From positions 1-64,000 of the forward strand of contig JAFMJI010000002.1 in the NCBI GenBank assembly GCA_017853575.1: a stretch of 64,000 nucleotides of DNA, read 5' to 3'. The notes beneath the pieces were generated by a model, which searched no databases, was not told where the DNA came from, and saw only the letters and a list, made by a program, of their open reading frames with translations. The DNA comes from Chitinophagaceae bacterium. GTDB taxonomy: Bacteria > Bacteroidota > Bacteroidia > Chitinophagales > Chitinophagaceae. The translations under genes were made by a program, and so were the position numbers. Shown one piece after another: positions 1-64,000 of the stretch. Positions within the stretch are counted from its first letter, which is position 1, and each line of letters starts with the position of its first letter.

Positions 1-20
1 TTAACAAACTAGGAAACTAG

Positions 21-698
21 CTAAGTAATCGGTACACTTTTTTTGATGACTTACAATTGACTACTTTAGGAATCACAAATGATTTGTATGGTGCTTTTCC
101 TACTGGAACCACTTATGAGTTGGTCTCGTTAAAATCTTCTGGAAACTTATTTGTCAACTCTCTTTATAATGGAAGTACAAATACTCAATTGCTCAATAAT
201 ACAAGTAAGTTAAATGGAAAAACAAAAGATTCCATCGATGTAGTATTTAAGGTTAATCCCAATGGCTACATAGGAAATATACAATTATTGGCAACCCAAA
301 CTTCAAAGTCAACTTATGGAATTTTCCAGTCTAACTCTTATGATCCAACCAAAACTGCAAATCCCTCTGTTGATGGCTATCCTACAACTTTATATATTCC
401 TAAAATTGATATTATCATACCTAGTGGATTTTCACCTAATGGAGATGGTATGAACGATAATTTTGTAATTATCAAACCCAGCAATGTACTAATTCAATTC
501 CAAGTATATGATCGAACTGGTGCTATGGTATATCAAAATCTTGACTATAAAAATGATTGGAATGGAATATCTACCCAGCACATGACTGTTTTTGGAAAAG
601 ATTTACCTAACGGAACATATTTCTATATTGCAACTTCTATCGACAGATTAACTGGAAAATCAAAAAAATTCCATGGCTATTTAACAATGAGACGATAA
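21..698 (+). CDS. C-terminal fragment of a type IX secretion cargo protein (type B sorting domain)
   Basis: The last ~95 residues form a gliding-motility-associated C-terminal domain (CHU_C/TIGR04131 type): SGFSPNGDGMNDNF, then a VYDRTGAMVYQN strand, a DWNG turn, and LPNGTYFYIA near the end. In the family this domain directs export by the type IX system, usually on large cell-surface proteins. The piece upstream looks like a repeat or beta-propeller remnant (GTTYELVSLKSSGNLF). The reading frame is closed by TAG at 18-20, and the other two frames also carry stops inside the first 30 bases, so no signal peptide or proper start is visible. The first alternative start is TTG at 57. It is either a decayed or frameshifted larger gene, or poor sequence at a contig edge. 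Confidence 0.7.
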   Translation, partial: LSNRYTFFDDLQLTTLGITNDLYGAFPTGTTYELVSLKSSGNLFVNSLYNGSTNTQLLNNTSKLNGKTKDSIDVVFKVNPNGYIGNIQLLATQTSKSTYGIFQSNSYDPTKTANPSVDGYPTTLYIPKIDIIIPSGFSPNGDGMNDNFVIIKPSNVLIQFQVYDRTGAMVYQNLDYKNDWNGISTQHMTVFGKDLPNGTYFYIATSIDRLTGKSKKFHGYLTMRR

Positions 699-734
699 AT
701 GATTTATCTCCCTAAGATGAATTAAATTTATCGA

Positions 735-2252
735 ATGAAATATATACTGCCTCTATTGTATATTTTATCTTGCGCCTTACTTAAAGCTCAACCTTATCTT
801 CAATGGGATGAAAAAATACAGCAGATCAATGATGCTGTTACTTCAATGCGCATACCAGAAGCAAAACGAAACATAGTAGCGGAAAGAAAATTGCATCCGA
901 ATAATCTTTGTCTCGATCTTCTGGAGAGTCATGCTGATCTGTATGAACTATTTTTCAATGAAAACAAGGATGTTTTCAAAACGGCTTATCCTATGTTTTC
1001 AAATCGTATTGAAAAATTTGAAAAAGCACCACAAAATTCTCCTTTTAGAGATTATGGACTGGGAGTACTCTATTTGAGCAAGGCAGCAGTGGCTTTAAGG
1101 TTTGAGAAAAATTTAGAAGCGGCATGGGATTTCAGAAAGGCATATCATTACTTTAAAGACAACCGAAAAAAGTATCCAAATTTCACTCCAAATGATGTGT
1201 ATTTTGGATTGCTTACTACATTGCTTGGTTCTGTTCCCAATAACTATCAATGGTTGCTAAACATTATTGGCATGCCTGGTGATATCAATGGAGGAATTGC
1301 AATGGTACATAAATATATTCAGAGCAAAGATCAACATCATAAAATAGCCAGAAATGTTGCTATGCTGGTATATCCTTATCTGGTTGTAATTTTTGAAGGG
1401 AATAAAAGCAAGGCACTTGAGTTTCTTGAAAAAGGTGACTATGATTTTAAACGCAATCATCTTCATGCTTATATGGCTACTAACCTATATTTAGGAAATC
1501 AACAAGCCAAGCGATCTGTTCAAATAGCTGAAGGTATAGTTAAGACTGATGCTTATACAGATGTACCATTTTGGAATTTTGAAAAAGGATTTGGTTATCT
1601 GAATCAATTAAAGTTTGAAGAGTCCGAAAAAGCTTTTTTACAATTTGTAAATCAGTTCAAAGGAAATTTTTATTTAAAAGATGCATATGAAAAATTAAGC
1701 TGGATTGCTTATTTAAAAGGGGATCAAAAAAAGGCATTAGAATTTAGAAATCAGGTGATTAAAAAAGGAAGTTTAGTGCCTGATGCAGATAATATGGCTA
1801 TGTTAAATGCACAAAGTGGAACTTGGCCACATCCTCTTTTATTAAAGGCCCGTTTATTGAGCGATGGTGGGATGTTCAAAGAATCACTTGAAGTATTCAA
1901 AGGGAAATCTACCGATGATTTTCAATCATCAATAGATAAAGCTGAATTTGTATACCGATTGGCTAGGAATCATGATTTAATGGGGGATAAAGAACTTGCC
2001 ATTAAATACTATAACTCTGCAATTGCCTTTGGTAGAAACGTGCGTGATTATTTTGCTGCCAGATCTGCCTTACAGGCTGCTTTAATATATGAGGAGAAAA
2101 AAGATTATACCAGAGCAAACAATTATTTTAAAACTGCTTTGTCCATGAAAGATTATCCCTATAAAAATTCGATCGATCAGAAAGCAAAATCAGGTGTTTA
2201 CAGATGCAAAATTGCGGCTAAAAATTCCAATGGCAATCTATCAGGGGAGTGA
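735..2252 (+). CDS. Exported tetratricopeptide-repeat protein
   Basis: 505 aa with an N-terminal signal peptide (residues 1-19, ending LLKAQ), followed by all-helical sequence. TPR-like units are clearest in the C-terminal third (LAIKYYNSAIAFG near residue 425, DYTRANNYFKTALSM near 460) and around residues 285-340 (FEKGFGYLNQLKFEESEKAF). TPR proteins of this kind act as periplasmic or outer-membrane-associated scaffolds; no enzymatic motif is seen and the partner is unknown. A near-match to the -7 box (TAAATTTA) lies at 723-730, five bases before the ATG. Its 3' end overlaps the convergent gene at 2241-3416 by 12 bp. Confidence 0.8.
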   Translation: MKYILPLLYILSCALLKAQPYLQWDEKIQQINDAVTSMRIPEAKRNIVAERKLHPNNLCLDLLESHADLYELFFNENKDVFKTAYPMFSNRIEKFEKAPQNSPFRDYGLGVLYLSKAAVALRFEKNLEAAWDFRKAYHYFKDNRKKYPNFTPNDVYFGLLTTLLGSVPNNYQWLLNIIGMPGDINGGIAMVHKYIQSKDQHHKIARNVAMLVYPYLVVIFEGNKSKALEFLEKGDYDFKRNHLHAYMATNLYLGNQQAKRSVQIAEGIVKTDAYTDVPFWNFEKGFGYLNQLKFEESEKAFLQFVNQFKGNFYLKDAYEKLSWIAYLKGDQKKALEFRNQVIKKGSLVPDADNMAMLNAQSGTWPHPLLLKARLLSDGGMFKESLEVFKGKSTDDFQSSIDKAEFVYRLARNHDLMGDKELAIKYYNSAIAFGRNVRDYFAARSALQAALIYEEKKDYTRANNYFKTALSMKDYPYKNSIDQKAKSGVYRCKIAAKNSNGNLSGE

Positions 2253-3416
2253 TGTTTTTCTCAGAGCTAGATTTTCAAGCAATAGGATCTTGTCATAGGT
2301 TGGTGAGAAAAAATTATAATTCACAAAATCAGCATGCAAGAAAATATTTTTTAGCCATGGTCTCATCCAATATGCAGGCCTGGCTTGAAAAAATGAAAAT
2401 TTCTTTTGATTGATTAACCTAATCTCTTGAATTTCTCTTTCAGTTAGTATTTCAGCTGCTTCCCCCATTCTTATCAGAGATGTCTGAAGTAAGATTTTTT
2501 CTAAAGGCGATCTTGCTTTTGCATACTGATCATGCAGGTCTTTGATGATGGTTGATTTGAATATTTCCAGCTCTTTTGGATGATATGCCTCCATCAGTCT
2601 TGTCAGATGGTACAGCAATAAAGCTGTGTGACCATAATAGGGAGAAATGAATCTTGGTTTCTTTATATGCAAACGGTCTTTAACCATTTCAGCAATTAAT
2701 TTGATCGTTGCAGTATCTTGCTCGCTTGTATTTATTCTCTTGCTATACATGAAATACATTATGTTACATTGCACAGCAAAATCAAAATCTGTTTGCATCT
2801 TATACCCTAGATAAGTTGTATAAGCTTTATATTTTCTATACCGCTTGAGCGTTGATTTGATCTTTTTACCCGCACTGCCAAGATTGCTGACTTCCACCAA
2901 TCTATTCTTTACTAGATGATTCAAAGAATCATTGTTTGAAAGTAACATCAGTATCATTACAGTATCATCTGCATCTTCACTGATAGAAAACTGCTTTGAT
3001 AAGTATTGTGCGATGAAACTGTGAGGCATTATTTTACCCCCTATTGGCCAAAAATTATACATTGGGAGACCTTCTTTCTGCTGATAGAAGGGAAATGCAT
3101 TTTTGCTTCTAGAAAGAATAGAGTCGATTTTCAGTTTATCTTTTTCATTTAACTTGTCTTGTATGTTTTTTAATGTAAAGTTTCCTATTGCAGTAAAAAA
3201 TATATTATTGTCTGGCTGATAGTTATGCGGAAGTGAAACGGCGCCTCGGAAACTCACAAACATGCCAGGGTAGAACTCTCCTTTTTCCTTTACTTGATCT
3301 ACATCAATATCTTTTACTAATAATTTAATTACAGAATCAATTTTGTAAACTTGTGCAAGTAAGTTGTTTGTTGAAAACCATCCAATAAGAATGAATATGA
3401 CAATTTTCCCAATCAT
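2241..3416 (-). CDS. Exported all-helical protein with DADDT motif, possible terpene-cyclase-like fold
   Basis: 391 aa with an apparent signal peptide (residues 1-21, ending NNLLAQ). I do not recognise it as a named family. Visible landmarks are PDNNIFFTA (69-76), MYNFW (119-123), SEDADDTVM (146-154) and SPYYGHTALLLYH (258-270). The DXDD arrangement at D148/D150/D151 followed by Thr resembles the general-acid motif of class II terpene cyclases such as squalene-hopene cyclase, whose fold is also an alpha barrel, but the protein is shorter and the signal peptide is unexpected for a cyclase. It starts 1 bp after the class I isoprenoid-type gene stops, so the two are almost certainly co-transcribed and may act on one metabolite. 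The function is inference only. Confidence 0.7.
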   Translation of the reverse strand: MIGKIVIFILIGWFSTNNLLAQVYKIDSVIKLLVKDIDVDQVKEKGEFYPGMFVSFRGAVSLPHNYQPDNNIFFTAIGNFTLKNIQDKLNEKDKLKIDSILSRSKNAFPFYQQKEGLPMYNFWPIGGKIMPHSFIAQYLSKQFSISEDADDTVMILMLLSNNDSLNHLVKNRLVEVSNLGSAGKKIKSTLKRYRKYKAYTTYLGYKMQTDFDFAVQCNIMYFMYSKRINTSEQDTATIKLIAEMVKDRLHIKKPRFISPYYGHTALLLYHLTRLMEAYHPKELEIFKSTIIKDLHDQYAKARSPLEKILLQTSLIRMGEAAEILTEREIQEIRLINQKKFSFFQARPAYWMRPWLKNIFLHADFVNYNFFSPTYDKILLLENLALRKTSLP

Positions 3417-3417
3417 A

Positions 3418-4410
3418 TTATTTCATTCTTGGGAGTTTCCATGTATAATAGAGCGCTTTTAAAAGTAGTCTAGGTTTTTCCATGTCTATAATCAGTTCTT
3501 TTCTGGTAAAGGAACGCAAGTTTCTCTCAGTACTGTGTTTTTCATAAAATTTAATCCATTCATCAATGGCAACCAAACTTCGGGCATTGATTGAATTGAT
3601 GATGATCGAAAACTTTTCTATTTGATCTTTTCTGTATGGCAGTGCAGAAATGAGTTGATTCATTTTTTTCACTTTGCTCTTGAAGATATCTCTCAAGCTG
3701 CTGAAATCTTTACAGGTATTGGGTATTGTATAAATACCATCTCTGGTATCTTTGTATACATCAAATAAATCATTACCCAACTGATAGAGTCCGCCTACTT
3801 CTTCCAAAACTTTCATCATTTCATTATCTGCGGCTTCTGAGAGAATTTGATGATAGATAATCACAGAAACTGCACCTTTTCTATATGTGATCTGTTTCAA
3901 AAGTTCATATTCAATTTCTGGTGAAGTTTGAGCTGCAGTTGCAACCTGAAGATCTAATACGTCTTTTGATGCGCTGATATATTCGCTCTTATTCGGAACT
4001 TCTTTGAGTAAATATGCTTGAATTTCTTTTACAACATGTTCAGCAAACAATGATGCTTCATACTGCTCGGGTTCGAAGGTTAATTGGGTGATCTTTTCAA
4101 TGGGAAGCTGGTGCACATCAAACAAATCATCACCCAGTGGAGTAAGTATTCCAAAAAGTGTAGCTCTTTTCCTCTCATCTTCTGTTAGCTTTTCTCCGTA
4201 CAACATTTTGTATGTGCCACACAGAATTGGTGCTATCAGTTTGCCGTAATATTTTTCAATTTTAAATCTTTGTTCATCACTGAATTTTCCCTCATACTTT
4301 TTTTCGAGATCGAATAAATATCTCGTGAGAAAATCATGATTGAATTTTTGCTGTTGAATCAATTCATGTACAACCTGGTAAAATGCCTTGAAGTAATTTA
4401 AAAGGTTCAT
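3418..4410 (-). CDS. Class I isoprenoid biosynthesis-type enzyme
   Basis: 330 aa, cytosolic, all helical. Two aspartate-rich motifs are placed as in trans-prenyl diphosphate synthases and class I terpene synthases: GDDLFD at residues 93-98 and GNDLFDVYKD at 212-221, with YRKGA at 176-180 between them. In these families the motifs bind Mg2+ and the substrate diphosphate. It is not a standard farnesyl or geranylgeranyl diphosphate synthase, since the flanking GGKRxR and chain-length signatures are missing; it resembles the loosely defined class 1 isoprenoid enzymes found in Bacteroidota. The product is unknown. The next gene (2241-3416) follows after 1 bp. tRNA-Arg lies just upstream. Confidence 0.75.
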   Translation of the reverse strand: MNLLNYFKAFYQVVHELIQQQKFNHDFLTRYLFDLEKKYEGKFSDEQRFKIEKYYGKLIAPILCGTYKMLYGEKLTEDERKRATLFGILTPLGDDLFDVHQLPIEKITQLTFEPEQYEASLFAEHVVKEIQAYLLKEVPNKSEYISASKDVLDLQVATAAQTSPEIEYELLKQITYRKGAVSVIIYHQILSEAADNEMMKVLEEVGGLYQLGNDLFDVYKDTRDGIYTIPNTCKDFSSLRDIFKSKVKKMNQLISALPYRKDQIEKFSIIINSINARSLVAIDEWIKFYEKHSTERNLRSFTRKELIIDMEKPRLLLKALYYTWKLPRMK

Positions 4411-4443
4411 AGGTTGTAATCAGTGTAAACTTTTAGGTTTTAG

Positions 4444-4515
4444 TAGCCTCGTCAGGAATCGAACCTGAATCTGGAGCTTCGGAAACTCTTATACTATCCA
4501 TTGTACTACGAGGCC
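4444..4515 (-). tRNA. tRNA-Arg (anticodon CCG)
   Basis: On the minus strand a 72-nt cloverleaf folds with acceptor stem GGCCTCG/CGAGGCT (one G-T pair at the end), a short D arm, an anticodon loop TTCCGAA (U33 then CCG), and T arm TCAGG-TTCGATT-CCTGA. The discriminator base is A and CCA is not encoded. CCG reads the Arg codon CGG. The anticodon stem has an A-C mismatch at its top pair. Confidence 0.93.
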
Positions 4516-4555
4516 ATGGCTACATCATGGCAAAGTTAACTCAATGGGTCAAGTT

Positions 4556-5440
4556 TCATGCATTCTTGAATCGGTAAAAAGGTAGGCCTTTGTATCCAGT
4601 ATTTTTAACTTGGAATGTGCCACCAGCCTGTGGTTCAAGTTTTAACTGTTCATCTGTGAGTCCTCTTCTTGCTGTGGTGATAAACATATCGCCAAAATCA
4701 TCACCTCCAAAACATATGGAAGTAACCTGTGATACAGGTAATTTGATAGCAGTTAATTTCTCTCCCCTTGATGGATCCCACCTGGTTACTTGCCATCCAC
4801 CCCAATGTGCGATCCATAACATTCCATCTGCATCAATCGTCATCCCATCTGGATAGCCATCTTTGGTAGCATCGATATGAATGATGGATTGTTTGTTTTG
4901 GATACTTCCATTTGAGTAATCATATCTTATCACCTGTAAAGTTGGAGTGTCAATGAAATAAAAATATTTTTTATCCAAACTCCAACAGAGTCCGTTTGAG
5001 ATGGTCAATCCCTTTTCATGTTGAATAATTTGATGATTTCCATCTATGCTGTATAAATAACCTGAGGGATCGGTTTCATTGAGCGACATGCTGCCTGCCC
5101 AAAAACGTCCGTCAGGACTGCATTTCCCGTCGTTGAACCGATTGGTTGTAATTTTTTTTTCGGGCGTCGAAATTATTTTCTTGTCACCATTTGTTCTGTC
5201 GATGATTGCAAAGCCTTCCTGCAGTGCTGCAAGAAAATTTCCATCTTCCATGATGGCAAAGGATCCAATCATAGAACCGGTTGAAATTTTTCTTTCAGCG
5301 CCTGTTGTTACATCATATTCAATAATCGACGCATTGACAATGTCAATCCAATAGATGCATTTGTTTTTTTCATCCCATACCGGACCTTCACCTAATGTTG
5401 AAAGCGTTGTACCAACTTGTTTTATTTGAATCGTATGCAT
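4556..5440 (-). CDS. SMP-30/gluconolactonase family sugar lactonase
   Basis: 294 aa beta-propeller of the SMP-30/gluconolactonase/LRE family. The metal and substrate residues of this family are all visible: E18 (GEGPVW), N103 (RFNDGKC), N149 (TISNGL) and D198 (YPDGMTID). These enzymes open aldonolactones to aldonic acids. There is no signal peptide, so it is cytosolic. It is the last gene of a tight minus-strand unit with the SDR dehydrogenase (6-bp gap) and the RhaM-like mutarotase. That supports a role in oxidative breakdown of a sugar such as L-rhamnose or L-fucose (sugar to lactone to acid), but the exact sugar cannot be read from sequence. Confidence 0.88.
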   Translation of the reverse strand: MHTIQIKQVGTTLSTLGEGPVWDEKNKCIYWIDIVNASIIEYDVTTGAERKISTGSMIGSFAIMEDGNFLAALQEGFAIIDRTNGDKKIISTPEKKITTNRFNDGKCSPDGRFWAGSMSLNETDPSGYLYSIDGNHQIIQHEKGLTISNGLCWSLDKKYFYFIDTPTLQVIRYDYSNGSIQNKQSIIHIDATKDGYPDGMTIDADGMLWIAHWGGWQVTRWDPSRGEKLTAIKLPVSQVTSICFGGDDFGDMFITTARRGLTDEQLKLEPQAGGTFQVKNTGYKGLPFYRFKNA

Positions 5441-5446
5441 GAATGT

Positions 5447-6202
5447 TTAATATGGGGATGGACTCATCGATGACCAACCTCCGTCTATGACGAGTGATTG
5501 TCCTGTGATTTGTTTCGCCTGATCCGAAACCAAAAACAGTGCTGCATTTGCAACATCGTCTACTGTTCCAGGTCTTTTGGTTGGAGTAAGCTTGCTCCAG
5601 GTGGATGTATACTCGGGATCTTGCAAGGTTCTCTCCGTTAGTGTTGCGCCAGGGGCGATGCAATTGACATTGATACCGTGTTCAGAAATTTCCGAGACCA
5701 AATTTTTTGCCAACATTTCAATGCCGGCTTTAGTCATGCTGTAAGCCGCAAGATTTTTATGTGCTTGATGTCCTGTTACAGACGAAGTGAAAAGCAATGA
5801 ACCTCCATTTCCTTGTTTGATCATTTGATTCGATGCGATCTGTGCGAGATAAAAAGTTCCTCTGAGGTTTACATCCATCACTCTTTCAAAATCTGCAACT
5901 GGATAATCTGAAAAATTCCCAAACAGGGTGATACCAGCATTTGCGATAGCAATATTCAACTGTCCGAATGTTTCTACTGCATTTTTTACCATCTTTTCAA
6001 TGAAAGTTGGATCACTTGAGTCTCCATTCATTCCAATACAACGAGCACCCACTTTTGCTGCAGCTTCTTTACACAGCAATTCATCCACATCATTCAAAAT
6101 AATATTTGCACCGGATGAATGCAGCATTTCTGCAACGCGCAGTCCGATTCCTTGTCCTGCTCCGGTGATGATCGCTGTTTTATTTGTTAGGTTTATTTCC
6201 AT
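5447..6202 (-). CDS. Short-chain dehydrogenase/reductase, probable sugar dehydrogenase
   Basis: 251 aa classical SDR. The Rossmann motif TGAGQGIG is at residues 13-20, NAG at 88-90, the catalytic serine at 140-141, and YSMTK (Y154, K158) completes the triad; PG of the NVNCIAPGA motif follows. D38 after the second strand (LNDVD) suggests preference for NAD+. It sits between a sugar mutarotase (7-bp gap) and a sugar lactonase (6-bp gap), so oxidation of the C1 position of an aldose to its lactone is the likely reaction, as in non-phosphorylating L-fucose or L-rhamnose pathways. Substrate not determined. Confidence 0.87.
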   Translation of the reverse strand: MEINLTNKTAIITGAGQGIGLRVAEMLHSSGANIILNDVDELLCKEAAAKVGARCIGMNGDSSDPTFIEKMVKNAVETFGQLNIAIANAGITLFGNFSDYPVADFERVMDVNLRGTFYLAQIASNQMIKQGNGGSLLFTSSVTGHQAHKNLAAYSMTKAGIEMLAKNLVSEISEHGINVNCIAPGATLTERTLQDPEYTSTWSKLTPTKRPGTVDDVANAALFLVSDQAKQITGQSLVIDGGWSSMSPSPY

Positions 6203-6209
6203 GGTTCAA

Positions 6210-6524
6210 TTATGGCAGATAAAAGACCTCTTGAAGTGGTATGCTTACAGGTGAATGATCAGCATTTGTATCCATGATATCCTTCATGTATGTCCACCAT
6301 TTTTTCATAATGGGATGTTGGGGCAGCTCATCCATTTTCATGGCATCGGCTACTTGTAGCACACCAAAAAGACTTCCATCTCTGCTGTCTAGGAAGATAG
6401 AATAGTTTGATATGCCTGTCTCTTTCAGCAATGCCGAAAGCTCAGGCCAGATGGCGTCATGCCGTTTTTGGTATTCTTCCTCCATTCCGGGGAAAACTTT
6501 CATTCGAAATGCAAGCCTTTTCAT
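6210..6524 (-). CDS. L-rhamnose mutarotase family protein
   Basis: 104 aa, the normal length for the RhaM family (DUF718). The N-terminal MKRLAFRMKV strand, KRHDAIWPEL with the catalytic-position His22, and KKWWTYMKDIMD (residues 74-85) are typical. RhaM interconverts alpha and beta anomers of L-rhamnose; related proteins act on L-fucose. It heads the three-gene unit with an SDR and a lactonase, which would need the correct anomer. The gene is divergent from rmuC with about 50 bp between them. The sugar could be rhamnose or fucose. Confidence 0.88.
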   Translation of the reverse strand: MKRLAFRMKVFPGMEEEYQKRHDAIWPELSALLKETGISNYSIFLDSRDGSLFGVLQVADAMKMDELPQHPIMKKWWTYMKDIMDTNADHSPVSIPLQEVFYLP

Positions 6525-6575
6525 CGCTTATATGCACTGAATTTACGGATATTTGTTGTTCAATACAAGCGATAG

Positions 6576-7940
6576 ATGGAGCTCCTTACAATTATATTAT
6601 TGGTACTGATTTTGGCAGCGGTTGTTTTGTTGTTTTTAAAAAAATCACCTGACAGCCAGACAGGATATGAAGGGAAGATAACAGAATTGGAGAGATCGCT
6701 TTCCAGAATTGAACAATCGTTAAAAGAAGACTTCCGTATCAACCGTGAGGAGTCGAATCGACTTGCTAAAGAAAACAGAACCGAGCTTACCGATGCGTTG
6801 TTGAAGACAGGAAAAGATCAAGCAGAAAAATTGGAAGCGTTGATCAATAAGATAGAGGAGAAGAACAAAGAGATGAGGGATTTGATTGAAAAAGCATTCC
6901 GATACATCGCAGAAAATTTTGATAAGAACGTAAAATCTTTCAATGACTTGCAAAGAGAAAAGTTTGCGCAGTTGGAAGAGAAGCAAAATAAATTGGTTGA
7001 ACAAACCGAAAAGAAATTGGAGCAAATGAGGGAAACGGTGGATGAGAAGTTGCAAAAAACGTTGAACGAACGGTTGGGACAATCATTTGAACTTGTAGGT
7101 AAACAATTGGAGAGTGTACAAAAAGGATTGGGTGAAATGCAAAACATTGCATCTGATGTAGGCGGATTGAAAAAGGTATTGAGTAATGTGAAATTGCGGG
7201 GTAATGTAGGGGAGGTTCAGTTGGCCATGATTCTTGAGCAAATCCTTGCCCCATCTCAGTATGAAGCAAACGTACGAACAAAGCAAGGTAGTTTGGAGCC
7301 CGTAGAATTTGCCATCAAATTACCCGGAAGATCTGATGATGAAAATGGTGTGGTATATCTTCCAATCGATGCAAAATTTCCAAAGGATACCTATGAGCAA
7401 TTGTTGACGGCCTATGAAAATGCAATTCCAGACGAGATTGAAATATCAATCAAAAACTTGGAATCTACTATCAAAAAAATGGCGAGAGATATTCGCGATA
7501 AGTATATCGATCCACCCAATACAACTGATTTTGCCATTTTGTTTTTGCCCTTTGAAAGTATTTATGCAGAGGTAATCAGAAGAAGTGCATTGGTTGATCA
7601 GCTGAGGGATGAATTTAAAATTACTGTTGCTGGGCCCACAACATTGGTTGCTATATTGAACAGTTTGCAAATGGGATTCAGAACACTTGCGCTGCAAAAA
7701 CGAAGCAGCGAAGTGTGGAAAGTACTTGGTGCAGTAAAAACAGAATTTGAAAAGTTCGGTGGACTATTGGAGAAAGCGCAAAAGAATCTTCATACTGCCA
7801 GCGATACTGTTGATGAGTTGTTGGGCAAGCGAAATCGTGCTATTGTAAGAAAACTCAATGATGTTGAATCTTTGCCATCAGCTGAATCACAGCAAATCTT
7901 ACCAGATTTGGGAACGGAAGAGGATGAAGAAGGGGAATGA
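6576..7940 (+). CDS. rmuC: DNA recombination protein RmuC
   Basis: 454 aa. One membrane segment (residues 2-21), a long coiled coil (about 30-190, rich in Glu, Lys and Gln), then the RmuC domain from about 195 to 400 with GNVGEVQLAMILEQIL, PIDAKFPKDTYEQLL and AILFLPFESIYAEV. RmuC in E. coli limits recombination between inverted repeats and has a predicted nuclease-like fold. The C-terminus is acidic (TEEDEEGE). It starts at a clear ATG and is convergent with the MarC gene, 3 bp away. Confidence 0.92.
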   Translation: MELLTIILLVLILAAVVLLFLKKSPDSQTGYEGKITELERSLSRIEQSLKEDFRINREESNRLAKENRTELTDALLKTGKDQAEKLEALINKIEEKNKEMRDLIEKAFRYIAENFDKNVKSFNDLQREKFAQLEEKQNKLVEQTEKKLEQMRETVDEKLQKTLNERLGQSFELVGKQLESVQKGLGEMQNIASDVGGLKKVLSNVKLRGNVGEVQLAMILEQILAPSQYEANVRTKQGSLEPVEFAIKLPGRSDDENGVVYLPIDAKFPKDTYEQLLTAYENAIPDEIEISIKNLESTIKKMARDIRDKYIDPPNTTDFAILFLPFESIYAEVIRRSALVDQLRDEFKITVAGPTTLVAILNSLQMGFRTLALQKRSSEVWKVLGAVKTEFEKFGGLLEKAQKNLHTASDTVDELLGKRNRAIVRKLNDVESLPSAESQQILPDLGTEEDEEGE

Positions 7941-7943
7941 TCA

Positions 7944-8516
7944 TTATTTAATCATCCCACCCACATTGCTTGCAAAGATTTTTACGGCAATCGCCAGTAG
8001 CACAACTCCAAAAAATTTCCTGATTGCAGTGAGTCCGGCAGGACCTAATAGTTTTGAAATAAAATCAAGTGAATGCAGTACCGCCCAAACGATGAGCACA
8101 TTCACAAGAATACCGATCAATACAATCCATTCATTATAGTTTGCACGAAGTGATATAATGGTGGTTAGTGTTCCTGATCCTGCAATCAATGGGAATGCAA
8201 TCGGTACAACTGTTCCTGATTTTGGATCAGCATCTCCTTTGAAAAATTCTATGCCAAGCACCATTTCGAGTCCAAGTATAAAAATCACAATCGAACCACC
8301 CACTGCAAACGATCTTACATCTACTCCCAAAATGCTCAGAAATTTTTCTCCGACAAAAAGAAAGAATATCATTAGTCCTCCAGAAATTAAGCTGGCCCTG
8401 GTTTCGTGAATGCCACCCATTTTCTGTTTCAAAGACAACAACAATGGCACAGAGCCAATGATATCGATCACGGCAAAGAGGGTAAAGGAGACGGTGAGGA
8501 TTTCGTCTAACGTCAT
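7944..8516 (-). CDS. MarC family integral membrane protein
   Basis: 190 aa with about six hydrophobic helices, the size of the MarC/UPF0056 family. Visible landmarks are FFKGDADPKSGTVVPIAFPLIAG in the middle and the LGPAGLTAIRKFFGVVLLAIAVK helix at the end, both typical. MarC was once linked to multiple antibiotic resistance in E. coli, but that role is not supported and the transport substrate is unknown. It is probably a single-gene unit. Confidence 0.88.
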   Translation of the reverse strand: MTLDEILTVSFTLFAVIDIIGSVPLLLSLKQKMGGIHETRASLISGGLMIFFLFVGEKFLSILGVDVRSFAVGGSIVIFILGLEMVLGIEFFKGDADPKSGTVVPIAFPLIAGSGTLTTIISLRANYNEWIVLIGILVNVLIVWAVLHSLDFISKLLGPAGLTAIRKFFGVVLLAIAVKIFASNVGGMIK

Positions 8517-8549
8517 TTAGTTGTAAGTTAATATAAAAAAGGGAGAAGG

Positions 8550-8569
8550 CCTGCCTGCCGGAAGGCAGG
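8550..8569. repeat. GC-rich inverted repeat (7-bp arms)
   Basis: CCTGCCT - gccgga - AGGCAGG forms a hairpin in otherwise AT-rich DNA. It lies between the 5' end of the MarC gene and the 3' end of the TonB receptor gene. Its composition is unlike the neighbourhood and suggests a small dispersed extragenic element; only one copy is in this window. Confidence 0.6.
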
Positions 8570-8590
8570 GACAGGGGACAAGGGAATACA

Positions 8591-8624
8591 GTTGACAGTT
8601 AACCGTTAACAGTTAACTGTCAAC
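8591..8624. repeat. Inverted repeat with 13-bp perfect arms downstream of the TonB receptor
   Basis: Arms GTTGACAGTTAAC (8591-8603) and GTTAACTGTCAAC (8612-8624) flank an 8-base centre that itself contains GTTAAC. It begins 3 bp beyond the stop codon of the minus-strand receptor gene, so it could stabilise or end that transcript, though no clear T-run follows on the minus strand. The triple GTTAAC also suggests a remnant of a repeated element. Confidence 0.65.
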
Positions 8625-8626
8625 AG

Positions 8627-10579
8627 CTACAATATAACTCTTACACCTACTACATAATTCCTCCCTCTGGTTGCATACCCATATACCTCTTGGTATTTTT
8701 TATTGAAGATGTTTTTGAGTCCGACAGTGAAGGTGATATTTTTATTGAGAATATATTGCAGATGAACATCTGTGAGCTGAAATCCTGGCATTTCAATAGG
8801 GGCTGACATGTATTGGGGTTCAAATCGCTTGTCTACTATTTTTTGAAAAACAGCGAATTGAAATTGTTGATTGATTTGATAGCTGAAACTGATATTCAAG
8901 GTGTTTTTTGGAATACGTGTGAGGTATGCATAGGTTGTGTCTCCCTTTGCATCATATCCATAGCTTGATGCATTGTAAACAAAATTCTCTGCAGTTAGAT
9001 TTCCATTGACGAAAGTATAGTTGACAGCAGTACTCCATTTTTTCTGGGTATAGTTTGCTTCCACTTCAACTCCCTTTTCTGTTTTGCTGTAGTAGTTGTA
9101 GTATTTGTAATGGATGTAATCGTAATCAATTCCGTTTTTGGTGTTTCTTTCAAATGCAACAATTCTGGTTACAAGATTTTTCGCGCCAAGATAACTTAGC
9201 GAAAACTCTTTGTTGGTCGATGTTTCAGGCTTTAGGTGAGGTTGACCTGAAAAGCCATCATATAATTGATAGAGCGTCGGTGCTTTGAAAGCAGATGAGA
9301 TATTGAAAGCAAATTTCCATTTGTTTTTCAACACATAGGATGGATTGAATGTATAGGTTAGGTTGTTTCCATACATGTTGTGGGCATTGAATCTTCCGCC
9401 TAGTTCAATGTTCAATCCCTTATCACTGTTATATACCAATGAGCTGCTGATACTGCTGATGGTAATCTTGGCTGAATCAGATGAGAGTGTTGATTCATAA
9501 TCTCCGTAGCTACTTGTTGAGAAATAATACTGATCGGTGTTTTGCCATTTATGGTCAATAGAGCTGAACAGCGTTAGATTTTTATGTAGCTTGAAATTTC
9601 CATACCATTCTGCAAATGAACTTCTTCCTTTATAGTCTGATTGCATGTAACTTGTAAAGCCGTTCAGAAAAAGGGAATCGTCTAAATAATTCCTGGATGT
9701 TTGGTTAATATTATAATTAAGGTGCATCTCACCCATTTTTATTGAGTGAGTGATACCTCCATTAAGACTGAGATGCTGGTTCTTGACTGTAAAATCTTTG
9801 GCATCTTCATAAGCCGTTTCATCCAAATCGTTTTTATACTTGCTCCAATTTCCCGCAAAATGCCACTTGAAATGTTGATTGATGGGAGCACCAAGCCAGA
9901 AGTTGGCTGCCTGTTGACGCATGCCATCTTTATCAAATGCATTTTTTCCTGTACTGTCAATCGCAGATGAAAATCCAGTTGATTTCATTTGCTGATATCC
10001 AAGCAGGTATTGAATATTTTTTATGCTGCCCATTGTATTTGCGTTGGCGGACAAGGTTCCAAAAGATGCATTCGAAAACTCTAAGTTGGTTTGTTGTTTT
10101 TTATTGGTCTGTTTTTTGGTGATGATGTTGATGACACCCGCCATTGCATCTGATCCATAAATAGTGGACTGTCCTCCTTTCAAAATTTCAATACGTTCAA
10201 TCGTGGAAAGTGGAATGAAATTGATATCGAACGTTGATCTTATGGTAGAGGGATCAAAAATCGGATTACCGTTGAGCAGTATCAAGGCATTTCCGGTTGC
10301 AGCTCCGCGGACATAGATATCCATGTTGGTTCCAGGTGCATTGTTGGATCCAACAATGGAGAGTCCAACCTGCCGGTTAAGAATTTCAGCAAGTGACTGG
10401 TAGGGTGATTTCTCGATCTCACGCTGTGTTACAACTGTCATCACCTTTCCGGTATTGATTTGTTTCTGAGGAAAACGGTTTGCAGTGATGACCACTTCAT
10501 CAATGGTTCTGACAGAATCTGTCTGTGCTGATGATCTCATTGTCATCAGCATAAAAAATGCAATAAAAAATTTGTTCAT
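8627..10579 (-). CDS. btuB: TonB-dependent outer-membrane receptor, probable cobalamin (B12) transporter
   Basis: 650 aa from the ATG at 10579, which is followed directly by a signal peptide (MNKFFIAFFMLM..SSAQ); the frame extends 8 codons further to a TTG at 10603. The plug domain runs from about residue 25 to 145 (DEVVITANR; VYVRGAATGNALILLNG; ILKGGQSTIYGSDAMAGVINIITKK), followed by a 22-strand-type barrel ending in an aromatic-rich terminal strand. BtuB-like receptors move vitamin B12 across the outer membrane using TonB energy. The substrate call rests on the cobalamin riboswitch at 10690-10860 upstream on the same strand. No periplasmic B12 binding protein or ABC genes are next to it here. 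Confidence 0.88.
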   Translation of the reverse strand: MNKFFIAFFMLMTMRSSAQTDSVRTIDEVVITANRFPQKQINTGKVMTVVTQREIEKSPYQSLAEILNRQVGLSIVGSNNAPGTNMDIYVRGAATGNALILLNGNPIFDPSTIRSTFDINFIPLSTIERIEILKGGQSTIYGSDAMAGVINIITKKQTNKKQQTNLEFSNASFGTLSANANTMGSIKNIQYLLGYQQMKSTGFSSAIDSTGKNAFDKDGMRQQAANFWLGAPINQHFKWHFAGNWSKYKNDLDETAYEDAKDFTVKNQHLSLNGGITHSIKMGEMHLNYNINQTSRNYLDDSLFLNGFTSYMQSDYKGRSSFAEWYGNFKLHKNLTLFSSIDHKWQNTDQYYFSTSSYGDYESTLSSDSAKITISSISSSLVYNSDKGLNIELGGRFNAHNMYGNNLTYTFNPSYVLKNKWKFAFNISSAFKAPTLYQLYDGFSGQPHLKPETSTNKEFSLSYLGAKNLVTRIVAFERNTKNGIDYDYIHYKYYNYYSKTEKGVEVEANYTQKKWSTAVNYTFVNGNLTAENFVYNASSYGYDAKGDTTYAYLTRIPKNTLNISFSYQINQQFQFAVFQKIVDKRFEPQYMSAPIEMPGFQLTDVHLQYILNKNITFTVGLKNIFNKKYQEVYGYATRGRNYVVGVRVIL

Positions 10580-10689
10580 TTTACAATGTTTAATTGTGTA
10601 CAATGAACCTTCGAATGAAAAAAAGAAATGATCAGCTTTTGGCTTTACATCTCCGGCTCTTCTCCCGAAAGCACGTGATTTAATTTGTA

Positions 10690-10860
10690 TCAGGCAGGTC
10701 TTCTGGCTCGACTCCCTCTTGACCTTCCCGTGTGAACAGTGGTTTGTATTGAGAGGGTTTCTGAATAATCAGACAGTCTTTACAGCTACGGGGATAGCGC
10801 CGGAATGCAACCGGACTTCCCTTTTAATGAATGTTGTTGTTGCAACTTTCAACCTGTATA
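10690..10860 (-). promoter_or_regulatory. Cobalamin riboswitch
   Basis: Read on the minus strand, the conserved B12 box GAGCCAGAAGACCTGCC lies at about 10692-10708, and the upstream core has GGGAAGTCCGGTTGCA, then CCGGCGCTATCCCCGTAGCTGTAA (around 10780-10805, here split across the core). These are the recognisable elements of the adenosylcobalamin riboswitch. It stands about 110 bases before the ATG of the TonB receptor, so B12 should repress that gene. The remaining part of the 10580-10923 gap holds the expression platform on one side and the promoter region of the permease gene on the other. Confidence 0.92.
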
Positions 10861-10923
10861 CAAGTGCAAAGATCCCGAAGAGTTTCGACCAGCACAACTA
10901 ATTTTTTTCACTAACTTTCCCAC

Positions 10924-12264
10924 ATGTCGACACAGAAAAAAACACTGCTCAGTCTCTTTGATATTACCATGATTGTGATTGGATTGGTAATCGGAATGGG
11001 CATTTTCAGAACTGCATCCGATTCAGCACGGGCTGCCATCACGCCCAACGTATTTTTCATCAGTTGGTTGGTAGGCGGACTCGTTGCGCTTTGTGGTGCA
11101 CTTACTTATGCTGAAATTGGTTCCAGGTATCCCATTACAGGCGGGTATTATAAAATCTTTGCTACTTGCTATCATCCCAGCATTGCATTTGCAGTGAATT
11201 GCATCATCCTAATTTCAAATGCAGCTTCTTTGTCGGGTGTTGCATTGATTGGAAGTGAATATATCTCTCAAATCATTTTTTCACAAGCCCCCTCAGATTT
11301 TGTGAAAGCATTGATTGCCATGAGTGCCATTGCGCTTTTTTATGGAATCAATTTATTGGGATTGAGAATGAGTTCCACCACTCAAAATATTTTGATGTTG
11401 ATCAAGATCTCAATGATTTTGATGATAGTATCTGCATTGTTTTTCCCATCACAACATACTGCGAGTGTAGTTGCAACTTCAACACATGAATTCTCCTGGA
11501 TGGATTATGTGAAATCATTCGGTTTGGCATTGATTGCAGTATCCTTTACGTATGGAGGTTATCAGCAAACCATCAATTTTGGAGAAGAAGTAAAAAATCC
11601 TCAGAAAAATCTTCCACGTGGAATTTTTATTGGCATTCTTGTCATCATCCTATTGTATCTCTCCGTCAGCTATGCTTATTATAAAGTAATTGGTTTTGAA
11701 GAATTGAAAAATGCAAAGGGAATTGCAGCGATTGTTGCGCAAAGAATGTTTGGTGAAACTGGAAGCTTTGTCTTTTCCATATTGTTGTTCATTGCGGTAC
11801 TTGCTTATGTAAATGTATTGTTGTTAAGCAATCCCCGCGTGATGTACGCAATGAGTGAAGATGGAATTCTTCCACAGGCATTCAAAAAGAAAGATCAGAA
11901 AAGAGATGTGTTGACAGTGAGTTTGACAGTATATGCCTTGATCAGTGTGGTGGTCTTGTTTTTCGCAGACACCTTTGATAAGATTTTAAGTTTTACCATT
12001 TTTCTCGATTCGATCGGGATGGCATTTTCTGCAGCAACGATTTTCATCATTCGGAAAAGAACCAAGCATTTAGATAAATCACAGATTTATTCAATGAAGT
12101 TATTTCCTGTGATGCCTATTATTTTTATTTCAGCTTATATATTTGTTGCAACCAGCATTGCAATTGATAAACCTCAAACTGCTATTACTGCATCTGCTGT
12201 GCTCGCAGCATTTCTGTTGATATTTTTTATTACCCGTAAGAAAACTACCCATGAAGTCCAATAA
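10924..12264 (+). CDS. APC-family amino-acid permease
   Basis: 446 aa with about 12 hydrophobic helices. The first helix carries VIGLVIGMGIFRT, the APC consensus for the substrate-binding break, and SFTYGGYQQTINFGEEVKNPQKNLPRG (around 205-231) is the helix 6-7 signature. The family exchanges or imports amino acids with protons or sodium. The 3' end overlaps the PLP enzyme gene by 14 bp, suggesting co-translation, so a sulfur amino acid substrate is a reasonable guess but unproven. A near -7 box TAACTTTC is at 10912-10919, 4 bases before the start codon. Confidence 0.9.
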   Translation: MSTQKKTLLSLFDITMIVIGLVIGMGIFRTASDSARAAITPNVFFISWLVGGLVALCGALTYAEIGSRYPITGGYYKIFATCYHPSIAFAVNCIILISNAASLSGVALIGSEYISQIIFSQAPSDFVKALIAMSAIALFYGINLLGLRMSSTTQNILMLIKISMILMIVSALFFPSQHTASVVATSTHEFSWMDYVKSFGLALIAVSFTYGGYQQTINFGEEVKNPQKNLPRGIFIGILVIILLYLSVSYAYYKVIGFEELKNAKGIAAIVAQRMFGETGSFVFSILLFIAVLAYVNVLLLSNPRVMYAMSEDGILPQAFKKKDQKRDVLTVSLTVYALISVVVLFFADTFDKILSFTIFLDSIGMAFSAATIFIIRKRTKHLDKSQIYSMKLFPVMPIIFISAYIFVATSIAIDKPQTAITASAVLAAFLLIFFITRKKTTHEVQ

Positions 12265-13435
12265 CGAAGATCTTTCCTATATCATCAACCATCTGGGAGA
12301 AGACCACTCCACTTATTTCAATGCTGTTGCTCCTCCCATCATTCAAACAAGCAATTTCATGTTTGAAACAGTTGAGCACATGCGAACTGCTTTCAAAGAT
12401 GAAATGTCGACTTATATCTACAGCCGGGGTGTCAATCCCACGGTTGATATTCTTCGAAAAAAATTAGCAGCACTGGACAGCGCAGAAGATGCATTGGTAT
12501 TCAATTGCGGATCTGCCGCTGTTTTTGCTGGATTGTTAGCAAATGTGAAAGCAGGCGATCATGTGTTATCTGTTCACCATCCTTATAGTTGGACTACACA
12601 TACTTTTGATCAGATATTATCAAGATTTGGTGTTACCATTACCTATGCGGATGGATCAGATACCGAATCATTTCTTACTCATGTGCAACCCAATACTTCA
12701 TTGATTTTTCTCGAATCACCCAATTCATGGTTTTTGGATATTCAAGATTTGGGAGCCATTGCTCAGTTCGCCAAAAAGCGTGGAATTGTTACAATGATTG
12801 ACAATACCTACTGCACACCATTGTATCAACGTCCTATTGAATATGGCATTGACCTGGTCATGCAAACTGCGACAAAATATATAGGTGGCCACAGCGATAC
12901 TTTGGGTGGAGTGTTGACAGGATCGAAAAAGATGATGGAGAAAATTTTCAAGAGTGAATATCTTGCAATTGGAAGTGGCATTCAACCCATGAATGCATGG
13001 TTGTTGTTGCGCGGATTGAGGACACTTCCCGCAAGAGTAGATCGAATAGATCAATCCACAAAAAAAGTATTGGAATATTTGAAGCAGGAAGACAAAGTTG
13101 AGAGCATCATCTTCCCACATGACCCTGGTTTTCCTCAGTATGAATTGGCCAAGAAACAAATGAAAAAAGCTTTTGGATTGCTTTCGTTTTATATAAAAGC
13201 GCAAAAAGTAGAAGAAATTGAAAAATTCTGCAATAGCCTGAAATGTTTCCGCATGGCAGTGAGTTGGGGCGGACATGAATCTTTGGTTATCCCAAAATGT
13301 TCCGGAATTGACAGGTCGGCATTTGATCCCAAAGAGCCTACACATCGGCTGATCAGGCTGTACATAGGACTGGAAGATGCTGACTTTCTCATTCAGGATC
13401 TTCAGCAAGGCTTCAGCGGAATAGGTTCTTTGTAA
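12251..13435 (+). CDS. Trans-sulfuration family PLP-dependent enzyme
   Basis: 394 aa of the Cys/Met metabolism PLP family (cystathionine gamma-synthase, beta-lyase, methionine gamma-lyase). Landmarks are YSRGVNPT (57-64), FNCGSAAVFAGL (84-95), MIDNTY with D184, and TATKYIGGHSDTLGG, where K209 is the Schiff-base lysine. The C-terminal SWGGHESLVIPK matches the carboxylate-binding loop. The usual YGxT segment is replaced by HPYSWTTHTF (110-119), so assignment to one reaction is uncertain. It overlaps the permease gene by 14 bp and likely acts on the amino acid that permease carries. Confidence 0.9.
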   Translation: MKSNNEDLSYIINHLGEDHSTYFNAVAPPIIQTSNFMFETVEHMRTAFKDEMSTYIYSRGVNPTVDILRKKLAALDSAEDALVFNCGSAAVFAGLLANVKAGDHVLSVHHPYSWTTHTFDQILSRFGVTITYADGSDTESFLTHVQPNTSLIFLESPNSWFLDIQDLGAIAQFAKKRGIVTMIDNTYCTPLYQRPIEYGIDLVMQTATKYIGGHSDTLGGVLTGSKKMMEKIFKSEYLAIGSGIQPMNAWLLLRGLRTLPARVDRIDQSTKKVLEYLKQEDKVESIIFPHDPGFPQYELAKKQMKKAFGLLSFYIKAQKVEEIEKFCNSLKCFRMAVSWGGHESLVIPKCSGIDRSAFDPKEPTHRLIRLYIGLEDADFLIQDLQQGFSGIGSL

Positions 13436-13532
13436 ACGGTCGTTTCAAAGGACGAGTGATTTTGAGAATCCCTCATTTAGTTCAATCTTTGCAAACCATA
13501 TCGAAGTTTTTTCGTTATGAATCATTCAATTG

Positions 13533-14993
13533 ATGAGTATGTTTGCGAGATTTTTCTTCATATTGCTTTCAGGATCAATGGTTTTAGGTCTTGAAGCACA
13601 GGACGAGAGGTGGGATTTGAGAAGATGTGTGGAATATGGGTTCAAGAACAACATAAATGTAAGACAGGCCGAAATCCAGGCGCAATCATCCGAAGTAAAT
13701 TTTAACCAGTCTACTTTACAAAGAATTCCCAGTCTTTCATACGGTGTTACGCATGGTTTTTCATTCGGACGTACACTTGACAGAACAACGAATATTTATA
13801 CAGATCGATCAGCAATGTTCGAGCAAATGTCTGTTTCATCCAATGTGTTGCTATTTAATTTCAACCGCTTGAAAAACACGCAAGCATCCAGTGGCTTTAC
13901 TTACGAAGCTGATAAGTTGAATGTGGAGAGAATTAAAAATGACATTGGACTCAATATCGCACAATTGTATTTGAGGGCATTGTTGAGTTACGAGCAGATT
14001 GAAATTGCAAGGATTGTATTTGAGCAAACCAAGGCTCAATACAGAAACACCAGGAAGTTGGTTGATGCGGGAAGCTTACCTGAATTGAATGCTGCAGAGT
14101 TAGAGGCAACTGTTGCACGTGACAGTGCTACATATGTACAAGCAAAATCCCAGGCTGAACTTGATAAACTCTCTTTGAAATCTTTGTTGAATCTTCCGGC
14201 TGATCAAGCGTTTGAGCTTGTTATTCCAACGGTGGATAAGATTCCAGTTGAAAATATTTTAACCATCCGTCCGGATGATATTTATGAAATCGCTTTGAAA
14301 ACGCAACCTCAAATCAAGGTAAACGATTTGCGTTTGCAAGCATCAGAAAAAACTTTTGAAGCAGCAAAAGCTCAGATGAAGCCTAGCCTTTCAATGTTTG
14401 GTCAGCTTGCATCGAATTTCAACCAGTTTTTGAAAATGTCTGCTGGTGTGCAAGTTACTGGCGAGCAAGCAACAGGCGCATATGCGAAAACCCCAACTGG
14501 TTTATTACCTGTGTATGCACCAACGTATGCATTCAATTTTTCTAAAAGAAATGTTGGACAGTATTTTGATGGATATGGAAAGCAGTTGAGAGATCAATTC
14601 GGACAAGGTGTTGGACTTTCAATGAATATACCATTGTTTAATGGAGGTTCAGCCAGGGCAAATGCAGATAGGGCAAAGCTCGATATCAAGAGAAGTGAAT
14701 TGAACATTGATCGTGATAAGCTTCAGTTGAAGCAGGATGTTTATACTGCATTTTATTCTGCAACAGGTGCACATCAAACATATTTGGCCAGGGAAAAAGC
14801 TTTGACAACTGCCATGCGATCTTTTGAATTGGCAACCAAGCGATTTGATGTTGGTGTGATGCAAACCATTGAATGGTTGACGAATCAAAACAATCTTACC
14901 AGAGCAAAAGTAGATAAAGTGGTTGCACAATATGAATACATCTTTCGTATGAAGGTGCTTGAATTTTATAAAGGACAAGGAATCAAATTATAA
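13533..14993 (+). CDS. TolC family outer-membrane efflux protein
   Basis: 486 aa with a signal peptide ending GLEAQ. The sequence after it (WDLRRCVEYGFKNNINVRQAE) is the standard start of a Bacteroidota TolC-type factor; two OEP repeats with long coiled-coil helices follow (about 25-235 and 265-480), with GVGLSMNIPLFNGGSARANAD at the start of the second helical hairpin. It forms the outer-membrane channel of a tripartite exporter. The start may be ATG 13533 or ATG 13539; TTG 13530 is also in frame. The adaptor gene follows after 19 bp, but no pump gene follows that. Confidence 0.92.
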   Translation: MSMFARFFFILLSGSMVLGLEAQDERWDLRRCVEYGFKNNINVRQAEIQAQSSEVNFNQSTLQRIPSLSYGVTHGFSFGRTLDRTTNIYTDRSAMFEQMSVSSNVLLFNFNRLKNTQASSGFTYEADKLNVERIKNDIGLNIAQLYLRALLSYEQIEIARIVFEQTKAQYRNTRKLVDAGSLPELNAAELEATVARDSATYVQAKSQAELDKLSLKSLLNLPADQAFELVIPTVDKIPVENILTIRPDDIYEIALKTQPQIKVNDLRLQASEKTFEAAKAQMKPSLSMFGQLASNFNQFLKMSAGVQVTGEQATGAYAKTPTGLLPVYAPTYAFNFSKRNVGQYFDGYGKQLRDQFGQGVGLSMNIPLFNGGSARANADRAKLDIKRSELNIDRDKLQLKQDVYTAFYSATGAHQTYLAREKALTTAMRSFELATKRFDVGVMQTIEWLTNQNNLTRAKVDKVVAQYEYIFRMKVLEFYKGQGIKL

Positions 14994-15012
14994 ATAGCAA
15001 TAAATAACCAAG

Positions 15013-16404
15013 ATGAACAAGAAATTAATTTGGATCATTTCAGGAATCGTGGTAGTGGTTGTCGCACTGCTTATATTAAAGAAAACAGGCGTCATTGGCA
15101 AAGAAGAAGGAACCAAGGTCTCTATTGAAAAAGTTGTACAAAAAGATATCATTGAAGTGGTAACCGCCAGCGGAAAAGTATATCCTGAGATAGAAGTAAA
15201 AATTAGTCCAGATGTTTCCGGTGAGATTATGCAATTGAATGTGAAAGAAGGCGACAGTGTAACCAAAGGACAATTGTTGGCAACGGTGTATGCAGATATT
15301 TATGCAACGCAGCGTGATCAGGCAGCAGCAGGTGTGGCACAGCAAATGGCACAGGTGGAAAATGTAACAGCATCACTTGCATCTTTTAAAGCAAGAATGG
15401 ATCAGGCTGAAAGGCAATACCAGCGCCAAAAGCAGCTATATGCTGAAAAAGTAATTTCAAAATTAGAATTTGAACAGGCTGAGAATACTTATTTAACTGC
15501 CAAAGCAGATTATTCAGCAGCAACACAATCCATTAGAAGTGTTCAAGCTTCGGTAGCAAGTGCAAAAGCGAGTTTACAAACTGCCAATAAAAATTTAGGA
15601 AGAACAAGTTTAGTAGCCCCGATGACTGGAATTGTTTCATTGTTGAATGTAAAAAAAGGAGAGCGGGTTGTAGGTAATTCAATGATGGCAGGTACAGAGA
15701 TGATGAGAATTGCTGACATGCGTGTCATTGAGGTTAGGGTGGATGTGGGTGAAAATGATATACCGAAAGTTTCTATTGGTGATACAGCTTTGATTGAAGT
15801 AGATGCATACAACAACAGAAAGTTCAAAGGTGTTGTAACGCAAATTTCCAGCACCAGCAGAGGTACGGGTGGAACCACCATCACTTCTTCCAACGATGTA
15901 ACCAACTATGAGGTACGCATCCGCTTGGATCCATCATCTTATGTAGATTTATTGAGCCCAAATAAACCCAACAGTTTTCCTTTCAGACCAGGAATGAGTG
16001 CCAATGCTGATATACAGACAAATCGTCACAGCAATGTATTATCAGTTCCTATCAACGCTGTTACTACTAGAGACCGTTCTGATACCTTGCCTGTAGGTAA
16101 AACTGTAAAGGCATCCAAGAAAGATGAAAAAGCTTCAGAGAACAATGCGGGTGGAAATGATGCTCCAGTGAAAAACCTGGATGATATGGATGAAGTTGTT
16201 TTTGTACTTCAAAAAGACAAGACAGTCAAAAGAGTCAAGGTTAAAACAGCGATACAGGATATTAATTACATTGAAATCACCGAAGGCTTGAAAGCTGGTG
16301 ATGAGGTAGTAGTAGGTCCATACAGCATCGTAAGTAAAACATTGCGTGAGGGAATGAAAGTAACTGTTGTTCCTAAAGAACAATTGTTTGAAGTCAAGAA
16401 ATAA
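15013..16404 (+). CDS. Periplasmic adaptor subunit of a tripartite efflux pump (HlyD/MacA type)
   Basis: 463 aa. An N-terminal membrane anchor (residues 4-24), barrel-sandwich hybrid (YPEIEVKISPDVSGEIMQLNVKEGDSVTKGQLLA), a coiled-coil hairpin (about 95-195), the second lipoyl half (LVAPMTGIVSLLNVKKGERVVG), then beta-barrel and membrane-proximal domains. A charged, low-complexity insertion (about residues 362-395) lies before the last domain. It links an inner-membrane pump to the TolC channel encoded 19 bp upstream. MacA-like adaptors normally work with a MacB-type ABC permease, which is not adjacent here. Confidence 0.92.
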   Translation: MNKKLIWIISGIVVVVVALLILKKTGVIGKEEGTKVSIEKVVQKDIIEVVTASGKVYPEIEVKISPDVSGEIMQLNVKEGDSVTKGQLLATVYADIYATQRDQAAAGVAQQMAQVENVTASLASFKARMDQAERQYQRQKQLYAEKVISKLEFEQAENTYLTAKADYSAATQSIRSVQASVASAKASLQTANKNLGRTSLVAPMTGIVSLLNVKKGERVVGNSMMAGTEMMRIADMRVIEVRVDVGENDIPKVSIGDTALIEVDAYNNRKFKGVVTQISSTSRGTGGTTITSSNDVTNYEVRIRLDPSSYVDLLSPNKPNSFPFRPGMSANADIQTNRHSNVLSVPINAVTTRDRSDTLPVGKTVKASKKDEKASENNAGGNDAPVKNLDDMDEVVFVLQKDKTVKRVKVKTAIQDINYIEITEGLKAGDEVVVGPYSIVSKTLREGMKVTVVPKEQLFEVKK

Positions 16405-16422
16405 TCTCGCACCTTATTCCAC

Positions 16423-16430
16423 TACCTTTG
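16423..16430 (+). promoter_or_regulatory. -7 promoter element of gpsA
   Basis: TACCTTTG fits the Bacteroidota -7 consensus TAnnTTTG exactly and ends only 4 bases before the gpsA ATG (16435). A start of transcription at or next to the ATG would make the message leaderless. No good -33 TTTG is seen at the expected spacing. Confidence 0.6.
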
Positions 16431-16434
16431 CACC

Positions 16435-17421
16435 ATGAAATTTGGTGTCATTGGTAGTGGAAGTTGGGGTACGGCCCTTGTAAAAATTTTGACCGACAAT
16501 GGTCATGATGTCAAATGGTGTGTAAGAAACGAAAAACTTGCACAGCATATCAGTTCAAGACATCACAATCCAAAATATCTCAGCTCTGTTTATTTTTCTG
16601 CAAATCAATTACAGCTAACAACTGTGCCTTCTGATGTTTTTCAAGAGGTGGATGCACTCCTATTGGCAGTTCCATCAGCCTATGTGATGAACTATCTCGA
16701 GCCAAATACTTCATTGATCAATCCAACACTTACAGTTGTATCTGCCGTTAAAGGTGTTTTGCCTGAAAACAACCTCTTATTAAATCATTGGATGGTGAAG
16801 CAGGGCATTAAATCTTCTCAGTTTGTTGCCATCATGGGTCCTTGTCATGCGGAAGAAGTTGCTGCTGAAAAATTATCTTATTTAACGTTTGCTGGTGAGG
16901 AAAAATCAGCGAGAGATCAAATCGCAACTACATTCAAAACGCCCTATATCAATACAGTGCTTAGTAATGATGTAGACGGGGTACAATATGCAGCGGTATT
17001 GAAAAATGTATATGCATTGGGAACGGGTATCGCAAATGGATTGGGTTACGGAGATAATTTTCAAAGTGTATTGATTGCAAATGCAGCTGGTGAGATGAAA
17101 CGTTTCCTTCAATCTGTTGCAACACAAGACGGCATCAATTATGCAGCATCTGTTTATTTGGGCGACTTGTTGGTTACCTGTTATTCGCTGTTCAGCCGAA
17201 ACAGGTCGTTTGGTAACATGATCGGTAAGGGCTATAGTGTTGATGCAGCCAAGCTTTCCATGCAGATGGTTGCCGAAGGATATCCTGCATCAAGAGCCAT
17301 GTTTCAGATCAATGAAGGCATAGGTGTAAAAATGCCTATTGCTGCTGCAGTGTATGATATTTTATGGAATGGGAAAGATCCTGCACATACATTTGAGGAT
17401 CTTGAGCAATTGTTGTACTAA
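16435..17421 (+). CDS. gpsA: NAD(P)H-dependent glycerol-3-phosphate dehydrogenase
   Basis: 328 aa, usual length. GSGSWGTAL at residues 7-15 is the dinucleotide-binding loop; SAVKG (the catalytic-site lysine region), GPCHAEEVA and AVLKNVYALGTGIANGLG complete the family pattern. It reduces dihydroxyacetone phosphate to sn-glycerol-3-phosphate for phospholipid synthesis in the cytosol. It has its own -7 box and overlaps the 3' end of the convergent hemW gene by 4 bp. Confidence 0.95.
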   Translation: MKFGVIGSGSWGTALVKILTDNGHDVKWCVRNEKLAQHISSRHHNPKYLSSVYFSANQLQLTTVPSDVFQEVDALLLAVPSAYVMNYLEPNTSLINPTLTVVSAVKGVLPENNLLLNHWMVKQGIKSSQFVAIMGPCHAEEVAAEKLSYLTFAGEEKSARDQIATTFKTPYINTVLSNDVDGVQYAAVLKNVYALGTGIANGLGYGDNFQSVLIANAAGEMKRFLQSVATQDGINYAASVYLGDLLVTCYSLFSRNRSFGNMIGKGYSVDAAKLSMQMVAEGYPASRAMFQINEGIGVKMPIAAAVYDILWNGKDPAHTFEDLEQLLY

Positions 17422-18542
17422 ACTTGGAACAATGCTGATGCAATTCCATCAGCAAAAAATTTTCCATGCTTTGTCAGTTTCCACCCCTCTTGGATTTTTT
17501 CAACTTTATCTTCCTGGATGAATCTGTTCATGAGTTTTGTGATTCGTGTCAATTGATCATCACCCCATTTCATCATGATAATATTCGAATTGATTCCTTC
17601 CTCTAGCCGAAGTTTGGTCATGATATACTCATTCAATTGATCAATATCTGATAAAATTTCTGATTCAAAAGGACGAGCATGTTTTTCGATTGACTGCATA
17701 TAGGATATATTATTGGAAATATTCCAACTCCTCAAATTGTTTTGAAATGAATGTGCTGATGGGCCAACTCCCAGATAAGGAACTCCATTCCAATAGGCAC
17801 TGTTGTGTTTGCTTTTCATTCCAGGTAAAGCAAAATTTGAAATTTCATAATGATCATAATCAGCGGCATTTGTAATATCAACGAGTAAATTGAATTGTTC
17901 CGCCTGCAGGTCACTGTTGACTTTTTCTTTTTTACCTCCTTCGATTAAATGAAAAAGAGGTGTTTGTTCCTCTACTGTTAATGCGTAGCAGGAGAGATGT
18001 GGAATGTTTAATGCAATGGCTTTTTCCAGATCACCTTTCCAATCATTTGTTGATTGTCCAGGTGTTCCGTAAATCAAATCAATGCTGAAATTTTCAAATC
18101 CTGTACTTCTGATGATGTCAATACAAGAAAGAGATTGTGATGCATTGTGAGCTCGGTTCATCCATTCGAGGTGGATGTTTGAGAAGGATTGGACGCCGAT
18201 GCTGAACCTGTTGATGCCCATTGATTTCCAATCTGCAGCATACTCTTTTGTAATATCATCTGGATTGGCTTCCATCGTAATTTCAGGAGAAGTATCAATG
18301 GAGTAGTGCTTATCAATTGCATCCAACAGCAATTCAATTTGGGAGGGTTCAACGATGGAAGGGGTGCCTCCTCCAAAGTAAATGGTTTGAATGGGTTCGT
18401 TGATTTCATCTTTTCTCAACCTCAATTCTTCGGCAATGGCATGGACCATTCTTTCCCTATAATCTGAGCTTGTAGAAAAATGAAAATTGCAGTAATGACA
18501 AGCTTTTTTGCAGAAAGGGATATGAATGTATATGCCAGACAT
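17418..18542 (-). CDS. hemW: HemW-like radical SAM protein (haem chaperone family)
   Basis: 374 aa. The radical SAM cluster CKKACHYC (C11, C15, C18) sits right after YIHIPF, as in HemW/HemN. IYFGGGTPS, MEANPDDITKE and GINRFSIGVQSF are the following SAM-binding strands; the HemN C-terminal domain covers about 290-370. HemW binds haem and is thought to insert it into respiratory enzymes; older annotations call it oxygen-independent coproporphyrinogen oxidase. The HIPFCKKACHYCNFHF context and length favour HemW over HemN. It is divergent from the BamA/TamA-like gene. Confidence 0.9.
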   Translation of the reverse strand: MSGIYIHIPFCKKACHYCNFHFSTSSDYRERMVHAIAEELRLRKDEINEPIQTIYFGGGTPSIVEPSQIELLLDAIDKHYSIDTSPEITMEANPDDITKEYAADWKSMGINRFSIGVQSFSNIHLEWMNRAHNASQSLSCIDIIRSTGFENFSIDLIYGTPGQSTNDWKGDLEKAIALNIPHLSCYALTVEEQTPLFHLIEGGKKEKVNSDLQAEQFNLLVDITNAADYDHYEISNFALPGMKSKHNSAYWNGVPYLGVGPSAHSFQNNLRSWNISNNISYMQSIEKHARPFESEILSDIDQLNEYIMTKLRLEEGINSNIIMMKWGDDQLTRITKLMNRFIQEDKVEKIQEGWKLTKHGKFFADGIASALFQV

Positions 18543-18563
18543 GATGCTTTATGATGAAGCGTG

Positions 18564-18571
18564 TAGATTTG
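18564..18571 (+). promoter_or_regulatory. -7 promoter element of the BamA/TamA-like gene
   Basis: TAGATTTG matches TAnnTTTG and ends 8 bases before ATG 18580. It lies inside the longer open frame beginning at 18526, which argues that translation starts at 18580. Confidence 0.6.
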
Positions 18572-18579
18572 CAGGGTTA

Positions 18580-20376
18580 ATGATAAAACGGGTAACAATA
18601 ATTTTTACACTCATCCTCTGTTGTGCAAACTTTTTGCATGCACAGGGAAAAATGAATTTGAAAATTGTTTGCACCGACAAAGGTAATGAAGCTTTCAAAG
18701 CGCTGGTAAATGAAGCAACTGATTTTTCCTCTGCAACTGATATCAAAGAGTATTTGCGCAATCAGTTCCTGCCAAAACTTTGGTCGAATGGCTACTTGTC
18801 AGCATCTGTTGATAGCATGCAAGTTCAACGTCAGCAATTGTTTGCTTATTTATTTTTAGGTGAACAATATTACTGGGGAGAAATCAAATGGGATAACTCT
18901 TTCAAGAATGTCATTGCAAAAAATCCAACAAAACTATTGCCGGCAACAGGCACTGTTCTTCAATCAAGTTCTGTTGCTGAATTGGTCAATTCTTTATTGA
19001 ATCAGTTGGAAGAAAATGGATATCCATTTGCATCCATCAAATTAGACAGCAGTTATTGGCATGAAACAAAGTTGTGTGCACAACTGAAAGTTGATGCCGG
19101 CCCCCTTTACTATATCGACAGCATTCGCATTGACAGTCGAATGCACATCAATCCTAATTATTTACAACGTCACCTTGGCTTGCAATCTGGTCAAATATAT
19201 AGCAGAAGCACTTTGCTGTCTGTTTCAAAACGTTTGGATGAACTCGGGTATTTGAAAGAACTGAAACCTTGGGATCTCAGTTTGTATGGATCCGGCGCTA
19301 CATTGAATTTGTATCTGCAGTCAGAGAAAAACAATCGTTTTGATCTCTTACTTGGGCTCATGCCTTCAAATCCTTTGTTGAATGGACGAACCCAATTTAC
19401 TGGTGATGGAACAATGGAATTGAACAATGCTTTTGGAAATGGGGAACATTTGTTTGTGAATTGGCAACAATTGCAAATACAATCCCCGCGCCTTCAATTA
19501 AACTTTGATCGTCCATATTTATTCAATTCAAACATGGGCATAGATATAAAGTTTAACCTGTTAAAAAAAGATTCCAGTTATATCAATCTTTTTTCCAGTG
19601 CAGGGATCCAATTTAAAGTAGATCAAAAGCAATTGTTGAAGTTCCATATTATACAAAACCTCAGCAATGTGCTCAATGTTGATACCCAGCTTATCAAACA
19701 GAACAAGTCGCTCCAATCGTTTTTAGATATCACCAATACACAAGTGGGGGTTGAGTGGATTTTGCGTAGTACGGACGATCGAAGAAATCCTTTGAAGGGA
19801 ATGGATTTTAATTTTCAACTTGGTTCTGGCTTGAAGAAAATCAGAAAACAAGAGATGGTCTTGTCATTGAAAAAAGATGCAATTGGTAATCCATTTGATT
19901 TTAGCCGACTTTATAACGGATTACAATTATCAACTGTGCAGTCTAACGTGAAGATCCAAGCATACAGATACAATCAGTTCGGCAAAAACACCACTTTAAA
20001 ACTCGGTGCGCAAGCTGCATGGATGTATGGCAAGCAAATTTTTTTGAATGAAATGTATCAAATTGGTGGTATCAAGACACTCAGGGGTTTTGATGAGGAG
20101 AGTATTTTCGCATCATCATTTGCAATTGGTACTGCAGAGTTTAGATATTTACTGGACAAATTTTCAAATGTTTTTGGCTTTCTTGACGGAGCAATCGTTC
20201 AAAAAAATCTGCAAGGAATCAAGCAGAACAGGAATTTTCTTGGAGTAGGAATGGGGTTAAATTTTATGACAAAATCGGGTATGTTTTCAATGGCGTGTGC
20301 AATGGGAAAAAGTGATCAACAGGTATTTGGTTTGAAAAATTCAAAGATTCATATAGGATTTTCCACATTGTTTTAG
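18580..20376 (+). CDS. BamA/TamA-like outer-membrane protein with POTRA region
   Basis: 598 aa from ATG 18580, chosen because a signal peptide follows at once (MIKRVTIIFTLILC..LHAQ) and a -7 box lies just upstream; the frame is open back to 18526. The N-terminal part contains POTRA-like segments (YYIDSIRIDSRMHINPNYLQRHLGLQSGQIYS..LSKRLDELGYL, around residues 182-235). The C-terminal surface-antigen barrel includes GGIKTLRGFDEESIFAS (the L6 loop RGF motif) and ends with GFSTLF. It belongs to the Omp85 superfamily; whether it inserts proteins or exports another substrate is not known. Essential BamA is usually longer, so this is likely a paralogue. Confidence 0.85.
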   Translation: MIKRVTIIFTLILCCANFLHAQGKMNLKIVCTDKGNEAFKALVNEATDFSSATDIKEYLRNQFLPKLWSNGYLSASVDSMQVQRQQLFAYLFLGEQYYWGEIKWDNSFKNVIAKNPTKLLPATGTVLQSSSVAELVNSLLNQLEENGYPFASIKLDSSYWHETKLCAQLKVDAGPLYYIDSIRIDSRMHINPNYLQRHLGLQSGQIYSRSTLLSVSKRLDELGYLKELKPWDLSLYGSGATLNLYLQSEKNNRFDLLLGLMPSNPLLNGRTQFTGDGTMELNNAFGNGEHLFVNWQQLQIQSPRLQLNFDRPYLFNSNMGIDIKFNLLKKDSSYINLFSSAGIQFKVDQKQLLKFHIIQNLSNVLNVDTQLIKQNKSLQSFLDITNTQVGVEWILRSTDDRRNPLKGMDFNFQLGSGLKKIRKQEMVLSLKKDAIGNPFDFSRLYNGLQLSTVQSNVKIQAYRYNQFGKNTTLKLGAQAAWMYGKQIFLNEMYQIGGIKTLRGFDEESIFASSFAIGTAEFRYLLDKFSNVFGFLDGAIVQKNLQGIKQNRNFLGVGMGLNFMTKSGMFSMACAMGKSDQQVFGLKNSKIHIGFSTLF

Positions 20377-20412
20377 ATGGAAGGATTATTGGTTTAATTT
20401 TACCAACAGAGC

Positions 20413-21348
20413 ATGCGGACATTCTCATTTATATTATTCATTTTCATTTTTCAACTTGCTGTCAGGTCGCAAGACTCTACTCAACTGGCCATCGATTCTG
20501 CCAGAAATGCTTTCATTTTAAATCATAAGCCTCTGACTTTTCAAGAGCTGAATCATTTTATACTCGAGAAGCGATCCAGCAAAATATATGGCAGTTATAC
20601 TCTACCATACATTGAGCAGCAGCATGCTTATCCAATCAATCGGCCTGCAATCGGTCCTGAAGTCAGTAAGAGGAGGGTGGTGCACTTGGAATGGATTTTT
20701 TACAGTTTCGCAGGGCTCTTTCTTTTATTGGCATTCATCCGGTATTTCTGGGGAGAATATTTTGACAGGGTATTTCTGGTTTATTTTAATCAGGGATTTA
20801 TACTTCGACAGAAGAAAGATGCAATGATGTTGTGGAGCCTCCCATCTGCATTGTTGAATATTTTATTTGTATTGGCAGGAAGTTTCTTTCTCTTTTTTGG
20901 ATTGGGTAGTAACTATGTGTTGATAGGAATGGACCGGTGGCAGGTCATGATCTTCATGTTTACAATCTTATCGGGTGTTTATTTTTTTAAATATTTTTTT
21001 CTTCAATTTTTGGGATGGATTTTTAAGCAGCACGATGCATTTGAGCAATACAGTTTCATTGTTTTTTTGAACAATAAAATTTTGGGCATTTTAATGTTGG
21101 TTGCAGCATTTATAATGGCATTTAGCGAAGAAGGATCATATAAGAATATTTTTACCGTTGTGATTTATTTGATTTCCATACTTTTCGGGCTCAGGTTGAT
21201 CAATGCATTTCGGATTTTTATTGCACAGACAAAGGCAGGATTTTTTAATATTTTACTGGCTTTTATTTCGCTTGAATTGCTGCCTACTGCCATGTTACTC
21301 AAGTTCGCTTCTCAGTCCATATTTCTCTTGACTGATGTTGTTTTATAG
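20413..21348 (+). CDS. DUF4271 domain membrane protein
   Basis: 311 aa with a signal peptide or first helix (ending LAVRSQ), then about seven hydrophobic helices from residue 90 onwards. Phrases such as DRVFLVYFNQGFILRQKK, SIVFLNNKIL-type loop and LRLINAFRIFIAQTKAGFFNILLAFISLELLPTAML match the DUF4271 family that often stands before hemD in Bacteroidota. Function is unknown. The hemD gene follows with about 140 bp between and its own promoter. Confidence 0.82.
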   Translation: MRTFSFILFIFIFQLAVRSQDSTQLAIDSARNAFILNHKPLTFQELNHFILEKRSSKIYGSYTLPYIEQQHAYPINRPAIGPEVSKRRVVHLEWIFYSFAGLFLLLAFIRYFWGEYFDRVFLVYFNQGFILRQKKDAMMLWSLPSALLNILFVLAGSFFLFFGLGSNYVLIGMDRWQVMIFMFTILSGVYFFKYFFLQFLGWIFKQHDAFEQYSFIVFLNNKILGILMLVAAFIMAFSEEGSYKNIFTVVIYLISILFGLRLINAFRIFIAQTKAGFFNILLAFISLELLPTAMLLKFASQSIFLLTDVVL

Positions 21349-21462
21349 TGAGACTGACCCGGGTTTTAGCTGGTGCGTTTAATTTTCTTAAATAACTTTT
21401 CCACAACCTCAAAAAATTTGGTTAAGACCTTTGCGAATTGAGTTCCCTCAATAATTTTTTAG

Positions 21463-21470
21463 TAATTTTG
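21463..21470 (+). promoter_or_regulatory. -7 promoter element of hemD
   Basis: TAATTTTG matches TAnnTTTG and ends 20 bases before ATG 21491. A TTG at 21438-21440 is near the right distance for the -33 element. The placement means the upstream in-frame GTG at 21470 cannot be the start. Confidence 0.6.
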
Positions 21471-21490
21471 TGCATTATTTGATCGTGGGT

Positions 21491-22291
21491 ATGACAAAAA
21501 CAGGAAAGAAATCAGTAAGCGGCGGAAAAAAGCCCGTCAAAAAAATCCTTATTACCCAGCCCAAACCAGAATCTCCCAAATCACCTTATTTTGAACTTGC
21601 CATCAAGTATGATGTACAAATGGATTTTCTTCCATTTATTCAACTCGAAGGCATTCCATGCAAGGAATTCCGCAAGCAAAAAATTGAAATCGGTAACTAC
21701 TCTGCAATCATTTTAACCAGTAGAAACGCCATTGATCATTTTTTCAGGATCTGTGAGGAGATGAAATTTACCGTTTCTCAAGACACCAAATATTTTTGCA
21801 TCAGTGAATCGGTTGCACTGTATCTGCAGAAGTTCATTCTTTACAGAAAGAGAAAAGTTTTCTTCAGTGCAGATGGAACCAACAAAGGTCTTTTTGATGT
21901 GATCAACCGGCACAAGGAGAATGAAAAATTCATGTATCCATGTTCTGAGAATCAACAAGACAATGAGATTGTCAATTGGCTGAAAACACATGGTTGCGAA
22001 TTTGTTACTCCTTTCATGTACCGTACAGTAAGCAGTGATGTAAAGTCAAGAATCTCCGTACACGATTTCGATTTGATCTGTTTCTTTACTCCAAGTGGTG
22101 TAAAAAGTTTATTAGAAAACTTCCCCAATTTTCATCAAAATGGAACACTTCTTGGGGCGTTTGGAAACAATACTTCTAAGTCTATAGAAGATGCAGGATT
22201 GAATCTTCAAGTCAAAGCACCTGAACCACAGGTGCCATCCATGGTTGCAGCCTTGGAGAAATTCCTCAAAGAGACACACTCATCTAAATAA
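21491..22291 (+). CDS. hemD: Uroporphyrinogen-III synthase
   Basis: 266 aa from ATG 21491, preferred over the GTG at 21470 because the -7 box ends at 21470. [21 protein letters not shown] opens the fold; [26 protein letters not shown] and [14 protein letters not shown] are the family strands. HemD closes hydroxymethylbilane to uroporphyrinogen III in tetrapyrrole synthesis. The family is poorly conserved in general but this pattern is typical of Bacteroidota. A lysine-rich N-terminal extension of about 25 residues precedes the domain. Confidence 0.88.
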
Positions 22292-22298
22292 ACCATTT

Positions 22299-22326
22299 CC
22301 CGACCAATAGTCGGGTTTCTTTTTTC
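22299..22326 (+). terminator. Intrinsic terminator after hemD
   Basis: CCCGA (22299-22303), a 7-base loop, TCGGG (22311-22315), then a T-rich tract to 22325. It runs right up to the ATG of the next gene at 22327. Confidence 0.75.
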
Positions 22327-24399
22327 ATGAAGCCTACAAATAGACTTGCCAACGAAAGCAGTCCTTATCTGCTTCAACATGCTCACAACCCTGTGAACTG
22401 GTATCCATGGTGTGCAGAGGCATTGGAAAAGGCAAAGCAGGAAGACAAATTAATTCTTGTCAGTATTGGCTATTCGGCCTGCCACTGGTGTCATGTTATG
22501 GAAAAGGAAAGTTTTGAAGATGTTTCTACTGCTTATTTAATGAACCAATATTTCGTTTGCATCAAAGTAGATAGAGAGGAAAGACCCGATTTGGATCATT
22601 TTTATATGGATGCATTGCAGGCAATTTCAGGACAAGGCGGTTGGCCACTCAATATGTTTCTGACACCTGATGGAAAACCTTTTTATGGAGGCACTTATTT
22701 TCCGCCGCAGGCGATGCATCAGAGAATTTCATGGAAAGAATTGCTGGTTCAATTGCATGATGCATTCATCAAACGAAGAAATGAGATCGAAGAACAGGCC
22801 AATCATTTGTTGGATTATTTGAAAAAATCCAATCAGGTCATTCCTAAGAAGGATGTATCATTTGATATCCCGACAGAAGAAAAGTTCACAAAACAACAAC
22901 TTGAAAAGATTTTTCAACAATTAATGGCTTCTGCCGATACGCATGAAGGAGGTTTTGGGAATGCACCTAAGTTTCCACAAACCTATTCTATTCAATTTTT
23001 ATTGAGGTATTATCATTTTTTTGGAGATCCAACTGCGTTGAATCATGCAATATTGAGTTTGAAGAAAATGATGAGAGGCGGTATCTATGATCATGTGGGG
23101 GGAGGGTTTTGCAGGTATTCAACGGATGCACAATGGAAGGTGCCTCATTTTGAGAAGATGGCATATGACAATGCACTCTTGTTGACGGTATTGACAGAAA
23201 CGTTCCAGATAACAAAGGATGATGAAATCAAGCGTGTAATTTATGAAACGGTTGATTTTTTAATCAGAGAAATGTTGGGTGCAGAAGGTGGATTTTATGC
23301 AGCGCTGGATGCAGACAGTGAAGGAGTGGAAGGTAAATTTTATGTTTGGAGTAAAGAGGAATTTGAAGCAGTGGTAGGAGAATATTCAAAAACACTATGT
23401 GATTATTTTAATATCAAAGAAGATGGTAATTGGGAGCACGTGAATATTTTATTTACATCTCAATCTATCATTGAATGGGCAAATGAACAGGGTATTTCAG
23501 AAGCAAAAGCAATAGGAATTTTGTCAGGGGTTAAGAAAAAGTTACTCAACGCTCGAGAAAGCCGCATTCGGCCTGGGTTGGATGATAAAATTATTTTGGG
23601 ATGGAATGCATTGCTCTCAAATGCACTGTTCCAAGCTGCGTTGGTTTTTAACGAATCTTCCTGGATGGAGGTTGCTGAAAAAAACACCCAATTTTTAATC
23701 AAAGAATTTTTTGATGAATTCAACCATCAATGGAAGCATACATATAAAAACAAGGTTGTAAAATTTCCTGCGTTTCTAGACGATCTTGCTTATTTCATAC
23801 AACTGCTTTTAACCGCTCATCAGGCTACGGCATCATTAAGTTATCTTCATCAGGCAAAAGAAATCGCTGAATATGTGATTGAACATTTTAGTGATGATGA
23901 GAACACTTATTTCTATTTCACTCCGGATTTTCACCATGATATAATGGTTAGGAAAATTGATTTATATGATGGAGCAACACCAAGCGGAAATAGCATCATG
24001 GCATATAATTTAATGAGTCTTGGAATTATGTTTGATCAAAAAGCTTGGAAAGAAAGGGCTCATAAAATGCTGGAAGGACTGGAAACTACCCTCTTGCGCT
24101 ATCCAACTTCTTTTGGAAAATGGGGTAATCTCTTTATTGAATTACACAAAGGAATCGGCGAGCTTGCCGTTTTGGGTATAGATGCGTTGGTTGTATCAAA
24201 GGGTATTTATGCTGATTTTTTACCCAATAAAGTGGTCGTAATCTCCGACAAATCCAATGATACTATTCCACTATTGATAGGGCGTTCTGCAGAAGAAAAC
24301 ACCAAATTTTTTGTATGTCGTGATTTCGCTTGCCTGGCTCCAGTCGGGGAAGCCCAGGAGGCTATTAGGCTTTTGTTAACAATATCTGACCAAGATTAA
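22327..24399 (+). CDS. DUF255 thioredoxin-fold protein (YyaL/SSP411 family)
   Basis: 690 aa, the family's usual length. The N-terminal thioredoxin-like domain (about 1-165) starts [24 protein letters not shown] and holds CHWCH in [18 protein letters not shown]; the rest is an alpha/alpha barrel like N-acylglucosamine epimerases ([54 protein letters not shown]). Biochemical role is not settled; a redox or sugar-related activity has been suggested. No signal peptide. The terminator of hemD ends at its start codon, leaving no visible leader of its own. Confidence 0.9.
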
Positions 24400-24439
24400 G
24401 GCAATATTGAGCTAAATCTATCGTTTTACCATGCAATTT

Positions 24440-24458
24440 CAAGCCTGTTTCGGGCTTG
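24440..24458 (+). terminator. Possible terminator hairpin after the DUF255 gene
   Basis: CAAGCCTG-TTT-CGGGCTTG forms an 8-bp stem with one T-G pair about 40 bases after the stop codon. Only a weak T-run (TTAAAATTT) follows. Confidence 0.45.
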
Positions 24459-24512
24459 TTAAAATTTAGATTATTAACGGGTTACGTTAAAATTACATAC
24501 TATAAATTGATA

Positions 24513-24520
24513 TATATTTG
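24513..24520 (+). promoter_or_regulatory. -7 promoter element of the gldKLMN operon
   Basis: TATATTTG matches TAnnTTTG. It ends 29 bases before ATG 24550 of gldK. The upstream -33 element is not clear. Confidence 0.55.
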
Positions 24521-24549
24521 TTGATATGCTTACTAAACCTGAAATCAAG

Positions 24550-25833
24550 ATGAAAGGCAATTTGCTTCATTTTTCAGCATCCTTGATACTATTGGTATTC
24601 ATCAGTAGTTGTGGCAGCTTTGGGAAATCAAAAAAAACAGCCGTTACAGACGGTCAAATGAAAGGATCTGAGGTTGGTGGAAAATACATTTTCCCCAGGC
24701 CATATGGAATGGTGTACATTCCTGCAGGAACTTTTCACATGGGGCCTTCTGATGAAGACATCAGCGCAGCATATACTGCCAGAAACAAGCAGGTTTCCAT
24801 GAATGATTTCTGGATGGATGCAACTGAAATTACCAACAATGAATACCGTCAGTTTGTATACTGGGTAAGAGATTCTATTGCCGCTACAGTATTGAATTAT
24901 ACCAAGCAGACTCCAGATGGATCCAGCTACATTGATTGGGTAAAAGCAAAGACCATTAAATGGAACGATGCTAAAATGCAGGAGCAATTGAGCGCTTTGA
25001 TCATCACACCAGATAACAGGATCAATGGCAGAAAGGAAATTGATGTTAAGAAATTACAATACAGACTCGAAACATTTGATTTGAAAGAGGCGGCCAAACG
25101 TGAAAATGCAAATATGCCCCGCGGAGCTTTCATCATAAGAGACAGCACTCCTGTTTATCCTGATACATTGGTTTGGATCCGTGATTTTAGTTATTCATAC
25201 AACGAGCCATATGCAAGAAAATATTTTTCTCATCCATCCTATGGCAATTACCCCGTTGTTGGTGTTAATTGGAAACAGGCAAACGCATTTTGTGCATGGA
25301 GAACTCACTACCTGAATTCATTTTTAGAGTCAAAGGGACGTACACCTGAATCAGATTTCAGGTTGCCAACAGAGGCACAGTGGGAATATGCAGCAAGAGG
25401 TGGTCGTTCTCAGGTGCCATACCCATGGGGAGGTCCTTATCTTAGAAATAAAAAAGGATGCCTGCTTGCAAACTTCAAACCAGGAAGAGGCAACTATCCT
25501 GAAGATGGAGGATTGTATACTGTGAGGGCAGATGCCTATTGGCCAAATGATTTTGGCTTATACAATATGGCCGGTAATGTTGCTGAGTGGACATCATCAT
25601 TGTATTATGAAGGGGCCTATAATTTTCAGCATGATCTGAATCCTGATATCCGATACAACGCAGTTGAATCAGATCCTCCGCGTATGAAGAGAAAAGTTAT
25701 CAGAGGGGGCAGTTGGAAGGATATCGGTTATTTTCTTCAAAATAGCACGCGCACTTATGAATACCAAGACACAGCCAAATCATACATCGGATTTCGTTGT
25801 GTGATTGACCTTCCGCCAATGGCAAAGAAATAA
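24550..25833 (+). CDS. gldK: Gliding motility / type IX secretion lipoprotein GldK
   Basis: 427 aa from ATG 24550, which puts a lipoprotein signal at the N-terminus (FISSC, lipid-anchored Cys21); the frame opens 8 codons earlier at 24526. The rest is a formylglycine-generating-enzyme (SUMF1) fold without expected enzyme activity: GMVYIPAGTFHMGPSDED, DFWMDATEITNNEYRQFVYW, FRLPTEAQWEYAARGG, NVAEWTSS and KVIRGGSWKD. GldK forms the periplasmic ring with GldN under the outer membrane. First gene of the gldK-L-M-N operon. Confidence 0.95.
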   Translation: MKGNLLHFSASLILLVFISSCGSFGKSKKTAVTDGQMKGSEVGGKYIFPRPYGMVYIPAGTFHMGPSDEDISAAYTARNKQVSMNDFWMDATEITNNEYRQFVYWVRDSIAATVLNYTKQTPDGSSYIDWVKAKTIKWNDAKMQEQLSALIITPDNRINGRKEIDVKKLQYRLETFDLKEAAKRENANMPRGAFIIRDSTPVYPDTLVWIRDFSYSYNEPYARKYFSHPSYGNYPVVGVNWKQANAFCAWRTHYLNSFLESKGRTPESDFRLPTEAQWEYAARGGRSQVPYPWGGPYLRNKKGCLLANFKPGRGNYPEDGGLYTVRADAYWPNDFGLYNMAGNVAEWTSSLYYEGAYNFQHDLNPDIRYNAVESDPPRMKRKVIRGGSWKDIGYFLQNSTRTYEYQDTAKSYIGFRCVIDLPPMAKK

Positions 25834-25857
25834 TTCAAAATTTTTAAAACCCTCTAC

Positions 25858-26610
25858 ATGTCTGAAAAATCTAAAAAAATCGAAAAAAGAGTAAATACCA
25901 TAGTGAGCTTAGGAGCGGCTGTTGTAATATTCGGCGCCTGGGCAAAAATTTTGCACAAATCTTTCGCAGATTACATGCTTACTATTGGGTTGTTGACTGA
26001 GGCAGCAATCTTTTTGCTTTATGCATTCATTCCACCTTCAAATGAAATGGCTGAGGTTGCAGAGGTCTTGAAAAAAAATAGTGACAGCACACCATCAAAT
26101 GACGAGCTAAAGAAATTGATTGAAAAAGAAATAAATCCTGATAGCCTTAAAAAGTTGAATGAAAGCTTCACAAAGTTAAACTCAACTATCCAGGGTATTG
26201 CAGCAGTTGGCGACATGGCTTCAGCATCAGCAAATTTCACCAACAAAACCAATGAGGCTGCAAGTGCACTCTCTACACTCAAGGATGCATACTCCAACAC
26301 TGCACAATCCCTGCAGCAATTCAACGCTGCTGCCGACAGTTCTAAGATCTTCCATGAACAAATGGCAACTTTGAATAAAAACTTAGGCGCTTTAAATAAA
26401 ATCTATGAATCTGAATTAGGTGATATGACTGATCATTTAAAGATGATGAATACATTCTATGAGAACCTTGCCAAAGCAAGTCAGTCAATGGTTGATGGAG
26501 TAGGTGATGCAAAGAAAACGCAGGAGCAAATCAGTTTACTTGCCAAAAATCTGAGCAGCTTGAATAGCATTTATGGAAATATGTTGACTGCGATGCAACC
26601 TCGCGGCTAA
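25858..26610 (+). CDS. gldL: Type IX secretion motor protein GldL
   Basis: 250 aa. Two transmembrane helices near the N-terminus (about 14-30 and 38-58) with a glutamate inside the second (E48 in GLLTEAAIFLL), which in GldL takes part in proton-driven motion. A long, coiled-coil cytoplasmic part follows, rich in Asn, Ser and Lys. GldL and GldM together form the inner-membrane motor that powers gliding and secretion. It follows gldK by 24 bp and precedes gldM by 40 bp. Confidence 0.95.
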   Translation: MSEKSKKIEKRVNTIVSLGAAVVIFGAWAKILHKSFADYMLTIGLLTEAAIFLLYAFIPPSNEMAEVAEVLKKNSDSTPSNDELKKLIEKEINPDSLKKLNESFTKLNSTIQGIAAVGDMASASANFTNKTNEAASALSTLKDAYSNTAQSLQQFNAAADSSKIFHEQMATLNKNLGALNKIYESELGDMTDHLKMMNTFYENLAKASQSMVDGVGDAKKTQEQISLLAKNLSSLNSIYGNMLTAMQPRG

Positions 26611-26650
26611 TTCATTTAATTTTTACTAAACGAATAATCCTATATAAAGT

Positions 26651-28201
26651 ATGGCAGCACTACCGAAGGAACCCCGGCAGAAAATGATCAACATCATGTA
26701 TTTGGTGTTGACAGCTCTTCTTGCCCTGAACGTGTCTGCGGAAATCTTGAATGCATTCAAGGTAGTTGAATACAGCTTGAGCGGTTCCAATACTGTTTTA
26801 GGTGAATCTAACAAGGCGATTTATGATCAACTTGAAGCGATGTTAAAAGACCCCAAGACGTCTGACAAAGCTGCTATCTGGAAACCCAAAGCAGATCAGG
26901 TTCGTTCATTGGCTCAGGATGTGTTCAATAAACTCGAAACGTATAAGCAAGGGTTGAAAGAAGAATCAGATTTCAATAAAAAAACCGGAGAATTTAAAGA
27001 AGATGATATTGAAGCACCCACCAGATATTTCACAGCTGGAGGTCATGGTGCAGAATTGTATCAATCACTTGGTGAGTTCAAAATAAAATTATTGGCTATT
27101 GATAAAGATCTCTCTGATCAGTTGGGTGAAAAACTTCCATTGAATTTGGAAATTCCCAAATCAAATGCTGGGAATACCCTGTCTGGTGATAAAGTAACCG
27201 ATTGGGTCAACAGTTATTTTCACATGACACCAACAGTTGCAGCGCTTACTATTTTGACAAAATTCCAAAACGATGTAAAAAATTCAGAAAATATCGCTGC
27301 AGCATTTTGTGCAAACCAAGTTGGTTCTGTGAAACTGGTGTTGGATAAATTTGAACCATTGGTTGGAACAAGCTCCAATTATTTAATGCCAGGTGAAGAA
27401 ATGATTGTAACCGCTGGCTTAGGAGCATTTAATTCAAACGTTAAACCTCTTGTTACCATCGATGGAAGAACCATTTCAGTGAATGCAAGTGGAGTGGCTG
27501 AATCAAAATTCTCAGTGGGTGGAGCTGGTGCAAAGTCGATGAATGTTATAGTTAGTTTCATCGATCCAAATACTGGAGAAAAACGAAGCGTTGCAAAAAA
27601 AGTTAATTATACAGTGGGAGTTCCATCTGGGGTTGCTGCTTCAGCAGACAAGATGAACGTTTTGTATATTGGTGTAGATAATCCGCTTACCATCACCGCA
27701 GGCGCAGGAAGTGAAAAAGTTTCTGCTCAATTTTCTGGTGGTACCATATCAAAAGCTGGTGGTAGCAGCTATATCGTAAAACCAAATCCTGGTTCATACG
27801 GCGAACAAACTGTTACAGTGTTGGTAGATGGAAAATCAGTTGGAAAAGTTGGATTCAGGGTTAAGCAATTGCCAAATCCTACAGCATACGTGGGTAACCT
27901 GAGACCTGGAACTGTTCCTTCCGCTTCTTTCAAAGCAATGGGTGGACTCATAGCAAAGTTGGAGGATTCAGAATTTGATGCTCCATTTGAAGTGGTTAGT
28001 TACAAAGTAGGCGCTCTCAGTTCTGATGTTCCTGATTATGCTCCAATAGATAATAAGGGTCCGAGATGGAGTGGCTCTGCAGCTGCATTGATTAACAAAC
28101 TTAAACCTGGTGCCTTGGTTGCAATTACAGACATTACTGTAAAAGGGCCTGACGGGCGTACCAGGGTGTTGCCTTCCGGACTATCATATAATTTGAAATA
28201 A
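26651..28201 (+). CDS. gldM: Type IX secretion motor protein GldM
   Basis: 516 aa, usual length. The N-terminus (LPKEPRQKMINIMYLVLTALLALNVSAEILNAF) is the family signature and contains the single membrane helix that packs with GldL. The remainder is a chain of periplasmic domains: an all-helical D1 to about residue 215, then Ig-like domains (D2-D4) that reach the GldK-GldN ring (LPNPTAYVGNLRPGTVPSASFKAMGG near 420 marks the last). No enzymatic motif. Confidence 0.95.
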   Translation: MAALPKEPRQKMINIMYLVLTALLALNVSAEILNAFKVVEYSLSGSNTVLGESNKAIYDQLEAMLKDPKTSDKAAIWKPKADQVRSLAQDVFNKLETYKQGLKEESDFNKKTGEFKEDDIEAPTRYFTAGGHGAELYQSLGEFKIKLLAIDKDLSDQLGEKLPLNLEIPKSNAGNTLSGDKVTDWVNSYFHMTPTVAALTILTKFQNDVKNSENIAAAFCANQVGSVKLVLDKFEPLVGTSSNYLMPGEEMIVTAGLGAFNSNVKPLVTIDGRTISVNASGVAESKFSVGGAGAKSMNVIVSFIDPNTGEKRSVAKKVNYTVGVPSGVAASADKMNVLYIGVDNPLTITAGAGSEKVSAQFSGGTISKAGGSSYIVKPNPGSYGEQTVTVLVDGKSVGKVGFRVKQLPNPTAYVGNLRPGTVPSASFKAMGGLIAKLEDSEFDAPFEVVSYKVGALSSDVPDYAPIDNKGPRWSGSAAALINKLKPGALVAITDITVKGPDGRTRVLPSGLSYNLK

Positions 28202-28225
28202 AAGAAACTTGATAAACAAGCTATC

Positions 28226-29287
28226 ATGAAAAAATTGCAGATTTCGTTGTTGATTTCACTGAGCTTCATTTTGCTCTCCAATGTAGCAGCGGCACAAGCG
28301 AAAAAGCCGGTTGCCAAGAAAACTACTTCAACAACCAAAAAGACTGTACCAGCAAAAACCAATGCTGCTCCTGTGTTAGTGGCAGATGCGGCTGTTTCTG
28401 CACCTCCTCCTGCAAAAGATACTTTAAAACCTGCAGCACCTGCAATACCTCTAAAAGATCCATTTGCATTTGACTCCATCAAAGTTTCTTTGAGAAATGA
28501 TGCATCTGTTGATAGAAATCTTATCAAAGCAAGGACACCACTTGCATATGAAAATATCAGAGAAGATGATGCATGGTATCGTCAGAGGGTTTGGCGCGAA
28601 ATTGATATCCGTGAAAAAATAAATCTCCCATTTAGATACAAGGCCGATGACGATAACGGAAATCAACGCTTCATCAATATACTTTTGCGTGCCGTAAAAA
28701 ATGCTGATGTTACTGCATTTGATGCAAATGTTGACGATCGTTTCACTACGCCTTTGCCGGTTGCCAGAGTTGGAGAACTCATTTCCGGAAGATGTGATTC
28801 CGTTCAGGTAATTGATTGGTCTAAAGATCCCGATGGCACCAAAGGTGTGTTCAAAGATTCTCTGGTGTGCAGAGATTTCAACCCCGATGATATCATCAAA
28901 TACCGTTTAAAAGAAGAATGGGTGTTTGACAAAGAATCCTCTAGGTTATATGTGAGAATCTTAGGACTCGCCCCAATGAAAACCTATTTGGATGAATCAG
29001 GAAACCTCCTGGGTGAATCACCTATGTTCTGGGTATATTATCCAGATCTGAGAACAGTTCTTGCAAAATATGATGTTCACAATACCAAGAATATTGGTGG
29101 AAGAATGAGCTGGGAAGAATTATTTGAAAGCAGAAACTTCGATAGCAAGATTGTGAAGTCTACAATAGATAATCCTTATGATCTTTTCATCAAGCAATAT
29201 ATCAAAGACAATATTCTTCAATTGCTTGAAAGTGACAATATCAAAAACAAGATATTTAATTTTGAACAGGACCTCTGGTCTTATTAA
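28226..29287 (+). CDS. gldN: Type IX secretion ring protein GldN
   Basis: 353 aa. A signal peptide (about 1-25, ending AAAQA) is followed by a low-complexity linker rich in Lys, Thr, Ala and Pro to about residue 75. The conserved domain starts near ENIREDDAWYRQRVWREIDIREKINLPF and includes RVGELISGRCDSVQVID and FWVYYPDLRTVLAK. GldN pairs with GldK in the periplasmic ring. Last gene of the operon, with a strong terminator 25 bp after the stop. Confidence 0.95.
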   Translation: MKKLQISLLISLSFILLSNVAAAQAKKPVAKKTTSTTKKTVPAKTNAAPVLVADAAVSAPPPAKDTLKPAAPAIPLKDPFAFDSIKVSLRNDASVDRNLIKARTPLAYENIREDDAWYRQRVWREIDIREKINLPFRYKADDDNGNQRFINILLRAVKNADVTAFDANVDDRFTTPLPVARVGELISGRCDSVQVIDWSKDPDGTKGVFKDSLVCRDFNPDDIIKYRLKEEWVFDKESSRLYVRILGLAPMKTYLDESGNLLGESPMFWVYYPDLRTVLAKYDVHNTKNIGGRMSWEELFESRNFDSKIVKSTIDNPYDLFIKQYIKDNILQLLESDNIKNKIFNFEQDLWSY

Positions 29288-29311
29288 AATTTCCGATCAA
29301 AATATTGAGGG

Positions 29312-29335
29312 GGTCAGCTACGGCTGACCTTTTTT
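29312..29335 (+). terminator. Intrinsic terminator of the gldKLMN operon
   Basis: Perfect 7-bp stem GGTCAGC-TACG-GCTGACC followed by six T's, 24 bp after the gldN stop. It overlaps the 3' end of the convergent uvrC gene by 2 bp. Confidence 0.88.
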
Positions 29336-31133
29336 ATTTGTTGAAGAAATCAAAAATCAATTGTGCTTTCTTTGTGCCAATTTTTTCAGTCAGCGCATCA
29401 CGACTAGCATGTTTGATGTTGTTGATGGATTTGAAATGAATCAATAAATCCTCTGCTGTTTTGGGGCCAATCCCTTCGATATCCAATAATGCATTTTTAA
29501 AAGTACCCTTGCTTCTGGTTCTTCTATGCATGTTGATTCCATAATGATGGACTTCATCTCTGATGGATCTAATGAACAATAATACTTCACTGTTATATGG
29601 CAACTTCAGCGATTCTTTGTCGCCATAAAAAAATATCTCCTCAACGTTTTTTGCCAATCCAATCAAAGTCATTTTTCCTTCCAAGCCCAGTTCCTGAATA
29701 GCTTCTACTGCAGCATTAAGTTGGCCTTTTCCTCCATCTATGATGACCAATTGTGGCAGTGTAGCACCGTCACGGAGCAAACCATTGTACCTTTTGAGCA
29801 CAGCTTCTTTCATGGTAGCAAAATCATTGATGCCTTTTACAGTTTTAACATGATAGAACCTAAAGTCTTTTCTGCTTGGCATACCATCTTTATAACACAC
29901 CATTGCAGAAATCGGGTATTGTCCATGAAAATTTGAGTTATCAAAACATTCAATATGTGAAGGAGTTTCCTTGAGTGATAAAAGCGATTTGGTATTTTCT
30001 ATTAATGCCAACTTATCTGTCTTTTCACCTGATAAATGAAGCATCTTTCTTTTTCTGATTTGAGAAGCTCTGTAAACTGCATTGGTCGTTGCCAGATCCA
30101 ATAGCTTTTTCTTTTCACCAGATTTTGGAACAACCATCTGGTATGCTTCAAAACCAAAAGATATTGCGATTGGCAATACAAGCATGTTGGAACTGTTGTG
30201 ATGGGTGTCTTGGTGGTGTAAAATGCTCTGTGAGAGAATATCCTCGATGGAATCATCTGCCTTGTTCTTATATGTTGTGGTTCCTGAATTGATGATGGTG
30301 CCATTTCTGACAGACAAAAAACTGATGATTACCATATCATCCTCGACCGCATATCCAAATACATCCATGTCGCCCATTGTTGGACTCACAACAGTGGATT
30401 TGGATTTATATTGCTGCAGGGCATGGATCTTGTGTTGAATCAATGCTGCTTTTTCAAAATTTAATTCCTCTATAAATAATTTTTGTGCAGATTTATAATC
30501 CTGAATGATGCTGTTTAAATTTCCTCTAAGCAAATGCTTTACCTGTTCAATGCCTTTGTTATAATCTTCCTCTGTTTGATTGGCTACACATGGGGCTTTG
30601 CAATTGCCAAGATGATATTCGAGGCATACCTTATATTTCTTTTTTTCGATGGCATTTGTTGATAGATTGAGATGACAGGTTCTCAACGGAATGGTTTGTT
30701 TGATCAGTTCAAGTAAATCACGTACAACATGAATCGAAGTGTATGGTCCAAAATATATCGAGCCATCGTTGATTCTCCTTCTTGTCAGGAAAACCCTTGG
30801 ATAAGGTTCTTTTTTTATAACTATGAATGGATATGTTTTATCATCTTTTAATTCTATATTAAAACGTGGTTTGAATTGTTTGATCAATGCATTTTCCAAC
30901 AACAATGCATCGTGTTCAGAAGGAGCAATTGTAAAATCAATTTTTTTGATTTGCTTTACCAGCTCCCTGGTTTTAAAAGTTTGATCTTTCCCCGTAAAAT
31001 AAGAGCTGACCCTTTTTCTGATTTGCTTAGCTTTTCCAATGTAGATGAGCTTCCCATTCGAACCATAATATTTGTATATGCCAGGTTCGTTGGGGAGGCT
31101 TTGTTGAATGGTTATGAAGGTCTTTTTATCCAA
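29334..31133 (-). CDS. uvrC: Excinuclease ABC subunit C
   Basis: 599 aa. GIY-YIG domain at the N-terminus (PGIYKYYGSNGKLIYIGKAK), a Cys-containing region typical of UvrC (CLEYHLGNCKAPC), the UVR motif (about 205-240), the RNase H-like endonuclease half (ECFDNSNFHGQYPISAMVCYKDG, VIIDGGKGQLNAA) and a C-terminal helix-hairpin-helix (DIEGIGPKTAEDLL). It cuts on both sides of damaged DNA in nucleotide excision repair. The start is a TTG at 31133; no ATG is in frame between it and the stop at 31155-31157. Confidence 0.95.
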   Translation of the reverse strand: MDKKTFITIQQSLPNEPGIYKYYGSNGKLIYIGKAKQIRKRVSSYFTGKDQTFKTRELVKQIKKIDFTIAPSEHDALLLENALIKQFKPRFNIELKDDKTYPFIVIKKEPYPRVFLTRRRINDGSIYFGPYTSIHVVRDLLELIKQTIPLRTCHLNLSTNAIEKKKYKVCLEYHLGNCKAPCVANQTEEDYNKGIEQVKHLLRGNLNSIIQDYKSAQKLFIEELNFEKAALIQHKIHALQQYKSKSTVVSPTMGDMDVFGYAVEDDMVIISFLSVRNGTIINSGTTTYKNKADDSIEDILSQSILHHQDTHHNSSNMLVLPIAISFGFEAYQMVVPKSGEKKKLLDLATTNAVYRASQIRKRKMLHLSGEKTDKLALIENTKSLLSLKETPSHIECFDNSNFHGQYPISAMVCYKDGMPSRKDFRFYHVKTVKGINDFATMKEAVLKRYNGLLRDGATLPQLVIIDGGKGQLNAAVEAIQELGLEGKMTLIGLAKNVEEIFFYGDKESLKLPYNSEVLLFIRSIRDEVHHYGINMHRRTRSKGTFKNALLDIEGIGPKTAEDLLIHFKSINNIKHASRDALTEKIGTKKAQLIFDFFNK

Positions 31134-31186
31134 TGGAAAATGTTGGATGTAAAGTTAACACCCAAATACAAGGTTCGTTCAGTAAG

Positions 31187-32449
31187 CTAGAAAGTTTTCA
31201 TGATTCCCATCCGAATCCCGAGATCATACAAGTTCTCTTTTATGGGATATTTGTCAGTAAAGCTGTGAAGCAATTGGTATCTGAATTGTGGACCAACACT
31301 CCACTTGTAGGAACCTTTCTGGAAATTGATGTTTGCTTCCATACCCGTATTGATGTTCCATCTTCTATTGAGGTTAGGCGCTTTTGCATAGTTTCTCAAA
31401 TTGGTTGAGATAAGGTATGCTGAGCTGTTGAGGATATACGTCGGCTGAAGTGTCGATGCAATGGAGAAATTCAATTTTTGGTTGCCAATAATTTTATAGT
31501 CTAATCCAATGGGCATTGAAATCATAAATCTTTCATTCCGTAAAGTAATGCCAGCGGTATAGGTCTCTCCATTGCGATAATTTGATACAGCATTGATTGG
31601 ATAAGACGTAAATCCTAAATTGTTCATGCCGTAATTGGCGATCTCTGGCAACCCTCTTGATGCCTGAATTTGATATTCATGATAATTTGCCTGAAGCCCT
31701 GCTTTGATCGAGATTCTTTTTGTAATGGGGTAATACATGGCAGCACCAACTTCAAACCCAACAGCAGGTCGATGATTGACAGCATCTTTTACGTTTGAGG
31801 CAAACATAGAAGTTGTGCTGTATGAGTAAGAGTTGTATTGATACCTTAAACTTGAGGAAGACCCCTGGAGTGTTCTATATCCAATATTTGGACTAAAATA
31901 CAATTGCCATTTTGCCTCTTTTCCAATCTGTTTTGCTTTTTCAATGACATTGTTGATGCTTTCTAACAATCCAAGCTTTTTACTTTTTGGATGGAAGTTC
32001 TCTGAAAAAGTTAGGTCTTTTTCAACGTATTGAGTTGAAGGCAGCAATTCCTGCAATGGATGCTTTGTGTTGTTGAGATCTTCTGTATTTGAAGAGGGAA
32101 TAACCTTATTGATACTGACTGGTTCGAATGATGAAACCATATCTTTTCTTGTTCCTTGAAATGCATTGACAGATACAGGGGGAAGTGTTTTCTCCCAGTT
32201 AGATTCACTCATTTGGAAAGCAAGCGCAGCACCTGTAGGGGTATATTTTGGTATTTTTTGTTCATTCAGAAAAACAGAAATTCCTGCAGCAAGAAAGAAA
32301 ACCACAAAAGCGGATAAGATTGTCCAGGTTTGACTGGGCTGTATCTTCTTTTGAATGTTCTTCCAAATTGCATCAGAAGGGTACATCAAGTACTGATCAC
32401 TTTTTTCCTTCAGCAATTCTTCAATTTCGTCTGTCTCGTATCTTCTCAT
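31187..32449 (-). CDS. Membrane-anchored protein with C-terminal barrel-like domain, in anti-sigma position
   Basis: 420 aa from ATG 32449 (GTG 32455 also possible). The first ~40 residues are charged and helical (DEIEELLKEKSDQYLMYPSDAIWKNIQKKI), then one membrane helix (about 42-62), a low-complexity middle, and from about residue 175 an outer-membrane-barrel-like pattern (WQLYFSPNIGYRTL, FEVGAAMYYPITKRISIKAGLQANY, FMISMPIGLDYKIIG, YKWSVGPQFRYQLL). This is the layout of proteins found next to ECF sigma factors in Bacteroidota. It lies 29 bp downstream of a sigma factor and may act as its anti-sigma factor or sensor; this is inferred from position only. Confidence 0.72.
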   Translation of the reverse strand: MRRYETDEIEELLKEKSDQYLMYPSDAIWKNIQKKIQPSQTWTILSAFVVFFLAAGISVFLNEQKIPKYTPTGAALAFQMSESNWEKTLPPVSVNAFQGTRKDMVSSFEPVSINKVIPSSNTEDLNNTKHPLQELLPSTQYVEKDLTFSENFHPKSKKLGLLESINNVIEKAKQIGKEAKWQLYFSPNIGYRTLQGSSSSLRYQYNSYSYSTTSMFASNVKDAVNHRPAVGFEVGAAMYYPITKRISIKAGLQANYHEYQIQASRGLPEIANYGMNNLGFTSYPINAVSNYRNGETYTAGITLRNERFMISMPIGLDYKIIGNQKLNFSIASTLQPTYILNSSAYLISTNLRNYAKAPNLNRRWNINTGMEANINFQKGSYKWSVGPQFRYQLLHSFTDKYPIKENLYDLGIRMGIMKTF

Positions 32450-32478
32450 TACCACATCTATTTATCTATCCGCAGAGA

Positions 32479-33057
32479 TTATCCGCCAATAGGTGCTAGC
32501 CATTTCTTTTTTTCTTTTTTTTCTTGAAGGATATTCTTCTTGACAAGTATATCTTCCAAAATATTTTTTGCCCTGGTATATTGAGACCTGCTGGTACTCT
32601 CTTCTATGTCCAGGAGTTTGCCAATTTCTTTGTGCGAATACCCTTCAATGGCATATAGGTTCAACACAGTTCTGTATCCGATGGGCAATTGCCTGATACA
32701 TTCTATGATTTGTTTTGCCTGAAGCATACCTGGCAGGTATTCTTCATTGCTCACCAAATTTCCTGCATGTATTAAATCTACATGGTCGTTGAATTTCTTG
32801 TATTTTTTCAAATGATTGATGCAGGTATGTACTACAGTACGCAGCATCCATCCTTCCAGGGAACCTCTATGTTCGAATTGATTGATCTGTGTAAAAATCT
32901 TTATGAAACCCTCCTGCAACATATCTTCTGCATCCTCTCTTGATTTTGCATAACGGTAGCAGACAGAGAGCATCTTAGGACTGTATCGTTGATACAATTC
33001 CTGTTGTGCCAGGGGGTCTTTTGATAAGCAGCCTCGCAGTAAAACTTCTTCTGTCAT
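32479..33057 (-). CDS. ECF-type RNA polymerase sigma factor
   Basis: 192 aa from ATG 33057 (TTG 33066 is in frame upstream). Sigma region 2 is seen in YSPKMLSVCYRYAKSREDAEDMLQEGFIKIF (about 24-55) and region 4 in LPIGYRTVLNLYAIEGYSHKEIGKLLDIEESTSRSQYTRAKNIL (about 122-165). ECF factors recruit RNA polymerase to a small regulon. It is followed by a membrane/barrel protein and preceded by a haem-type TonB receptor, but sigma regulation of that receptor is only a possibility. Confidence 0.9.
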   Translation of the reverse strand: MTEEVLLRGCLSKDPLAQQELYQRYSPKMLSVCYRYAKSREDAEDMLQEGFIKIFTQINQFEHRGSLEGWMLRTVVHTCINHLKKYKKFNDHVDLIHAGNLVSNEEYLPGMLQAKQIIECIRQLPIGYRTVLNLYAIEGYSHKEIGKLLDIEESTSRSQYTRAKNILEDILVKKNILQEKKEKKKWLAPIGG

Positions 33058-33149
33058 ACAAGTCAAGATTCGTTACCTGAATGTAAGACTTTTTTTGAAG
33101 ATATAATTACTGCGAAAGCTGCATAAATATTAATGTGTAAACATTTGAT

Positions 33150-35450
33150 TTACAGTGCAGTTCTAAGGCTCAACAAAAGATTTCTGCCTGGTGCAGAGAA
33201 TCCGGAAGCAAAATAACGGTAGTTTACATCGAATATGTTTTCAATGGCCGCCTGTATTTTAATGGCTTTAGATAGATCATAGCCAACTCTACAGTTAAAC
33301 GTTTTCCATGATGGAGTCCCTTGTGATGTTGCATACTGGGCATTGTCTTCTCCATCTGGATTGTATTTATCTAATCGCTTCCATCCATTATACATCATAA
33401 ACAATTCAGCAAATAATTTATTCTTTTCATAGTTCAAAGAAAACCTGCCATAATTGGGTGGAATATGGTCCAAAGGCTTTGAGTCAATAGTAGTTTTTAC
33501 CAATGCATATGTATTGTTTGATTGTAGCTGATAAATCGAGGCAACTGTATTTGTTGGTAACTTGAAATTTCCTTTGATGCTGTTGAAGCTTCCATTGAAT
33601 TTCAAGTACTTGTTAAAGTGAATATTTAAACTTATGCTTGCACCCCAAATGGATGCTTTGTTAACATTCTGGTTTGCCATTACCTGTGCTTTCACACCAT
33701 TATACATAATGGAATCTTGACCATTCAACTGAAATGGCAATTTCACAATTGCATTGCTGAAGTAAGTATAAAATAATGTTCCTTCAAATTCAACGGCTGA
33801 TGATATTTGTTGATTGATTGATAAATCTACATTGTCACTGTACTCCGGTTTGATATTTGTGTTTGGTATCACGACTTGCTTTGCTGCAGTACTTGACTCA
33901 AAAATCTTGGAGAGATCATCTACATTTGGCGCTCTGAATCCTCGGGCGTATCCCATTTTTATGGTGGATGAACTAGATGGATGATATGCTAGACCAAGAT
34001 TTCCTGTCAAAGATGCATTTGATTGCTTTACAGAAGTTACAGGTAATGAAAAGAATGAATTGTCGTTAATATTTGAACGCAATAAAACATGTTGCAGTCG
34101 AATACCATCATTCAAAATCAATCTATTTTCTTTGAATTTATGAATATGCTGGGTGAATATTGCAGCGTAATTCATATTGTTTTTCCCATCCGGATAACGG
34201 GTATCTAACTTTATAATCTCATTAGTTAATAAATTTTTTCTGGTTGCAGTAGATGTTAAATTATTAAGTTGGAAATCCAGTCCAGTTGTTATCTCATCTT
34301 TCTTGAATTTTTTTATTGCATCCAGTATCAGTCCAGCAACTTTAACCCTTTCCAATCTTGTATCAAATCTATCATATCTCTTGTATTCTCTTGTAATTCT
34401 ACTCTCTTCAATATCCTGATAGCTTGCTGTTGCCTTGTATTCATCGAATGGTCCTGCATTACTCTTTATGTTCAATTGGTATGAGATTAATTTTCTTTCT
34501 TGTGGACCATAATACCATGAAGCGTATCTCAACATTCCATTTTTGATATCCTGAAGACGGTCATAACGGGGAACATTGGATGAAGATGACAGCTGCACAC
34601 TAAGAACATGTTGAACTTGTTCACTGGATTGATACAAAAACTTCTGTGTTAAGTCTAATTGGTTATAGCCGGAAAACTTTTGGATTCTGTTGTTTTGATT
34701 GGGCAGGATGGTGTCATAGGGGGTATTGGCAGCATATGGTTGAATATAGTATGGCCTCGTGCCAAAATTTTCAAATCCCTTTTTATCATTTTTGCCGATT
34801 CTTACATCTCCAAAGTTGCTGTATGTAATACTGCTAAGGGATGCAAAATTCTTACTTCCAATATTGATATCTCCATGAATGGTTTTTTCACTATTCATAG
34901 ACGAATATCTGGTAAAGGCGTTTGTTTGAACCAATGTTTTATTGTCTGTGCCCGATAAAACAGGTTTTTTAGAGATCATATGGATCGCCCCTCCGAGTGC
35001 ATCACTTCCATAAAGTGTAGAAGCAGGGCCATTTAGTACTTCAACCCTTTCCAGCATATTTTGATCAACTGTAATTATATTCTGTAAATGTCCTGATCTG
35101 TATATCAGGTTATTCATTCTTACACCATCAACAATTAGTAGTACACGGCTTGCTTCAAAACCTCGTATTACTGGACTACTTCCGCCTTGTTGACTCTTTT
35201 GAACGAATAAATTTCCAGTGGAAGCTAGTAAATCTCCCATGTTTTGTGAATTGTTTCTTGCGATTGTCTTACCGTTGATGATATCAATTTTCTGAACGAT
35301 GTTTTTTTTCTTCTCTGCAAACTTGCTCCCAGAAATAACCACTTCATCCAATTCCTTCGAAAGGATGGAGCTGTCTTTTGTGATTTGAGCGTTTACATAG
35401 TAACTGGTAAACAATGCTGCAATGAGCATTGCTGTATGCTTTAAAGTCAT
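33150..35450 (-). CDS. TonB-dependent receptor of the haem/haemoglobin type
   Basis: 766 aa from ATG 35450; a signal peptide ends YYVNAQ. The plug (about 25-160) has DEVVISGSKF, IRGFEASRVLLIVDGVRMNN and NGPASTLYGSDALGGAIHMISKKP. The barrel holds GYARGFRAPNVDDL and later NTNIKPEYSDN, corresponding to the FRAP and NPNL-like motifs of haem/haemoglobin receptors. It likely takes up haem or a related iron compound. A small membrane protein gene lies upstream and an ECF sigma factor downstream, all on the same strand. Confidence 0.85.
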   Translation of the reverse strand: MTLKHTAMLIAALFTSYYVNAQITKDSSILSKELDEVVISGSKFAEKKKNIVQKIDIINGKTIARNNSQNMGDLLASTGNLFVQKSQQGGSSPVIRGFEASRVLLIVDGVRMNNLIYRSGHLQNIITVDQNMLERVEVLNGPASTLYGSDALGGAIHMISKKPVLSGTDNKTLVQTNAFTRYSSMNSEKTIHGDINIGSKNFASLSSITYSNFGDVRIGKNDKKGFENFGTRPYYIQPYAANTPYDTILPNQNNRIQKFSGYNQLDLTQKFLYQSSEQVQHVLSVQLSSSSNVPRYDRLQDIKNGMLRYASWYYGPQERKLISYQLNIKSNAGPFDEYKATASYQDIEESRITREYKRYDRFDTRLERVKVAGLILDAIKKFKKDEITTGLDFQLNNLTSTATRKNLLTNEIIKLDTRYPDGKNNMNYAAIFTQHIHKFKENRLILNDGIRLQHVLLRSNINDNSFFSLPVTSVKQSNASLTGNLGLAYHPSSSSTIKMGYARGFRAPNVDDLSKIFESSTAAKQVVIPNTNIKPEYSDNVDLSINQQISSAVEFEGTLFYTYFSNAIVKLPFQLNGQDSIMYNGVKAQVMANQNVNKASIWGASISLNIHFNKYLKFNGSFNSIKGNFKLPTNTVASIYQLQSNNTYALVKTTIDSKPLDHIPPNYGRFSLNYEKNKLFAELFMMYNGWKRLDKYNPDGEDNAQYATSQGTPSWKTFNCRVGYDLSKAIKIQAAIENIFDVNYRYFASGFSAPGRNLLLSLRTAL

Positions 35451-35484
35451 ATACAATGTTTAAGTGGTTAATAGAAAATACTGA

Positions 35485-35994
35485 TCAACTTAAACATGTG
35501 TCTGGCGGGGGAGTGGGAATTGTGAGAACTGGTGAAAGATGAAGGCAGTCTTGAAAATTGAAAAATAGCGTTTGAGTAGAAATTGATTTCAGCGAATAAT
35601 CTTCTTTCTCATATATATATTTTAATAACTGAAAGAATCCACCGATTTGTGCCAGGTGTTTGCTTTCAGATTTTTTGCTGACAACCATTTCTGCGAGTAC
35701 TGACATGTTGGATTCTTCTTTATCAAATATTCCTTGAAAAGTAGTTTGGTTGCCTGCTGTTGAATAATTTCTGACGTCAAAAAGTTCGCCATTGATAATA
35801 ATCTCATGTCCCTTTTCGTACCATGTAACATCATTGTTGTTCAATGTAATGGTTTGGAGATTTTCATACTCCATTTTCTCTTTCATTTCATGTTTGATCC
35901 ATTGGATATAGATTGTCGACATCATTGAAACCAATGTAGGAAGTGCCATCATGCACAAAAGAAAAAAGCTGATATGTCTTTTTTGTAAAAACAT
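35485..35994 (-). CDS. Small membrane-anchored protein of unknown function before a TonB receptor
   Basis: 169 aa. The N-terminus (residues 8-30) is a membrane helix or uncleaved signal; the rest is mostly polar and faces the periplasm. The C-terminus ends in TIPTPPPDTCLS. Small proteins of this layout are common ahead of TonB receptors in Bacteroidota, but I cannot assign a family. Its ATG lies 1 base after the gpmI stop, so translation is probably coupled to gpmI, and the TonB receptor starts 34 bp after it. Confidence 0.7.
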   Translation of the reverse strand: MFLQKRHISFFLLCMMALPTLVSMMSTIYIQWIKHEMKEKMEYENLQTITLNNNDVTWYEKGHEIIINGELFDVRNYSTAGNQTTFQGIFDKEESNMSVLAEMVVSKKSESKHLAQIGGFFQLLKYIYEKEDYSLKSISTQTLFFNFQDCLHLSPVLTIPTPPPDTCLS

Positions 35995-35995
35995 T

Positions 35996-37519
35996 TTAGA
36001 TCAAAACATCTCCTGTCATCTCTGATGGAATCGGAATACCCATGAATGTTAAAATGGTAGGAGCTATGTCACCCAGTTTTCCAGACTTTATTTGTCCATT
36101 CCATTCTTTATCGATGATAAACAATGGAACAGGATTTAAGCTATGTGCAGTATTGGGACTCCCATCTTCATTTTTCATGAAGTCTGCATTTCCATGATCT
36201 GCTGTAAGGAATACAGTGTATTCGTTTTCCAATGCAGCTTCAACGACTCTTTTTACACACTGATCAACAGTTTCAACTGCTTTTACAACAGCCTGCCAAA
36301 CTCCTGTATGTCCCACCATATCTGCATTGGCATAATTCAGGCAAATGAAGTCTGCAGTTTTATATTCAATTTCTGGTACAATCTTGTCTGTGAGTTCAAT
36401 TGCACTCATTTCGGGCTGTAAGTCATAGGTTGCCACTTTTGGTGAGGCAGCCATGATGCGTTTTTCTCCTTCAAAAGGAACTTCTCTTCCTCCGCTAAAG
36501 AAAAATGTAACGTGCGGATATTTTTCTGTTTCTGCAATTCTGATTTGTGTTTTACCATGCTGCTCCAATACTTCTCCCAACGTATGCGTCAGGTTGTCGT
36601 TGTTGAAAATCACATGAACATGTTTGAATGTACTGTCGTATTCAGTCATGGTTGTATACTCAAGACTGAGTTTATGCATGTTGAATTCCTGAAAATCTTT
36701 TTGCGTAAGCACTTCTGTAATCTCTCTGCATCGATCGGTTCTGAAGTTGAAACATATTACTGCGTCTCCCTCCTCAATGGTCGCAAGCGGTTGATTGTCC
36801 TGGCCGGTTATGATGCAAGGCTTTATAAATTCATCCGTGGTTCCCTCAGCGTATGCATCTTGAATGGCATTAACTGCTGAAGATGTTTTTTTGCCAATTC
36901 CTTTCACCATTGCGTCATACGCTAACTGCACTCTTTCCCAGCGTTTATCCCTGTCCATTGCATAATACCTACCAGTGATAGTGGCAATTTTTGCAGTAGA
37001 GGAAGCAAGATGTGCTTCAAGATCTTTGATGAAACCCAATCCGCTTTTTGGATCAGTATCTCTTCCATCAGTGAAGGCGTGAATAAATACATTGCTGAGT
37101 CCTTCATTTTTACAAACATCTGTTATTGCTTGCAAATGTTTTGTATGTGAATGAACCCCACCATCACTCACCAGACCAAGGAGGTGTAATTTTTTACTGT
37201 TCTTTTTTGCATATCTGATGGCTGAGAGGAGTGTTTCATTTTTTTGAAATGTTCCGTTCTTGATGGCTACATTGATTCTTTGCAATTCCTGGTAAACAAT
37301 TCTACCTGCACCTAAATTCAGGTGACCAACTTCACTGTTTCCCATCTGTCCCTCAGGAAGTCCAACAAGTTCTCCGCAAGTAGTAAGTGTTGTATGGGGA
37401 TATTTATCGTAAAGTGATTGAACAAAGGGAACATTCGCATGTTGGATGGCATCGCTGGAGGCTACAGCACCTTTTCCCCATCCATCCATGATTACAAGAA
37501 TACATTTTCTATTTTTCAT
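35996..37519 (-). CDS. gpmI: 2,3-bisphosphoglycerate-independent phosphoglycerate mutase
   Basis: 507 aa, usual length. MDGWG (D12) and NSEVGHLNLGAGR (S62 is the phosphoserine nucleophile) are the metal-binding and catalytic parts; TITGRYYAMDRDKRWER and FLTADHGNAD supply further Mn2+ ligands and substrate contacts. It interconverts 3- and 2-phosphoglycerate in glycolysis and gluconeogenesis. A -7 box lies 4 bases before the ATG. The downstream small membrane gene is almost fused to it. Confidence 0.96.
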   Translation of the reverse strand: MKNRKCILVIMDGWGKGAVASSDAIQHANVPFVQSLYDKYPHTTLTTCGELVGLPEGQMGNSEVGHLNLGAGRIVYQELQRINVAIKNGTFQKNETLLSAIRYAKKNSKKLHLLGLVSDGGVHSHTKHLQAITDVCKNEGLSNVFIHAFTDGRDTDPKSGLGFIKDLEAHLASSTAKIATITGRYYAMDRDKRWERVQLAYDAMVKGIGKKTSSAVNAIQDAYAEGTTDEFIKPCIITGQDNQPLATIEEGDAVICFNFRTDRCREITEVLTQKDFQEFNMHKLSLEYTTMTEYDSTFKHVHVIFNNDNLTHTLGEVLEQHGKTQIRIAETEKYPHVTFFFSGGREVPFEGEKRIMAASPKVATYDLQPEMSAIELTDKIVPEIEYKTADFICLNYANADMVGHTGVWQAVVKAVETVDQCVKRVVEAALENEYTVFLTADHGNADFMKNEDGSPNTAHSLNPVPLFIIDKEWNGQIKSGKLGDIAPTILTFMGIPIPSEMTGDVLI

Positions 37520-37523
37520 TCAA

Positions 37524-37531
37524 CAAATTTA
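37524..37531 (-). promoter_or_regulatory. -7 promoter element of gpmI
   Basis: On the minus strand TAAATTTG matches TAnnTTTG, and 4 bases (TTGA) separate it from the gpmI ATG. This again suggests a leaderless or nearly leaderless message. Confidence 0.6.
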
Positions 37532-37581
37532 CTTTATTTACATGTATATTCATTTCATCAACACGTCAACAAATAGCACTG

Positions 37582-37911
37582 ATGTCAAAGAAGAACAAGT
37601 CTGGATCAGCATTTGTATACAGCACGGATCCTAATTTTCAGTTAAATGAGGAAGGGGGGGAGTTGGTGACGCTTTCACCCGCAGAGCAGCGTTTGAAAGT
37701 TATGTTGGAAACAAAACACAGGGCTGGGAAAACAGTGACGGTGGTGTTGGGATTTATTGGAAAGAATGATGACTTGGAGGAACTTGGAAAGAAACTAAGA
37801 AATCACTGTGGAACCGGCGGGTCTGCAAAGGAGGGTGAAATTATACTTCAGGGAGATCAGCGTGAGAAGGCAGCTGCGTGGCTGAGGAAAAATAATTACG
37901 GTATAAAATAA
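37582..37911 (+). CDS. SUI1/eIF1-family translation factor
   Basis: 109 aa. The C-terminal 80 residues have the SUI1 fold pattern: TVTVVLGFIGKNDDLEELGKKLRNHCGTGGSAKEGEIILQGDQREKAAAWL, matching the YciH-type bacterial homologues of eukaryotic initiation factor 1. In bacteria the role is not settled; effects on start-codon fidelity have been reported for YciH. The gene is divergent from gpmI. Confidence 0.88.
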   Translation: MSKKNKSGSAFVYSTDPNFQLNEEGGELVTLSPAEQRLKVMLETKHRAGKTVTVVLGFIGKNDDLEELGKKLRNHCGTGGSAKEGEIILQGDQREKAAAWLRKNNYGIK

Positions 37912-37938
37912 CAAAGGCAGGTATAATACCTGCCTTTG
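37912..37938. terminator. Bidirectional terminator between convergent genes
   Basis: A perfect palindrome with 13-bp arms, CAAAGGCAGGTAT-A-ATACCTGCCTTTG, placed right after the SUI1 gene and 19 bp before the 3' end of the small minus-strand gene. The practical loop is the central AT-rich part. Little T-run follows either side beyond the TTT in the stem. Confidence 0.7.
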
Positions 37939-37957
37939 AATATAGCGTTAGAATGAA

Positions 37958-38164
37958 CTACCAACCTTGTTTAGCTGTTCCTGCTTTGATAGCAGCGAGC
38001 GCTTTTGCTTCACCCAACAAAGAAGTGAGTTTGTTTCCCTTGCCATCATGGCCTTTTGCAATGTAACCACCTCTTTCGGTTTTGCTGATTACAGCATCTT
38101 GCATGGGTACATTTTTTTCCTTTGTTTTTACGTTGTAAGCGGTAATCGCATTTGGATTTGACAT
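37958..38164 (-). CDS. Small hypothetical protein (68 aa)
   Basis: 68 aa, starts at ATG 38164 and reads MSNPNAITAYNVKTKEK. Charged, rich in Lys, Gly and Ala; GGYIAKGHDGKGNKLTSLLGEAKALAAIKAGTAKQGW looks like a compact domain. No signal peptide or membrane helix, so cytosolic. I do not recognise a family. It is likely a real gene because it has its own terminator-type palindrome downstream and lies between two clear genes without overlap. Confidence 0.65.
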   Translation of the reverse strand: MSNPNAITAYNVKTKEKNVPMQDAVISKTERGGYIAKGHDGKGNKLTSLLGEAKALAAIKAGTAKQGW

Positions 38165-38197
38165 GGTTTTTACAATTTATGGTTAATTAAATATACG

Positions 38198-40270
<2,073 letters not shown>

Positions 40271-40353
40271 TTAAGATGATTTCCACATATTTAACGCCTT
40301 TTTTTGATCCTTTTTCCTTCCGCTTTGTTAGATGGACATATCTTCGTGCCTGA

Positions 40354-41289
40354 ATGTCTAAAAAAGCAGAAATTCCACAACTTTTAATGAGCGAAAAGTC
40401 GCGATTCGACGACTTACCCCTGCTTTTTTTCAAGAAAAAAGATATACCTGGTTCCTGGCACCTTGAAATCAATCGCCGCAAAGTGAGTGCCTCCATGTCG
40501 GTGAATGACCAGGGCACCCTCACTTATCATTACGACCCCAAAGAGGAAAACAGATTTTTGTCCTTGCAATTTTGTGTGGGTGGAAGAACTTTCTGTAGCG
40601 AATCGGTTGTGAATTGCGAGGAATGCAAACTGAATCCCAATGCACAATGTGTGGAACAAACCGGAACCATCGATGAGCTGCAGTTTCGTTTTGAACCTGT
40701 TCACCTGAACAACCTCATAAAAACAGAAAGCAAGAACAGCGAATTGCAGGCATTGCTGAAGTTCAAGTATGACCATAGTTTCAGCCGACCGGTTGTGATC
40801 AATGGAAGAATTCGGCATACGCTTGATTCAATCCTCAACCATCGATATGCAGATGCAGTTGAAAATATTTTCATCAATGCGCAAACACAAATTTTGCTGC
40901 TCTATACGTTAGAATCTATGAACACCATGCAAGAGGAAGAAGTTCCTGCTTGTAAATTTTTGGCTTATCATGAAGAGCGTGAAAAAATTATCAATGCAAG
41001 AGAAATCCTTCTCCAACATATTGGAGATCCTATTACCATCAAGGAACTCAGCCGAAAAGTAGCGATCAACGAATGCTATTTAAAAAAAGGGTTCAAAGTA
41101 ATGTTCGGAACAACCATTTTTGATTTTTATCAGGATCAACGCATGGAACATGCTCGATATTTGTTATACGAAAAAGGGCTTACTGTATCTGAAGTTTCTG
41201 CCTTGCTTGGATATTCATCCATCTCACATTTCTCAACTGCATTCAAAAAACATACTGGCTTAAAGCCATGTGAGCTGCTGGTGAAATAA
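40354..41289 (+). CDS. AraC family regulator with a cysteine cluster, next to haem-uptake genes
   Basis: 311 aa. The C-terminal ~100 residues are an AraC/XylS DNA-binding domain: ITIKELSRKVAINECYLKKGFKVMFGTTIFDFYQDQRMEHARYLL and the second helix-turn-helix LTVSEVSALLGYSSISHFSTAFKKHTG. The N-terminal part has five cysteines within 26 residues (C74, C81, C88, C91, C99; spacing x6, x6, x2, x7), which could bind a metal, an Fe-S cluster or sense redox state. It starts 90 bp upstream of the HmuR-like receptor on the same strand, so it probably controls that locus by iron or haem, as PchR-like regulators do. Confidence 0.87.
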   Translation: MSKKAEIPQLLMSEKSRFDDLPLLFFKKKDIPGSWHLEINRRKVSASMSVNDQGTLTYHYDPKEENRFLSLQFCVGGRTFCSESVVNCEECKLNPNAQCVEQTGTIDELQFRFEPVHLNNLIKTESKNSELQALLKFKYDHSFSRPVVINGRIRHTLDSILNHRYADAVENIFINAQTQILLLYTLESMNTMQEEEVPACKFLAYHEEREKIINAREILLQHIGDPITIKELSRKVAINECYLKKGFKVMFGTTIFDFYQDQRMEHARYLLYEKGLTVSEVSALLGYSSISHFSTAFKKHTGLKPCELLVK

Positions 41290-41397
41290 TTCACTATTGT
41301 CATTCAATTGTAAAAAAAACATTGCTCCACTTTTTCTGACATTTTCATGATAATGCTTCTTTCAAGTTGCTAGAATTTCGTGCCCGATTTCAAAGGC

Positions 41398-43473
41398 ATG
41401 TGGAGTAGATTTCTTATCATTTTTTTCATCCCTTTTCAACTTTTCTCTCAACAATCGAGGGACTCATTGAATCCAACCCAGTTGGATGAGGTAGTGGTTA
41501 CTGCTACTCGAACACCCAGAACAATGGGAAATCTTGCTATTCCAGTTTCAATCGTTGGTTCCAAAACTCTTTATCAGAGCGGATCACTGAGACTCAATGA
41601 TATTTTATCTGAGCAAACCGGACTAATGATCACAGATAATTTTGGAAAGGGAATTCAGATGCAGGGACTATCCTCTGAATACACGTTGATCCTTTTAGAC
41701 GGTGAACCTCTTATTGGAAGAACGGGTGGTGTGTTGGATCTTTCACGTATTACCATTCGAAATATCCGCAAAATTGAAATCATCAAAGGCCCCTCTTCCA
41801 GTCTATATGGTTCAGAAGCGATGGGAGGAGTAATTAATATTATAACCGACAGAGCTGGTCAGAACAAACTAGATGGAAGTTTACGATATGCAAGATTTAG
41901 TACGGCTGATGGATCGATCAACTTTTCAAAAAAATTCAATCAGGCAGATCTTCAATTTTCATCAAACTACAATCGATCTGAAGGATATAGTTTAAAGCCG
42001 TTTGCGCTACAAAAAACAGTTGAACCTTTTTGGAAGTCAGTACAGCAATTGAGCTATAACCAGATTCTGTCTTCTCATTGGAAAGCCGGTGCTGGTATAC
42101 GTTTCAACAATACGCATATTGACAATAGTATTTCAGTTCAAAATCTTGGGAATACCATTCTGTCAAAAGGTTTTGAAAAGAATGGTGAATTCAACCTCAC
42201 TCCTTATGTTCAATATCAAGTTGATCAAAAAATAAAATCTGTATTAAGGGGCTATGTAACCGGTTTTAATGCAGTACAAAAGCTGGAAGTAAAAGATGCA
42301 TATGGTTCTTACAATGATGCTTTCAAACAACTTTTTGCCCGACTCGAACAACAAACGGATATCCATCCATCCAAATTTTCTACACTAACACTTGGTGGCG
42401 GATTGATAAAAGAGGAAGTGAGTTCAAACCGATATGACAGTCTTTCAACTGTAAGAAAAAATCAAATTGCTTATATATTTGCACAACATGAACAGTTGAT
42501 TTCAGATAAGCTAACAATCATTGGCGGAGCAAGATTTGATGCAAATAAAGCGTATGCATCAGTGATGAGTCCTAAGCTTTCACTTCAATACAAAATTGAT
42601 TCATATTGGTCTTTCAATCTTTCATATGGAAGAGGATTTAAAGCGCCTGATTTCAGGCAATTGTATTTGAATTTTACCAACCTGGCAGCAGGTGCCTACT
42701 CTGTGTTTGGAACAGAAGTGGCAGTTCCTGAGATAAAACGAATGTCAACTGCTGGATTGCTGGAGCAGACGACCGACATGTATTCTAGGCTTTCTGCTTT
42801 AAAACCTGAAACTTCAGGAGGGTTAAACATCGGATTCAAATACCAGCACTCAAATCATATCAATGCAAACTTGAATCTTTTCAGAAATGACCTATCTAAT
42901 ATGATTGTAACTGACATCATCGCGTATAAAAAAAGTGGTGGACAGGTATATAGTTATTTCAATTTAAAAAGTGCATTGACGCAAGGTGCGGAGTTGAATG
43001 TGTCTAAACAACTTTCCAAAAAAATACATATCCAAAGCGGATATCAATATTTATTTACAGCTGATAAAGAAGTGTTGAATGCTATCAAAAATGGTATGGT
43101 TTATCAACGAAATCAAACTACCAATCTTGTAACCAGAATGAAAATAAGTGATTATGGCGGACTCTCTTTCAGGTCTAGACATAGTGCCAATCTCAAAGCA
43201 TATTATGAGAATGCAAAAGGCTTTTTTGCAACATCAAGACTAATATATCGTGGCAGATGGGGAACAACTGATTTGGATGGAAATGGATTGATTAATCGTT
43301 CTGATGAATATGCAAAAGGCTATCTGCAATTGAATTGCAGTGCTGGAATCCAACTGAATAGTAATTGGAAGTTTATGACTGGCGTCGACAATATTTTCAA
43401 TTACAAGGACATATACAATTTGCCCGGAAACCCAGGTAGGGTGGGCTATTTAGACATACAATTTAATTTCTAA
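41398..43473 (+). CDS. TonB-dependent receptor, HmuR-like
   Basis: 691 aa from ATG 41398 (signal peptide MWSRFLIIFFIPFQLFSQ); a GTG at 41380 also opens the frame but lies too close to a possible -7 element. Plug: LDEVVVTATRTPRTMGN, LLDGEPLIGRTGGVLDLSRI, IIKGPSSSLYGSEAMGGVINIITD. The barrel has GRGFKAPDFRQLYLNF and a later LKPETSGG, as in haem receptors. It lies between an AraC regulator and an HmuY-like lipoprotein, the usual haem-uptake layout in Bacteroidota. The ligand is probably haem, but a different iron compound is possible. Confidence 0.88.
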   Translation: MWSRFLIIFFIPFQLFSQQSRDSLNPTQLDEVVVTATRTPRTMGNLAIPVSIVGSKTLYQSGSLRLNDILSEQTGLMITDNFGKGIQMQGLSSEYTLILLDGEPLIGRTGGVLDLSRITIRNIRKIEIIKGPSSSLYGSEAMGGVINIITDRAGQNKLDGSLRYARFSTADGSINFSKKFNQADLQFSSNYNRSEGYSLKPFALQKTVEPFWKSVQQLSYNQILSSHWKAGAGIRFNNTHIDNSISVQNLGNTILSKGFEKNGEFNLTPYVQYQVDQKIKSVLRGYVTGFNAVQKLEVKDAYGSYNDAFKQLFARLEQQTDIHPSKFSTLTLGGGLIKEEVSSNRYDSLSTVRKNQIAYIFAQHEQLISDKLTIIGGARFDANKAYASVMSPKLSLQYKIDSYWSFNLSYGRGFKAPDFRQLYLNFTNLAAGAYSVFGTEVAVPEIKRMSTAGLLEQTTDMYSRLSALKPETSGGLNIGFKYQHSNHINANLNLFRNDLSNMIVTDIIAYKKSGGQVYSYFNLKSALTQGAELNVSKQLSKKIHIQSGYQYLFTADKEVLNAIKNGMVYQRNQTTNLVTRMKISDYGGLSFRSRHSANLKAYYENAKGFFATSRLIYRGRWGTTDLDGNGLINRSDEYAKGYLQLNCSAGIQLNSNWKFMTGVDNIFNYKDIYNLPGNPGRVGYLDIQFNF

Positions 43474-43492
43474 CATATAAAACCAAGTGAAA

Positions 43493-44140
43493 ATGAAAAA
43501 GTCAAATGTTATTGCACTCGTGTTACTGTCTACTGTGTTTTTTTATGCTTGCACCAAAGATGAAAATACATCTGGTACAAATACTACACTTACTCAAAAT
43601 GTGGTAAAAGATTTAATGGCTGATACCATTGTTGGATTGTCAAATGGTCAACCGGTAGGTGCTGGTAAGTTTACTTTCTACAGTCTTGAAAGCAATGCAA
43701 TTGTTGCATCTACAGATTCAAATTCAACAAAGTGGGATCTGGCATTTAGAGGCACTACCATTTTAACCAATGCAGGAACAAGTGGACCTGGAGCGGGAGG
43801 TGCATTTATCTACAATGGAACTTTCGATGAATTGAAAACAGTACCCGTTGATTCAGTAATCAAAAAAGACAATTACCCTACTTCCTATGCGATTACAACA
43901 GGAAGCAACAAGGGCTGGTATGTATATGATGGTGTAAACAATTTGATCACTCCCATCCCTGGAAGGGTCTTGGTGATCAAAACAGCAAAAGGCAATTATG
44001 CGAAAGTTGAAATCATCAATTATTATAAAGGAGGTACAACTCCAGCACCGAGCGCAGCTGACGATATAAAATTGAAAACCCAGCGATTTTATACGTTCAG
44101 ATATGTCCATCAGGCCAAGGGTACTGCCAGTTTTCAGTAA
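43493..44140 (+). CDS. HmuY-like haem-binding lipoprotein
   Basis: 215 aa from ATG 43493. Lipobox FFYAC (Cys20) after a short hydrophobic signal. The body matches the HmuY family: STKWDLAFRGTTILTN, GAFIYNGTFDEL, NKGWYVYDG.NLITPIPGRVLVIKTAKGNYAKVEIINYYKG and RFYTFRY at the end. HmuY in Porphyromonas takes haem and passes it to HmuR. The mature protein here has only one histidine (near residue 207) and one methionine, so the known bis-His or bis-Met ligation is not possible as such. Confidence 0.88.
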   Translation: MKKSNVIALVLLSTVFFYACTKDENTSGTNTTLTQNVVKDLMADTIVGLSNGQPVGAGKFTFYSLESNAIVASTDSNSTKWDLAFRGTTILTNAGTSGPGAGGAFIYNGTFDELKTVPVDSVIKKDNYPTSYAITTGSNKGWYVYDGVNNLITPIPGRVLVIKTAKGNYAKVEIINYYKGGTTPAPSAADDIKLKTQRFYTFRYVHQAKGTASFQ

Positions 44141-44153
44141 GGTGGAGTTTTTC

Positions 44154-44161
44154 TACCTTTG
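44154..44161 (+). promoter_or_regulatory. -7 promoter element of ileS
   Basis: TACCTTTG matches TAnnTTTG; ATG 44171 begins 10 bases after its last base. The same eight bases precede gpsA, only 4 bases from its ATG. Supports the start at 44171 rather than TTG 44159. Confidence 0.6.
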
Positions 44162-44170
44162 CAGCCTTCT

Positions 44171-47100
44171 ATGACACAAGGCTCCTACAAAGAATTCGAC
44201 CAACTCAACCTTCCTGCTTTCGAAAAAGAAATGCTGGAAAGTTGGAGTAGAGAAGATGCTTTTGGTGAAAGCATCCGCAACAGAGAGGGTTCCAAACCAT
44301 TCGTTTTTTACGAGGGTCCCCCCAGTGCCAATGGTATGCCTGGCATCCACCATGTTATTTCAAGAACTTTGAAAGACATGGTTTGCCGATATAAAACCAT
44401 GAAGGGATTTCAGGTAAAACGAAAAGGTGGATGGGATACACATGGGCTACCCGTTGAGCTTGGAGTGGAAAAAGAACTGGGAATCACGAAAGAAGATATC
44501 GGAAAGAAGATCAGTGTTGCTGAATACAACCAAAAGTGCCGCGAAGCAGTCTTAAGATATAAAGACAAGTGGGATGAAATCACTACCAAGATGGGTTATT
44601 GGGTTGATCTTAAACACCCTTATGTAACATTTGAAAACAATTATATTGAAACACTGTGGTGGTGTTTGAAAAGGCTTTATGAAAAAGGATATTTATATGA
44701 AAGTGTAAGTATTCAACCATATTCGCCAGCTGCAGGAACTGGATTGAGTTCACATGAATTAAATCAACCCGGTACATATAAAGATGTTAAAGATACCTCT
44801 GCAGTTGCCCTTTTCAAGTTGTCTCAACTAAAAAACAAAGCGCATAAAGTATTTCAAAAAATAAATACTGCCTCAGATCAAAGTGATGCTGTTTTTTTCA
44901 TGGCATGGACAACAACTCCGTGGACGCTACCATCCAACCTTGGACTCACTGTAGGTTCGAATATTGAATATTCGTTGATAAAAACGTTTAATCCTTATAC
45001 TGCTGATCATCAATATGTAATTCTTGCCAGCGCATTGGTTGGAAAATATTTTAAGGATGATTCAGCGGCGATTGATTTTGAAGCATTCAAAGCAGGCGAT
45101 AAGCTAATTCCATGGAAGTTGATGCAAACCTTTACCGGAGAGGCTTTGGCAGGTTTGTACTATGATCAGCTTTTGCCATTTGTGGCGAATAGCATGGATT
45201 CTATACTTGATATAACACCTGATGCTGATCCTTTCAAAGTGGTCGTAGGAGATTTTGTTACAACTGAAGATGGTACAGGAATTGTACATACTGCACCTGC
45301 ATTTGGAGCAGACGACTTTAAAGTAGGAAAGAAAAATAATTTAGGCATACTGACTTTGGTGGATAGGGAAGGCAAGTTCGTTGAAGGTGTCGGACCATAC
45401 AGCAACAGGTTTGTAAAGAATTACAAAAATGATGAGCAGTATGTTGATGTGAATGTTGACATCTGTGTTCAACTGAAGAAAGAGGGAAAAGCCTTCAAGG
45501 TTGAAAAGTATGAACACAATTATCCGCATTGCTGGAGAACCGACAAGCCCATATTGTATTATCCATTGGATGCATGGTTTATCAAGACTACTGCATGCAA
45601 AGACAGGATGGTTGCTTTAAATAAAACCATTAATTGGAAACCTAAATCTACCGGTGATGGAAGATTTGGGAATTGGTTGGAAAACATGGTCGACTGGAAT
45701 TTAAGTCGAAGCAGATATTGGGGAACACCTCTACCCATTTGGAGGACAGAGGATGGAGCTGAAGAAATCTGTATTGGTTCGATTGATGAATTGAAAGCAC
45801 AAATTCAACAAGCACATGATGTGTTGGGTTCAGGTATCAATGAAAAGTTTATCAAAGAAGGATTGAATGATCTTCATAAACCATATGTAGATGAAATCAT
45901 TTTAGTCAGTGCATCCGGAAAGCCCATGAAAAGAGTTCCTGATTTGGTGGATGTGTGGTTTGATAGCGGGGCAATGCCTTATGCTCAATGGCATTATCCA
46001 TTTGAAAACAAATCATTGATTGAAAAAGGAGATGCTTTTCCTGCTGATTTCATAGCCGAGGGTGTTGATCAAACGCGTGGTTGGTTTTATACATTGCATG
46101 CATTAGGTGTGTTGTTATTCGATAAGGTTGCCTACAAAACAGTTGTTTCCAATGGATTGGTGTTGGATAAGAATGGCAACAAAATGAGTAAGCGCCTTGG
46201 CAATGTTGTTGATCCATTTCAAACCATCGATACATTTGGTGCAGACGCAACACGTTGGTATCTCATTACCAATGCATCCCCTTGGGATAATTTAAAATTT
46301 GATTTGGAGGGCATCAAAGAAGTACAGCGAAAATTCTTTGGCACATTATACAACACCTATCAGTTTTTTGCATTGTATGCAAATGTGGATGGTTTTGCAT
46401 ACAAGGAAGTCGATATACCATATCATGAGAGGCCAGAGTTGGATAGATGGATCCTTTCCAGTTTACAAAGTCTTATTAAAGATGTAAACAAGCATTTGGA
46501 TGATTACGAGCCAACCATGGCTGGCAGAGCCATTGATGAGTTTGTTGATGAGTTGCTGAGCAACTGGTATGTGCGATTGTCGAGAAGACGGTTTTGGAAA
46601 GGAGATTACGGTACAGATAAGATAAGTGCTTATCAAACACTTTATCAGTGTATGATTACTATTGTGAAACTTGCGGCACCGATTTCACCATTTTTCACGG
46701 ATTATTTATTCCGAAACCTGAATGAAGTCTCTCAAAAAGAAAAAGTTGCATCTGTGCATCATACCTATTTCCCATCTGCAAATGAATCATGGATTGATTT
46801 GAAGTTGGAGGAACGAATGCACATGGCAAAAGAATTTTCATCACTGGTGTTGTCAATCAGAAAAAAAGTAAACATCCGTGTTCGTCAGCCTCTGCAGAAA
46901 ATTTTAATTCCTGTTTCTACTTCCTCCATGCAATCACAATTGCAGCAGATCGAAGAATTGATACTCGCGGAAGTGAATGTGAAGGAAGTACAGTATTTGC
47001 CTGCAGACAACGATTTTATCAAAAAGAAAATCAAACCCAATTTTGTCATTTTAGGTAAGAAGTTGGGTGGTAAAATGAAACTGGCTTCAAACGTCATTGC

Positions 47101-47545
47101 TTCCATGCAACAGGAGGCCATCAGAAAATTAGAGGTTGATGGAAATGTTGAAATTGATCTTGAAGGTGAAAAATATGTATTGCATAGAGATGAAGTAGAT
47201 ATTCAAAGCGAAGATGTTGAAGGTTGGATGGTAGCATCCAGAAATGCATTCACGGTTGCGTTGGATGTTCAGGTTACTCCATCCCTAGAGCAGGAAGGAC
47301 ATGCACGTGAGTTGATCAACCGGATTCAGAAAATTCGCAAGGACATCGACTTGCAACTAACGGATAGAATCCTGGTAACCGTTCAATCTCTTCCTGAATT
47401 CGATAATTCGTTTACTCGATTTAATGATTATATTTGCGCCGAAATTTTGGCTGACAAAATCGTGATGGAGGCTGACTTGAGAGATGGATTTGACACCGAA
47501 ATCGATGGTAAATCATTGAAGATCAACGTTATAAAAAAGGACTAA
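44171..47545 (+). CDS. ileS: Isoleucyl-tRNA synthetase, type 2 (IleRS2-like)
   Basis: 1124 aa from ATG 44171; longer than the ~940-aa E. coli enzyme and closer to the eukaryotic type. Catalytic start GPPSANGMPGIHHV has the class I signature as GIHH (residues 58-61) rather than HXGH; GWDTHGLPVE follows. The editing domain lies between about 190 and 400 (MAWTTTPWTLPSNLGL, TEDGTGIVHTAPAFGADD). KMSKR is at 46181-46195 (GNKMSKRLGNVVDP). An anticodon-binding and extended C-terminal region follows without a CxxC zinc motif. It charges tRNA-Ile with isoleucine. The next gene starts 5 bp after the stop. Confidence 0.95.
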   Translation: MTQGSYKEFDQLNLPAFEKEMLESWSREDAFGESIRNREGSKPFVFYEGPPSANGMPGIHHVISRTLKDMVCRYKTMKGFQVKRKGGWDTHGLPVELGVEKELGITKEDIGKKISVAEYNQKCREAVLRYKDKWDEITTKMGYWVDLKHPYVTFENNYIETLWWCLKRLYEKGYLYESVSIQPYSPAAGTGLSSHELNQPGTYKDVKDTSAVALFKLSQLKNKAHKVFQKINTASDQSDAVFFMAWTTTPWTLPSNLGLTVGSNIEYSLIKTFNPYTADHQYVILASALVGKYFKDDSAAIDFEAFKAGDKLIPWKLMQTFTGEALAGLYYDQLLPFVANSMDSILDITPDADPFKVVVGDFVTTEDGTGIVHTAPAFGADDFKVGKKNNLGILTLVDREGKFVEGVGPYSNRFVKNYKNDEQYVDVNVDICVQLKKEGKAFKVEKYEHNYPHCWRTDKPILYYPLDAWFIKTTACKDRMVALNKTINWKPKSTGDGRFGNWLENMVDWNLSRSRYWGTPLPIWRTEDGAEEICIGSIDELKAQIQQAHDVLGSGINEKFIKEGLNDLHKPYVDEIILVSASGKPMKRVPDLVDVWFDSGAMPYAQWHYPFENKSLIEKGDAFPADFIAEGVDQTRGWFYTLHALGVLLFDKVAYKTVVSNGLVLDKNGNKMSKRLGNVVDPFQTIDTFGADATRWYLITNASPWDNLKFDLEGIKEVQRKFFGTLYNTYQFFALYANVDGFAYKEVDIPYHERPELDRWILSSLQSLIKDVNKHLDDYEPTMAGRAIDEFVDELLSNWYVRLSRRRFWKGDYGTDKISAYQTLYQCMITIVKLAAPISPFFTDYLFRNLNEVSQKEKVASVHHTYFPSANESWIDLKLEERMHMAKEFSSLVLSIRKKVNIRVRQPLQKILIPVSTSSMQSQLQQIEELILAEVNVKEVQYLPADNDFIKKKIKPNFVILGKKLGGKMKLASNVIASMQQEAIRKLEVDGNVEIDLEGEKYVLHRDEVDIQSEDVEGWMVASRNAFTVALDVQVTPSLEQEGHARELINRIQKIRKDIDLQLTDRILVTVQSLPEFDNSFTRFNDYICAEILADKIVMEADLRDGFDTEIDGKSLKINVIKKD

Positions 47546-47550
47546 CAGTT

Positions 47551-48588
47551 ATGGCAACAAAAAAACCAGCTCCCAAGAAAGCTGCAAAACCAGTAAAAAA
47601 AGCGAAGCCGGCTCCAAAAAAAGCTGCGCCTGCAAAAAAAGTTGCCGCTTCAAAATCAGCACCCAAGAAAGCAGCACCGGTAAAAAAAGCAGCGAAACCT
47701 GCCCCTAAAAAAGTTGCAAAACCAGCTCCTAAAAAGGCTGCACCTGCAAAAAAGGGAGCAAAAACTGTAGCTGCAAAGCCTGCTCCTAAAAAGGCTGTTC
47801 CAGCAAAAGTTGTAAAACCGGTTGCAAAAAAACAATTGCCAGCTGTAAAGCCTGCTTCAAAAAAGACTGCCGCTGCACCCTTGAAATCAGCACCAACCAA
47901 GCCGTTAGCAGCAAAAGGTGCTAAGCCAGCACCTGGAGCAAAGCCAATGCCAGCTGCTAAACCTGCTGGAAAGAAAGTTCCAACGATCTCACCCGAAACA
48001 AGGTTTGCTGGAACCAGTACCAAGGTTGCTACCCAAGCTGAAATACGCAAGGCATTGAGGGCAAAAGAGGCTAAGAAAAACCTCAAGCCTGTGCCAATGC
48101 CAAAAATTACTACCAAAACTGCACGTAAATACGAACCTGAATTCACCAAGTCTGTTCTAGACTCTAAACAACCGGTTGATCAAACCGGACCTACACAGCG
48201 TTATTCTGATGCTGACTTGGCGGAGTTTCGTGAATTGGTTCAAAATAAACTCAATGCCGCAAAACAAGAATTGGCCTATTTGAACGGTCTGATCACTCGA
48301 AAGGATTCAATGAGCGGAGAAGATTCAGATAACAGATACATGACCATGGAAGACGGAAGTCTCAGCATGGAGCGTGAGCAACTGAGTCAGATGGCTAGCC
48401 GTCAAATCGATTTTATTGAAAAGTTGGAAAAAGCTTTGATACGCATTGAAAACAAAACATATGGTATCTGCCGTGTTACTGGTCGCTTGATCGACAAAGC
48501 ACGTTTGAAAGCTGTTCCTCATGCTACCTTGAGCATGGAAGCAAAGATGGGTATGTCGAAAAACAGTTTCAACAGTTCCAATCAGTAA
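47551..48588 (+). CDS. DksA/TraR-like protein with histone-H1-like N-terminal tail
   Basis: 345 aa. Residues 2 to about 165 are almost only Lys, Ala, Pro and Val in APKKAA / PAKK units, the pattern of histone H1 and of bacterial H1-like DNA-binding tails. Residues ~210-345 are DksA/TraR-like: a helical hairpin (LAEFRELVQNKLNAAKQELAYLNGLI, later QLSQMASRQIDFIEKLEKALIRIE) and the globular YGICRVTGRLIDKARLKAVPHATLS. Only one of the four zinc cysteines of E. coli DksA remains (C307). It probably binds RNA polymerase and/or DNA. It starts 5 bp after ileS. Confidence 0.88.
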   Translation: MATKKPAPKKAAKPVKKAKPAPKKAAPAKKVAASKSAPKKAAPVKKAAKPAPKKVAKPAPKKAAPAKKGAKTVAAKPAPKKAVPAKVVKPVAKKQLPAVKPASKKTAAAPLKSAPTKPLAAKGAKPAPGAKPMPAAKPAGKKVPTISPETRFAGTSTKVATQAEIRKALRAKEAKKNLKPVPMPKITTKTARKYEPEFTKSVLDSKQPVDQTGPTQRYSDADLAEFRELVQNKLNAAKQELAYLNGLITRKDSMSGEDSDNRYMTMEDGSLSMEREQLSQMASRQIDFIEKLEKALIRIENKTYGICRVTGRLIDKARLKAVPHATLSMEAKMGMSKNSFNSSNQ

Positions 48589-48602
48589 CTTTTTCTGAAT
48601 TT

Positions 48603-50423
48603 TTATTGCATTTGCTGCATGGCAACTAGCTTGCAGTAAATTCCATTGAGTTTCATCAACTCATCATGCTTTCCCTTTTCTGCTATTTTACCTTCGTGAA
48701 GAACCACGATCTCATCTGCATGCTTGATCGTTGAGAGCCTGTGGGCAATGATGATGCTGGTTCTGTCTTTCATCAAATTAAAAATTGCATCCTGAACCCA
48801 TTTTTCACTTTCAGTGTCCAATGACGAAGTTGCCTCATCTAGAATGAGGATAGGTGGATTTTTCAATACTGCTCTTGCAATTGTAACTCTTTGTCTTTCA
48901 CCTCCGCTCAAACTTGAGCCTCGTTCTCCAACCATTGTGTAGATTCCCTTTTCTTTCTGGTCAATAAAATGATGTGCATTTGCTATGGATACCGCCTTTT
49001 CAATTTGCTGATCTGTCGCATCTTCTTTACCCAATGAAATATTTGCTTTGATGGTATCATTGAAAAGAATAGGCTCTTGTGTAACAATGCCCATCAGATT
49101 TCTAAGTGATTTTATTTTATATTTTTTGATATCAACACCATCAATCAAGACTTCTCCATTTGTGCAATCATGAAATCTTGGAATCAAATCAGCCAGGGTT
49201 GATTTCCCAGCACCGGATGATCCAACGAGTGCAATGGTTTGTCCTTTTTTGATATTCAGGTTGATGTTATGCAGAATTAATTTGTTGTCGTATGAAAAGG
49301 ATACATTTTTAAATTCAATCGAATCTTGAAATTGATCAATTGAAATTGATTGAGGATCTTCTTTGATCGACTCTTCCTTATCAATAAGTTGCTTGATACG
49401 CTCAATACTGGCTGCTCCTTTTTGTATGTTGTAAGAAGCAGTGCTAAAGGCTTTCAAGGGGTTAATGACCTGTGTAAAAATTACTATGAAAGTGAGAAAG
49501 TCTTGACCAGATAACCCAACTTCTGTTTTGAGTACCAGCCTGCCACCATAATACAATACACAACAAACAGAGAAGATACCAAGGGTTTCAGATACCGGTG
49601 AAGCCAGATCCCTTCTTCTGATACTGCTGTTTTTTATTTTTAACAATTCTTCATTCTGGTTTTTGAATCTTTCATGTTGTTGATGTTCTGCATTGAATGC
49701 TTTTATGATGCGCATTCCACCAAGTGTTTCCTCAATTGTGCTTAAGATTTCTCCAAGTTTGATTTGAACTACACTGGAAACTTTTTTAAGTGATCTGCCA
49801 ATTCTTCCTATGATCAATCCGGACAAAGGCAAAAAAAACAAGAGAAAAATAGATAGCTCCGGACTCAAATGTACCATCGCAAACAAATAGCAGATGATGA
49901 GGACGGGCTCTCTAAAAAAACTTTCCAGAAAACTGATGGTAGAAAATTCTACATCCTGTAAGTCGTTTGTAAGTCGACTCATAATATCACCCTTCCTTTG
50001 TTCATTAAAGAATCCAATGGGCAATTGCAATATTTTTCCAAACATGTCATTGCGCATGTCGTTTATGATGCCATTTCTGATGGGGGTCAACAAATAAAGC
50101 GCAGCGTATAGAAAAATATTTTTTAGTATTATCGTTGCAACCATGATGATGCAAATCAGACCAAGTGCATGAATTCTGCCATCATCTGATTGCAATATTT
50201 CACCCAGGTATTGATAAAATGCACCTAATATATTTCCAAACTTGAACCTGGAGCCCAATGCATTTCCCTCATTTTCCAATCCAAAAATCAATGTTAAAAA
50301 AGGTGCCAGCATGGTGAGAGAGATTAATGAAAACAGGGCGGAGAAAAGGTTTAGCATAAAATAACCCATCACCATTTGTGGGTATTTTTTAATATAATTG
50401 AAAATGATTGCCAAACTTCGCAT
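48603..50423 (-). CDS. ABC transporter, fused permease and ATPase (MsbA-like)
   Basis: 606 aa. An exporter-type membrane domain with six helices (about 1-325) is followed by the ATPase: Walker A GSSGAGKSTL, SLSGGERQR signature, Walker B ILILDEATS and the H-loop AHRLSTIKHAD. The half-transporter layout and FNEQRKGDIMSRLTNDLQDVE in the coupling helix region match the MsbA/lipid and drug exporter group. The substrate is not readable; lipid A or a drug is possible. It has its own -7 box. Confidence 0.92.
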   Translation of the reverse strand: MRSLAIIFNYIKKYPQMVMGYFMLNLFSALFSLISLTMLAPFLTLIFGLENEGNALGSRFKFGNILGAFYQYLGEILQSDDGRIHALGLICIIMVATIILKNIFLYAALYLLTPIRNGIINDMRNDMFGKILQLPIGFFNEQRKGDIMSRLTNDLQDVEFSTISFLESFFREPVLIICYLFAMVHLSPELSIFLLFFLPLSGLIIGRIGRSLKKVSSVVQIKLGEILSTIEETLGGMRIIKAFNAEHQQHERFKNQNEELLKIKNSSIRRRDLASPVSETLGIFSVCCVLYYGGRLVLKTEVGLSGQDFLTFIVIFTQVINPLKAFSTASYNIQKGAASIERIKQLIDKEESIKEDPQSISIDQFQDSIEFKNVSFSYDNKLILHNINLNIKKGQTIALVGSSGAGKSTLADLIPRFHDCTNGEVLIDGVDIKKYKIKSLRNLMGIVTQEPILFNDTIKANISLGKEDATDQQIEKAVSIANAHHFIDQKEKGIYTMVGERGSSLSGGERQRVTIARAVLKNPPILILDEATSSLDTESEKWVQDAIFNLMKDRTSIIIAHRLSTIKHADEIVVLHEGKIAEKGKHDELMKLNGIYCKLVAMQQMQ

Positions 50424-50454
50424 GCTCTTGCGTCCCTTTTTATAGAATTGGCAT

Positions 50455-50462
50455 CAAAAGTA
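50455..50462 (-). promoter_or_regulatory. -7 promoter element of the MsbA-like ABC gene
   Basis: On the minus strand TACTTTTG matches TAnnTTTG, 32 bases before the ATG at 50423. A near match for the divergent rbfA (TATTTTTA) lies at 50465-50472, so the two promoters nearly touch. Confidence 0.5.
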
Positions 50463-50493
50463 ACTATTTTTACATCCATCAAAACTGATTGGA

Positions 50494-50856
50494 ATGGAGG
50501 AAAGCAAAAGACAGAAACAAGTTGCTGGAGTAATCCAAGAAGCCATCAATGATATTTTTTTAAGATTGGGACTCAATATGGTAGATGGTGGAATGGTATC
50601 TATCTCACATGTAAAAATTACTCCTGATTTATTAGAGGCACGTATATATTTAAGTTTATTCAAGGTGAATAATCCAGATGCTTTGATCAATCGTTTGGAA
50701 GATCGAAAAGGGGAGATAAAAAAAGAATTGGGCTTGAGGGTAAAACAGCAATTGAGAAGAATGCCAGAATTGAAATTTTACAAAGACGATACCCTCGACC
50801 ATGTTTTTAAAATGGAAGAGATCTTCAAAAAAATAAACGAAGAACGTAATACATGA
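50494..50856 (+). CDS. rbfA: Ribosome-binding factor A
   Basis: 120 aa. SKRQKQVAGVIQEAINDIF, VSISHVKITPDLLEARIYLSLF and LRRMPELKFYKDDTLD are the RbfA KH-type pattern. It helps mature the 5' end of 16S rRNA in the 30S subunit, notably in the cold. It overlaps the next gene by 4 bp (ATGA). Confidence 0.93.
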   Translation: MEESKRQKQVAGVIQEAINDIFLRLGLNMVDGGMVSISHVKITPDLLEARIYLSLFKVNNPDALINRLEDRKGEIKKELGLRVKQQLRRMPELKFYKDDTLDHVFKMEEIFKKINEERNT

Positions 50857-52085
50857 AAGGGAATCTCCTTTTCAAATTTTCCTGGCGCTATTTTAAAGCG
50901 AAGAAGTCAACCCAAGCTGTCAACATTATTTCCTGGGTAAGTGTATTTGCCATGCTTTTTGGAAGTGCTTCTTTAATCATTATCCTCAGTGCTTTCAATG
51001 GTTTTGAGACTTTGGTAAAGTCGCTTTATGCCTCGTTTTATACAGATATAAGAATAAGTGCAGCAGAGGGAAAAATCATGCATATTTCAGCAGAACAACT
51101 TCAGAAATTAAAGGCAGTTGATGGAATTTCAGCGTTTACACAATCCATCGAAGAAAAGGCAGTGGTTCAGTATGAATCCTCCCAACAAGTTGTAATGATA
51201 AAAGGTGTTGATGATGCATATCCCCATACGAGTGGTGTGCCATCAAAATTGATCCGAGGTAAATTTTCTCTGGGAAATGAAACTTCTCCTTCACTCGTGA
51301 TGGGAATAGGCGTGGAACAAGCCTTAGGCTTGATGGCAGACCGATCCATTTTTCCAGTCACTTTGTATCTTCCAAAAAAAACATCTGACAAAAATTTGAT
51401 TCAGCCTATGGATGCACTGAGTGTTTCAAATGCATATCCAAGGGGGGTATTTTCTATTCAAAGTGATTTTGATAATAAATATGTTTTGACAAATATTTCT
51501 TTTTTAAAAACATTCATGAATTATCAAAGTGATGAAATCACATATTTGGAGATAAAGACAAATCCCAATGCGAACATATCTTCCATCAAAGAAAAATTGA
51601 AGACAATTTTTGATAAGAATTATAAGATTGAAGATCGATTTGAACAAAACAGAACACTCTTTACAACCATTCGATTGGAGAAGCTTGCCATCTATGGCAT
51701 TTTTATCCTGATATTAATTGTTGCTGCATTCAATATGATAGGCTCTCTGAGTATGCTTGTATTGGAGAAACAACGAGATATCAATATTTTGAAAGCTATG
51801 GGAGCGACCGATATACTGATTCAGAAAATATTTCTATTGGAAGGAATATTGCTTTCTGCAATTGGCAGTGTTGGTGGAGTATTGCTTGCTATATTGATTT
51901 GTTTTCTGCAAACAACATTTAAATTAGTGCCTTTACAAGGAGCAAGCTTTCTAATTGATTATTATCCGGTCGAATGGAGAATGCTTGATATTGGAATAGT
52001 GGCATCCACTGTAATGGTGATCGGATTGATTGCATCCTGGATGCCAGCCAGAAAGGCTGCGCTTCAACAAATTTCATTAAGTTAA
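50853..52085 (+). CDS. Lipoprotein-releasing ABC transporter permease (LolC/E-like)
   Basis: 410 aa. One N-terminal helix (about 25-48), a long periplasmic domain (about 50-270, MacB-PCD type), then three helices (about 275-300, 325-350, 380-400) with the FtsX core: NMIGSLSMLVLEKQRDINILKAMGAT. It resembles LolC/LolE, which move lipoproteins to the outer-membrane carrier together with the LolD ATPase. LolD is not nearby. It is translationally coupled to rbfA, a common Bacteroidota arrangement. Confidence 0.88.
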   Translation: MKGNLLFKFSWRYFKAKKSTQAVNIISWVSVFAMLFGSASLIIILSAFNGFETLVKSLYASFYTDIRISAAEGKIMHISAEQLQKLKAVDGISAFTQSIEEKAVVQYESSQQVVMIKGVDDAYPHTSGVPSKLIRGKFSLGNETSPSLVMGIGVEQALGLMADRSIFPVTLYLPKKTSDKNLIQPMDALSVSNAYPRGVFSIQSDFDNKYVLTNISFLKTFMNYQSDEITYLEIKTNPNANISSIKEKLKTIFDKNYKIEDRFEQNRTLFTTIRLEKLAIYGIFILILIVAAFNMIGSLSMLVLEKQRDINILKAMGATDILIQKIFLLEGILLSAIGSVGGVLLAILICFLQTTFKLVPLQGASFLIDYYPVEWRMLDIGIVASTVMVIGLIASWMPARKAALQQISLS

Positions 52086-52919
52086 TCAGTAATCCCCAAG
52101 CGTTTCGGGAAGCTGCGCCAATGCCTTTGCAAGTTGATCGTCGTTGGGAGCAATGCCATGCCACCCATGATCATTTTCCATGAAATCAACTCCTTTGCCC
52201 ATAAGGGTATGCATCATGATGGCAATAGGTTTTCCTTTGCCAACCATTGCTTTCGCTTGGTTGAGTACTTTCACCACATCATCCATATCATTTCCCTGCA
52301 TATCTAATGTCGCCCATCCAAAAGATTCAAATTTTTCTTTGATATTTCCGAGTGACATTACTTTATCTGTTGGTCCATCGATCTGTTGACCATTCCAATC
52401 GATTGTTGCAATTAGATTGTCCACTTTATGGTGTGCTCCAAACATGACTGCTTCCCAAATTTGGCCTTCTTGCAATTCGCCATCACCGTGTAGTGAATAA
52501 ACAACATGTGTATCGTTGTTCAATTTTTTTGCAAGTGCAGTTCCAATGGCAACGCTTAATCCTTGTCCCAATGAACCTGAAGCAATTCTTACTCCCGGTA
52601 GGTGTTCATGTGTGGTTGGATGTCCTTGTAATCTAGAATTTAATTTTCTGAAGGTTCCAAGTTCTTTGACAGGGAAGTAACCTGCGCGTGCAAGGCATGC
52701 ATAGAAAACTGGAGAAATATGTCCATTGGATAAAATGAATACATCTTCGTTTTTCGCATCCATTTGAAATGAAGGATTGTGTTCCATCACTTTAAAATAG
52801 AGGGCAGTTAGAAAATCGGTACAGCCAAGTGAACCGCCTGGGTGGCCACTTTGCACTCCATGTACCATTCGAACGATATCTCTTCTAATCTGTGTTGCTG
52901 TTTCCTGCAAGCTTGCCAT
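52086..52919 (-). CDS. Transketolase, N-terminal subunit
   Basis: 277 aa from ATG 52919; the open frame reaches 52964 but passes through a -7 box. It carries only the thiamine-diphosphate-binding half: HGVQSGHPGGSLGCTDFLTALYF, HGDGELQEGQIWEA with the Mg2+ motif, and DHGWHGIAPND near the end. Full transketolases are ~650 aa; split versions have the second half as an adjacent gene. Here neither neighbour is the C-terminal half. The partner must be elsewhere. It transfers two-carbon units in the pentose phosphate pathway. Confidence 0.92.
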   Translation of the reverse strand: MASLQETATQIRRDIVRMVHGVQSGHPGGSLGCTDFLTALYFKVMEHNPSFQMDAKNEDVFILSNGHISPVFYACLARAGYFPVKELGTFRKLNSRLQGHPTTHEHLPGVRIASGSLGQGLSVAIGTALAKKLNNDTHVVYSLHGDGELQEGQIWEAVMFGAHHKVDNLIATIDWNGQQIDGPTDKVMSLGNIKEKFESFGWATLDMQGNDMDDVVKVLNQAKAMVGKGKPIAIMMHTLMGKGVDFMENDHGWHGIAPNDDQLAKALAQLPETLGDY

Positions 52920-52934
52920 GTAGATTCTTTGCTG

Positions 52935-52942
52935 CAAAACTA
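52935..52942 (-). promoter_or_regulatory. -7 promoter element of the transketolase N-half gene
   Basis: TAGTTTTG on the minus strand matches TAnnTTTG and sits 15 bases before ATG 52919. It interlocks with the frr promoter on the other strand. Confidence 0.55.
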
Positions 52943-52952
52943 AGGTTTTTGT

Positions 52953-52960
52953 TAGCTTTG
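52953..52960 (+). promoter_or_regulatory. -7 promoter element of frr
   Basis: TAGCTTTG matches TAnnTTTG; TTTG at 52928-52931 lies 21 bases upstream as a -33 candidate. It is 18 bases before ATG 52979. Confidence 0.6.
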
Positions 52961-52978
52961 CCATCCAAATTGTTCATT

Positions 52979-53542
52979 ATGTCTGCCGAACTACAATCAC
53001 ATATTACAACTGCAAATGATTTGATGACAAAGGCCATTGCGCACTTAGAAGCGGAACTCGTAAAAGTGAGGGCTGGAAGGGCAAATCCACAAATGTTTGA
53101 TGGATTGGTAGTGGACTATTACGGTTCACCAACGCCCATTTCACAGGTTGGAAATATTACGGTTGCAGATGCCAGGACCCTGACCATTCAACCATGGGAA
53201 AAAAATATGCTTCAGCCAATTGAGCGGTCAATCATTGCCGCAAACCTTGGTGTTACTCCTCAAAACGATGGTACTATCATCCGTATTTTTCTTCCACCAC
53301 TTACCGAAGAGCGTAGAAAAGAAATTGTGAAGAGGGTGCAATCGGAGGGAGAGCATTCCAAAGTGGCTATTAGAAACATCCGTCGAGACGCCATTGAAAA
53401 TGTGAAGAAACTTCAGAAAGCAGGACTCAGTGAAGACCAGGCGGTTGATGCAGAGAAAGAAATTCAAGACTTAACCAATAAGTACATTTCGTTGGTTGAC
53501 AAGCATCTTGCATCCAAGGAAAAAGAGATCATGAGCGTTTAA
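52979..53542 (+). CDS. frr: Ribosome recycling factor
   Basis: 187 aa from ATG 52979, the normal RRF length. The open frame extends to 52892 but that part lies over the divergent promoter. LEAELVKVRAGRANPQMFDGLVVDYYGSPTPISQVGNITVADARTLTIQPWEK and RKEIVKRVQSEGEHSKVAIRNIRRDAI are the family sequence. With EF-G it splits ribosomes after termination. 4-bp overlap with the convergent transporter gene. Confidence 0.96.
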   Translation: MSAELQSHITTANDLMTKAIAHLEAELVKVRAGRANPQMFDGLVVDYYGSPTPISQVGNITVADARTLTIQPWEKNMLQPIERSIIAANLGVTPQNDGTIIRIFLPPLTEERRKEIVKRVQSEGEHSKVAIRNIRRDAIENVKKLQKAGLSEDQAVDAEKEIQDLTNKYISLVDKHLASKEKEIMSV

Positions 53543-54390
53543 TTCGCCAATCTCACCCCCAATAAGATAATCGCCATCCCTACCACTTGCATCAAGGTGA
53601 TGGTTTCTCCGGTTGTGATTCCCCATGCAATGGCAACAAACGGAATTCCATATGTTACCATAGAGGCAAATACTGGACCAGCTTTTTTCATCAAGATATA
53701 GAAGGTTACTGATGCAACACCTGTTCCCATAATACCCAATACTGCAGCAGCAATGGTTCCACTGGTCCATTCACCGCTCATCAAACGCGGGTCGGTGAAA
53801 TATCCTGTCAGAAATAATATCAGCAGCGTTGGTAGGATGAGGGATGTAAATGCGATCGTTGCAATGTGCATGGGCGCAACATTTTGAATATATTTTGATA
53901 CCACATTTACATTCAAGCCATAGCACAACGTTGCTATCACAACAAAAAATGCATATCCTATGTATTGAAAACTGATTCCTTTGTTTCCGTTCAACAGCAA
54001 TACCAACATACCCGCAAATCCCATGATCATTCCAGCCCATTTGATCCATCCCAGCTTCATATTAAAAAAAGCAGTTCCGATGGCGATTGTTGCTAATGGA
54101 GTAAGTGCATTTAGAATACCTGCAAGCGAGCTATCAATTTTTGTTTGTGCGATACAAAATAAGTAGGCAGGGAAAAATGTTCCGAGAAAACCGGATATGA
54201 TGATGGGGCGAATGATTTCCTTGGGAACTTCTGTGTATGCCTTTTTAGCAAATGGGAGCATAAATACACCTGCAAAAATGATACGAATAGATGCCACCTG
54301 AAATGGGCTGAGGGCCTCCAGTCCTGTTTTCATCAATACAAATGAACTGCCCCAAATAAAACAAAGTATGATGAACAAGAGCCATTTCAT
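53539..54390 (-). CDS. EamA/DMT-family transporter
   Basis: 283 aa with ten hydrophobic helices in two EamA halves (about 1-135 and 145-283). Start ATG 54390 (MKWLLFIILCFIWGSSFVLMK), 9 bases after another possible start. IFAGVFMLPFAKKA and GLNVNVVSKYIQNV are typical. These proteins export metabolites such as amino acids or purines; the substrate is not readable. A second member is at 62714-63625. Confidence 0.88.
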   Translation of the reverse strand: MKWLLFIILCFIWGSSFVLMKTGLEALSPFQVASIRIIFAGVFMLPFAKKAYTEVPKEIIRPIIISGFLGTFFPAYLFCIAQTKIDSSLAGILNALTPLATIAIGTAFFNMKLGWIKWAGMIMGFAGMLVLLLNGNKGISFQYIGYAFFVVIATLCYGLNVNVVSKYIQNVAPMHIATIAFTSLILPTLLILFLTGYFTDPRLMSGEWTSGTIAAAVLGIMGTGVASVTFYILMKKAGPVFASMVTYGIPFVAIAWGITTGETITLMQVVGMAIILLGVRLAN

Positions 54391-54438
54391 GGTGACCAAA
54401 TTTTGGCTGCAAATATCGGTAAAATAAGGCCTAATGAT

Positions 54439-54446
54439 TATATTTG
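54439..54446 (+). promoter_or_regulatory. -7 promoter element of scpA
   Basis: TATATTTG matches TAnnTTTG. It stands 29 bases before the GTG start at 54476. Confidence 0.5.
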
Positions 54447-54475
54447 TCGTCTTACATTTTCTTTAAATCTATAGC

Positions 54476-55258
54476 GTGAATACGGCAAGTTATCAGATTA
54501 GTTTACCACAGTTTGAGGGTCCTTTTGATCTTCTGCTATTTTTTATTGAGAGAGACGAATTGGATATCTATAATATTCCCATCAAGAAGATCATTGATGA
54601 TTTCCTGGTTTTTATCAAACAATCTGAGGAAGATAATATTGAGCTAAGCAGTGAGTTCATTTTGTTTATTTCAACCTTGATGAGGATCAAGGCAAAAATG
54701 TTGTTGCCGCGTAAAGAGTTGGATGAGCATGGAAATGAAATTGATCCGCGTCAGGAACTAATCGACAAAATTCTTGAATACAAGAAATTCAAAGAGGCGT
54801 CACAGAAGCTTGCAGATATGGAACAGCAACGCATGTTCATGGTGAAGCGTGGTAATTTGCAGCAGGACTTACATGCCGTTGGAGAAGAAGCATCTGAGGG
54901 TACTGAAATTCAATCCATATCTCTTTTCAAACTGATGAAAGTGTTTGAAAAGGTGATGCAAAGATTGCATGATCGTCAGAACAAACCACAACACGTTGTT
55001 TACAGGTATAATTATACCATGGAAGAAAGCAGGGAATATGTGTTGAAAGTGAGTGCTGAAGAAAAGACGATGTCTTTTGAAAAAATATTTGATGTTTGCC
55101 AAGATCGCTTGCATGCCATCTTCTTGTTTTTGACGCTACTTGAACTTGTTCAACAAAATTATCTTGCAATCATCATCGGTGAGGGCAGAAACAATTTTAT
55201 CATTGAATACAATGACGAAAGGCCCGAAGATCCTGAGTTTGTAACAATTACTGAATAA
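54476..55258 (+). CDS. scpA: Segregation and condensation protein A
   Basis: 260 aa, starting at GTG 54476. SLPQFEGPFDLLLFFIERDELDIYNIPIKKI is the N-terminal kleisin signature; LSSEFILFISTLMRIKAKMLLPRKE follows, and a C-terminal winged-helix part ends the protein. ScpA bridges the SMC heads with ScpB in chromosome condensation. scpB and smc are not in the window. It overlaps the convergent dxs by 11 bp. Confidence 0.93.
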   Translation: MNTASYQISLPQFEGPFDLLLFFIERDELDIYNIPIKKIIDDFLVFIKQSEEDNIELSSEFILFISTLMRIKAKMLLPRKELDEHGNEIDPRQELIDKILEYKKFKEASQKLADMEQQRMFMVKRGNLQQDLHAVGEEASEGTEIQSISLFKLMKVFEKVMQRLHDRQNKPQHVVYRYNYTMEESREYVLKVSAEEKTMSFEKIFDVCQDRLHAIFLFLTLLELVQQNYLAIIIGEGRNNFIIEYNDERPEDPEFVTITE

Positions 55259-57173
55259 CCTTGATGTGCTCCTTCATCATGTCCCTGGCACAGTCTGCAA
55301 TGGCTTGGGCATCATAATGACATTCTTTGTGTAGTTCTTTCAATGTGCCATGCTCAACAATTCTGTCGGGGATACCTAAAATCCTTACTTCCGATTTGTA
55401 TTGATGGGTATTCATGAATTCCAGTACAGCAGAACCTATTCCTCCAACAACGGTACCATCTTCTACTGTAACGACTTTGTTGAACTGCTGGAAAACTTCA
55501 TGGAGCATTGCCTCATCGAGCGGCTTTGCAAAACGAAGATCATAGTGTGCTGGATTGATTCCATCATTTTTCAAATCTCTTATAGCTGCCGCAGCAAAAT
55601 TTCCTGGGTGACCAAAACTTAAAATGGCAATATCTTTCCCATCTCTTATTTTTCTTCCTTTGCCAATTTCAATTTCTTTCATTTCTGTTTGCCATTCAGG
55701 CATTACACCTTCACCCCTCGGGTATCTGATTACAAATGGAAGTTTGTTTGATTCCAATTGTGCTGTAAACATCAGATTGCGCAACTCAGCTTCATTCATG
55801 GGCGCTGATACGATCATATTAGGAATGCATCGCATATAGGCAATATCATATACTCCATGATGGGTTGGTCCGTCATCTCCAACCAATCCTGCTCTGTCTA
55901 AACAAAATATTACTGGAAGTTTTTGAATGGCAACATCATGTACTACCTGATCGTAAGCCCTTTGCATGAAAGACGAATAAATATTGCAAAATACCCTTAA
56001 TCCTTGTGTGGCCATTCCTGCACTAACTGTTACAGCGTGTTGTTCGCAGATGCCAACATCGATGGCCCTGTCCGGCATTTCTTCCATCATGTATTTCAAG
56101 GAAGATCCGGAAGGCATGGCAGGAGTTACTCCAAAAATATTTTTATTATTTTTTGCCAGCTCAATGATGGTCTTTCCAAACACATCCTGGTATTTCGGTG
56201 GTTGTGGAGTGTCGTATGTCTTTTTAAATATCTCTCCAGTTACTTTATCAAAGAGTCCGGGTGCATGCCATTTTGTTTGATCTTTTTCTGCAAGCGCATA
56301 TCCTTTTCCTTTCGTGGTGATGATATGAAGCAGCTTAGGACCACTGATGTCTTTCAGATCATTGAGGGTGTCAACCAGCTTTGATATGTTATGTCCGTCA
56401 ATTGGACCAAAATAGCGGATGTTCATGGATTCAAACAGATTGCTTCTGCGGTTGATGAATCCTTTTATGCTGTGTTCAAGTTTACTGGCAACTTCTCTGG
56501 TAAAATTTGTTCCTACAGGAAGCTTTCCTAGAATTTTCCAGATATCAGTCTTCAGCTTATTATACGTGTGAGATGTGGCAATATCTGTGAGGTATTCTTT
56601 CAATGCACCTACATTTGGATCGATGCTCATGCAATTGTCATTCAAGATGATCAATACATCGCTGTCAGCAACTCCCGCATGATTCATTGCTTCAAATGCC
56701 ATGCCAGCAGTCATGGAACCATCTCCAATGACGGCAACAGATTTGCGGTTATTTTCTCCCTTGTATTTTGCAGCTATCGCCATGCCCAGGGCCGCAGAAA
56801 TGGAAGTGGAAGAATGTCCAACACCAAACGTATCAAATTCACTTTCAGATCTTTTTGGGAAACCGCTCAGACCGCCATATTTTCTATTGGTGATGAAATT
56901 ATCTCTTCTGCCTGTGAGTATTTTATGTCCATATGCCTGATGGCCGACATCCCATACCAATTGGTCGTATGGGGTATTGTAGACGTAGTGAAGTGCCACG
57001 GTAAGTTCCACAACTCCAAGGCTGGCAGCAAAATGACCACCGTGAACGCTGACTACATCAATAATGTACTGGCGGAGTTCGTCGCAAACCTTGTATAAAT
57101 CGTCTTTATTGATTTTTTTAAGGTCAGCCGGTGCGTTGATATTTTTTAACAAGGGTCCAGGTACAATCATCAT
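55248..57173 (-). CDS. dxs: 1-deoxy-D-xylulose-5-phosphate synthase
   Basis: 641 aa, usual length. HGGHFAASLGVVELTVALHYVYNTPYDQLVWDVGHQAYGHKIL, the thiamine diphosphate motif GDGSMTAGMAFEAMNHAG..LNDN, CEQHAVTVSAGMA, and DRAGLVGDDGPTHHGVYDIAYMRCIPN identify Dxs. It condenses pyruvate and glyceraldehyde 3-phosphate in the first step of the MEP isoprenoid pathway, which would feed the isoprenoid-type enzyme elsewhere in the window. Starts at ATG 57173 (a second ATG follows at once). Confidence 0.96.
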   Translation of the reverse strand: MMIVPGPLLKNINAPADLKKINKDDLYKVCDELRQYIIDVVSVHGGHFAASLGVVELTVALHYVYNTPYDQLVWDVGHQAYGHKILTGRRDNFITNRKYGGLSGFPKRSESEFDTFGVGHSSTSISAALGMAIAAKYKGENNRKSVAVIGDGSMTAGMAFEAMNHAGVADSDVLIILNDNCMSIDPNVGALKEYLTDIATSHTYNKLKTDIWKILGKLPVGTNFTREVASKLEHSIKGFINRRSNLFESMNIRYFGPIDGHNISKLVDTLNDLKDISGPKLLHIITTKGKGYALAEKDQTKWHAPGLFDKVTGEIFKKTYDTPQPPKYQDVFGKTIIELAKNNKNIFGVTPAMPSGSSLKYMMEEMPDRAIDVGICEQHAVTVSAGMATQGLRVFCNIYSSFMQRAYDQVVHDVAIQKLPVIFCLDRAGLVGDDGPTHHGVYDIAYMRCIPNMIVSAPMNEAELRNLMFTAQLESNKLPFVIRYPRGEGVMPEWQTEMKEIEIGKGRKIRDGKDIAILSFGHPGNFAAAAIRDLKNDGINPAHYDLRFAKPLDEAMLHEVFQQFNKVVTVEDGTVVGGIGSAVLEFMNTHQYKSEVRILGIPDRIVEHGTLKELHKECHYDAQAIADCARDMMKEHIKVIQ

Positions 57174-57310
57174 TCAACTTTTCAGAGCTTAGCCGCTTAT
57201 TCTACAAAAGTTAGGTGTTTTTGTTCAAATAAAACTGAAACAAAGCTATTTAAAATTGATCAGAATACCTATCCAGCTGCGTTAAAGTTAAGTAGGAGAT
57301 GACTGCTTGA

Positions 57311-58678
57311 TTAACCTTTCATCAAACGGGCAATTTGAGGTTGTTGATTAGAGAAATTTCTAATTGCAACAATGTAGAGTCCTTTTTGGAGTTGATTGGT
57401 CTGAAGACGAATATTGTTACTGCCGCTTGTAAGATCTATTGTTTGTGAATAAGCAAGTGCACCATTGGTTGCGTAAAAATTTACCACTGCTTTTTCGTTT
57501 TTATCAGATTGAACATTCAGGTTTAATATATCGCTGAAAGGATTTGGAGATGCAGTCATTTTGTTAGGCTGCTGTGCAGTCAGGTTTAAATGTACGATAG
57601 GAGAGTAAGTTGTTTTATTATTTACATCTGTCATAGCAATTCTGAAATAACTCTGTTGAGAAGGATTGCTGTTGAATTGGATATTTTGTAGGCCTGCGCG
57701 ATTTTCAAAAGGAACATTTGCAACTTTTTCAAACTGACTTCCATTGATGCTTGCGTCAAGTCTTAATTCTTTCAAATCTGCATCTGTTTCAATTTCAATA
57801 TTAAAATTGTTCACTTTTCCGTTGTTGTTTCCTGTAAACTTTTTCAAACGAACAGCCATGGTGATACATGGATCAATTTTGAAATCAAATACTTGTTGAT
57901 TGCATCCATTGATTGGCTCCAACATGATTTTGTATGTTCCAGTTGAGTATAAATTATTGATCTCAACAACTGGCGCTGAACTGTCTTTTCCTTTTTCAAA
58001 TCTGTCATTTGCTGTGAACTTGCCGTCGTTGTTTGCATCGAATCCAAGTACATAGCTTACTGAAAAATATTTCTCAGGATTTGCATTTTCAATGGTAAAA
58101 TTTACTTTACCGCTGCTGCAATTGTTATTCATTGCAACCAATTTGCTGATTTGAACAGAGGAAACAGATCCGTTCCGTTGGTTGCTGATTCCCAACGTTG
58201 AAGTGCTGTCAATCATCCAAGTGCAATCGCCATCAGTTTTTCTTGCAAAGATTAAACCAGCACCTTTTGCATCTATCAATGATTCAATTTTTGAATTGTT
58301 TAGTTCGCTGCTTTTTCCGCTGATGGCATCTATCAAATTAGAGCTTGAATCAGTCAATGAAATGCTGATGTTTGATTTTTCTTTGGCAATCATTTTAGAT
58401 GTATATACTACATAATATCCGCCTTCTGCCAAAATGGTATTCTTTGGAAAAGCAATGATTTCATTGTTGATGTTTAAAATATAGTTACTGATGTTCACGC
58501 TGCTGATACCTACATTCTTTAACTCGATAAAATCTTGTGTGTTTTTCACTGAAAGTCCGCTAGAGAATTCATTGATAACAACCCTGCCTTGTGCTTGAGC
58601 CATATTGAAAACTCCTGCAAACACACTTATTAAGAGGGTGATCAGGAGGCGGCTTAGATTTGAGTTTTTAACGATCAT
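57311..58678 (-). CDS. Secreted lamin-tail-domain protein with type IX sorting signal
   Basis: 455 aa. Signal peptide (ending MAQAQ), then a lamin tail domain at residues ~31-125 (RVVINEFSSGLSVKNTQDFIELKNVG, GYYVVYTSK), a middle domain with EF-hand-like DANNDGKFTANDRFEKG, and a C-terminal Por-type sorting domain (SPNPFSDILNLNV, LQKGLYIVAIRN, ending LMKG), type A. Such proteins are exported through the type IX system whose core is encoded at 24.5-29.3 kb. The exact role is unknown; surface attachment or nucleic-acid binding are possible. Confidence 0.88.
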   Translation of the reverse strand: MIVKNSNLSRLLITLLISVFAGVFNMAQAQGRVVINEFSSGLSVKNTQDFIELKNVGISSVNISNYILNINNEIIAFPKNTILAEGGYYVVYTSKMIAKEKSNISISLTDSSSNLIDAISGKSSELNNSKIESLIDAKGAGLIFARKTDGDCTWMIDSTSTLGISNQRNGSVSSVQISKLVAMNNNCSSGKVNFTIENANPEKYFSVSYVLGFDANNDGKFTANDRFEKGKDSSAPVVEINNLYSTGTYKIMLEPINGCNQQVFDFKIDPCITMAVRLKKFTGNNNGKVNNFNIEIETDADLKELRLDASINGSQFEKVANVPFENRAGLQNIQFNSNPSQQSYFRIAMTDVNNKTTYSPIVHLNLTAQQPNKMTASPNPFSDILNLNVQSDKNEKAVVNFYATNGALAYSQTIDLTSGSNNIRLQTNQLQKGLYIVAIRNFSNQQPQIARLMKG

Positions 58679-58882
58679 CGCAGGTTGCTTTGATCATTTA
58701 ACGGGGAGAAATTGCGCGCTATTATAAACTTTCAGCAATTCCGGAAAAATGAAGTGAAACCCCTTAAATAGGCTGTTTGCATCACGAAAAAACCGCAGTA
58801 TTTATACTTAGTATAGAGGGATTGCCCCTGTCTTTTTTTACGAACGGTATTCCACTGATCAAAAACTGATTTAATTTTAACG

Positions 58883-59929
58883 ATGCTTCATTTTATCAGA
58901 AAATTGCCCAAATACACCCTGTTCCAGGCCTTGGGCTGGGGATTATTCTTGGCTGTAAATGTCTTTTTTGCCATATCCTATAAAATGGCGGATCAGGTTT
59001 TCTTTGTAAGATTGGTGATAACCATGTTCCTGGGACTGGTTTTTACAGATTTGATGAGAACTGTGATCAAGCGATGGAAGCTTTTAAAAAAGAAGATCAA
59101 TGCCCAGCTCATTGGTTTTGTACTTCTCTCCCTGGTTTTTGCATTAACCGTAGGTATGGTTGAAACCCTGGTGGTGAAAACATTTGACTTGAATTTCAAG
59201 CAAGAAACTGGATTCAATTTCTTTCAGGATTATATCTCCAATGCCTTTTCATGGATTGTATTTCTGTTCATTTGGAACTGCATTTATTTTATTTATCATT
59301 TTGTTGATGAGAGTACCAGAAATCAATTGGATAAATTAAAATTGGAGGCACTGGTAAAATCACTCGAATTAAAAACCATCAAATCTCATATCAATCCTCA
59401 TTTCATTTTCAATGCTTTGAATAGCATTCGTGCCTTGATAGATGAAAATCCATCTCATGCCAGAGAAGCGATTACTGCGTTGAGCAATATTCTCAGATCA
59501 AGCATGGTTTCTGAAACACAGGAAACCATCACGCTTGAACGAGAATTGAGTATTGTGAAAGATTATCTTGCTCTTGAATTAATCAGGTTTGAAGATCGCT
59601 TGTCTATCAAATATGAAATTCCGGTTGAAGTATTGCAATTTCAAATTCCTCCAATGATGCTGCAGACCTTGGTTGAAAATTCTATTAAGCACGGCATTAG
59701 TAAATCCCTGAAGCCTGGGGAGATCATGATACACGCTTCGAAAAATGATCGAACTTTACAATTGAGGGTGTTGAATACTGGGAAATTAATATTGACGGAA
59801 AATGCAGATGGGTTTGGCTTACAAAGTACCGAGAGTAGATTGAATCTGATTTTTGGTGAAAAGGCCGGGTTCAGCATTTCACAAAAAGATGCAGACCATG
59901 TAGAGGCCTGTGTAAAAATCCCTGTTTAA
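58883..59929 (+). CDS. LytS-type sensor histidine kinase
   Basis: 348 aa. Four membrane helices (about 12-32, 40-58, 74-98, 120-141), a short coiled-coil linker, then the His_kinase domain with SHINPHFIFNALNSIRALI (phosphoacceptor H173 in NPHF) and a HATPase part (QIPPMMLQTLVENSIKHG, DGFGLQSTESRLNLIFGE). It lacks an extracellular domain, so it probably senses a membrane state or a membrane-embedded signal. The response regulator gene follows after 14 bp and is its partner. Confidence 0.92.
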   Translation: MLHFIRKLPKYTLFQALGWGLFLAVNVFFAISYKMADQVFFVRLVITMFLGLVFTDLMRTVIKRWKLLKKKINAQLIGFVLLSLVFALTVGMVETLVVKTFDLNFKQETGFNFFQDYISNAFSWIVFLFIWNCIYFIYHFVDESTRNQLDKLKLEALVKSLELKTIKSHINPHFIFNALNSIRALIDENPSHAREAITALSNILRSSMVSETQETITLERELSIVKDYLALELIRFEDRLSIKYEIPVEVLQFQIPPMMLQTLVENSIKHGISKSLKPGEIMIHASKNDRTLQLRVLNTGKLILTENADGFGLQSTESRLNLIFGEKAGFSISQKDADHVEACVKIPV

Positions 59930-59943
59930 TAAATTATTTATCC

Positions 59944-60681
59944 ATGAAAAAGACCGCTATTATCATCGATGATGAAAGACTCGCAAGAGCTGAGTTGAAA
60001 AAAATGTTGCAGGAATATCCTGAAATAAATATACTGGCTGAAGCCTCAAATGCAAATGAAGCGATTGAATTGATCAACCAACATGATCCTCAAATTATTT
60101 TTCTGGATATTCAAATGCCTGAGAAAAATGGATTTGAATTGCTTCAGGAACTTGACAAACTCCCCATTGTAGTGTTTACAACCGCTCATGACGAGTTCGC
60201 CATAAAGGCATTTGAAGTAAGTGCAATAGATTATTTGCTAAAACCAATTGATCCTAACCGCTTGGTTGATACTATCCAGAAACTAAAAGGAGTTGATTTC
60301 AAAGAAGTGGATGATGGTATTTTTAAACAAGAAGCTAAACATATACTCACTGAAGCAGATCAGGTATTTGTAAAAGATGGAGAAAAATGCTGGTTTGTTA
60401 CTCTATCTGAAATCAGGTTTTTTGAATCCGTCGGTAATTATGCACGCGTATTCTTTTCAAACAATAAACCACTTATTCTGAAATCCCTCAATTCCCTGGA
60501 GGAAAGACTAGATCCCAAGACTTTTTTTAGGGCCAACAGAAAGCACATCGTCAACCTCAAAATGATTGAAAAAGTGGAGCCATTCTTCAATGGGGGACTC
60601 CTCCTGGAAATTAAGGGTGGTGAAAAGATTGAAGTTTCAAGACGTCAAGCTGTACGCTTCAAAGAAATGATGAGTCTTTAG
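59944..60681 (+). CDS. LytTR-type response regulator
   Basis: 245 aa. Receiver domain 1-125 with D10/D11 acidic pocket, phosphoacceptor D55 (IIFLDIQMPEKNGF), T82 (VFTTAHDEFA) and K108 (LLKPIDPN); LytTR DNA-binding domain 140-245 with IRFFESVGNYARVFF, LNSLEERLDPKTFFRANRKHIVNL and VSRRQAVRFKEMM. Phosphorylated by the kinase encoded 14 bp upstream, it binds DNA to regulate an unknown set of genes. Confidence 0.94.
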   Translation: MKKTAIIIDDERLARAELKKMLQEYPEINILAEASNANEAIELINQHDPQIIFLDIQMPEKNGFELLQELDKLPIVVFTTAHDEFAIKAFEVSAIDYLLKPIDPNRLVDTIQKLKGVDFKEVDDGIFKQEAKHILTEADQVFVKDGEKCWFVTLSEIRFFESVGNYARVFFSNNKPLILKSLNSLEERLDPKTFFRANRKHIVNLKMIEKVEPFFNGGLLLEIKGGEKIEVSRRQAVRFKEMMSL

Positions 60682-60716
60682 CCTCAACAATTTTAATTTC
60701 CACCCATAGGAAGTGT

Positions 60717-60724
60717 TATTTTTG
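60717..60724 (+). promoter_or_regulatory. -7 promoter element of the DUF3109 gene
   Basis: TATTTTTG matches TAnnTTTG and ends 14 bases before the TTG start at 60739; no ATG is in frame nearby, so the box supports the TTG. Confidence 0.5.
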
Positions 60725-60738
60725 TAAAAAATATCCCC

Positions 60739-61338
60739 TTGATTGTTATTGATAATGTTTTACTGAGTGATGAAATCGTTGAAGCAGAATTTGTTTGTAA
60801 TCTGAGCAAATGCAAAGGAGGATGTTGTGAGGATGGAGATGCAGGAGCACCTCTTACAGATAAGGAATTGGATGAGGTGAAAAAATCATATGAGAAGGTA
60901 AAATCCTACATGACAAAAGATGGTGTTCGTGAAATAGAGAAGAACGGACTCTACCGATACGACAGGGAATTTGGTTGGGTTACCCCAACGGTTGATAATA
61001 AAATTTGTGCTTACGGTTTCAAAGACAAGCAAGGTGTTATAAAATGTGTTTTTGAGGAAGCATATAACAGAGGTGAAATCAAATGGAAAAAACCTATCTC
61101 CTGCCATTTGTATCCCATCAAAAAAACAAAAAGTAAATACACCGGGCATGAGATGTTAAATTATGAACCCAGAAAAGACATGTGTGCACCTGCATGTAAA
61201 TTGGGCAAAGAACTTAAAGTACCGGTATATGTATTTTTAAAAGAGGCACTGACCAGAGAATATGGAAAGTCGTTTTATGAAGCGCTGTGCCAAATTGCAG
61301 AAGATTATTATAAAGTAAAACAATCCAAAAAAAAATAA
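60739..61338 (+). CDS. DUF3109 family cysteine-rich protein
   Basis: 199 aa, TTG start. FVCNLSKCKGGCCEDGDAGAPL (about residues 18-39) and ISCHLYPIKK, with CAPACKLG near 150, are the conserved cysteine groups of the DUF3109 family, distantly like YkgJ metal-binding proteins. Metal or Fe-S binding is likely but not known. The next gene, lutB, starts 3 bases after it and they are probably one unit. Confidence 0.88.
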   Translation: MIVIDNVLLSDEIVEAEFVCNLSKCKGGCCEDGDAGAPLTDKELDEVKKSYEKVKSYMTKDGVREIEKNGLYRYDREFGWVTPTVDNKICAYGFKDKQGVIKCVFEEAYNRGEIKWKKPISCHLYPIKKTKSKYTGHEMLNYEPRKDMCAPACKLGKELKVPVYVFLKEALTREYGKSFYEALCQIAEDYYKVKQSKKK

Positions 61339-61341
61339 CGG

Positions 61342-62721
61342 ATGTCTTCACGAGTACAATCATTTAAAGAGAAAAGTTTTACAAAGGCTGCTGATATCAT
61401 CCACAGGAATACCATCAATTATAATATTGGAAAGTACAATGCTGTTGTACCTATTGGAAAAAAGCAATTTGATGATCTTGATTTTGCAAGAGAGAAGGCA
61501 AAAAATCTCAAATGGAAATCACTTGAATCGCTTGATAGGCAATTGGAGAAATTTGAATTCAATTTTTTAAAGCGCGGTGGAAAAGTCATTTGGGCAGAAA
61601 ATGCTGATCAGGCTTGTGAAGCCATTCTGAAAATATGCAAAGAGAAGAACTGCAAAACCCTCGTAAAGAGCAAGAGCATGGTTACGGAGGAAATTCACCT
61701 GAACGATTTTCTCGAAAAAAATAATATTGAAAGTGTTGAAACAGATTTAGGAGAATATATCCAGCAATTGGATGGCGAACCTCCTTATCATATTGTTACT
61801 CCTGCCATGCACAAAAGCAAAGAGGATGTTGCAAAAGTTTTTCACGATCATCTGAATACACCTATAGATCTCACTCCTGAACAACTTACATTGGTCGCAA
61901 GAGACAAGCTAAGGCAAAAATATGCGGAGGCTGAAGTGGGTATTACGGGCGCTAACTTCATCATATCTGAAACCGGAAGCATTGCTGTTACAGAAAATGA
62001 AGGCAACGCAAGGCTTAGTGCTTCTTGGCCCAAAACACATATTGTTATAACCGGAATTGAAAAGGTAATTCCTAGCTTACAGGATCTCTCTCTCTTCTGG
62101 CCATTGCTTTCAACATTTGGAACTGGACAGCAGATTACAGTATACAATTCCATCATCAGTGGACCCCGTCAGTCACATGAAGAAAATGGTCCGGATGAAA
62201 TGTATGTGATCTTATTGGACAATGGACGAACCTCCATCCTTCAAGATCCTGTTTCTAGAGAAAGCTTATACTGTATTCGTTGCGGTGCTTGTTTAAATGC
62301 TTGTCCTGTTTATAAAAATATAGGAGGACATAGTTATGAGACTACCTATAGTGGCCCTATTGGAAGTGTAATTACTCCGCATCTAAAAGATATGAGTGAG
62401 TGGAAGCACTTGAGCCATGCTTCTTCCTTGTGCGGCAATTGCACGGAGGTTTGTGCTGTGAAAATCAACTTGCATGAATTGCTTCTGGAAAATAGGCGAG
62501 AGGCGGTGAAGACGGGGAAGGGAGATGTGTTGGAAAAAGTTGCCTGGTCAATGTGGCAGCAGGCAATGTTGTTCAGGCCTGTAATGAATATGGGTAACAA
62601 GAAAATGAAAAATTGGATGGTGAATAAGTTGTTCAAAGGTTGGACTGCTCATCGAGCAGATATGGATTTTCCGGAGAAATCTTTCAATCAACTTTGGAAA
62701 GAAAAACAAAAAGCTAACTGA
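61342..62721 (+). CDS. lutB: LutB-like iron-sulfur protein of lactate utilisation
   Basis: 459 aa. N-terminal LutB/LutC-type domain (SKSMVTEEIHLNDFLEKNNIE, GITGANFIISETGSIAVTENEGNARLS), two 4Fe-4S clusters (CIRCGACLNACPVYK about residues 313-327; CGNCTEVCAVKI about 366-377), and a C-terminal segment. With LutA and LutC it oxidises L-lactate to pyruvate. Neither partner is next to it here: the gene is followed by a convergent transporter (8-bp overlap). It may belong with the DUF3109 gene upstream. Confidence 0.92.
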   Translation: MSSRVQSFKEKSFTKAADIIHRNTINYNIGKYNAVVPIGKKQFDDLDFAREKAKNLKWKSLESLDRQLEKFEFNFLKRGGKVIWAENADQACEAILKICKEKNCKTLVKSKSMVTEEIHLNDFLEKNNIESVETDLGEYIQQLDGEPPYHIVTPAMHKSKEDVAKVFHDHLNTPIDLTPEQLTLVARDKLRQKYAEAEVGITGANFIISETGSIAVTENEGNARLSASWPKTHIVITGIEKVIPSLQDLSLFWPLLSTFGTGQQITVYNSIISGPRQSHEENGPDEMYVILLDNGRTSILQDPVSRESLYCIRCGACLNACPVYKNIGGHSYETTYSGPIGSVITPHLKDMSEWKHLSHASSLCGNCTEVCAVKINLHELLLENRREAVKTGKGDVLEKVAWSMWQQAMLFRPVMNMGNKKMKNWMVNKLFKGWTAHRADMDFPEKSFNQLWKEKQKAN

Positions 62722-63625
62722 CATTTTTCCTGAAACTATTGTTTACCAAGAAGACTCCCAACAGGGTTGCAAGTGTTCCCATGGCAATGTTGGCAGTTAG
62801 GCGTTCATCTAACATGACGCTTCCAATAATCAAAGCAACAATTGGATTGATATAAGCGTGAACAGTTACCAGTGCTGCAGGAAGTCGTTTCAATGCAAAT
62901 ACGTATGCTCCAAATGCAATGACTGATCCAACCAATACCAGGTATCCAACAGATAACCATGCTTCAAGTGGTAAGTGGTTGATGGTAACAAAATCTCCCA
63001 ATGAATAGGAAATGAGATTCAACAGGATTCCGCTTATCAGCATCTGCCATCCCAAAGAAAAATAGGGATCTGTATCTTTCGCCTGTTTTGCAGTTAACAA
63101 TGCTCCAATCGCCCAGGTAATGCTTGATATCAATCCAAAAAATATTCCCAATGCAAAGTTTCCTTCTCTGATTTCATTGAAGTAATCATAAAAGCAGATA
63201 ACAACTCCTGCAAAGCCCAAAATAATTCCAATAATGGTTTGAGGTAAGAACGATGTTTTCTTTTGGAAGAGGTAACTGATGATCACAACCCAAATTGGGG
63301 CGATGGCTCCAACTACAGATGCAATACCACTGGGCATGTAAACGACAGACAACACACTTAATCCATTGCTTAACACAAACATGATTACGGCCATCATGAA
63401 AATTCTAAGAAATTGATCTTTTCTTAAAAACATTTTTCTGAATACTGCGAAATAGATTACATAAAGTCCGCCTCCGATGATATGGCGTAGTCCTGATAAT
63501 TGAAGTGCTGGCAAATATTTAATGCCAATTTTGGATGCCATCCAGGTTGTACCCCATAGAATAGATACAATACCAACTGCTGTTAGTCCCTGTGTACGTT
63601 CTTTTGAAGGTTGATGACTGTTCAT
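62714..63625 (-). CDS. EamA/DMT-family transporter
   Basis: 303 aa, ten hydrophobic helices in two EamA repeats. LWGTTWMASKIGIKYLPALQLSGLRHIIGG, ALKRLPAALVTVHAYINPIVALIIGSVMLDERLT near the end are typical. Substrate unknown. Its start codon shares one base with the stop of purH, so it may be co-transcribed with it. Confidence 0.9.
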   Translation of the reverse strand: MNSHQPSKERTQGLTAVGIVSILWGTTWMASKIGIKYLPALQLSGLRHIIGGGLYVIYFAVFRKMFLRKDQFLRIFMMAVIMFVLSNGLSVLSVVYMPSGIASVVGAIAPIWVVIISYLFQKKTSFLPQTIIGIILGFAGVVICFYDYFNEIREGNFALGIFFGLISSITWAIGALLTAKQAKDTDPYFSLGWQMLISGILLNLISYSLGDFVTINHLPLEAWLSVGYLVLVGSVIAFGAYVFALKRLPAALVTVHAYINPIVALIIGSVMLDERLTANIAMGTLATLLGVFLVNNSFRKNVS

Positions 63626-64000
63626 TAATGTCTGAAGTGACGTAAACCAGTTATAACCATTGCCAAACCATGTTGCTTGCAGTACTCAATTGAATCCTTG
63701 TCTCTTATAGAACCCCCTGGTTGGATAAATGCATTGATATTTTCAGCATGACTCATTTTTACACAGTCATCAAATGGGAAGAATGCATCACTTGCCAATA
63801 CTGCACCTTTCAAATCAAAATCAAATTGTTTCGCTTTCTCGATGGATTGTCGCAATGAATCAATTCTGGAAGTTTGTCCACAGCCTTTTCCAATGAGCTG
63901 TTTGTTTTTTACCAAAGCGATGGCATTTGATTTAAGATGTTTGCATACTTTATTGGCAAATATCAAATCATCTTTTTCCTCAGGGCTAGAATTTCTTCCA
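63625..64000 (-). CDS. purH: Bifunctional AICAR transformylase / IMP cyclohydrolase, C-terminal part
   Basis: Partial: the gene runs off the right edge. About 125 residues are visible, starting GRNSSPEEKDDLIFANKVCKHLKSNAI. KH in VCKHLKSNAIALVK is the catalytic Lys-His pair of AICAR transformylase, and IGKGCGQTSRIDSLRQSIEKA, GAVLASDAFFPFDDCV and FIQPGGSIRDKDSIEYC follow as in PurH. It carries out the last two steps of IMP synthesis. The N-terminal cyclohydrolase half lies outside the window. Confidence 0.93.
   Translation of the reverse strand, partial: GRNSSPEEKDDLIFANKVCKHLKSNAIALVKNKQLIGKGCGQTSRIDSLRQSIEKAKQFDFDLKGAVLASDAFFPFDDCVKMSHAENINAFIQPGGSIRDKDSIEYCKQHGLAMVITGLRHFRH

Follow-up and report, generated by a model that had tools for sequence, protein, structure and literature searches.

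In the ileS gene studied here, the class I signature HXGH of isoleucyl-tRNA synthetase (IleRS) is replaced by GIHH, and the question is whether such a swap marks a particular resistance gene or belongs to the normal enzyme of the phylum. The gene comes from a relative of the Chitinophagales, within the phylum Bacteroidota. The motif type was already described in 2023, when Brkic et al. reported a non-canonical G/AXHH signature in type 2 IleRS (IleRS2) and tied it to mupirocin Ki values up to the mM range (PMC10485003; this and the other papers cited are used from the parts of their text that were available). According to that study, 86 of 379 analysed IleRS carried G/AXHH, all of them IleRS2 and none IleRS1. 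In the following, the window is the whole stretch of 64,000 nucleotides that was analysed, and all positions refer to it.

The ileS Gene and Its Signature

The ileS gene is encoded on the forward strand by an open reading frame at 44159-47545. The likely start is the ATG at 44171, which gives a type 2 IleRS of 1124 aa (44171..47545), while the TTG at 44159 would give 1128 aa. The codons GGC ATC CAC CAT at 44342-44353 of the same strand translate to GIHH, which occupies residues 58-61 of the 1124-aa protein (62-65 of the 1128-aa protein) and stands within FYEGPPSANGMPGIHHVISRTLKD. HMMER aligned this motif at the place of HXGH, to PGVHH of the PDB chain 8c8w and to PHVGH of 8c8v, and it fits the G/AXHH pattern (G or A, x, H, H). 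The original prediction of GIHH at residues 58-61 of a protein of about 1124 aa, with the first and third positions of HXGH exchanged, was thus confirmed by the sequence and the alignment. The second class I signature (KMSKS motif) is present as KMSKR (46181..46195, forward strand). The strings WTTTPWTLPSN and GTGIVHTAPAFGADD presumably belong to the editing domain.

Assignment to IleRS2

The gene scored 1008.6 bits with the NCBIfam ileS equivalog model TIGR00392, the cut-off of which is 621.4. Pfam found PF00133, PF08264 and a C-terminal PF19302 (DUF5915) domain without CxxC (46952..47536, forward strand; 182.5 bits, residues 932-1126 of the 1128-aa frame). The top four PDB chains were all forms of Priestia megaterium IleRS2 (803-814 bits), with the GVHH mutant 8c8w first and the wild type 8c8v second, and the homology to these chains spans residues 22-1125 of the window enzyme. 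The wild-type P. megaterium IleRS2 has HVGH and coexists with an IleRS1 in that organism, whereas the window enzyme has GIHH. The IleRS1 chains of P. megaterium scored lower (8c9f, 321 bits; 8c9e, 313 bits).

IleRS1, as in E. coli and P. megaterium, catalyses the same reaction and belongs to the same family, but it has HXGH and a C-terminal zinc motif (PMC10485003, PMC4861432), and the window enzyme has neither. No CxxC, the C-terminal zinc-binding Cys cluster, was found anywhere in its sequence. The string HYPFE, which sets the eukaryote-like IleRS group apart (PMC4861432), is present at 45992..46006 of the forward strand in the context AQWHYPFE. Among relatives this string is variable: a pattern search of 140 loci gave HYPFE in 87, HFPFE in 22, nothing in 13 and other strings in 18, the last of which partly come from other genes. 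Because of the TIGR00392 score, the matches to the Priestia IleRS2 chains, HYPFE and the lack of CxxC, we assigned the window enzyme to IleRS2, and the earlier claim of an IleRS2 type without a C-terminal CxxC is borne out.

Copy Number in the Genome

The genome to which the window belongs has 2.32 Mb in 40 contigs and is 99.62% complete, and all 12 of its ileS candidates were scored. Only one gene passed the TIGR00392 cut-off, the runner-up being an 887-aa frame with 207 bits, and a second ileS in this genome was rejected on this basis. Given the 99.6% completeness of the genome and the lack of a second gene above this threshold, the suggestion that this is the sole, normal housekeeping ileS of the organism held. 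The other matches to the ileS family were frames of 887 aa with HMGH, 928 aa with HVGH, 726 aa with HVGH and 520 aa with SHLGH. From size and motif we take the first three to be ValRS-like, LeuRS-like and MetRS-like, respectively. Since these three frames keep HxGH, the swap is particular to IleRS among the frames examined.

A single ileS was also seen elsewhere in the phylum. In a draw of 118 genomes, all 118 had one gene over the ileS cut-off (in two of them as two pieces of one frame), and the next-best rows listed scored at most 297 bits and were frames of 885-991 aa. These counts rest on two scored candidates per genome in most genomes of the two larger draws (296 and 396 genomes, see below) and on up to seven in the 118-genome draw, so that a weaker second ileS could be missed there.

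Distribution of the Motif in the Phylum

The nearest named relatives of the gene come from metagenome-assembled Chitinophagales and Chitinophagaceae, the closest being 85% identical in its best segment. Among the named relatives (the best 80 of 589 matches), GIHH was found in 78, in 77 of them in the strict context GPPSANGxPGIHH. The remaining two (L041 and L047) start after the motif, which is unreadable in them. In Chitinophaga sp. GbtcB8, the flank is GPSSAYG instead of GPPSANG, with GIHH kept.

Two draws from the phylum and the class (296 and 396 genomes, 636 in all) covered 115 family codes, and an IleRS match was obtained in 295 of the 296 and 392 of the 396 genomes. The five others (G176; G331, G359, G369 and G438) had no TIGR00392 gene over the cut-off; they look like draft gaps, and in G176 a 74-aa IleRS piece lies at a contig end. 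The motif was read in 167 of the 636 genomes, which were picked partly by score and partly as one per family. All 167, the genome of the window included, had GxHH, and they cover all 115 family codes. The forms were GIHH (148), GVHH (16), GLHH (2) and GMHH (1). A GVGH from an antisense frame of locus L128 was left out, the loci L237 and L269 belong to one genome and were counted once, and the piece from G314 begins after the motif and was left unread, while G350 of the same family code was read.

The protein family PF02327 (FMO antenna protein) was found in four of four tested genomes of family code f17 and in none of 11 genomes of other codes, and we therefore took f17 to be the green sulfur bacteria. 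Three loci of this code (L134, L142 and L198) have GVHH. GIHH is found in the IleRS of a 0.49-Mb single-contig genome (G316, locus L267), which is probably that of a symbiont.

The same kind of script read HIGH in the IleRS2 of Paenibacillus cellulosilyticus and HAGH in that of Sutcliffiella horikoshii, both Bacilli, and GIHH in Parabacteroides distasonis and Bacteroides finegoldii, so the reading separates the motif forms. Outside the phylum, Acetoanaerobium noterae (Clostridia) gave GIHH, and GXHH therefore extends beyond the phylum.

These results show that the swap is not peculiar to this gene, as had been supposed at first, because the same motif is found in every one of the phylum genomes read. 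The window gene is the normal IleRS of the phylum and is unremarkable within a group that was already known. That the swap stems from a sequencing error, or that the gene is a degraded copy without activity, is suggested only by the oddity of the motif and is extremely improbable: the 1124-aa frame is intact, the gene is the sole copy, KMSKR is present, and every readable relative has the identical motif class. A sequencing error or pseudogene was rejected on the intact frame and on the motif shared by the readable relatives.

It is also very improbable that a mobile ileS2 of the MupA kind was acquired and displaced a sensitive ileS. MupA, the IleRS2 of staphylococcal plasmids, is of the same family as the window enzyme, with 98% of the length matched; the NCBIfam models for MupA and MupB gave 794.2 and 767.9 bits on the window gene, and IleRS2 genes do occur on plasmids elsewhere. 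However, both scores are far under the curated cut-off of 1900, and the mobile staphylococcal MupA is only 37.7% identical among the matches listed; an acquired MupA-like gene was rejected on the MupA score and this identity. The same gene type was moreover read in all 115 family codes, and the order of ileS followed by dksA/traR is also found in Bacteroides and Parabacteroides. We are confident instead that the window gene is the sole, presumably essential type 2 IleRS with GXHH, likely insensitive to mupirocin, and that it was most likely inherited within the phylum. From the distribution of the motif, we infer that GXHH came down vertically, although its presence in Acetoanaerobium speaks against this.

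Published Effects of the Swap and Predicted Insensitivity

The published link between a GXHH-type swap in IleRS2 and mupirocin hyper-resistance, on which the original prediction relied, is borne out by PMC10485003. The IleRS2 of Deinococcus radiodurans, with ALHH, has a mupirocin Ki of 6.6 mM, and that of Streptomyces griseus, with the "same non-canonical motif", has a Ki in the mM range (PMC10485003). Like the window enzyme, these are type 2 enzymes with positions 1 and 3 swapped that can be housekeeping, but the enzymes with a Ki in the mM range came from Deinococcus and Streptomyces, and the available text gives no kinetics for a member of the Bacteroidota (PMC10485003). GVHH introduced into the Thermus and Priestia IleRS2 raised Ki to 35 and 460 uM, respectively, and GXHH in IleRS1 gave an inactive enzyme (PMC10485003). 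The statement that HXGH had been reinstated in a GXHH enzyme stands in part: a natural IleRS2 was restored to HXGH, but its motif was ALHH (Deinococcus), and the GVHH enzymes were laboratory mutants (PMC10485003). The literature search on GXHH/AXHH found this paper alone. Its main text contains neither "Bacteroidet" nor "Bacteroidota", which covers the text only, as its figures may show the phylum.

In the crystallised Priestia mutant with GVHH, the third His sits at the site of action of the first HXGH His, and modelled mupirocin clashes with it (PMC10485003). By analogy, the third-position His of the window enzyme, with Gly first, would do the catalytic work that falls to the first His in HXGH, and the swap would be tolerated in IleRS2 because the tip of helix alpha-1 is shifted. 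The same His would be expected to clash with bound mupirocin, so that the enzyme could withstand high concentrations.

His582 of the Priestia IleRS2 is the analogue of the IleRS1 Phe that stacks on mupirocin (PMC10485003). By a hand count on the alignment, its place is taken by Leu in the window enzyme, and we therefore believe that the pocket differs and that the effect size of the swap cannot be transferred from Priestia. With a looser pattern, 137 loci gave Leu in 129, His in six and Met in two. Two green sulfur bacteria carrying GVHH have His at this place, which indicates that the residue is not tied to the swap.

Judged by these related enzymes, the window enzyme is likely insensitive to mupirocin, and the resistance of the organism is a prediction. 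A literature search for mupirocin phenotypes of Bacteroidota found no MIC, including in the available parts of PMC9927545, PMC10835994 and PMC11446778.

Retention of the Swapped Motif

The swap looks fixed across the phylum, even in members that would hardly seem to encounter mupirocin. Many Bacteroidota share soil and water with pseudomonads, and this cohabitation, a matter of general knowledge, would favour the view that GXHH is kept because the environment continues to select for resistance against mupirocin or an IleRS inhibitor like it. This view is close to that of Brkic et al., who presumed selection by an environmental antibiotic, and the published Ki effects of the swap also speak for it (PMC10485003). 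We nevertheless consider continuing selection rather unlikely, because the motif is unbroken in the green sulfur bacteria and in the 0.49-Mb genome, in which exposure to mupirocin would seem implausible, and because no reversion was seen in the 167 genomes read, whereas the Deinococcus-Thermus clade has reverted (PMC10485003).

Fixation that extends to the green sulfur bacteria and to a genome of reduced size appears to fit an inherited constraint at least as well as antibiotic selection. We are evenly divided between belief and doubt that GXHH is the entrenched ancestral IleRS state of the whole Bacteroidota, also of the green sulfur bacteria and of members with reduced genomes, and is kept by a constraint within the enzyme and not by mupirocin exposure. 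If such entrenchment were true, drug insensitivity would be a by-product, and one would expect the target enzyme of every member of the phylum to be insensitive. If no member of a whole phylum goes back from the swapped catalytic motif where the drug is absent, mupirocin selection would be insufficient to explain its retention.

The phylum-wide view also guards against recording a housekeeping ileS as an acquired resistance gene. One genome paper on Bacteroidota lists ileS as a mupirocin resistance gene (PMC10835994), and another lists it among resistance genes with the drug unnamed (PMC11446778).

Gene Neighbourhood

Just upstream of ileS, at 41380-44140 of the forward strand, are genes for a TonB-dependent receptor and then an HmuY-like haem-binding protein. 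Directly 3' of ileS lies a gene for a DksA/TraR-like protein (47551-48588, forward strand; PF01258, 28.8 bits). This protein has a Lys/Ala/Pro-rich, histone-H1-like N-terminal tail of about 210 aa, and its finger segment (YGICRVTGRLIDKARLKAVPHATLS) contains one Cys. Among 80 loci with the domain, compared by pattern, most proteins of the Chitinophagaceae type have tails of 130-328 aa with 45-77% K+A+P, with exceptions that have no tail (e.g., L026 and L056). The DksA/TraR proteins of the Flavobacterium type and of two Bacteroidales are tailless and have 125-127 aa.

In plasmid-labelled records of Parabacteroides distasonis and Bacteroides finegoldii (L273 and L274), ileS, dksA/traR and a lipoprotein signal peptidase gene stand in a row, and these records seem to be parts of chromosomes under a wrong label. 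Two further "plasmids", one of 2.6 Mb from Acetoanaerobium (L270) and one of 1.77 Mb from Prevotella, give a similar impression.
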